Assembly (NCBI GenBank): GCA_022796015.1
Contig: JAAWHU010000037.1
Location: 1-34,301 of the forward strand
Length of the DNA stretch: 34,301 nt
From: Hungatella sp.
GTDB lineage: Bacteria > Bacillota > Clostridia > Lachnospirales > Lachnospiraceae
Reading direction: 5' to 3'
Shown here: in pieces, positions 1 to 34,301 of the stretch
How positions within the stretch are numbered: position 1 is the first letter of the stretch
Layout of the letters: each line of letters begins with the position of its first letter
Notes under the pieces: generated by a model
The model's database searches: none
What the model was told of the DNA's origin: nothing
What the model saw: only the letters and a program-made list of their open reading frames with translations
Program-made: the position numbers and the translations under genes

Positions 1-35
1 GGCGAGGGTCGCGGGTTCGAATCCCGTCTCGCGCT
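1..35 (+). tRNA. tRNA, 3' portion only (identity not determinable)
   Basis: The T-arm is clear: stem GCGGG (11-15), loop TTCGAAT (16-22) and stem CCCGT (23-27). The acceptor 3' strand CTCGCGC (28-34) and a discriminator base follow. No CCA is encoded, so the end would be added after transcription. The anticodon lies upstream of the window, so the amino acid cannot be named. A terminator follows directly. Confidence 0.85.
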
Positions 36-49
36 TTTGATAGAAATGA

Positions 50-85
50 GGGAAGTCCCGAAGAAACAGGGGCTTCCCGATTTTT
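50..85 (+). terminator. Intrinsic terminator of the tRNA transcript
   Basis: GGGAAGTCCC (50-59) pairs with GGGGCTTCCC (69-78), giving a 10-bp stem with one G-U wobble and a 9-nt loop. A T-run at 81-85 follows. It ends the tRNA transcription unit. Confidence 0.8.
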
Positions 86-99
86 ATATCCTGAGTTTT

Positions 100-161
100 T
101 TACTACAGCTTACTACAGAGGGTATTGTAATCTGAAAAATATATGCTATAATATGTAGTAA
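100..161. repeat. TTACTACA boxes flanking the degV promoter
   Basis: TTACTACAG occurs in tandem at 100-108 and 110-118 (10-bp period). The inverse, TGTAGTAA, lies at 154-161. The boxes sit on both sides of the promoter at 125-152, the last one at the expected transcription start. This arrangement suits a repressor operator; no regulator can be named. Confidence 0.4.
125..152 (+). promoter_or_regulatory. Sigma-A promoter for the DegV gene
   Basis: The -35 is TTGTAA (125-130) and the -10 is TATAAT (147-152), with a 16-nt spacer. TG at 144-145 gives an extended -10. The expected start is near 159, about 45 nt upstream of the DegV start codon. Confidence 0.75.
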
Positions 162-203
162 TGAAAACTATGTAATGTAGAGAAGGATTTCAGGAGGAGT
201 AAT

Positions 204-1040
204 ATGAGTTATAAGATAATCGGTGATAGCTGCCTGGATTTGACAGAGGCTATGAAAAAGGATTCCCATTTTCAGATGATACCTCTTACCCTCCAGGTCG
301 ATGATGTGCAGGTAATAGATGATGAGACATTTGACCAGAAAGAGTTTCTGAGATTAGTGAAAGCAAGCCCTAACTGTCCCAAGACAGCCTGTCCTTCTCC
401 AGAGACCTTTAAAAAGGCTTATGAGTGCGATGCAGACGATATCTATGTGATCACACTGTCCAGCCATTTAAGCGGTACCTATAACAGCGCTGTGGTGGGA
501 AAAAGCCTCTATGAGGAGGAGCACGGCCAAAAGAATATTAAGATTATGGATTCATGGTCTGCATCGGCAGGGGAATTGAATATTGCCTTGTATATTGCAA
601 AATTATGTGAATCAGGTATGGAGTATGAGGAAGTGTGCGCCAAGGCGGAGGCCTTCAAGAAAGAGATGAAGACTTATTTTGTTCTGGAATCTCTGGATGC
701 TCTGCGCAAGAACGGAAGGTTAACCGGGCTTCAGGCATTTTTTGCTACCACCCTTAATATTAAGCCGGTGATGGGGGCCGTAGAAGGCGTTATTATCAAA
801 GAAGATCAGGCAAGAGGAGTGAATAAGGCGCTTGCCAAGATGTGCGACTATGCGAAAAAGAATATTAAGAATCCGGAGGAGAAGATCGGAGTGGTGGCCC
901 ACTGTAATAATCGGGAGCGGGCGGAATTCGTGAAGGAGGAGCTGCTGAAAAGAGTGCCCTTTAAAGATGTGGTGATTACGGAGACTGCCGGAGTATCTAC
1001 GGTATATGCCAGTGACGGAGGAGTCATTCTGGCATGTTAA
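204..1040 (+). CDS. DegV family protein (fatty-acid binding)
   Basis: This 278-residue protein has the length and layout of the DegV family. These are cytoplasmic two-domain proteins that bind a fatty acid; in Firmicutes some act as FakB subunits that present the acid to the kinase FakA. Family motifs are visible: GDSCLDLT near residues 7-14, TACPSPETF near 61-69, and SSHLSGTY near 86-93, which contacts the carboxylate in known structures. The ATG at 204 follows an AGGAGG site (192-197). The gene stands alone with its own promoter and terminator. The family assignment is firm; the FakB role is inferred, and no FakA gene is in the window. Confidence 0.9.
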   Translation: MSYKIIGDSCLDLTEAMKKDSHFQMIPLTLQVDDVQVIDDETFDQKEFLRLVKASPNCPKTACPSPETFKKAYECDADDIYVITLSSHLSGTYNSAVVGKSLYEEEHGQKNIKIMDSWSASAGELNIALYIAKLCESGMEYEEVCAKAEAFKKEMKTYFVLESLDALRKNGRLTGLQAFFATTLNIKPVMGAVEGVIIKEDQARGVNKALAKMCDYAKKNIKNPEEKIGVVAHCNNRERAEFVKEELLKRVPFKDVVITETAGVSTVYASDGGVILAC

Positions 1041-1055
1041 TCAGATGAGTTCATG

Positions 1056-1096
1056 AAAAGACTGTTCTGCACAGTAGAATTGCGGAACAGTCTTTT
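1056..1096 (+). terminator. Intrinsic terminator after the DegV gene
   Basis: AAAAGACTGTTCTGC (1056-1070) pairs with GCGGAACAGTCTTTT (1082-1096): 15 bp with one wobble and an 11-nt loop. The 3' arm ends in TTTT. The A-run on the other arm makes it potentially bidirectional. Confidence 0.85.
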
Positions 1097-1143
1097 GACA
1101 TAAAAGAAGCATTTTTGCGTAAAACAAGGAGAGCCATAAGATT

Positions 1144-2334
1144 ATGAGGAAAAAAACAGTGATTCTGGCCCTGGCCGCAATTCTTTTGTGCGGCTGTGTG
1201 GGAGCAGGCTTTGTCATACGGAATGACGGCGCCAGGTCAGGAAGAGAATATATAAAGGAGAATGTGTCAGGAGCGCAGGAGGATTCTCGGAAGACGGAGG
1301 CAGGAGAGAGCCGGGGAGGGTCGGAGCAATCGGATGCAGAAAGGGGCCAGAAAGAAGGCGACCAGCCAGGAGCTGAAGCGGGTCCGGAGGGGCCGGGCCA
1401 GACAGGCTCAGGAACCGCCGGGGAAGGGGCCGGCCAGCCAGATTCAGGAAAGGGCGGGCAATCAGCAGATCAGTCGGCGGCAGCTTCCTCGGAGATCGTC
1501 ATGCTGTTCGCAGGGGATGTATATTTTTCCAGCCATGTTCTCAATGCCTATGACAAGGCAGGAGGGATTCAGGGAGTCCTTGATGAAGGAATCAGGGCGG
1601 AGATTGAAGGCGCGGATATTTTCATGGTGAACCAGGAGTTCCCTTTCACGGAGAGGGGAACGGCTGCTGCCGACAAACAGTTTACATTCCGGCTGCCTGA
1701 AAGCCGTATGAATCTCATGAAGGAGATGGGGGTGGATATTGTCACTCTGGCCAACAATCACATTCTGGATTTTGGAACCGAGGGGCTTTTGGACAGCTGT
1801 GAGGCTTTGAACAAAGCAGGAATTTTGTATGTAGGAGGTGGGCCGGATTTTGACCGGGCCAGTAAGCTTGAGACGATTGTCATAGGGCAGAAAACCATAG
1901 GGTTCTTAGGCACATCCAGAGTTTATATGGATGCAGGCTGGGCGGCCGGGGACTCCCACCCGGGGGTATTTTCTACTTATGACACCACTCTGCCTCTAAA
2001 GGCTATTGAGAAGGCAAGGGAGGAGTGCGATTATCTGGTGGTCTATGTTCACTGGGGAGTGGAGCGGGAAGAGACTCCCAAGGATTATCAGAGAGCCATG
2101 GGACAGGCTTATATTGACGCGGGGGCTGACCTGGTGGTGGGAAGCCACCCTCATGTGCTGCAGCCTGTGGAAGAGTATAAGGGAAAAACCATTGCATATA
2201 GTCTGGGCAATTTTGTCTTTGGAAGCAGTATTCCTAAAACCGCTCTTTTAAAGGTGGTGTGGGGAGAGGAGGGCGCCAGGGTTTCCATGATCCCCTGCAC
2301 ATCCTCAGGCGGCTATACCAGGCTGGCACAGTAA
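1144..2334 (+). CDS. CapA family (poly-gamma-glutamate capsule-type) lipoprotein
   Basis: This 396-residue protein belongs to the CapA/PGA_cap family, which has a metallophosphatase-like fold. The N-terminus is a signal peptide with a likely lipobox around LCGC (Cys18), so the protein should be anchored outside the membrane. Residues about 28-115 form a low-complexity linker rich in Gly, Glu, Gln and Ser. The catalytic-type domain follows, with LFAGDV (121-126), NNHILDFG (204-211), VHWGVE (about 302) and GSHPHV (about 334). The start at 1144 follows an AAGGAGAG site. No capB or capC neighbours are present, so capsule synthesis is not implied; many solitary clostridial copies have no known role. 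Confidence 0.85.
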   Translation: MRKKTVILALAAILLCGCVGAGFVIRNDGARSGREYIKENVSGAQEDSRKTEAGESRGGSEQSDAERGQKEGDQPGAEAGPEGPGQTGSGTAGEGAGQPDSGKGGQSADQSAAASSEIVMLFAGDVYFSSHVLNAYDKAGGIQGVLDEGIRAEIEGADIFMVNQEFPFTERGTAAADKQFTFRLPESRMNLMKEMGVDIVTLANNHILDFGTEGLLDSCEALNKAGILYVGGGPDFDRASKLETIVIGQKTIGFLGTSRVYMDAGWAAGDSHPGVFSTYDTTLPLKAIEKAREECDYLVVYVHWGVEREETPKDYQRAMGQAYIDAGADLVVGSHPHVLQPVEEYKGKTIAYSLGNFVFGSSIPKTALLKVVWGEEGARVSMIPCTSSGGYTRLAQ

Positions 2335-2364
2335 AAATTTGAAAGAATTTCACACAAAAATGTA

Positions 2365-2393
2365 TATTTTTTTCAGGGAAGTTTTGGTATACT
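2365..2393 (+). promoter_or_regulatory. Possible promoter for galactokinase operon
   Basis: A TATACT -10-like hexamer lies at 2388-2393, about 60 nt upstream of the galactokinase start. Only a T-rich stretch with no good -35 lies upstream (2365-2372). GGTATACTG also occurs at the -10 region before the second solute-binding protein (22581-22588). Confidence 0.4.
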
Positions 2394-2456
2394 GGAAGAA
2401 ATAAAATCTGTGGCAGTATTTAGAATCCCCGGATAAAAGAAAGGAAAGATAGGAAT

Positions 2457-3743
2457 ATGAAAATAGAAGTTCTTAAGACTCTGGATTCTCCCAAGGCCCG
2501 CAGTCTGATGGGGAAATTATATGGAGAGGGCTGTGCAGAGGAGAGCGTGGCGCGCTATAAGGAGCTGGCGGAAAAGTTTGAGAAGGAATTTGGAGATAAG
2601 GACATGATGATGTTCAGCTCTCCGGGGCGTACAGAGATCAGCGGCAATCACACGGACCACAATCACGGCAAGGTGCTGGCAGGAAGCATTAACTTGGATT
2701 GTGCGGCAGTTGCTGCAAAAAACGGCACCGACAAGGTGAACATTGTCAGTGAGACCTTTAACCAGAAGTTTTCCATAGACTTAGGAGATCTGGCCCCCAG
2801 CAGCAAGAAGGCGGGAACCGTGGATCTGGTGAAGGGGCTGCTTAAGGGATTTGAGGAGATGGGATACAAGACCGGCGGCTTTGACGCCTATGTCACAAGC
2901 AATGTTATAAGCTCTGCCGGAGTCAGTTCCTCGGCTGCCTTCGAGATGCTGATCTGCTCCATGATCAATACATTTTTTAACGACAGTAGGATGGATATAG
3001 TTACCTACGCCCACATAGGCAAGTATTCGGAGAACCATTACTGGAATAAATCCTCAGGGCTTTTGGATCAGATGGCGTGTGCCGTAGGCGGCCTGATTAC
3101 CATTGATTTTAAAGATCCCATGAAGCCTGTTGTGGAGCAGATTCCCTTTGACTTTGGCTCCCATGGCCATAGTCTGATTATTGTCAATACAGGAAGAGGC
3201 CATGCGGATTTGAGCGAGGACTATTCTTCGGTGCCTCGTGAGATGAAGAAGGTGGCGGAGTACTTTGGCAAGGAGGTCTGTGCCCAGCTTGAGGAGGAAG
3301 ATGTTCTGAAAAATCTGGCAAAGGTGCGGGAGTATGCAGGGGATCGTTCCGTCATGAGAGCCCTTCATTTCTTTGAGGAGAACAAGAGAGTGGAGGCCGA
3401 GGTGGCGGCCCTGAAGGAGGATCGTTTTGACGATTTCCTGGCGGGTATTACGGCTTCCGGCAATTCCTCCTGGAAATGGCTGCAGAACTGCTACACCAAC
3501 TCCGATGTTCAGGAGCAGGGGATCAGTGTAGCCCTGGCTTTGACGGAGCTGTTTATAGAGGAGAAGAAACGAGGCGCCTGCAGAATCCACGGCGGCGGGT
3601 TTGCAGGGGTGATTATGGCCATGCTTCCCAATGATCTGGTGGAGGAGTATGTGGAATATATGGAGGGCGCCCTTGGAAAGGGCAATGCGTATAAGATGAG
3701 CATTCGTCCCTACGGCGCCATCTGTATTGACCGGGAGCTGTAG
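2457..3743 (+). CDS. galK: Galactokinase (GHMP kinase family), long clostridial form
   Basis: The protein phosphorylates galactose at C1 with ATP, the first Leloir step, in the cytoplasm. All three GHMP motifs are present: the sugar-binding signature GRTEISGNHTDH (57-68), the ATP loop SSAGVSSSAA (152-161), and a C-terminal HGGGFAG. LLDQ carries the likely catalytic Asp204. At 428 residues it is longer than the usual 380-390. Its signature has GNHTDH where typical galactokinases have GEHTDY or similar. The start at 2457 follows AAGGAAAG (2441-2448). The EamA gene begins 23 nt downstream, so the two are probably cotranscribed. Substrate is inferred from family; a related hexose is possible. It could use galactose released by the GH2 enzyme at 29240. 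Confidence 0.85.
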   Translation: MKIEVLKTLDSPKARSLMGKLYGEGCAEESVARYKELAEKFEKEFGDKDMMMFSSPGRTEISGNHTDHNHGKVLAGSINLDCAAVAAKNGTDKVNIVSETFNQKFSIDLGDLAPSSKKAGTVDLVKGLLKGFEEMGYKTGGFDAYVTSNVISSAGVSSSAAFEMLICSMINTFFNDSRMDIVTYAHIGKYSENHYWNKSSGLLDQMACAVGGLITIDFKDPMKPVVEQIPFDFGSHGHSLIIVNTGRGHADLSEDYSSVPREMKKVAEYFGKEVCAQLEEEDVLKNLAKVREYAGDRSVMRALHFFEENKRVEAEVAALKEDRFDDFLAGITASGNSSWKWLQNCYTNSDVQEQGISVALALTELFIEEKKRGACRIHGGGFAGVIMAMLPNDLVEEYVEYMEGALGKGNAYKMSIRPYGAICIDREL

Positions 3744-3766
3744 GAGAAAGTGAGGAACAAAGGTAT

Positions 3767-4642
3767 ATGAAGGCAAAGACAAAAGGACATTTGGCGGCTT
3801 TGTTCTGTGCTTTTGTCTGGGGAACCACCTTTATATCCACAAAGGTATTGCTTGAGACAATAGGGCCGGTAGAGATTCTTTTCTACCGGTTTCTTCTTGG
3901 TTATGGCGCCTTGTGGATTGCATATCCAAAGCGGTTTTCCCCGGACAAGCGGTCCCATGAACTGTATTTTCTGGGTGCGGGAATTACGGGAGTCACCATC
4001 TATTATCTGTGCGAAAACGTGGCTTTAACCTACACGCTGGCATCCAATGTCAGTATTATCGTGTCTACGGCCCCCTTTTTTACTGCGGTTCTGGCGTGGG
4101 TGTTTTTAAAGGATGAAAAGCTGAGGGCAAGGTTTTTTGTAGGATTTTTGGTGGCCCTTGTGGGAGTATCTATGGTGACGTTCAACGGAAAGGCTGTGGT
4201 GAAGGTCAATCCCCTGGGAGATTTCCTGGCCATCACCGCCGCCGTTGTGTGGGCTGCATATTCGGTAATTGTGCGGAAAATGAGCCTATTAGGCTATCCT
4301 GTAGCGGCGTCTACCCGACGGATTTTTTTCTATGGGATCATCTTTATGATTCCTCTTTTGGGGCCCATGGGATTTAAGGGAGATATAAGGCTGCTGCTGG
4401 GAGAACCGGTGTGCCTGGGCAATATGATATTCCTGGGGATTTGTGCCGGTGCTCTGTGCTTTGCCGCGTGGAATTATGCGGTGGATGTGCTGGGGGCCGT
4501 GGTCAGCAGCAACTACATCTATGCGGTGCCGGTGATCACCGTGGCAGCTTCCATGGTGGTCCTTAAGGAGCCTATTACGGTTATGGGAGCTGCCGGGATG
4601 GTTCTGACCATTGCCGGGCTGGCGGTGTCCGCTAAGCAGTGA
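3767..4642 (+). CDS. EamA/DMT family transporter
   Basis: This 291-residue membrane protein has about ten hydrophobic segments in two EamA repeats, the classic drug/metabolite transporter layout. The first repeat starts with the FVWGTTFISTK motif common in the family; the second covers roughly residues 145-288. Members move small metabolites such as amino acids, nucleosides or sugars across the inner membrane, and the sequence does not reveal the substrate. The ATG at 3767 follows TGAGGAA. It lies 23 nt after the galactokinase gene and is likely its operon partner, though a shared function is not established. Confidence 0.85.
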   Translation: MKAKTKGHLAALFCAFVWGTTFISTKVLLETIGPVEILFYRFLLGYGALWIAYPKRFSPDKRSHELYFLGAGITGVTIYYLCENVALTYTLASNVSIIVSTAPFFTAVLAWVFLKDEKLRARFFVGFLVALVGVSMVTFNGKAVVKVNPLGDFLAITAAVVWAAYSVIVRKMSLLGYPVAASTRRIFFYGIIFMIPLLGPMGFKGDIRLLLGEPVCLGNMIFLGICAGALCFAAWNYAVDVLGAVVSSNYIYAVPVITVAASMVVLKEPITVMGAAGMVLTIAGLAVSAKQ

Positions 4643-4660
4643 GAACAACAAGGCAACAGG

Positions 4661-4695
4661 AAGGCCTTTGGCCGGGTCAGGGAATGGCCTTTTTT
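4661..4695 (+). terminator. Possible terminator between convergent genes
   Basis: AAGGCC (4661-4666) pairs with GGCCTT (4686-4691), followed by TTTT to 4695. The stem is only 6 bp with a 19-nt loop, and it overlaps the 3' end of the opposing methyltransferase gene. Confidence 0.4.
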
Positions 4696-5840
4696 GGAGA
4701 CAGAAGCCGGTAGAGCGTGGGGGACAGGTGATATTCGGAGATCACCTGTTCCGCTTCTTTTAAGGCCTTTTCTCTGGCGTCCCTGGTTTTGGACGGATTC
4801 TTTACGGCGCGGATCAGAATGTTTTTTGGTGTGTGCTCAAGGTCCACGAACTCCAGAAGCTGGGTGTTGTAGCCGGAGTATTCCAGGAGATTGGCGCGTA
4901 TGGCGTCGGTAGCCAGGGCGCAGAAGCGCTCGGAGACAATGCCGTACCTTGTAAAAAGGGAGAAGGTGTCTGTCGAGATCTGGCTGTTTAACTCATGCTG
5001 GCAGCACGGAACGGAGAAGATCATTCTGGCGTTCCAGGAGATGGCGTTGTAAAGCGCATAGTCTGTGGCAGTGTCGCAGGCATGGAGGGTGATGACCATG
5101 TCCACATCAAAGGGGCAGGTATAGCCGTTAATGTCTCCTAGCTCAAATCTCAGATGGTCGTAATGATATTTCTCTGCGGCGGCATTGCATTTGCGGATCA
5201 CATCCTCCTTCAGGTCAAGGCCGATCATATTGACGGAAATCTTCCTGATCTCTGTCAGGTAATAATAGAGGATAAAGGTGAGATAGGACTTGCCGCAGCC
5301 AAAGTCAATGAGATTCAGATGGGTGTAATTCTGCTTTTTGATCACATCGTCAATGAGCTCGATGAAACGGTTGATCTGTTTGTATTTGTCGTACATGGAT
5401 TTGACCACCTTTCCCTGGGAGGTAAAGATGCCCATATCCACAAGGGGAGGGATCACTTGCCCTTCTTCTAAGAGGTAGTGTTTTACCCGGTTGTGAGAAG
5501 GATTCCAGGGGAGCTGGGGCCCGGCAGTATTCTTCCCTTCATGATACAGAATTTTCCCCTTTTTTGATAAAGACAGAGAATATTCCCTGTGCTCCGTCCA
5601 GGCATTGATCTGCATATGGGTATGCTCCAAAAAGTCCAGGCACCTCTCCCCTATCTGTTCTGTTGTTACATTCTCATGAAAAACCTGCTTATCCGTATAC
5701 CTTGCTATCTGGTAATATCCGTTTTTCCGTTCAACTACAATTTTTTTATAGGGCTCCGTCTTGGAAGCGGGTTTACTGATCACTATTTTTGAGGGATTGT
5801 CAGCTGTGATTTTGCTTACATAATCGTTTAAAGAATTCAT
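4677..5840 (-). CDS. Class I SAM-dependent methyltransferase (Methyltransf_32-like)
   Basis: A 387-residue protein with an N-terminal region of about 130 residues of unknown role, then a Rossmann methyltransferase domain. Visible motifs are the SAM loop DFGCGKSY (179-186), the acidic GLDL (207-210), LHACDTATD (252-260) and VPCCQHEL (277-284). The last resembles the CC-x-H motif of the METTL25/TRM13-like group, so an RNA substrate is plausible but unproven. The chosen ATG at 5840 has AGGAG 8 nt upstream; an open frame extends 20 codons further but has no ribosome site and would overlap the MATE gene. It lies 31 nt after that gene and is probably cotranscribed. Confidence 0.8.
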   Translation of the reverse strand: MNSLNDYVSKITADNPSKIVISKPASKTEPYKKIVVERKNGYYQIARYTDKQVFHENVTTEQIGERCLDFLEHTHMQINAWTEHREYSLSLSKKGKILYHEGKNTAGPQLPWNPSHNRVKHYLLEEGQVIPPLVDMGIFTSQGKVVKSMYDKYKQINRFIELIDDVIKKQNYTHLNLIDFGCGKSYLTFILYYYLTEIRKISVNMIGLDLKEDVIRKCNAAAEKYHYDHLRFELGDINGYTCPFDVDMVITLHACDTATDYALYNAISWNARMIFSVPCCQHELNSQISTDTFSLFTRYGIVSERFCALATDAIRANLLEYSGYNTQLLEFVDLEHTPKNILIRAVKNPSKTRDAREKALKEAEQVISEYHLSPTLYRLLSPKKAIP

Positions 5841-5871
5841 ATGTTTTCTCCTGATGATGGATGGTTTTTGG

Positions 5872-7227
5872 TTATGGGCGAAGGGCGGATCTTTGTTCAT
5901 GCCTTCTGAAATAGATGAGGCAGATCACGATCTGCAGCACCGTGGAAAGAGGAATGGCAAGGCCTACCTGAAACAGGGAGGCGCCGGGGATGCGGCTCAT
6001 AAGGAAGGACACGGGAATCCGGACACAGAAGGCCCCCATAATTCCGTCAAGCATTACAAAGGCAGTGCGCCCGCACCCGTTAAAGTATCCGGTAAAGCAG
6101 AAGAGGAAGGATACAAGGAGTGTGTCGATGGCGTAGGCCCGCAGATAGTCGGCTGCAGCCAGGATAATCTCCGTATCTTTGGAGAAGATTCCCGTAAGAA
6201 TGGTTCCGTGGAAAAAGGAGATGTAGAAGAGCACAAGGCCGCAGGCAAAGGATACTGCCATGCCGTAGACCATTCCTCTCTTGGCACGGTTCAGTTTGCC
6301 TGCTCCGTAATTCTGGGCTACAAAGGCGGACATGGACTGGCTGAAGGCGGAGGGCATCATGAGGATAAAGGTGCACAGCTTTTCTGCCACCCCCACCCCG
6401 GCAGAAGCGATAACGCCCAGGCCGTTGATAATGGCGATAATGGCAAGAAAGGAGATACTGACTAAAAAGTCCTGGAGGGCGATGGGGAAGCCTAAGGCCA
6501 GGATACTGCCCATAAGCTTTTTGTGAATCCCCAGATTGGCCCGTGTAAAGGGAAAGGGAAGCTGCCGCCTGCTGATTATAATCAGAGAAAGAACCACACT
6601 GATGGCCTGGGCCAGAACCGTGGCAAGGGCGGCTCCGGCGGCGGCCATGCCCAAGCCTGCCACAAAAAGCAGGTCTCCGAAAATATTGAAGATGCAGGCG
6701 ATGAATACGGCCATGAGAGGCGTCTTGGAATCTCCGATTCCTCTGAAAATACTGCCCAGCACGTTGTAGGCAATGATGAACAGGGAACCGGCGGAGCAGA
6801 TGCGGATATAGAGGACAGTCTCCTCAAAGGCCTGGGCGGGGGCGTGCATGATGCGGGCTAAGGCGCCGGCTCCCCACACCATGGACACGGTGATCATAAG
6901 AGCCACCACTGCGAACATACAGATACTGCTCCCGATCACATCCCCGGCCTCCTCCTCTTTTTTCTGCCCGATCTTCTGGCCCAAAAGGATGGTGGAGCCC
7001 ATGGCCAGCCCGGTAATGACAGAGGTGACGGAGTGCATGACCTGGCTTCCGGTGGACACGGCGGAGACATCCCCGGCAGATGCAAACTGTCCCACAATGA
7101 GAAGGTCGGTTCCGCCGTACATGGCCTGAAGAAGCAGGGCCAGAAGCACAGGCAGTGCAAATTGTAGAAATGGAGACAAAATAGGACCCTCCGTGAAGCG
7201 AAGATTCTGCTGCTTTTTCTGGTGCAT
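5872..7227 (-). CDS. MATE family efflux transporter
   Basis: This 451-residue protein has about 12 membrane segments in two related halves, as in the NorM/DinF/MATE superfamily, which exports cationic drugs or metabolites using Na+ or H+ gradients. Family-like stretches include the N-terminal GGTDLLIVGQFAS and the later GIGVAEKLCTF-type segment. The ATG at 7227 follows an AGGAGG site. It is the first gene of an operon with the methyltransferase. A perfect sigma-A promoter lies about 200 nt upstream, and the leader between contains two terminator-like hairpins, so expression is probably controlled by transcription attenuation. The exported substrate is unknown. Confidence 0.9.
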   Translation of the reverse strand: MHQKKQQNLRFTEGPILSPFLQFALPVLLALLLQAMYGGTDLLIVGQFASAGDVSAVSTGSQVMHSVTSVITGLAMGSTILLGQKIGQKKEEEAGDVIGSSICMFAVVALMITVSMVWGAGALARIMHAPAQAFEETVLYIRICSAGSLFIIAYNVLGSIFRGIGDSKTPLMAVFIACIFNIFGDLLFVAGLGMAAAGAALATVLAQAISVVLSLIIISRRQLPFPFTRANLGIHKKLMGSILALGFPIALQDFLVSISFLAIIAIINGLGVIASAGVGVAEKLCTFILMMPSAFSQSMSAFVAQNYGAGKLNRAKRGMVYGMAVSFACGLVLFYISFFHGTILTGIFSKDTEIILAAADYLRAYAIDTLLVSFLFCFTGYFNGCGRTAFVMLDGIMGAFCVRIPVSFLMSRIPGASLFQVGLAIPLSTVLQIVICLIYFRRHEQRSALRP

Positions 7228-7300
7228 AAGTGATTCCTCCTGTCATTAGTATGCTTTTTCGCGGGACGCTTCTTAGGCTCCCCCCAGGGTACTAAGGGCC

Positions 7301-7320
7301 AAAAAGACAGGCCTCCTGTC
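7301..7320 (-). terminator. Second terminator-like hairpin in the MATE leader
   Basis: Read on the minus strand, GACAGG (7320-7315), loop AGG and CCTGTC (7311-7306) are followed by TTTTT (7305-7301). The stem is 6 bp. It lies between the first leader terminator and the MATE gene. Confidence 0.5.
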
Positions 7321-7341
7321 AGCCCCGACGAAAAAGCTGTA

Positions 7342-7384
7342 CAAAAAAGGATAAGGCAGCAGGCATAAGCCTGCCATCTTATCC
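7342..7384 (-). terminator. First terminator (attenuator) in the MATE leader
   Basis: On the minus strand, GGATAAG (7384-7378) pairs with CTTATCC (7355-7349). An inner stem GCAGGC/GCCTGC closes an ATAA-complement loop. Six T residues (7347-7342) follow. The geometry is a complete intrinsic terminator placed after the promoter and before the MATE gene. No known riboswitch fold is recognised in the short stretch upstream. Confidence 0.75.
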
Positions 7385-7425
7385 GGCAAAATACGTTGAG
7401 TATATTCCCTCCGATGAATAAAAAA

Positions 7426-7454
7426 ATTATAGCAGAGAAAAGGCATGGTGTCAA
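7426..7454 (-). promoter_or_regulatory. Consensus sigma-A promoter of the MATE operon
   Basis: On the minus strand, TTGACA (7454-7449), a 17-nt spacer and TATAAT (7431-7426) match consensus exactly. Transcription should start near 7419, leaving a leader of about 190 nt. The 350-bp gap 7228-7577 holds this promoter, the two terminators and, on the other strand, the untranslated region of the CBS gene. Confidence 0.9.
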
Positions 7455-7577
7455 TGATTCCCGATGCTTTGTGCTTGATTGTTTAGAAAAACCTAATAAT
7501 TTGTTCACACCCTGGACTAAGGTTGAGTCTATACTGTCTATAAGGCTCCGAAAAGGAGAACAGGACAAGGAGATTGT

Positions 7578-7988
7578 ATGAACATATTATTTTTTCTCAC
7601 ACCCAAAAGTGAGGTGGCATTTATCTACGACGATCAGACTCTGCGCCAGGCATTGGAGATTATGGAATATCACAGGTACACGGCGGTTCCCATTATCGAT
7701 AAGCTGGGCAAATACATAGGTACTATTACAGAGGGGGACATGCTTTGGGGCATTAAGAACCAGTATAATCTGAGCCTTAAGGGCGCGGAGAAGATGCCGG
7801 TGACTACGATTCCCAGGAGATCGGACAACCGGCCGGTGTCCATTGACGCTACCATGGAGGATATGATTGATAAGGCCCTGAACCAGAATTTTGTTCCTGT
7901 AGTGGATGATCAGGAGAATTTTATCGGTATTATCACAAGGAAAGATATTATCCGCTACTGCTATGGCCAGATACAAAAAGAAGAGTAA
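7578..7988 (+). CDS. Two-CBS-domain protein
   Basis: A 136-residue protein made only of a tandem CBS pair: repeat 1 covers about residues 1-60 (ending near GTITEGDML) and repeat 2 about 73-131 (ending near GIITRKDIIRY). Such stand-alone pairs bind adenine nucleotides and act as energy sensors or regulators; the partner is usually unknown. The ATG at 7578 follows AAGGAG (7567-7572). A weak TATACT (7530-7535) could serve as -10. The stop codon lies 3 nt before the kinase-like gene, so the two are translationally coupled and may work together; this is inference. Confidence 0.85.
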   Translation: MNILFFLTPKSEVAFIYDDQTLRQALEIMEYHRYTAVPIIDKLGKYIGTITEGDMLWGIKNQYNLSLKGAEKMPVTTIPRRSDNRPVSIDATMEDMIDKALNQNFVPVVDDQENFIGIITRKDIIRYCYGQIQKEE

Positions 7989-7991
7989 GCC

Positions 7992-8990
7992 ATGAACTTT
8001 CAGAGATTGGACGATTACAGGAGGGCGGCCGCCGCAGCCGTCCTTTGCTATCCCCTAAAGGGCGTGTGGACAGCCAAGCTGGCCCATCTCTCGGAGAACG
8101 CCACTTTTTTCCTGACGGAGGAAGGGAAGGGGAAGCCTGACAAGGTGATGCGGGTGGCCAGGGCGGGATACCACAGCCGTAAGGAGCTTGAGGCGGAGGT
8201 GAGCTGGATTATGCATCTAAAGAGCAAGGGGACAGTGAAGCTGGCCTCCCTTGTTCCCAACAGCCGGGGAGAGAGATTGACCCAGGTCAAGACAGAGGAA
8301 CAGACTTATCTATGTATGATATTCCAGTATCTGGATGGGGCTCCCTTAAATCCTAAGGAGGATCCGGATGCCCTGGATGATTTCCGGCAGATTGGCCGTA
8401 TTGCCGCCTGCCTTCACCGAGATACCGGGGAATGGGAAGAGAGCCGCCGCCTTATAAGGCCCTGCTGGGATTACGAGAGCATGGTGGGCGTCCACGGCCT
8501 TTTCGGAAACTGGCGGCAGTGCCTGCAGCTGGAGCCGGAGGATCACAGGCTCCTGGAGCGGGTCTGCTGCCGGATCAGGGAGGACCTTGAGGATTATGGC
8601 TGCAGCAGGGAGCATTACGGCCTGATTCATGCTGATCTTAGGGCCTCCAACCTGCTGAAAAAAGGAAAGGACATATGGGTTATTGACTTTGACGACTGCG
8701 GCTTTGGATGGCATCTTTACGACGCAGCGGCCTCCATAAGCTTTGTGGAGGAGGATCCCAGGGCAGGACAGTGGATCCGGGCCTGGCTGGATGGGTATCA
8801 GACTCTGATTCCTTTAAAGGAGGAGGATATGAGGCGGATTCCCACCTTTGTCATGGCAAGGCGGATTCAGCTTCTGGCATGGATTACAAGCCACAAGGAT
8901 TCGGACCCGGCAGGCCTTTTCTATGAAGGCTTTGCTCAAGGGACAGCCAGGCTGGCAGGAAGATATGAGAAGGGCTGCCTGCTGCTGTGA
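7992..8990 (+). CDS. APH-like phosphotransferase family protein
   Basis: A 332-residue protein with the phosphotransferase (APH/choline kinase-like) fold. The catalytic loop HADLRASN (213-220) provides the Asp base (D215) and metal-binding Asn (N220), and DFDD (232-235) supplies the metal-binding Asp of the DFG-like motif. The group includes aminoglycoside, homoserine, choline and methylthioribose kinases; low similarity outside the motifs prevents naming the substrate. It starts 3 nt after the CBS-protein stop and has no strong ribosome site of its own, which suggests coupled translation. A 12-bp hairpin spans its 3' end. Confidence 0.8.
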   Translation: MNFQRLDDYRRAAAAAVLCYPLKGVWTAKLAHLSENATFFLTEEGKGKPDKVMRVARAGYHSRKELEAEVSWIMHLKSKGTVKLASLVPNSRGERLTQVKTEEQTYLCMIFQYLDGAPLNPKEDPDALDDFRQIGRIAACLHRDTGEWEESRRLIRPCWDYESMVGVHGLFGNWRQCLQLEPEDHRLLERVCCRIREDLEDYGCSREHYGLIHADLRASNLLKKGKDIWVIDFDDCGFGWHLYDAAASISFVEEDPRAGQWIRAWLDGYQTLIPLKEEDMRRIPTFVMARRIQLLAWITSHKDSDPAGLFYEGFAQGTARLAGRYEKGCLLL

Positions 8991-9004
8991 AAAGCAGCAG
9001 GCAG
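8975..9004. terminator. Hairpin shared by two convergent genes
   Basis: CTGCCTGCTGCT (8975-8986) and AGCAGCAGGCAG (8993-9004) form a perfect 12-bp stem with a 6-nt loop that contains the kinase stop codon. The opposing gene ends at 9005. No T-run follows on either strand, so it may block 3' exonucleases or act as a Rho- or Nus-dependent terminator rather than a standard intrinsic one. Confidence 0.5.
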
Positions 9005-9829
9005 TTACTGCAGATCGTCCAGCCTGGAAAGATAATTTACACACAGCTCCAGATCCTTTTCCGGATCATTCTTAATAATACCTTCGATTCCCAGGGTTCC
9101 CTGGTAATGAATATCCCGAAGTTTTTTTAGATAGTTTTCAAAGGAAATGCATCCAAGGCCCGGATAATGGCGGTTGTTGTCTGATAAGTGAAGGTTGCGG
9201 AAGGAAGACTGGTATACAGACAGCATTTCCAAGGGGCGGTTTTCCTCAATATTCATGTGATATGTGTCGGGAAGAAGGGACAGCATGGGCCCGTTTACCC
9301 GGGACAGGATCTTCATGGTCTCTTCTAAAGAGTTGGCGACCCGCGATTCATACCGGTTGGTGGCTTCTAAAAGGATGGGAACCTGATGTTGCTGTGCAAA
9401 CTCATCCAGGCGGGCCAGGGAGTCTTCCAGATAGAGGGAGGGCTCCCATAGGTCTGTCTGCGGGTTGTTCTTTAAGTAGCCGATAATGATTCCGCACCGG
9501 AATTCTGCCGCATAGCGGATGTTGTCCATGCACCCCTCAATGCTTTTTCTGCGGATGACAGGATCAGCGCAGGACAGAGAGAGATTATGGGACATGGCAT
9601 AGGCTCCTGTGGCCAGATAGGTGAGAGTCAGGCCATAGGAATGAAGCATGGAGCTCAGGTCCCTAAAGGGGAGGATGTCAAGATCCGGAAGATTCAGTTC
9701 GATTCCGTAAAAGCCGTAGTAGGAGAGCAGGTTCAAAAGTCTCATAAATTCTGAAAGGTCAGATCGGCTTTTGCAGGTACATTGGAGGGTAATGGGATTT
9801 TTGCTGGTTTTTAAGATGCTTTTCGTCAT
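9005..9829 (-). CDS. Xylose-isomerase-like TIM-barrel sugar isomerase/epimerase
   Basis: A 274-residue AP_endonuc_2/xylose-isomerase-like protein. Family signs are the metal-binding ILLEATNRYES segment, LLPDTYHMNIEE with the Asp and His ligands, and HLSDNNRHYPGLG followed by a C-terminal GIEG glutamate. Members isomerise or epimerise free or phosphorylated sugars, or are hexulose epimerases. The ATG at 9829 follows AAGGAG. It is divergent from the uronide operon and shares a regulatory region with TGTATACA palindromes, so it may process a sugar released by that operon. Specific substrate unknown. Confidence 0.8.
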   Translation of the reverse strand: MTKSILKTSKNPITLQCTCKSRSDLSEFMRLLNLLSYYGFYGIELNLPDLDILPFRDLSSMLHSYGLTLTYLATGAYAMSHNLSLSCADPVIRRKSIEGCMDNIRYAAEFRCGIIIGYLKNNPQTDLWEPSLYLEDSLARLDEFAQQHQVPILLEATNRYESRVANSLEETMKILSRVNGPMLSLLPDTYHMNIEENRPLEMLSVYQSSFRNLHLSDNNRHYPGLGCISFENYLKKLRDIHYQGTLGIEGIIKNDPEKDLELCVNYLSRLDDLQ

Positions 9830-9851
9830 AATTGCTCCTTATATAAAAGAT

Positions 9852-9861
9852 ATGTATACAT
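9852..9861. promoter_or_regulatory. Putative GntR operator 1
   Basis: ATGTATACAT is a perfect 10-bp palindrome in the leader of the minus-strand isomerase gene, just after its predicted start. FCD-type GntR regulators of uronate genes often bind TGTATACA-like palindromes, and such a regulator is encoded at 15995-16705. Confidence 0.5.
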
Positions 9862-9886
9862 GTTGGATTAAATAAAAATTAATTAC

Positions 9887-9915
9887 AATATACACGATAT
9901 TTGACAAAATATCAA
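9887..9915 (-). promoter_or_regulatory. Promoter of the isomerase gene
   Basis: On the minus strand, TTGATA (9915-9910), a 17-nt spacer and TATATT (9892-9887). Start near 9880 puts operator 1 at about +20 to +28, a roadblock position. Confidence 0.65.
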
Positions 9916-9960
9916 CAGATAAAACTAAAAAAATAAACAATAATAATTAAAAATATTGAG

Positions 9961-9968
9961 TGTATACA
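9961..9968. promoter_or_regulatory. Putative GntR operator 2
   Basis: TGTATACA is a perfect 8-bp palindrome 22 nt upstream of the -35 of the solute-binding protein promoter. Its centre is 108 bp from that of operator 1. The surrounding 9830-10056 gap is very AT-rich. Confidence 0.45.
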
Positions 9969-9989
9969 TAAAAAATATATAAATAAATA

Positions 9990-10018
9990 TTGACAAGGAA
10001 AAAGACATGTGCCATAAT
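9990..10018 (+). promoter_or_regulatory. Promoter of the module A operon
   Basis: TTGACA (9990-9995), a 17-nt spacer and CATAAT (10013-10018) make a near-consensus sigma-A promoter. Start near 10025, about 30 nt upstream of the solute-binding protein start. Confidence 0.8.
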
Positions 10019-10056
10019 AGCACCATAAAATAATAAAGGCCAAGGGAGGGCTTAAG

Positions 10057-11430
10057 ATGAAATTAATGAAACGAGTTATGGCAGCAGCATTGGCAGCATC
10101 TATGGCGGCATCTATGTCTGCATGTAAGAGTCAGGCGCCGGCAGGGGAGGCTGCAAAAACAGAGACCCAGGCACAGGAGACTTCCGCCGGGGCGAAGGAG
10201 ACCCAGGCACAGACAGGAGACGGGGAGCAGGTTACCCTCCGCTTTTCCTGGTGGGGCGGAGATTCCAGGCACGCAGCCACCCAGAAGGCGGCAGAGGCAT
10301 TTATGGCCAAGTATCCCAATATTAAGGTGGAGTGCGAGTACGGCGCCTGGGATGGCTGGACAGAGAAGTGCGCCACCCAGCTTAACGGAGGAACGGCCCC
10401 TGATCTGATGCAGGTCAACTGGAACTGGCTCTATCAGTTCTCAGGCGATGGGTCTGCATTTGCAGATATCAACAGCCTGTCTGCCATCGATTTAAGCGGA
10501 TTTCCGGAGAACATTGTGAATCAGTGTGTGGTGGGAGGAAAGCTTCAGGCAGTTCCCATAAGCACCACTGGAAAGTGCTTTTTCTGGAACAAGACTACTT
10601 TTGAAAAGGCGGGCCTTGACACACCTAAGACCATAGAGGATCTGATCAATGCGGGAACCGTGTTTAAGGAGAAGCTGGGAGACGACAGCTATCCTCTGGC
10701 CATGTATCAGTATGAGAGGATGCTGCTGATGCTCTACTATCTGGAAGCCAAGTACGGTAAGGAGTGGGTAGTGGACGGCGCAGTAAACTATACATACGAT
10801 GAGGTGAAGGAGGGGCTGGACTGGATCTGTTCTCTGGAGGATGCCCATGTGCTTCCCAAGATCGAGCTGCTCTTAGGCGATGGGGCCACCATCCTTGAGA
10901 AGAACACCAAGTGGGCTAACGGCAAGTACGCCGGTTTTTATGAGTGGGATTCTGCCAATACCAAGTTCGTGGAGGCTCTGGAGCCGGGACAGGAATTTGT
11001 TCTGGGAGACTTTATTACGGGAATCGGAGAATATGACGCAGGACTCACCAAGATCTCTCAGTGCTTTGCCATCACGGAGGCATCAGAGCATAAGGAAGAG
11101 GCGGCTCTGCTCCTTGACTTTTTGATGAATGACCCGGAGGGTGTGGAGATCATGGGAACCGAGAGGGGAATCGTGGTCAATGAGACGGCTGGTAAAATTC
11201 TGGTGGAGAAGGATCTGTTAAAGGGGCTTACTTATGAGGCCAACCAGGCAGTCCTCGGAGTTGCCAATTTTACCTTTGACCCCAACTTTGAAAATTCTGA
11301 GTTAAAAGACAGCACCGGCGTCTACTACGAGGTGTTTGAGAATATCAGTGCAGACCACAGCACTACTGGCGACATGGCACAGTACCTGATTGATGAGATT
11401 GAGCGGGTTCAGATGGAGAATCCCTACTAA
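10057..11430 (+). CDS. Sugar ABC transporter solute-binding lipoprotein (module A)
   Basis: A 457-residue extracellular solute-binding protein of family 1 (maltose-binding-like). The N-terminus is a lipoprotein signal peptide ending at SMSAC, followed by a Thr/Gln/Ala-rich linker to about residue 50. The mature domain then begins with LRFSWWGGDSRH, a typical start for oligosaccharide-binding members, and WNWLYQF and AVPISTTGKCFFWNK are family-like. It should capture an oligosaccharide and pass it to the two permeases downstream. The start at 10057 follows AGGGAGGG. It is the first gene of the module. Neighbouring GH105 and GH28 genes suggest a uronic-acid-containing ligand; this is inferred from context. 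Confidence 0.9.
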   Translation: MKLMKRVMAAALAASMAASMSACKSQAPAGEAAKTETQAQETSAGAKETQAQTGDGEQVTLRFSWWGGDSRHAATQKAAEAFMAKYPNIKVECEYGAWDGWTEKCATQLNGGTAPDLMQVNWNWLYQFSGDGSAFADINSLSAIDLSGFPENIVNQCVVGGKLQAVPISTTGKCFFWNKTTFEKAGLDTPKTIEDLINAGTVFKEKLGDDSYPLAMYQYERMLLMLYYLEAKYGKEWVVDGAVNYTYDEVKEGLDWICSLEDAHVLPKIELLLGDGATILEKNTKWANGKYAGFYEWDSANTKFVEALEPGQEFVLGDFITGIGEYDAGLTKISQCFAITEASEHKEEAALLLDFLMNDPEGVEIMGTERGIVVNETAGKILVEKDLLKGLTYEANQAVLGVANFTFDPNFENSELKDSTGVYYEVFENISADHSTTGDMAQYLIDEIERVQMENPY

Positions 11431-11523
11431 AATTCATGTTTCCATGGTGCAGATGTCTTTTCCTGCAAGATATGGTCAGAATATTAAGACTGTCTAAGGG
11501 ACAGCAAGAAAGGAAAATGAATT
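11431..11523 (+). promoter_or_regulatory. Gap after solute-binding gene with small hairpin and MITE-like 16-mer
   Basis: CTGTC (11490-11494) and GACAG (11500-11504) form a 5-bp hairpin without a T-run, which could mark mRNA processing that keeps the binding protein in excess. ATATGGTCAGAATATT (11470-11485) is identical to part of the inverted repeat of the element at 20198-20414. Confidence 0.35.
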
Positions 11524-12636
11524 ATGGTATTTGAGGAATATTTCAGAGATTATCTGGCGGCATTTGCACAGGACGACAAGCCTCTGTGGAATTATGAGGC
11601 AGGAGTAACCCTTTTGGGAGCTCAGTGGCTTTACGAGGTTACCCATGACCAGTTTTACAAGGACAGAATCCTGGAGTTTATGAACCATCACATCCTGGAG
11701 GATGGAACCATCAAGTATCTGGATGTAAATGAATTGAACCTTGACAAGATCAACTCAGGCAAAATCCTGTTTTTCTTATATGAACAGACAGGGGAGGAGC
11801 GATACAAGAAGGCCTTAGAGACCCTTATTGACATGCTTCACCGCCATCCCAGGACATCCACAGGGAACTTCTGGCATAAGACCATCTATCCCTACCAGAT
11901 CTGGCTGGATGGCCTGTATATGGCTTTGCCTCTCTACATGGAATACGAGACAAAGTTTAATGAGAAAGAGAATTATGATGACATTTATTCTCAGATGAAG
12001 AATGTGAGACGCCTTCTTTACAGTGACAAGGATCATCTGTATTACCATGCCTATGACGAGAAGAAGGTCATGATCTGGGCAGATAAGGAGACCGGTCTGT
12101 CCCACAACTTCTGGCTCCGGTCCATAGGATGGCATCTCATGGCTCTTATTGATCTCTATGATATTTCTTCGGAGGAGATTTTTGAACAGCACAGGCAGTA
12201 TGCCCTGTGGTTTAAGGAGGCCCTTAAGGGGGTTCTTGAATATCAGGATCAGGAATCAGGACTGTTCTATCAGCTGATTGCGCTGCCCCAGGTGGAAGGC
12301 AACTATTTGGAGACCTCAGGAAGCGCCATGATTGCATACAGCATTCTTAAGGGATGCCGTCTGGGTGTCCTTTCCCAGGAGAAATACAGGCCCATAGGAG
12401 AGCAGATCCTTATGGCCCTCCATGATCAGAAGATGATCATGGAGGACGGAAGGTGGCATCTGAAGGATATCTGTGAGGTGGCCGGCTTAGGCCCTAAGGA
12501 CGAGAGGGACGGGAGTGTGGAGTATTATCTGTCAGAGCCCATTGTCCGGGATGAGGTGAAGGGGGTGGGAGCCCTTATGATGGCCTATGCCGAGTATCTG
12601 AAGCTTAGGGCATCGGATGAGAGAGGAGGAGTTTGA
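11524..12636 (+). CDS. GH105 unsaturated rhamnogalacturonyl/glucuronyl hydrolase
   Basis: A 370-residue (alpha/alpha)6-barrel protein of family GH105 (YteR-like). These enzymes remove the 4,5-unsaturated uronic acid left at the non-reducing end of lyase products by hydrating the double bond. Diagnostic stretches are GNFWHKTIYPYQIWLDGLYM (114-133), with the probable catalytic Asp129, then a tryptophan-rich FWLRSIGWHLMALID segment and NYLETSGSAM. There is no signal peptide, so it acts in the cytoplasm on imported oligosaccharides. Its stop overlaps the start of the permease gene by one base (TGATG), indicating translational coupling. The exact uronide (galacturonide or glucuronide) is not determined. 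Confidence 0.88.
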   Translation: MVFEEYFRDYLAAFAQDDKPLWNYEAGVTLLGAQWLYEVTHDQFYKDRILEFMNHHILEDGTIKYLDVNELNLDKINSGKILFFLYEQTGEERYKKALETLIDMLHRHPRTSTGNFWHKTIYPYQIWLDGLYMALPLYMEYETKFNEKENYDDIYSQMKNVRRLLYSDKDHLYYHAYDEKKVMIWADKETGLSHNFWLRSIGWHLMALIDLYDISSEEIFEQHRQYALWFKEALKGVLEYQDQESGLFYQLIALPQVEGNYLETSGSAMIAYSILKGCRLGVLSQEKYRPIGEQILMALHDQKMIMEDGRWHLKDICEVAGLGPKDERDGSVEYYLSEPIVRDEVKGVGALMMAYAEYLKLRASDERGGV

Positions 12637-13535
12637 TGCAGAGGACATCCTGGAAAAGGTTCTGGAAAGCCAACAACGGATATCTGTATCTGTCCATCTG
12701 GCTCATAGGATTTTTTGCATTTAAATGTTACCCTTTTTTGTCATCACTCTACTACAGCCTGACCAATTACAACCTGTTTAAAAGCGGAACTCAGTTCATA
12801 GGCTTGGGGAACTATGAGTCCATCCTAAATACGCCTAAGTATGTGAAGGCCTTTGTCGTCACCTTTCAGTATGCCTTTATGACGGTTCCTTTAAAGCTGC
12901 TGTTTGCCCTCTTTATTGCCTATATCCTGAACTTTAAGCTGAAATTTATTAACATGTTCAGAACGATTTACTATATCCCCTCTATTTTGGGCGGCTCCAT
13001 CTCCATTGCGGTGCTGTGGCAGTTCCTGTTCCAGAATGAGGGGCTGATCAACATGGTGATCCGCCTCTTTGGAGGAAGTCCCATAAACTGGCTGGGAAGC
13101 AGCAAATATGCCCTGTTTGTCATCTGTCTCTTGAGAGTGTGGCAGTTCGGCTCCGCCATGGTGATCTTTTTAGCTGCCCTTAAAGGTGTACCCGAGGATC
13201 TCTATGAGGCGGCGGCCATTGACGGGGCAGGCAGGTTTACCCAGTTTATGAAGGTTACCGTACCCATGATCACACCAGTAGTATTTTTCAACCTGATCAC
13301 CCAGCTGTGTCAGGCATTCCAGGAATTCAACGGCCCCTTTGTCATCACCAACGGAGGGCCTCAAGGGTCCACCACATTGATCTCCATTCTCATCTACCAG
13401 AATGCCTTTAAGACCTACAAGATGGGACTGGCCAGCGCCATGGCTTGGATGCTGTTCCTCATTGTGGCAGTATTGACGGCTGTCTCCTTTATCAGCCAGA
13501 AATACTGGGTCTATTACGGTGATGAAGAAAGGTAG
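12636..13535 (+). CDS. Sugar ABC transporter permease, MalF/UgpA type (module A)
   Basis: A 299-residue membrane protein with six predicted segments and the cytoplasmic EAA loop EDLYEAAAIDGAG that contacts the ATPase. An upstream TTG in frame is possible, but the ATG at 12636 is better placed behind GAGGAGGA (12622-12629). It overlaps the GH105 stop by one base and lies 8 nt before the second permease. It pairs with that protein and with the solute-binding protein at 10057. No ATPase gene is present in the operon; a shared MsmX/UgpC-type ATPase encoded elsewhere is the usual arrangement in Firmicutes. Confidence 0.92.
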   Translation: MQRTSWKRFWKANNGYLYLSIWLIGFFAFKCYPFLSSLYYSLTNYNLFKSGTQFIGLGNYESILNTPKYVKAFVVTFQYAFMTVPLKLLFALFIAYILNFKLKFINMFRTIYYIPSILGGSISIAVLWQFLFQNEGLINMVIRLFGGSPINWLGSSKYALFVICLLRVWQFGSAMVIFLAALKGVPEDLYEAAAIDGAGRFTQFMKVTVPMITPVVFFNLITQLCQAFQEFNGPFVITNGGPQGSTTLISILIYQNAFKTYKMGLASAMAWMLFLIVAVLTAVSFISQKYWVYYGDEER

Positions 13536-13543
13536 GGATCACA

Positions 13544-14392
13544 ATGACCAGAAGTCAAAGAAATGTATTGAATTTATTTTTCCGATATTTTATATTAATA
13601 GTAATAGGAATCGGCATGATCTATCCCATGATCTGGATGATCGGCGCGTCATTTCGCGACAACAATGCGGAAATATTCAGCTCCATTGGCTTTATTCCCA
13701 AGAATCCTACGGTTCAGGGGTATCTTGACGGGTGGAATGCCACCAACTATTCCTATGGACATTATATGATCAACACCTATAAATTCGTGATCCCCAAGGT
13801 ACTGGGAACCGTGGTGTCAGCCACCATCACGGCATATGCATTTACCAGGTTCCGCTTTAAGGGAAGAGGGTTTTGGTACGGCCTTATGCTGGCCACCTTG
13901 TTTCTTCCTCAGGTGGTTCTCAATGTTCCCCAGTTTTTGCTTTTTACCAAGATGGGCTGGGTGGACAGCTACCTGCCTTTGGTGGTTCCCAGCTTCTTTG
14001 CATGTGATACCTACTTTGTGTTTATGATGGTTCAGTTTATGCGGTCCGTGCCAAAGGAGCTTGAGGAGGCGGCAGAGATCGATGGCTGCAATTCCCTTCA
14101 GAGGCTGATTCTGATTATGGTGCCCATGGTGCAGCCTGCCGTGGTTTCCAGCGCGCTTTTCCAGTTCATGTGGTCTTCCAATGACTTTATGGGGCCGTTG
14201 ATCTACATTAATTCCACCAGGAAATTCCCGGCAGCTCTGGGCCTTCGTCTGTTTATGGACACAGAGACGGGATTTCAGTGGAACAAAGTACTTGCCCTGT
14301 CCATCATCACGATTCTGCCATCTCTCATTGTATTTTTCCTGGCACAGGACCAGTTTGTTGAGGGAATCTCGGCAGGGGGCGTAAAGGGCTGA
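13544..14392 (+). CDS. Sugar ABC transporter permease, MalG/UgpE type (module A)
   Basis: A 282-residue partner permease with six membrane segments, the EAA loop KELEEAAEIDGCNS and the C-terminal FVEGISAGGVKG motif usual in MalG-type subunits. It starts 8 nt after the first permease gene. Its TGA is immediately followed by the GH28 gene region, so it is part of the same transcript. Confidence 0.92.
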   Translation: MTRSQRNVLNLFFRYFILIVIGIGMIYPMIWMIGASFRDNNAEIFSSIGFIPKNPTVQGYLDGWNATNYSYGHYMINTYKFVIPKVLGTVVSATITAYAFTRFRFKGRGFWYGLMLATLFLPQVVLNVPQFLLFTKMGWVDSYLPLVVPSFFACDTYFVFMMVQFMRSVPKELEEAAEIDGCNSLQRLILIMVPMVQPAVVSSALFQFMWSSNDFMGPLIYINSTRKFPAALGLRLFMDTETGFQWNKVLALSIITILPSLIVFFLAQDQFVEGISAGGVKG

Positions 14393-14409
14393 TGAAAAGG
14401 AGATCATCT

Positions 14410-15978
14410 ATGGAATTTCGTGTTATTTTTGTGTCGTCCAGAAGGTGTACCATCGAACTGCTGGATCAGGGAATCTATTTTACGGATCAGGAATATGAGA
14501 TCTGGCTGGACGGAAGGAAGGCTGTGACCTCCAGGAAGGTAATACAGACCGTAGGAGGGTTGAAGCCGGATACCGTCTATCACATGGAGATCCGCATGGG
14601 GGAAAAACGGGCGGCCCAGGATGTGAAAACCTGTTACGAATATGTGACTCTGAATGTGAAGGCGTTCGGTGCCAGAGGCGATGGAGTCCATGACGACACG
14701 GTGTGCATCCAGGCGGCCATTAACTGCTGCCCCAAGGACAGCAGGGTCTATCTGCCAAAGGGTACCTACAAGGTGTCCTCCCTGTTCCTAAAAAGTGATA
14801 TCACCATTGACCTTGGGGAGGGGGCTGTCCTTTCGGCCTACACTGACAGGGAAAGGTTCCCTATTCTTCCCGGGCTCATTGAGAGCTATGACGAGACGGA
14901 GGAGTACAATCTGGGCACATGGGAGGGCAATCCTCTTGATATGTTCGGAAGCATTATCACCGGCATTCATGTGTCCAATGTAGTCATTACCGGGGAAGGG
15001 ATTGTGGATGGCAACGCTGGCTTTGACAACTGGTGGAAGGACAACGGAAGGGAGAAGACAGGAGGAGCCTACCGGCCCCGTATGATCTTTTTAAACCACT
15101 GTGACCACATTACGGTTCAGGGCCTGACCATCCAGAACAGCCCGGCATGGAATCTCCATCCCTATTTTTCCAATGACACCAGATGGATTGACATGAAGGT
15201 GATCAATCCCAAGGTATCGCCTAACACGGATGGCATGGATCCGGAGTCCGTAGACGGGCTGGAGGTGGTGGGAGTGGAGTTCTCTTTAGGAGACGACTGC
15301 ATCGCCATGAAGTCAGGCAAATACTATATGGGCCACAAATACAAAAGGCCGTCTCAGAATATCGAGATCCGCCAGTGCTATATGCGCCACGGCCACGGTT
15401 CTGTCACACTGGGCAGCGAGATGGCGGCAGGCGTGAAGCATATGGTGGTGCGGGACTGTATCTTTGAGGATACGGACCGGGGCTTACGGGTGAAGACCAG
15501 GAGAGGACGAGGCAACGACGCAGTGATCGACGACATTCTCTTTGAGAACATCCGGATGGAAGGCGTGCTTACCCCCTTTGTGGTGAACTGCTATTACTGG
15601 TGCTGTGATCCTGATGGCCGCTCCGAGTATGTCAGGAGCAAGGAGGCCCTTCCTGTGGACGAGAGGACTCCCTTCATTAAGAAGCTGACCTTCCACAATA
15701 TTCAGGCTCACAACTGCCATGTGGCGGCCAGCTTTATCTACGGCCTTCCGGAGGCCAAGATCGAGGAGGTAACCTTTGACAATGTCCATGTGGACTTTGC
15801 CCCCGAGCCTACACCTGAGTATCCCGCTATGATGGCTGACGTGGAGCCCTGTACCAACAAGGGGATCTACATCAACAACGTGAAGCGCCTGACCATGAAG
15901 AATGTGACGGTAAAGGGAGCCATAGGGAAAGAGATGGAGATTCTGGGCGTGGACCGTGAGGAAGGAATCGAGGCCTAA
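14410..15978 (+). CDS. GH28 polygalacturonase-like glycosidase
   Basis: A 522-residue protein with an N-terminal fibronectin-III-like domain (about 1-75) and a right-handed beta-helix of family GH28 beginning at NVKAFGARGDG. The family's catalytic motifs are present: NTDGMDPES (from about 272), GDDCIAMKSG (from about 294, with the Asp pair), RHGHGSVTLGSE (from about 326) and RGLRVKTRRG. GH28 enzymes hydrolyse galacturonic acid links in pectin by inversion. No signal peptide is seen, so it likely acts inside the cell as an exo-enzyme on imported oligogalacturonides or rhamnogalacturonan pieces. The start at 14410 follows AAAAGGAG; an earlier in-frame ATG at 14392 overlaps the permease stop and has no ribosome site. 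Confidence 0.9.
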   Translation: MEFRVIFVSSRRCTIELLDQGIYFTDQEYEIWLDGRKAVTSRKVIQTVGGLKPDTVYHMEIRMGEKRAAQDVKTCYEYVTLNVKAFGARGDGVHDDTVCIQAAINCCPKDSRVYLPKGTYKVSSLFLKSDITIDLGEGAVLSAYTDRERFPILPGLIESYDETEEYNLGTWEGNPLDMFGSIITGIHVSNVVITGEGIVDGNAGFDNWWKDNGREKTGGAYRPRMIFLNHCDHITVQGLTIQNSPAWNLHPYFSNDTRWIDMKVINPKVSPNTDGMDPESVDGLEVVGVEFSLGDDCIAMKSGKYYMGHKYKRPSQNIEIRQCYMRHGHGSVTLGSEMAAGVKHMVVRDCIFEDTDRGLRVKTRRGRGNDAVIDDILFENIRMEGVLTPFVVNCYYWCCDPDGRSEYVRSKEALPVDERTPFIKKLTFHNIQAHNCHVAASFIYGLPEAKIEEVTFDNVHVDFAPEPTPEYPAMMADVEPCTNKGIYINNVKRLTMKNVTVKGAIGKEMEILGVDREEGIEA

Positions 15979-15994
15979 TCAAGGAGGGAATGAC

Positions 15995-16705
15995 TTGGAA
16001 ATAGAAAAGAAATCTCTGGTAGATGAGGCCTACGAAAAGATCAGACAGAAAATATGCGACTTTGAGCTGGTTCCGGGGCAGGCCATATCCGACTTTATAT
16101 TGAGCAAGGAGCTGGGAATGAGCCGAACCCCCATCCGCATGGCGCTTCAGAAGATTGAAAGCGACGGGTTGATCCGGGACGGCGGGGCAGGGCAGAGCTA
16201 TTTTGTGTGCGAGATCACGAAGGAGGATATAGAGGATCTGTTTGACGCCAGAAAAGGGATTGAACTCACTGCCCTGGAGCTTATGATGAAGAGAGGAGCA
16301 GGAGTGGAAGACCTGGAGTATCTGCGCAGAATCAATGAGCGGATGGAGGAGGTCAACAAACAGGGCCATGTGAAGCAGCAGTTTTACTATGACCAAAGGT
16401 TTCATGACAAGCTTGTACTGCTGTCTGCCAATTCCCGGATTATCCGGTTTCATGAAAGCCTTCTTCTCCAGTTTACCAGGATGCGGGTTCTCTCCTACCT
16501 GGACCGTTCCTATCAGGATAAGGCTTACAGAGACCATGATCTGGTTCTTGACATGATTGAAAAAGGGGACAAGGAAGGGGCGTCTGCCGCCTTGAGAGGT
16601 CATATAGAAACTGCCAAGCAGGACTATATCGGCCTTCTCACCAACAAGCTGAACTCAGAATCCTTCGGAGTCTTAAGCTATACCATGAAAAGCGACAGAG
16701 GATAA
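15995..16705 (+). CDS. GntR family transcriptional regulator, FCD type
   Basis: A 236-residue protein with an N-terminal winged helix (about 8-75, including the recognition part LSKELGMSRTPIRMALQKIE) and a C-terminal all-helical FCD effector domain, as in regulators of uronate metabolism such as UxuR and KdgR-like members. The start is probably TTG at 15995, 7 nt behind AAGGAGG (15981-15987); the only nearby ATG (15990) hits a stop after four codons, and an upstream GTG overlaps GH28 without a ribosome site. It probably senses a uronate intermediate and binds the TGTATACA palindromes before the module. Ligand and sites are inferred. Confidence 0.88.
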   Translation: MEIEKKSLVDEAYEKIRQKICDFELVPGQAISDFILSKELGMSRTPIRMALQKIESDGLIRDGGAGQSYFVCEITKEDIEDLFDARKGIELTALELMMKRGAGVEDLEYLRRINERMEEVNKQGHVKQQFYYDQRFHDKLVLLSANSRIIRFHESLLLQFTRMRVLSYLDRSYQDKAYRDHDLVLDMIEKGDKEGASAALRGHIETAKQDYIGLLTNKLNSESFGVLSYTMKSDRG

Positions 16706-16716
16706 GGAGGAATCTT

Positions 16717-18558
16717 ATGTTTAAAGAGATTGGAGAAACCGTGAAGCCCGGAGGGCTGTTTGACTTATATCCTCCCGCCTCCTGCAGGAAACCATGGGAG
16801 GAGATTCAGGAGGATTACAGGGAGATGCTGGTGAAGGAGGGGGAGAGGTGGATTTCCTATGGCTTTCCCCCCATCCATGCCACAGACTATATGGAGTTTT
16901 GCCGCACAGGCAACAGAAGCCATTATGAAGAGAAGCAGTTTGAGAGAAGAACCGTCCTCAATGCGCTGGTGCTGGCGGAATGTGTGGAGTATAAAGGGCG
17001 TTTTCTGGATCCCATCCTGAACGCCCTGTTTGTAATCTGCGGGGAGAGCGGCTGGCAGCTGCCGGCCCACAACAGCTATATCCGGGATACTCCCCAGTTT
17101 CCCCTTCCCGACGTGACAAGGCCGGTCATCGACCTGTTTGCGGCGGAGACAGGGGCGGTTCTGGCCGTGGCGGAGTATCTCTTAAGGGAGGAGCTGGCAG
17201 GAGTGAGCCCGGCAGTGTCTCTCATGGTGAACCATAATTTGGAGACCAGGATTTTTACGCCGTATTTGAAAGAACATTTCTGGTGGATGGGGGATGGAGA
17301 GTCCTCCATGAACAACTGGACCTCCTGGTGTACCCAGAATGTGCTTCTGGCGGCTTTTACAAGGCCTATGGACGGAGAGCGTCAGAAGGCCATGGTAAAG
17401 AAGGCCTGCGAAAGCCTTGACTACTTTCTGGACGAATACCAGGAGGATGGGTGCTGCGACGAGGGGGCACAGTATTACCGCCACGCAGGCCTTACTCTGT
17501 TTACCGCCATGGAGGTGTTAAACCATATAAGCGGCCAGGCGTTTTCCCCTCTCTACCGGGAAGTAAAAATCCGGAATATAGCGGACTATATCAGAAAGGC
17601 CCATGTGGCAGGTCCCTACTATGTGAATTTTGCGGACTGTTCCCCTGTGGCCGGAAGGTGTACGGCAAGAGAATACCTGTTTGGAAAGCGCACAGGCAAC
17701 ACAGGGCTTATGGCGTTTGCCGCCAAGGACTACAGAGAATCCCAGGATCCCTTATGCCGTGAGGAGCATAATCTGCTGTACCGGGTTATGGGAGCCTTTC
17801 TTCACAGGGAGATCATGGATTTTTCCGGAGAGGAGGAGGCTGGGCAGGACTGTTATTTTGCCAGCACAGGCCTTTTTATCGCCCGGGACCAGGTGTTTTG
17901 TCTGGCAGTGAAGGCCGGGGGCAATGGGGACAGCCACAACCACAATGATACAGGCAGCTTTACCATCTATAAGAACGGGCTTCCCATGTTTATTGACGTG
18001 GGGGTGGAAAGCTATACCAAGAAAACATTTTCTCCCCGGAGATATGAGATCTGGACCATGCAGTCAAGGTATCACAACCTAGCCGCCTTTGGGGATGTGA
18101 TGCAGAAGGATGGGAAGGAGTTTTGTGCTTCAGAGACAAAGTATGATCTGGGGGAGGATGAGTCCTGGATCCAGATGGAACTGGCAGGGGCATACGACCA
18201 TGAGGGCATCCTCTCCTATGTGAGGAAGGCCTGTCTGAAGAAAGGGAAGGAAATCTTCATCACGGACACCTATGAGGGAGAGCTGGGCCCGGCGGTGCTG
18301 TCCCTTATGACTTATGAAAGGCCGGCGCTTTTTTGGGAATCAGAGACAGACCATAAGGCTTCGGAGGAGAATGAGGCTAAGGGGCGGCTGAAAATCTTTG
18401 TAGGAGATCTGGGAGTCTGCCGTGTAGAGGGAGCCCTGGGTGTGGAGACGGAGGAGATTCCCATTACGGACCCAAGGCTTAAGATGGCCTGGAAGCACGA
18501 AATCTACCGTACCCTTGTAACCTTTGACCGGCAGATAGCCCTTCGGATTTTGCCTTAG
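16717..18558 (+). CDS. Heparinase II/III-like polysaccharide lyase family protein
   Basis: A 613-residue protein with an N-terminal (alpha/alpha) toroid and a C-terminal beta-sandwich of the heparinase II/III type (PF07940). Candidate active-site residues follow the lyase pattern: Asn199/Asn200 in MNNWTSW, Tyr253/Tyr254 in DEGAQYYRHAG, and His407/His409 in DSHNHNDTGSF, plus RYHN at 451-454. Lyases of this fold cleave uronic-acid links by beta-elimination and leave 4,5-unsaturated ends, exactly the substrate of GH105. There is no signal peptide, so the protein is probably an intracellular oligosaccharide lyase. The start at 16717 follows AAGGAGG, 11 nt after the regulator stop. The polysaccharide is unknown. 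The next gene converges 2 nt beyond its stop. Confidence 0.85.
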   Translation: MFKEIGETVKPGGLFDLYPPASCRKPWEEIQEDYREMLVKEGERWISYGFPPIHATDYMEFCRTGNRSHYEEKQFERRTVLNALVLAECVEYKGRFLDPILNALFVICGESGWQLPAHNSYIRDTPQFPLPDVTRPVIDLFAAETGAVLAVAEYLLREELAGVSPAVSLMVNHNLETRIFTPYLKEHFWWMGDGESSMNNWTSWCTQNVLLAAFTRPMDGERQKAMVKKACESLDYFLDEYQEDGCCDEGAQYYRHAGLTLFTAMEVLNHISGQAFSPLYREVKIRNIADYIRKAHVAGPYYVNFADCSPVAGRCTAREYLFGKRTGNTGLMAFAAKDYRESQDPLCREEHNLLYRVMGAFLHREIMDFSGEEEAGQDCYFASTGLFIARDQVFCLAVKAGGNGDSHNHNDTGSFTIYKNGLPMFIDVGVESYTKKTFSPRRYEIWTMQSRYHNLAAFGDVMQKDGKEFCASETKYDLGEDESWIQMELAGAYDHEGILSYVRKACLKKGKEIFITDTYEGELGPAVLSLMTYERPALFWESETDHKASEENEAKGRLKIFVGDLGVCRVEGALGVETEEIPITDPRLKMAWKHEIYRTLVTFDRQIALRILP

Positions 18559-18560
18559 GT

Positions 18561-20165
18561 TTATCCTTCCTCCGTCTTCTGCTGGATAAATTCCCTGGGA
18601 GCCACGCCGGCCACTTTTTTGAACACCTTGCTGAAATAAAAGGCGCTTTCAAATCCCAGGCGGTCCGCCACCTCGTATACCTTCATGTCCTGTTCCAAAA
18701 GCATGGATTTGGCGCGGCTTACCTTCATCTGAGCAATATACTCGGAAAAACCGACGCTGCATGTCTTTTTAAAGAGCACGCTGAGATAATTGGGGCTCAG
18801 CCCGAAGACGGCGGCCACCTCGTTGAGGGTCAGGCGTTCCTCAATATGGTTCTGAATGTATTTCTGGACATTGGCAATGACGTGTTCCTTGTAGGTGACC
18901 CGCTTGGATTTTAAGGTGTCGCAGAGGCCGTCCCGGAGGCGGGCCATCCATTCCACCACCTGCTCCACATTGCCCATACGGTAAATAGAGCGATAGCCAT
19001 CAGCATCTTCCGAGAAGATCCCGCTGATGGTTTCTTCGCCTCCGGGCAGCATGGACAGGGCCAGATAGAGGATGTTGCAGGCCCCATCGATGGCCTGGAG
19101 ATAGCGGAGAGGGCTTAAAAGGAACAAGTCCATAATCTGGCTTAAGGTATCATGGAGGACGGCAGAGTCGAACTCTTCAAAGGCCCGGGTCAGATCATTT
19201 TTAAACAGGGTAATATTAAAGGAATTTTTAATGGATTCCGGCTTTACCTGATCGTAGTCCTGATAGGGCTCCTCCACAGTCGCCGAGGAAAAGGCGATGC
19301 GGGCGTCCTGGTAGGAGTCGCTGATCTTTAGGGGGGCATCCACCATGGAGCCGATGCCTACGGTGAGATGGACGTTAAAGTAGTTATGCACCATGGTTCC
19401 TGCATTGTGAATGGCGTCCATCATGTTCCGGCGCTCCTCACTGCCTATGCTGGGAAAGTGGAAAATAACGGAAAAATGCTTCATGTCCAGAGAGATCACA
19501 TGGCAGGAAAGATAGCGGTTTAAAATATCCTTCACCATCTGGAGGGTGCTGGCGTACAGATTCATCAGCTGTTCATGGGTCATTTCCCGGGAGATGTATT
19601 CCACAATCTCACAGTGGGCGGCGGCGTAGTATTGGTCCGAGAAGTCTAACCCCAGATCCTTTACCTGAATCAGGAACTGTTCTTCATTGTCAAACAGATT
19701 GTGAAGGAGCCTTAAGAAGAATTTGTCCAGGAAGGTCTGGAGGAGAGGGCGCCCGCCTTCCCGGCTGGTTTCCGTGGCTTTCAGCTCTTCAAGGCGCTTT
19801 AGGGCATGGTGAACGGACTGGCTCAAGGAGGCGGCATCCAGCTCCAGCTTGATGAGATAATCCACCACTTCATAGGACAGGGCCTGCCTGGCCAGTTCAA
19901 ATTCCTCATAGCTGGTGAGGATGATAAACAGAGGGATGCGGCCATAGGTCTCGCGGCAGGTCTTTACCAGCTCCAGGCCGTTCATAATGGGCATACGGAT
20001 ATCGGTGATGACAATGTCGGGAGAGTATTCCTCGATCAGTTCCAGGGCCGCCGCTCCGTTCATGGCGGTTGCGCAGATCTCGATGCCGTAATCTGCCCAG
20101 TTTAACATGGATTTGATGCCGATCTGCACCAACGGTTCATCATCTGCAATCAGCAGTTTTATCAT
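18561..20165 (-). CDS. YesN-type response regulator (REC plus AraC DNA-binding)
   Basis: A 534-residue regulator. The N-terminal receiver domain has the acidic pair (Asp8/Asp9), the phosphoacceptor Asp55 in VITDIRMP, and Lys106. A long middle region of about 300 residues is unassigned. Residues about 430-534 form an AraC/XylS double helix-turn-helix (LTLNEVAAVFGLSPNYLS and LGFESAFYFSKVFKK). The start at 20165 follows AAAGGAG. It works with the kinase upstream on the same strand and probably activates the divergent sugar-transport operon. A small mobile element with its own hairpin now separates it from the kinase gene, which may reduce readthrough. Confidence 0.92.
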   Translation of the reverse strand: MIKLLIADDEPLVQIGIKSMLNWADYGIEICATAMNGAAALELIEEYSPDIVITDIRMPIMNGLELVKTCRETYGRIPLFIILTSYEEFELARQALSYEVVDYLIKLELDAASLSQSVHHALKRLEELKATETSREGGRPLLQTFLDKFFLRLLHNLFDNEEQFLIQVKDLGLDFSDQYYAAAHCEIVEYISREMTHEQLMNLYASTLQMVKDILNRYLSCHVISLDMKHFSVIFHFPSIGSEERRNMMDAIHNAGTMVHNYFNVHLTVGIGSMVDAPLKISDSYQDARIAFSSATVEEPYQDYDQVKPESIKNSFNITLFKNDLTRAFEEFDSAVLHDTLSQIMDLFLLSPLRYLQAIDGACNILYLALSMLPGGEETISGIFSEDADGYRSIYRMGNVEQVVEWMARLRDGLCDTLKSKRVTYKEHVIANVQKYIQNHIEERLTLNEVAAVFGLSPNYLSVLFKKTCSVGFSEYIAQMKVSRAKSMLLEQDMKVYEVADRLGFESAFYFSKVFKKVAGVAPREFIQQKTEEG

Positions 20166-20186
20166 AATGCTTTGCTCCTTTCCTGG

Positions 20187-20197
20187 GTAAGGTTCTA
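20187..20197 (+). repeat. Target-site duplication, left copy
   Basis: GTAAGGTTCTA is repeated exactly at 20415-20425 (12 nt if the next T is counted). The two copies flank the inverted-repeat element and fit the 10-12 bp duplications of the IS4/IS231 group. Confidence 0.7.
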
Positions 20198-20414
20198 TAG
20201 GCGTTTGCGAAACTCAAAACTTGGCTGAATATTCTGACCATATATTCCAGGAAAAGCCATTACACCATGGAGCTTAAGACCATAAAAAACAGGAGGGCCC
20301 TCTGCCCGAGTGTTTTTTGTCCTACTGGACTCAGTGGAATGCCCGGTGTACGAAGGCTTTGTATGGAATATATGGTCAGAATATTCTCATGGCTTTGACT
20401 TTCGCAATTACCTA
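20198..20414. mobile_element. MITE-like element inserted between kinase and regulator genes
   Basis: This 217-bp sequence has no coding capacity. Its ends match as inverted repeats, TAGG(CGT/TAA)TTGCGAAA(C/G)TCAAA, with 17 of 21 positions the same. Further in, a 23-bp stretch is perfectly inverted (20227-20249 against 20364-20386), then AAAGCC and ACACC are shared. At the centre AAAAAACA (20284-20291) pairs with TGTTTTTT (20311-20318) around a GGGC/GCCC stem, a terminator-like hairpin with T-runs on both strands. Removing the element and one duplication copy would leave the kinase stop about 33 nt from the regulator start. The class (IS4/IS231-related) is inferred from duplication length only. 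Confidence 0.75.
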
Positions 20415-20425
20415 GTAAGGTTCTA
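20415..20425 (+). repeat. Target-site duplication, right copy
   Basis: Second exact copy of GTAAGGTTCTA, ending next to the kinase stop codon (20427-20429, read on the minus strand). Confidence 0.7.
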
Positions 20426-20426
20426 T

Positions 20427-22277
20427 TTACCTGGCAACATAAGGAATTACCATAGTCATGGTAGTATAGACACCGGGTTCGCTGGTTATGGAGATGCCGT
20501 AATCAGGGCCGAATTCGTATTGAATCCTCTGATTTACATTGGCAATGCCTACCTGACGGAAGAAATCGGCGCTTTTCTTTTCTTCAGACTGCTTCAGGGC
20601 CCTTTCGATGGCCTCCTGTGTCATGCCTACTCCGTTGTCTGTAATGGAGATTTCCAGGCTTTTTCCCCTGTCGTCTGTCCGTGTGCGGACATCCACCTGG
20701 ATCCTGCCTGCAGAGCCTTTGGGCTCAATGCCGTGGAACAGGGCGTTTTCCACAATGGGCTGGAGGGAAAACCTGTGGATCATACATTGATACAGATCTT
20801 CGGATTCCATCTGGTACTCGATGGAGATACTCCCGCCGTAGCGGTACTGCTGAATAAGAAAATAATTTTTTACCAGATCCAGCTCCTCCTTTAAGGGAAT
20901 CAGGGCCGAGGAGCCTTTAGCCACCTGCTTTAAAAGCCGGGCCAGGGCGGTAGTCATCTCGGCAATCCCTGCAGCACCCTGGATGGTGGCCATCCATTTT
21001 ATGGAGTTTAAGGTATTGTAGAGAAAATGGGGATTGATCTGGCTTTGGAGGATTTGGTATTCCAAGTCTTTTTTCTGCTTTTCATCGTCAATACGCTTTT
21101 CCATAAGGCTCACCACATCCCGGGACAGGTTGTTGATGCCTCGGCCGATATCGCCCAGTTCGTGATCCCACTCGATGGAATCGTCTCTGGAGAAGTCGCC
21201 GTGGGCGATGCCGTTGATCTTTTTCTGGATTCTGGCCACAGGCTGGCTGATGGTGCGGTTTAGGGAATATACCATAAAAAACCCCAGAGACAAGATGATG
21301 GCACAGATGGCGGCAATGAGAAGAAGATAGACCTGTCTCTGCTGCTCCAGCTGCTGCCAGGATAATGTCTGATGGAGATACCAGCCTGTCTGACCAAGAG
21401 AGCGGGTAATGAGGGTTTTGGTGCTGCCATCTGCCATGCGGACCTTCTGGACAACGGTTTTGCTGTCCACATCTTTCACCTGTTCTTCAGACAGCACCGT
21501 AAAGTCGGGCTCCATCTCCTGACAGACGGACCCTTCTATGAGATAAAGCTTGTCGCCTATGGTAAGGTATAGACGGCTGTCCTGGGGGAAGGGGAAGGAC
21601 TTTAAGTAGTCCATAATCACATTGGAGGAGACGGATACATAGACCCAGCCGATGATATCCGTACCAAAGGTATTGTAAATAGGCCGGGCTATGGGGATTA
21701 TGGGCACGGAGGGACTGTTTTTCTGATAAAAGGGGTCGTCAATAATGCCGATCCAGTGAAAATCCGGGCTGGCAAAGAGAGACTGAAAGACCTGGGATTT
21801 AGCAAGGGAATCCACTTTGTAGGAGGAGGTGTCTCCTGAGGTAGGCAGTACCTGGAGAAAATTGGAGGAGGTATTGTTGGAGACAATGATCCTTGTAATA
21901 TAGCGGGAAGACCTGGTGTTGTGGTATTCCTCCTTGAGCCGGTCAAAGGAGCTTATGGCAACGGACCGGAGGCCCTTGTCGTCTTTGGATACGATAGCTA
22001 GCGGGTCCTTGTCAAGAAATGTCTCCAGATATCCGGCGATATCCGTGCTCTGGCGGCACCAGTTCGTGAAATATACCAGATCCTTCATGTCGGAGGAAAT
22101 GCTGTTGGCGGCAATCTGTAAATTAAATTCCACAGACTGGATCTGGTTTCTTCTCAGAAGGGACTGGAATACACAAAAGCAGACACTTACCGTAACCAGG
22201 GTGATTAAAAGGGTAGTACCTATGGTGATGGAGATGATCTTTCCTTTGATGGTTTTAAAAAAAGTATGTAGATTCAT
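20427..22277 (-). CDS. YesM-type sensor histidine kinase
   Basis: A 616-residue membrane kinase. Segment 1 lies at about 12-36, an extracellular sensor of about 275 residues (dCache-like) follows, segment 2 is at about 317-339, then HAMP (340-395). The His_kinase domain has the phosphoacceptor His417 in QINPHFLYNTL, and the ATPase domain has PIVENALFHGIEPK (507-520) and DNGVGM (547-552). It should sense an extracellular sugar, or the loaded binding protein, and phosphorylate the YesN regulator. The ribosome site before the ATG at 22277 is weak. The gene is transcribed divergently from the module B binding protein. Confidence 0.92.
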   Translation of the reverse strand: MNLHTFFKTIKGKIISITIGTTLLITLVTVSVCFCVFQSLLRRNQIQSVEFNLQIAANSISSDMKDLVYFTNWCRQSTDIAGYLETFLDKDPLAIVSKDDKGLRSVAISSFDRLKEEYHNTRSSRYITRIIVSNNTSSNFLQVLPTSGDTSSYKVDSLAKSQVFQSLFASPDFHWIGIIDDPFYQKNSPSVPIIPIARPIYNTFGTDIIGWVYVSVSSNVIMDYLKSFPFPQDSRLYLTIGDKLYLIEGSVCQEMEPDFTVLSEEQVKDVDSKTVVQKVRMADGSTKTLITRSLGQTGWYLHQTLSWQQLEQQRQVYLLLIAAICAIILSLGFFMVYSLNRTISQPVARIQKKINGIAHGDFSRDDSIEWDHELGDIGRGINNLSRDVVSLMEKRIDDEKQKKDLEYQILQSQINPHFLYNTLNSIKWMATIQGAAGIAEMTTALARLLKQVAKGSSALIPLKEELDLVKNYFLIQQYRYGGSISIEYQMESEDLYQCMIHRFSLQPIVENALFHGIEPKGSAGRIQVDVRTRTDDRGKSLEISITDNGVGMTQEAIERALKQSEEKKSADFFRQVGIANVNQRIQYEFGPDYGISITSEPGVYTTMTMVIPYVAR

Positions 22278-22322
22278 GAAATGCCCCGCTTTTTATGTTG
22301 TGTGAGGACTGCCTGAGGCCAT

Positions 22323-22339
22323 CCCGGCAAAAGGCCGGG
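22323..22339 (-). promoter_or_regulatory. Hairpin in the kinase leader
   Basis: CCCGGC (22323-22328) and GCCGGG (22334-22339) form a 6-bp GC-only stem in the roughly 100-nt leader of the kinase mRNA. There is no T-run, so it is not an intrinsic terminator. Role unknown. Confidence 0.35.
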
Positions 22340-22361
22340 TCCGGCGGGGGCAGAAAAATGG

Positions 22362-22501
22362 TTTCCATGTAGTTTGTATGATAAAGTATGATATATTTTC
22401 CTGTAAAAGTCAACAAAAAGCAAAAAAATACAGGCAGATCCCAGGGTATCATGTATGCAAAGTTAAAAATTTACAGGAAGTTCATAAAAAATTACATGGA
22501 A
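22362..22501. promoter_or_regulatory. Four-box operator array between divergent promoters
   Basis: Two motif types appear in mirror order: TTTCCATGTA (22362-22371), TTCCTGTAA (22398-22406), TTACAGGAA (22471-22479) and TTACATGGAA (22492-22501). The right-hand pair is spaced 21 bp, two helical turns, as AraC-type regulators prefer. One left box lies within the kinase promoter spacer. The remainder of the 22278-22662 gap holds the two promoters and one leader hairpin. Confidence 0.5.
22385..22413 (-). promoter_or_regulatory. Promoter of the kinase gene
   Basis: On the minus strand, TTGACT (22413-22408), a 17-nt spacer and CATACT (22390-22385). TATGATA is directly repeated 10 bp apart over the -10 (22377-22383 and 22387-22393). 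Confidence 0.6.
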
Positions 22502-22581
22502 ATAAAAATAGACGGATTTAGAAAAAGAAATATTGAATCTTTTGTGCAATTTTTTCCATTCTAGGAAAGGGCCATCTCCGG

Positions 22582-22587
22582 TATACT
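22582..22587 (+). promoter_or_regulatory. -10 of the module B operon promoter
   Basis: TATACT at 22582-22587 is well placed, but the -35 position reads TTCTAG, a poor match. A weak -35 fits a promoter that needs an activator, here probably the YesN regulator bound upstream. Confidence 0.45.
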
Positions 22588-22662
22588 GAATTTACAACAG
22601 GATGACGGCCAAAACCATGGATTTTGACAGCGGTCCTGGCAATAAAAGAGGAGGAAACAAAC

Positions 22663-24042
22663 ATGAAAAAAAGATTACTTGGTTTAACTCTGGCATGCAG
22701 TATGGTGGTCATGAGCCTGGCAGGATGTTCAGGAGGTTCGGGAACCGAGACTACGGCGGCTTCCGCGGCAGAGACTACAAAGGCAGCAGAGACTACTTCG
22801 GCTGCAGGGGGAACAGCAGAGACCACGGCAGCTCCGGCAGCAGAGGGGGACACCGTATTAAAGTGGGCAGTCTGGGATATTGCGGCGACCGTATATTATC
22901 AGCCCTTAATTGATGCCTTTGAGGCAGCTAATCCCGGAGTGAAGATCGAGATGGTAGACCTGGGCTCCACGGATTATCAGACAGTACTTGCCACAGAGCT
23001 TACAGGAAGCGGTTCTGATTTTGATATTGTGGCAGTAAAGGATGTACCGGGATATATGACCCTGGTAAATAAGGGAGTTTTAGAGCCTTTGGATGATTAT
23101 ATTGCAAAAGACAGCGTAGATCTGGCTCAGTACGGCGGAATCGCTGATCAGCTCAATATTAACGGCAATATTTTTGAGCTGCCCTTTATCCGCTCCTTCT
23201 GGGTATTGTTTTACAACAAAGATGTATTTGACAACGCAGGTGTGGAGTACCCCACCAATGATATGACTTTTGAGCAGTATGACGCTCTGGCAAGGTCTGT
23301 CACCAACACCACTCCGGGAGAGGAAGTATATGGTACCCACTATCATACCTGGAGATCCACGGTTCAGCTGTTCGGTATCCTGGATGGCAAGAACACTATC
23401 GTGGACGGAACCTATGATTTCTTAAAGCCATACTATGAGATGATTCTGGCACAGCAGGAGGACGGCGTATGTCAGGACTATGCTACATTAAAGACCTCCA
23501 GCCTTCATTATTCAGGCGCATTTGCCCAGGGTAATGTGGCTATGCTGAATATGGGTTCCTGGTTTATCCCGACTCTGATCGAGAAGATCAAGACAGGAGA
23601 GTACGGTCCGGAAGTAGCCAACTGGGGCCTTGTAAAATATCCTCATGCAGAGGGTGTTGAGCCTGGAACCACTCTGGCGCAGATCACCTCCGTAGCCATT
23701 CCGACTTCTGCTCCCCATAAGGATCAGGCATGGGAATTCGTGAAGTTTGTGACAGGAGCCGAGGGCGCAGAGATCGTTGCCAACACAGGTAACTTCCCGG
23801 CTGTAACTACAGATGCAGTAATCGAGGCAATCTCCTCCATCGAGGGCTTCCCTCAGGATGAGGCAAGTGCAGAGGCATTGAACACCGTGCAGACCTATCT
23901 GGAGATGCCGGTTCACGAGAAGAGCTCCGAGATCGAGACCGTGCTGAATGAGGCTCATGACAATATTATGACCGAGGGCAGCAGCATTGACGAGGGTATT
24001 GAGGAGATGAACGCAGGCGTTCAGGCTATTCTGGGCCAGTAA
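22663..24042 (+). CDS. Sugar ABC transporter solute-binding lipoprotein (module B)
   Basis: A 459-residue family 1 solute-binding protein. The signal peptide ends in the lipobox LAGC, followed by a repetitive Thr/Ala/Glu linker of about 45 residues. The binding domain starts near LKWAVWDIAATVYYQPL and contains the family-like LPFIRSFWVLFYNKDVFDNAG. The start at 22663 has an AGAGGAGG site; an upstream in-frame TTG at 22624 would spoil the signal peptide. It is divergent from the YesM kinase and followed by two permease genes. The ligand is probably an oligosaccharide cut by GH88, DUF2264 and GH2 enzymes downstream; this is inference. Confidence 0.92.
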   Translation: MKKRLLGLTLACSMVVMSLAGCSGGSGTETTAASAAETTKAAETTSAAGGTAETTAAPAAEGDTVLKWAVWDIAATVYYQPLIDAFEAANPGVKIEMVDLGSTDYQTVLATELTGSGSDFDIVAVKDVPGYMTLVNKGVLEPLDDYIAKDSVDLAQYGGIADQLNINGNIFELPFIRSFWVLFYNKDVFDNAGVEYPTNDMTFEQYDALARSVTNTTPGEEVYGTHYHTWRSTVQLFGILDGKNTIVDGTYDFLKPYYEMILAQQEDGVCQDYATLKTSSLHYSGAFAQGNVAMLNMGSWFIPTLIEKIKTGEYGPEVANWGLVKYPHAEGVEPGTTLAQITSVAIPTSAPHKDQAWEFVKFVTGAEGAEIVANTGNFPAVTTDAVIEAISSIEGFPQDEASAEALNTVQTYLEMPVHEKSSEIETVLNEAHDNIMTEGSSIDEGIEEMNAGVQAILGQ

Positions 24043-24062
24043 AAGAATAACAGAGATCATTA

Positions 24063-24091
24063 CGGACGGGCCAGGCTATCTGACCCGTCCG
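24063..24091 (+). promoter_or_regulatory. Hairpin between binding protein and permease genes
   Basis: CGGACGGG (24063-24070) pairs with CCCGTCCG (24084-24091), with a small CAG/CTG inner stem. Only GTTTC follows, so termination would be partial. Such hairpins commonly keep the binding protein in excess over the permeases. Confidence 0.6.
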
Positions 24092-24132
24092 GTTTCAAGA
24101 AGAGAAAAAAGAAGGAGGATAAGCCGGTTTCC

Positions 24133-25221
24133 ATGGCTTTTAACAATATGGCAAATCAGAAAAATGTTGATCCGGAAAAAGTAAAAGAAAAATTAGCCAG
24201 GCTTGAGCCGCAGCTTCTTGCTTTACAGGAAGAGCTAAAGAAGACTTCCGAGAAGGGTAAGCGTGACAGACTCATCAGAAAAATAGAAGATACTCAGGGG
24301 AAGATCAAACAGGCCAAGACCGGGGAGAGGTTCAGCAGGCAGGCCAAGAGAGACCTGGTGGCTTACTCCTTTATTGCACCTAATTTTATCGGATTCTGTG
24401 TATTTACCTTGATTCCCATTATCTTTGCCTTTGTCCTGGCTTTTGCAGAGTGGGACGGCAATAATACCATAAAATTTGTGGCGCTTAATAACTTTATTGC
24501 CGCATTTAAGAATGACCGATTCCTGTCATCCTTAAAAAATACCATCATTTACTGTATCGGCACGGTTCCTCTGACCCTGGTATGTGCCCTGGGTCTTGCG
24601 GTGATCTTAAACCAGAAGGTGAAATGCCGGAATTTTTTCAGGACCGTAAGCTTTTTCCCCTATGTGGCCTCCCTTGTGGCGGTGGCGGCCGTGTGGAACA
24701 TGCTGTTCAGTCCCCAAAAAAGCGGCCCCGTAAATATGATTCTGTACAACTTAGGCGTGGCGGCAAAGAGCCTTCCCAAGTGGTCGGCAGACAAGGACTG
24801 GGTGATGTTCACCGTAGTTCTCTTCAGCGTGTGGAAAAATATGGGTTACTACATGGTGATCTATCTGGCGGGGCTCCAGGGAATCAATGCAGAGCTTTAC
24901 GAGGCGTGCAGCCTGGATGGCGCCAACACCTGGCAGAAGTTTCTCTATATCACCTGGCCTCAGCTTCAGCCAACAACATTTTTCGTCACCATCATGCTGA
25001 CCATTAACTGCTTTAAGGTGTACGATATTGTGTATATGCTGGCAGGAGGTTCCAACGGCGTGCTGAACAAATCGGCAATCGTCCTGGTATACCATATCTA
25101 CGAGGAAGCTTTCCGCAACTGGAATCTGGGATATGCAAGTGCTGTGGCTATGGTGTTGTTCCTTATGGTACTGGCGGTGACTCTGATTCAGTTCAGAGGC
25201 GAGAAGAAATATGCAAACTAG
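24133..25221 (+). CDS. Sugar ABC transporter permease, MalF type, with N-terminal coiled coil
   Basis: A 362-residue permease. The C-terminal 290 residues are a normal MalF/UgpA subunit with six membrane segments and the EAA loop AELYEACSLDGANTW. Ahead of the first segment (from about residue 75) is a charged region, residues about 13-70, rich in Lys, Glu, Leu and Arg with a heptad-like pattern, predicted to be a coiled coil in the cytoplasm. The AAGGAGG site (24112-24118) lies 14 nt before the ATG, longer than usual, and no closer start exists in frame. It works with the next permease; the ATPase is encoded elsewhere. Confidence 0.9.
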   Translation: MAFNNMANQKNVDPEKVKEKLARLEPQLLALQEELKKTSEKGKRDRLIRKIEDTQGKIKQAKTGERFSRQAKRDLVAYSFIAPNFIGFCVFTLIPIIFAFVLAFAEWDGNNTIKFVALNNFIAAFKNDRFLSSLKNTIIYCIGTVPLTLVCALGLAVILNQKVKCRNFFRTVSFFPYVASLVAVAAVWNMLFSPQKSGPVNMILYNLGVAAKSLPKWSADKDWVMFTVVLFSVWKNMGYYMVIYLAGLQGINAELYEACSLDGANTWQKFLYITWPQLQPTTFFVTIMLTINCFKVYDIVYMLAGGSNGVLNKSAIVLVYHIYEEAFRNWNLGYASAVAMVLFLMVLAVTLIQFRGEKKYAN

Positions 25222-25233
25222 GAGGGCAAGAAG

Positions 25234-26070
25234 ATGAAAGTACAAAGCAAAAGCTACAAATTCTGGCGGGTCATCCTTTATGTGGTGCTCATTGCCCTTG
25301 CAGTTCTCATGCTGATTCCCTTTGCGTGGATGCTGTCCGCCTCCTTAAAGCTGGATAAGGATGTGTTTATTTTCCCCATTAAGTGGATTCCTGAAAATCC
25401 CAGATGGCAGAATTACATTGATATCTGGACCAAGATTCCCATGGCAAAGTTCGTGATGAATACTGCCAAGCTTACGGTGATCGTCACCTGCCTGCAGCTT
25501 CTCACCAGCAGCTTTGCAGCCTATGCATTTGCCAAGCTGGATTTTAAGCATAAAAACCTTTTATTTATGGCCTATATCTCCACCATCGCCATGCCATGGC
25601 AGGTATACATGGTTCCTCAGTTTATTATGATGAGAGGCATGGGAATGAATGATACCCATATGGCTATTATCTGTCTTCAGGCGTTTTCGGCCTTCGGTGT
25701 GTTTATGATGAGGCAGTTCTACCAGGGGATCCCGGACGAACTGTGTGAGGCGGCCAGAATCGATGGTATGAGCGAGTATAAGATTTATTCCAAGATTATG
25801 CTTCCTCTGTCAAAACCGGCCTTGTCCACACTGACTATCTTTACCTTCGTAGCTACCTGGAATGATTTTCTAGGGCCTATGATCTACTTAAAGACAGAGG
25901 CCAAGAAGACATTGCAGATCGGACTTAGAATGTTTATCAGCCAGTACTCCTCCGAGTACGGACTGATTATGGCGGCCTCGGTGCTGTCCTTGATTCCTGT
26001 GCTGATTGTGTTCCTTTCCCTGCAGAAATATTTTGTGGAGGGGATTGCGGCTACAGGGGTGAAGGGATGA
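25234..26070 (+). CDS. Sugar ABC transporter permease, MalG type (module B)
   Basis: A 278-residue partner permease with six membrane segments, the EAA loop DELCEAARIDGMSEY and the C-terminal FVEGIAATGVKG. The start at 25234 follows AGGAGGGC, 12 nt after the first permease stop. It completes the membrane part of the second importer. The 112-nt gap to the next gene holds only a GC-rich imperfect hairpin (about 26082-26101). Confidence 0.92.
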   Translation: MKVQSKSYKFWRVILYVVLIALAVLMLIPFAWMLSASLKLDKDVFIFPIKWIPENPRWQNYIDIWTKIPMAKFVMNTAKLTVIVTCLQLLTSSFAAYAFAKLDFKHKNLLFMAYISTIAMPWQVYMVPQFIMMRGMGMNDTHMAIICLQAFSAFGVFMMRQFYQGIPDELCEAARIDGMSEYKIYSKIMLPLSKPALSTLTIFTFVATWNDFLGPMIYLKTEAKKTLQIGLRMFISQYSSEYGLIMAASVLSLIPVLIVFLSLQKYFVEGIAATGVKG

Positions 26071-26182
26071 TGGGATTGTTTGGCGGGGGGACGCCCCGGC
26101 CTGCTGTGGAAATGAGGAACAAGTTCCAGGCATCATGGAGAAATATAAAAGAGGAATGAAAAGATTTAAAAAGGAGGATATA

Positions 26183-27385
26183 ATGAGCCGGAGTATAGAC
26201 AGTCTGCTGAAGGATAAGCCGGTCATGGGCCGGGAGGAGATTGAGGAGGCTATGGGGTTTGCCTTAAGACAGGTGGGGGAGAATCTTGGGGAGTTTACCC
26301 ATAAGTTTAAAAGAGCTTTCAGTACGGATGGATTTTATGACGCTACGGGGAACGAGAATTGGACTACAGGGTTTTGGACGGGACAGATCTGGCTGGCCTG
26401 GGAGTGGGCGGTAAAGTCAGGGGATAAGGAACTGGCTGAGGCTCTTAGGAATGCAGGGGAGATTCAGATTGACAGCTTCCTTAAGCGGATTGACGAGAAG
26501 GACGGGGTGGATCACCATGACATGGGGTTTCTCTATTCTCCTTCTTGTGTGGCAGGTTACAAACTGACAGGCAGCAGGAAGGGGCGGGAGGCTGCGATCA
26601 AGGCGGCGGATCAGCTGATTACCAGGTTTCACCCTGTGGGAGAGTTTATTCAGGCATGGGGGCCTATGGATCAGCCGGAGAATTACCGGTTTATTATTGA
26701 CTGCCTTCTGAACCTGCCTCTGCTGTACTGGGCTTCCGAAGAGACAGGGGACGGGAAATACAGGGATATTGCCCAGAAGCATATCCGCACTGCCATCGCC
26801 AATGTGATCCGGGAGGACTATTCTACCTGGCATACCTTTTTTATGAACATGGAGACAGGGGAGCCGGATCACGGAGCTACCTGCCAGGGATACCGGGATG
26901 GCTCTGCCTGGGCCAGAGGCCAGGCCTGGGGGGTGTATGGCACTGCCATGGCTTACCGGTACACAGGGAGAAAAGAATATATTGAGGATTTTAAGCATGT
27001 GACGGGATATTTCCTTGAGCACCTGCCTTCTGACCTGGTTCCCTACTGGGATCTGGAATTCGGGGAGGGCTCCAAGGAACCAAGAGACTCTTCTTCCGCA
27101 TCCATTGCTGCCTGCGGAATGCTGGAGATGGCAGGATACCTGGGGCCGGAGGAAGGAGAGTATTACAGGTCAACAGCCGGAAAGATTATGAAATCCGTGG
27201 CGGATCACTATGCCGTGAAGTCTCTCAAGGAGTCCAACGGTCTGGTGCTTCACAGTACCTATTCCAAGAAATCTCCCTACAATACCTGTACGCCGGAGGG
27301 GGTGGACGAGTGTAATATCTGGGGGGATTATTTCTATATGGAAGCTCTCACCAGGCTGAGCGGCCAATGGAATCCCTATTGGTAG
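26183..27385 (+). CDS. GH88 unsaturated glucuronyl hydrolase
   Basis: A 400-residue (alpha/alpha)6-barrel protein of family GH88, which removes 4,5-unsaturated glucuronic or related uronic acids from lyase products of glycosaminoglycans and other uronates. Motifs are NWTTGFWTGQIWLAWE (59-74), HHDMGF (111-116, Asp113), IIDCLLNLPLL (171-181, Asp173) and GYRDGSAWARGQAWG (236-250). The two Asp residues match the positions of the catalytic pair known from Bacillus UGL. There is no signal peptide, so it acts in the cytoplasm. The ATG at 26183 follows AAGGAGG; an earlier in-frame ATG at 26135 has no ribosome site. It is separated from DUF2264 by 14 nt. Confidence 0.9.
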   Translation: MSRSIDSLLKDKPVMGREEIEEAMGFALRQVGENLGEFTHKFKRAFSTDGFYDATGNENWTTGFWTGQIWLAWEWAVKSGDKELAEALRNAGEIQIDSFLKRIDEKDGVDHHDMGFLYSPSCVAGYKLTGSRKGREAAIKAADQLITRFHPVGEFIQAWGPMDQPENYRFIIDCLLNLPLLYWASEETGDGKYRDIAQKHIRTAIANVIREDYSTWHTFFMNMETGEPDHGATCQGYRDGSAWARGQAWGVYGTAMAYRYTGRKEYIEDFKHVTGYFLEHLPSDLVPYWDLEFGEGSKEPRDSSSASIAACGMLEMAGYLGPEEGEYYRSTAGKIMKSVADHYAVKSLKESNGLVLHSTYSKKSPYNTCTPEGVDECNIWGDYFYMEALTRLSGQWNPYW

Positions 27386-27399
27386 AAAGGAGCGGCACA

Positions 27400-29109
27400 A
27401 TGATGAAGTTGGAGACAAAGGCAGATTTTCAGAGGTGGATGCACAAAGTCCTTGATCCCTTAAAGCCTCTCTACAGCCAGGGGGGCGCCAGACTCCACCT
27501 GGGGGACAGCGGGGTGACCTATCCCCAGGTAAGTATGGAGATGGAGGCCTTTTCCCGGCCTCTCTGGGCCCTGGTTCCCTTCTGGGCGGGAGGCGGAGAG
27601 GACAAGGAGATGGAGGAGCTCTACCGCCGAGGGCTGGAAAGCGGAACGACCCCGGGCCATGGGGAGTACTGGGGCGGTTTTACCCATTATGACCAGAGAT
27701 TCGTGGAGATGGCCGCTATTGCAAGCGGGATCCTCTTTGCGCCTGAGAAGGTGTGGGAGCCCTTAGGGAGGGAAGCAAGAGAGAACCTGGCCCGGTGGCT
27801 TTACGGGATCAACGAATACATAATTCCGGATTGTAACTGGCAGTTTTTTATGATTTTGGTGAATGTGGCTCTTAAAAGGCAGGGATGCCGGTATAGCCAG
27901 GAAAAGCTGGAATCAGGCCTTGGGAAGGTGGAATCCTATTATCTGGGAGAGGGCTGGTATCGTGACGGCGGTTCGGCCCAAAAGGACTACTATATCTCCT
28001 TTGCCATGCATTATTACGGATTGTTGTACGCCAAGGCCATGGAAGAGGAGGAGCCGGAAAGGTGCAGCCGGTTCAAGGAGCGGGCGGAACTATTTGCAAA
28101 GGATTTTATCTACTGGTTTGACGAGAACGGCTCGGCGCTTCCCTATGGGCGCAGCCTGGCCTACCGCTTCGGGGAGGCGGCGTTCTGGTCCGCCTATGTG
28201 TTCGCAGGCTTAAAGGAGATTCCTGCGGCAGTGGTGAAGGGCATTCTGGCTCGCCATCTGGACTGGTGGGACAGCCAGAACATCTATGACCGTGATGGCG
28301 TTCTTACCATAGGCTACGCATATCCCAACCTGATTATGGCGGAGCGTTACAATGCCCCCGGTTCTCCCTACTGGGGGATGAAAAGCCTTCTGTGTCTGGC
28401 TCTGCCCGACGATCATGAGTTCTGGAGGGTAAAGGCGGCTCCTCTGCCTAAGCTTGAGACAGTGAAATGCTTAAAGCAGGCGGATATGATCGTGCACCGG
28501 AGAGGGAAGGATGTGACTGCTTACCCGGCGGGAGTCTGTGAAAAGTACGGCCACGGCCATGTGCCGGAGAAGTATTCCAAGTTCGCCTATTCCACCAGGT
28601 TCGGATTCTCCGTGGCCAGGAGCCAGATTATACTCCACGAAAATGCCCCCGACTCGGCGTTGGCCTTTGTCATAGACGGGGACGACTATGTGTTTGTGAG
28701 AAAGGTGAGCCTGTCCTATGAGGTGAGGGAGGACCGGGTGATCAGCACTTGGCAGCCTTTCGTGGGGATTACGGTGACTACCACGGTGATCCCGGAGGAG
28801 GAAGGGCATGTAAGGCTTCATGAGATCGAGAGCAGCTATGACTGCACGGCCTATGACTGCGGATTCTCCGTGGAGAAGTTCACGGCAGGATATGAGCAGA
28901 AGGCGGAGGGAGACTGGGCCCAGGTTTTCTATGAGGACATGGGCTGCAGGGTGGAAGGCCAGGGGCCGGAGGCTAAGGGTCTGGTGATCGAGGCTGACCC
29001 TAACACCAACGTGCTGTACCCTAACGGAAGCATTCCTGCCGTGTCCTACAGGATCAAGAAAGGGGAAAAGATCTGCCTAAGAACCAAGGTGAAGACATTT
29101 GTCAGGTAA
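27400..29109 (+). CDS. DUF2264 family protein, probable carbohydrate-active enzyme
   Basis: A 569-residue protein with the DUF2264 pattern: FSRPLWALVPFWAGGG (51-66), GGFTHYDQRF (92-101), NWQFFMILVNVALKR (146-160), GWYRDGGSAQKDYY (185-198) and PYGRSLAYRFG (248-258). An N-terminal (alpha/alpha) toroid and a C-terminal beta-sandwich are expected, like the heparinase II/III lyases. No signal peptide. I recall, without being able to confirm, that some family members have been assigned uronide hydrolase activity; function here is open. The ATG at 27400 follows AAAGGAG, 14 nt after GH88. Context suggests it acts on the imported uronide. Confidence 0.8.
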   Translation: MMKLETKADFQRWMHKVLDPLKPLYSQGGARLHLGDSGVTYPQVSMEMEAFSRPLWALVPFWAGGGEDKEMEELYRRGLESGTTPGHGEYWGGFTHYDQRFVEMAAIASGILFAPEKVWEPLGREARENLARWLYGINEYIIPDCNWQFFMILVNVALKRQGCRYSQEKLESGLGKVESYYLGEGWYRDGGSAQKDYYISFAMHYYGLLYAKAMEEEEPERCSRFKERAELFAKDFIYWFDENGSALPYGRSLAYRFGEAAFWSAYVFAGLKEIPAAVVKGILARHLDWWDSQNIYDRDGVLTIGYAYPNLIMAERYNAPGSPYWGMKSLLCLALPDDHEFWRVKAAPLPKLETVKCLKQADMIVHRRGKDVTAYPAGVCEKYGHGHVPEKYSKFAYSTRFGFSVARSQIILHENAPDSALAFVIDGDDYVFVRKVSLSYEVREDRVISTWQPFVGITVTTTVIPEEEGHVRLHEIESSYDCTAYDCGFSVEKFTAGYEQKAEGDWAQVFYEDMGCRVEGQGPEAKGLVIEADPNTNVLYPNGSIPAVSYRIKKGEKICLRTKVKTFVR

Positions 29110-29115
29110 TGGGTG

Positions 29116-32455
<3,340 letters not shown>

Positions 32456-32456
32456 A

Positions 32457-32499
32457 CATAATTAGTCAGGGAGCCGGAAGGGCTCCCTGACTAATTATG
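32457..32499. terminator. Perfect 19-bp hairpin after GH2
   Basis: Arms at 32457-32475 and 32481-32499 are exact inverse complements, with a GGAAG loop and a GC core AGGGAGCC/GGCTCCCT. No long T-run follows, but the outer arm is AT-rich. It overlaps the last codons of the opposing pseudogene and probably ends transcription from both sides. Confidence 0.7.
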
Positions 32500-33355
32500 C
32501 TTTACGTACTTTTCGATGATGCATTCATGATTCTTTGTCTGACTATAATAATTGATTTCTATTAGGAGAATATTCCCGGTATAGCCTTCAATCCAGGAGG
32601 CATATTGTCTGTCCTTGATCTGCCGGATAGCTCCCTTGGCAGATTTATCCCATTTTAATTCTATTACCAATGCCGGATAATCTGTATTTTTTGGGGGGAG
32701 ATAGACCACATCAGCAAATCCTTTCCCGGAAGGGAGTTCCATAATGGGATTCATGTAGTATGCTTTGGCACTGTAATATGCCATTAGGATCGTACAGGTG
32801 AGAGAGCTTTCACGATTGTAGTTAAGCAGAGAAGACTTTCTGAACGCTCCAAAGACTGTATCAGACCATCCCAGCCGGGATCATCAACAGCATTTAGAAA
32901 TTCCTGGGCAACCTCCTCGTTAGGGACAGAACAACTTTTAATCTGGCACCGGAAAGGAGACCGGCATATTCTGGAAAGGTCTCCAGCAGTTCCCTTATAA
33001 CCCCCTGCTCAATCTCAGAAATAAATGTATCCAGATCATCTTCTGTTTCCAAGAAGCGCTGGATGTCCAGCCGGATTACTTGGTGATGGTTTAAGTGGGA
33101 CAGAAAAGAGTGAGCCTTTTCGGCATTGCGTCCTCTGAATAATGATCTGGAATCACAGCCGCAGCTGTAGTATGCCACAAGCATATCTGCGGCCATGGAT
33201 TTGCCGAAACGGCGTGGACGGCTGACACATATATACTTTTGAGCCGTGTTCAGGACACTGTTGGTATAGGCAATAAGTCCGGTTTTGTCTACATAGATCT
33301 GGGAATGAACTGCTTCGGTGTATGTAGCAAGGTAAATCTGTGCCCGGCCGGCCTC
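32491..33355 (-). pseudogene. Decayed AAA-ATPase with PD-(D/E)XK nuclease-like domain
   Basis: Three pieces in different frames add up to the common clostridial AAA-ATPase_like/PDDEXK_9 protein. Piece 1 (about 33355-32925) begins without a start codon right after the GH31 stop and encodes IYVDKTGLIAY and the Walker-type SRPRRFGKSMAADM. A frameshift near 32921-32930 breaks the expected SVPNEEVAQEF. Piece 2 runs to about 32830, where about 25 residues seem to be missing and the frame shifts again. Piece 3 (to 32491) encodes MAYYSAKAYY, the nuclease-like GKGFADVVYLPP and ALVIELKWDKSAKGAI. Genes of this family are often multicopy with unclear function. This copy is certainly broken. Confidence 0.85.
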
Positions 33356-34301
33356 CTAACTCCTCCAAAAGAAAGGAAGTCTCCAAAGAGGCGCCGCCAC
33401 CTCATAGCTTTCCCCGCCCCGGTATTCCACACCCTCCGAATCCCTCCATTTGCCAGGAGGAAAGGCCACAAGGCGGCTCCTCATGCCGGGGGAGAGTACG
33501 GGGGCGGCTAAAAGATCGTCTCCCAGCAGGAATTCATCCACAATCTGCTGGTAACCCATATGGGGATAGGAGTATTCCAAAAGCCGGACAATCGGTTCGC
33601 CTGTTCTCTGGCTTTCCTTTACACAGCTCAGAATATAATCCGTGAGAGAGGCATGAAGCTTTCCCGCCTCCAGGACCATGCGGCAGTGCTCCTCGGAAAG
33701 GCAGCCCCAGGGCTTTTTGGAGTACTGCATCATGGGAAAGCAGGCGCTGCACTGGGCCCAGCGGACGAAGAGCTCCCCATCTATGGCGCTTCCCGGGCGA
33801 AAGGAAAGGGATTCTCCCCCGCCTACCATGTCAGGGCAGAGGAAGGGATGACCCAAAAGACCTGCCAGAGCGCCATCAGGAATGAGGGAACGAAGCCCCT
33901 CGTTGTCATAGCGGTGCCATTTGTCCCGGAGCCTCTGGATCTGGAGAAGCCCTCCGCAGCCGAAGGAGTCCTTCAGCTCATGGTATTCATAGGACATGGC
34001 AAACCGGTTGTAGGCCTGGTTCAGTTCATGGCAGGAAAGCTCCGTGTCCGGCTCTCCGCCAATCATATGCTTCGGGTCATACAGATCCGGGCCGCCGCCG
34101 TCAAATTTAAATCCATCGATGCCGTACTCTCTGATGAGAGCGTCCAGCTGTTTTTTAAGAAACATGGCATCAGCCGGGCTGGCCAGGTTCAGGATAGCGC
34201 TGTAACCGTTCCACCACTCTGTGATGACAGGTTTTTTGGTTCCTTGGTACCGCATGAACACGGAGGGGTTCTCCCTTAAGGTTTCGGCGAAAAATTCCCC
34301 A
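33356..34301 (-). CDS. GH31 family glycosidase, C-terminal part (5' end outside window)
   Basis: The reading frame runs open to the window edge, so at least the first part of the gene lies beyond 34301. The visible 315 or so residues contain the GH31 nucleophile region GIDGFKFDGGGPDLY and the acid/base region CPDMVGGGES, and end with the beta-sandwich stretch DDLLAAPVLSPG usual near the end of the family. GH31 includes alpha-glucosidases, alpha-xylosidases and related enzymes; the specificity cannot be set from this part. The stop is immediately followed by the ATPase pseudogene. Confidence 0.88.
   Translation of the reverse strand, partial: GEFFAETLRENPSVFMRYQGTKKPVITEWWNGYSAILNLASPADAMFLKKQLDALIREYGIDGFKFDGGGPDLYDPKHMIGGEPDTELSCHELNQAYNRFAMSYEYHELKDSFGCGGLLQIQRLRDKWHRYDNEGLRSLIPDGALAGLLGHPFLCPDMVGGGESLSFRPGSAIDGELFVRWAQCSACFPMMQYSKKPWGCLSEEHCRMVLEAGKLHASLTDYILSCVKESQRTGEPIVRLLEYSYPHMGYQQIVDEFLLGDDLLAAPVLSPGMRSRLVAFPPGKWRDSEGVEYRGGESYEVAAPLWRLPFFWRS

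Follow-up and report, generated by a model that had tools for sequence, protein, structure and literature searches.

A 217-bp MITE with a conserved hairpin core, very probably mobilized in trans by an IS1182-like transposase with a DUF772 domain, in a two-component operon of Hungatella sp.

Among the closest described systems is the Chunjie MITE of Geobacter uraniireducens, a 235-bp element whose copies vary in size and keep conserved ends and direct repeats, one of them lying inside a phosphate uptake operon (passages of PMC10969869). The same passages describe the Correia/NEMIS elements of Neisseria, short palindromic mobile elements found in transcripts, which are cut by RNase III (PMC10969869). 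In REP/RAYT systems, palindromes (REPs, 20-40 bp) occur as inverted pairs on either side of a Y1 transposase gene (PMC3733652, PMC2817692), and for the IS1182 family an excerpt on the Paracoccus member ISPse1 gives a duplication of 4 bp (PMC3281130). The 217-bp MITE described here lies within a two-component operon in a 34,301-nt stretch of Hungatella sp. DNA, called the window throughout; Chunjie, with its conserved ends, direct repeats and operon copy, is a precedent for it, in another organism and likened by description rather than by ends, and the passages cited for Chunjie mention no conserved core of the kind present in the window MITE (PMC10969869). The Correia/NEMIS elements are likewise comparable by description and not by sequence; processing has been demonstrated for them, whereas for the window MITE it is a guess.

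The element occupies positions 20198-20414, with ends TAGG...CCTA, and is flanked on the plus strand by two copies of GTAAGGTTCTA (20187-20197 and 20415-20425), an exact target duplication of 11 bp; a twelfth matching base arises because the element itself begins with T. The exact duplication of 11-12 bp that the first-pass annotation had placed outside the element is therefore present on both sides. Upstream lies the gene of a histidine kinase (His_kinase and HATPase_c domains; 20427-22277, minus strand) and downstream that of a response regulator with an AraC-type DNA-binding domain (18561-20165, minus strand); both genes are intact, and the element follows the stop codon of the kinase gene and precedes the regulator's likely ribosome-binding site, AGGAAAGGAG (20175-20184, minus strand), which was read from the sequence and is outside the element. 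The kinase-regulator gap measures 261 nt and falls to 33 nt once 217+11 are subtracted, as the same annotation had calculated. The surroundings of the pair (window 15956-24042) are a sugar-uptake setting; nearby are a GntR-type regulator, a heparinase II/III-like gene (16717-18558) convergent with the regulator gene and 2 nt from it, and a solute-binding protein gene (22624-24042).

None of nine orthologous gaps in other species has a TAGG end (L numbers denote fetched loci and G numbers genomes; at L115 and L116 the upstream ORF was taken as the kinase without a check). Kinase and regulator genes overlap by 4 nt at six of the nine loci, and gaps of 49, 67 and 176 nt separate them at the remaining three. 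In records L056-L059, of which three are Hungatella MAGs, the junctions are identical to those in G004, G025, G007 and G001, which suggests a position of the window close to Hungatella.

The terminal inverted repeats (20198-20218, plus strand; 20394-20414, minus strand) match at 17 of 21 positions as read from the sequence, and further in lies a perfect inverted repeat of 23 bp (left arm 20227-20249, plus strand; right arm 20364-20386, minus strand); both features had been claimed beforehand for the 217-bp sequence and were recovered here. Between the arms stands a conserved structured core (20260-20351, plus strand), the sole match in the window to our core model R1 (86.9 bits). Folded as RNA the element reaches -98.6 kcal/mol (z -10.0; none of 200 shuffles as stable), and folded as DNA it has a z of -9.2. 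No ORF of at least 80 aa is contained in the 217 bp; one mechanical ORF (20310-20894) merely passes through. The element is short and lacks a transposase gene, and it has inverted ends, a target duplication, many copies and an autonomous element with the same ends, the properties by which a MITE is recognized.

An A-run and a T-run flank the G+C-rich centre on both strands, and on this ground the central hairpin might act as an intrinsic terminator, uncoupling regulator from kinase, with the insertion having been kept for that effect. The T-runs exist on both strands as first noted, but they lie within the predicted helix AAAAAACA/TGTTTTTT and would be paired; other lineages have non-T sequence at this place with pairing kept, the T-run being missing from the core-alignment rows of several of them. 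Moreover, a terminator scan of 20100-20500 found no site, an absence that is weak when taken alone, since shuffles average 0.5. Termination, one of the two functions that the first-pass annotation had proposed, thus appears improbable.

The genome that holds the window (G000; 3.71 Mb in 163 contigs, 88.55% complete) has at least 41 separate places matching the element, with 40 of 141 first-look candidates scored. Nineteen of the 41 are at contig ends, and contigs often start or end inside the element, as would happen where an assembly is broken by copies that are nearly identical. Allowing up to two mismatches, the terminal pattern gave 78+91 (169) matches against 4+6 (10) for a reversed control pattern. 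Within the genus, a 240-bp query was matched by 8 of 26 genomes including G000, two of them with a single weak match each. The sequence is thus not one kept at this locus in all relatives with no copies elsewhere, since its own genome matches it at 41 or more places and nine orthologous gaps lack it, and the insertion is an event of an ordinary kind, one short element among dozens landing between two genes. A search of relatives for other copies and empty sites had been suggested beforehand; it yielded other copies, and element-free gaps in other species only.

In loci fetched from the own and related genomes, which hold part of all copies, 94 pairs of inverted ends lie 40-330 bp apart; in two cases the paired ends belong to neighbouring elements (L212, 291 bp; L236, 95 bp). 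Two length classes stand out, 65 bp (27 pairs) and 214-217 bp (47 pairs), besides four pairs of 273-274 bp in G001. Of the 94 pairs, 28 are flanked by exact direct repeats of 10-12 bp and 53 by such repeats with up to one mismatch, against means of 0.3 and 0.6, respectively, and a maximum of 3, when flanks were re-paired as a control; the 28 exact repeats are 68% A+T. At 37 of the 94 pairs no duplication within two mismatches was found, as is expected, and not proven, of old copies.

In the 27 mini-elements of 65 bp (e.g. L044, L046, L153, L226) the TAGG ends meet at a GAATATTC centre and there is no core; several have 9-11-bp duplications, and they could be deletion products of the full element or its ancestor. 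In the elements of 273-274 bp (L154, L156, L211, L213) the core contains an additional hairpin domain, and a similar domain was seen at the same place in another species (L073, ~1375-1500; G003). Gene context was assigned for 91 elements from crudely called ORFs (38 tandem, 34 overlapping an ORF, 12 divergent and 7 convergent), figures too rough to be given weight. A plasmid search with a core-bearing stretch of L253 and a phage search with the window element returned no match; a literature search by words in titles and abstract starts found no description of the element, which, being a search of words and not of sequence, is no proof that it is unpublished.

Insertion sequences with the same asymmetric pair of ends as the MITE are present in sister species, with lengths of 1.73-1.76 kb. 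One of them (L160, positions 565-2306) was found through an end-pattern search of three related genomes as inverted ends 1742 bp apart in G004; it carries a transposase gene of 485 aa, is flanked by the duplication TGGAAATATAA and shares the 15 bases of its right end with the window MITE. Another (L164) has 16 bases of the left end and 15 of the right end identical to those of the window MITE and a 9-bp duplication; L165 has the same two ends and no duplication, and a relative of 51% identity (L173) has ends with TTGTTAAA and is flanked by the duplication TCTTATTCTGT. Duplications of 9 or 11 bp were found in three of the four testable copies, while L167 runs to the contig edge.

The partner transposase matches Pfam DUF772 (PF05598) with 49.3 bits against a cut-off of 23.1, a domain that we take to be a mark of the IS1182 family. 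The NCBIfam model IS1182 (NF033551) gives 62.7 bits over the C-terminal half; this likeness, together with DUF772, points to the IS1182 family, whereas a score far below the cut-off of 270 and duplications of 9-11 bp set the partner apart. Target duplications of 10-12 bp are made by the IS231 group of the IS4 family, which is similar in this respect; it differs in that the partner matches DUF772 and the IS1182 model, whereas PF01609 gives 14.8 bits and so misses its cut-off of 23. Transposases with PF01609 were tried as partners and rejected: 45 places were listed in six genomes and 30 were fetched, and at none of the 30 did TAGG ends lie at IS distance on both sides (L104 has a 65-bp element nearby).

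Relatives of the partner transposase, of any strength, were detected in 9 of 26 genus genomes. No gene for it was found in the 88.55% complete G000, nor in G001 or G025, which among the other genomes have the most copies; the enzyme responsible for moving the window copy would therefore have been lost, be unassembled or reside elsewhere. Judged from sequence, the DUF772, IS1182-like insertion sequences are the likely autonomous partners of the MITE.

Taken as a whole, we consider it highly probable that the MITE is a non-autonomous transposon mobilized in trans by a DUF772-domain, IS1182-like transposase. Such an enzyme would recognize the TAGGYRWTTGCGAAA ends and duplicate about 11 bp (10-12) of target, and it would have placed the element after the kinase stop codon and ahead of the regulator's ribosome-binding site, sparing both genes; inside the element there would be an older, conserved hairpin module of ~90 nt. 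The identity of the enzyme that moved the window copy we infer, as we do the effect of the insertion. The first-pass description of a MITE-like element inside an operon agrees with the copy number, the duplications at other copies, the autonomous relatives with the same ends and the nine of nine gaps without the element.

The 217-bp unit might instead be a palindromic element of the IS200/IS605 type (Y1) or a REP/RAYT-like repeat, a reading suggested by the arrangement of cores at certain Y1 loci. An intact IS200-type gene of 146 aa is bracketed by inverted core copies in L271/L280; in L271 (142-1041; G003:C92) this tnpA gene (357-797, minus strand) lies between two inverted cores and scores 138 bits with the IS200 model (cut-off 55), but just 26.3 bits with the RAYT model, whose cut-off of 80 is not reached. 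Y1 remnants in L292 and L298 are bracketed by inverted cores as well, and in L296 a core adjoins Y1, so that bracketing is seen in three loci and adjacency in a fourth. Inverted cores were present at 4 of 28 Y1 loci, which belong to G003 and G005, against 2 of 37 loci of other transposases, both in G005; with so small a contrast nearness alone is weak, and it is the bracketing that counts as evidence.

Y1 elements are not known to duplicate their target, whereas the window copy and 53 of the 94 pairs have one; in addition, the ends match those of the DUF772 insertion sequences and no Y1 match was found in the own genome. The inverted core pair around the Y1 gene of L271 does resemble the REP/RAYT arrangement outlined above, but the gene is of the IS200 type and falls below the RAYT cut-off, the core is ~90 nt long and the window element has target duplications. 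A Y1 origin is contradicted for the 217-bp unit, for which we judge it very improbable; for the origin of the core it may still hold.

Core model R1 matches at least 7 of 150 family genomes, the own one and six of other genera, in a search that scored up to 28 candidates per genome and whose filters lose weak matches. The cores of other genera mostly have no recognizable TAGG ends and lie within palindromes with diverged arms. In seven copies fetched from G132 (L301, L308, L312, L316, L320, L324, L328) the core (1501-1586) lies midway in a near-perfect palindrome whose arms, 84-127 bp long, vary in sequence between copies; short stretches in common can be seen by eye, which softens the view that these arms are wholly unrelated. 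Of seven G121 copies, six show arms of 49-66 bp, while L317 has no arms to speak of.

A search for hidden duplications at core copies without clear TAGG ends found none in 38 of 40 elements. The duplication at L324, located inside its own palindrome, and the two at L073, which are repeats inside or between tandemly duplicated cores, were not counted as target duplications. In G025, good TAGG ends persist at the expected distance in L064 and L071, and weak ones in other copies; in G121, L309 and L321 have TAGG-like ends at 58-60 nt; otherwise the mean end score is near background over G121, G107, G004, G132 and the G003/G005/G002 set. These retained ends weaken the notion of a separate class of core copies, and the traces at the expected distance indicate that some such copies are old MITEs. 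Diverged cores were also observed beside GGCAAAT...ACAAAAGAA, a further kind of flank (L209, 239-328; L027, 1327-1417).

In an alignment of 39 core copies from seven genomes there are 27 pairs, of which 18 have changed on both sides without loss of pairing; the share of paired cells is 96.6%, compared with 32-41% in slid structures. The covariation score is 0.335 versus 0.158 in shuffles, a value that none of 500 shuffles reached; on a measure of further pair types the core was not above shuffles (399/500). Over 108 distinct rows (2897 cells), 2810 cells are Watson-Crick, 33 G-U and 20 A-C, and the 23 rows of other genera, which were aligned to the model and not used in building it, have 612 Watson-Crick cells out of 619. 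If the core worked as an RNA of a single strand, G-U would be expected to be much better tolerated than A-C; the difference is small, and the pairing pattern thus fits a constraint on DNA, or correction from arm to arm, better than an RNA of one strand.

A very stable structure with covariation could also be expected of a resident regulatory RNA of the operon, attenuator- or leader-like, that is no transposon at all. We give this practically no credence: G-U barely exceeds A-C in the counts above, dozens of copies lie elsewhere in the own genome, and Rfam models run against window 20100-20500 and six loci gave nothing near a gathering score. The absence of the element from the nine orthologous gaps led us to reject a resident element of the operon.

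Palindromes may stay symmetrical through arm-to-arm correction, and both genes and the ribosome-binding site are spared; an ordinary MITE with no effect at all on the operon, its conserved core a mere by-product of such correction, is therefore possible, if somewhat doubtful. Correction between arms does not explain why unpaired bases of the core are conserved too, with 12 unpaired columns reaching at least 93% across the 108 rows, mostly G and A opposite each other. Loops with facing G and A form sheared G-A pairs, which are also possible in RNA. The core, of ~90 nt, is unusually well conserved in its own right, and core and partner IS group are the new parts of this system. It might be an ancient DNA hairpin module with near-invariant unpaired facing G/A, adopted or carried separately by unrelated transposases (IS200-type Y1 in some genomes, DUF772 here) and keeping near-perfect pairing while the palindromic arms diverge, a speculative idea that we think rather unlikely.

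With regard to the operon into which the MITE was inserted, kinase and regulator may still be co-transcribed, separated by a very stable predicted hairpin, the regulator relying on its own ribosome-binding site and the mRNA perhaps being cut or stabilized there; we take this outcome seriously, short of calling it probable. Its long double-stranded stem would make the hairpin a possible site of mRNA processing. That the insertion is without measurable effect on the operon is likewise plausible, and we hold it with the same reserve.

The locus documents a MITE burst that widened the space between the two genes of a sensor-regulator pair, genes which in most relatives examined overlap, and the enzyme group that likely mobilizes the element can be named, together with its unusual duplication length. 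The conserved hairpin is spread over several genera and could be a recognition module common to two transposase classes, an idea that the covariance model makes testable in other genomes.
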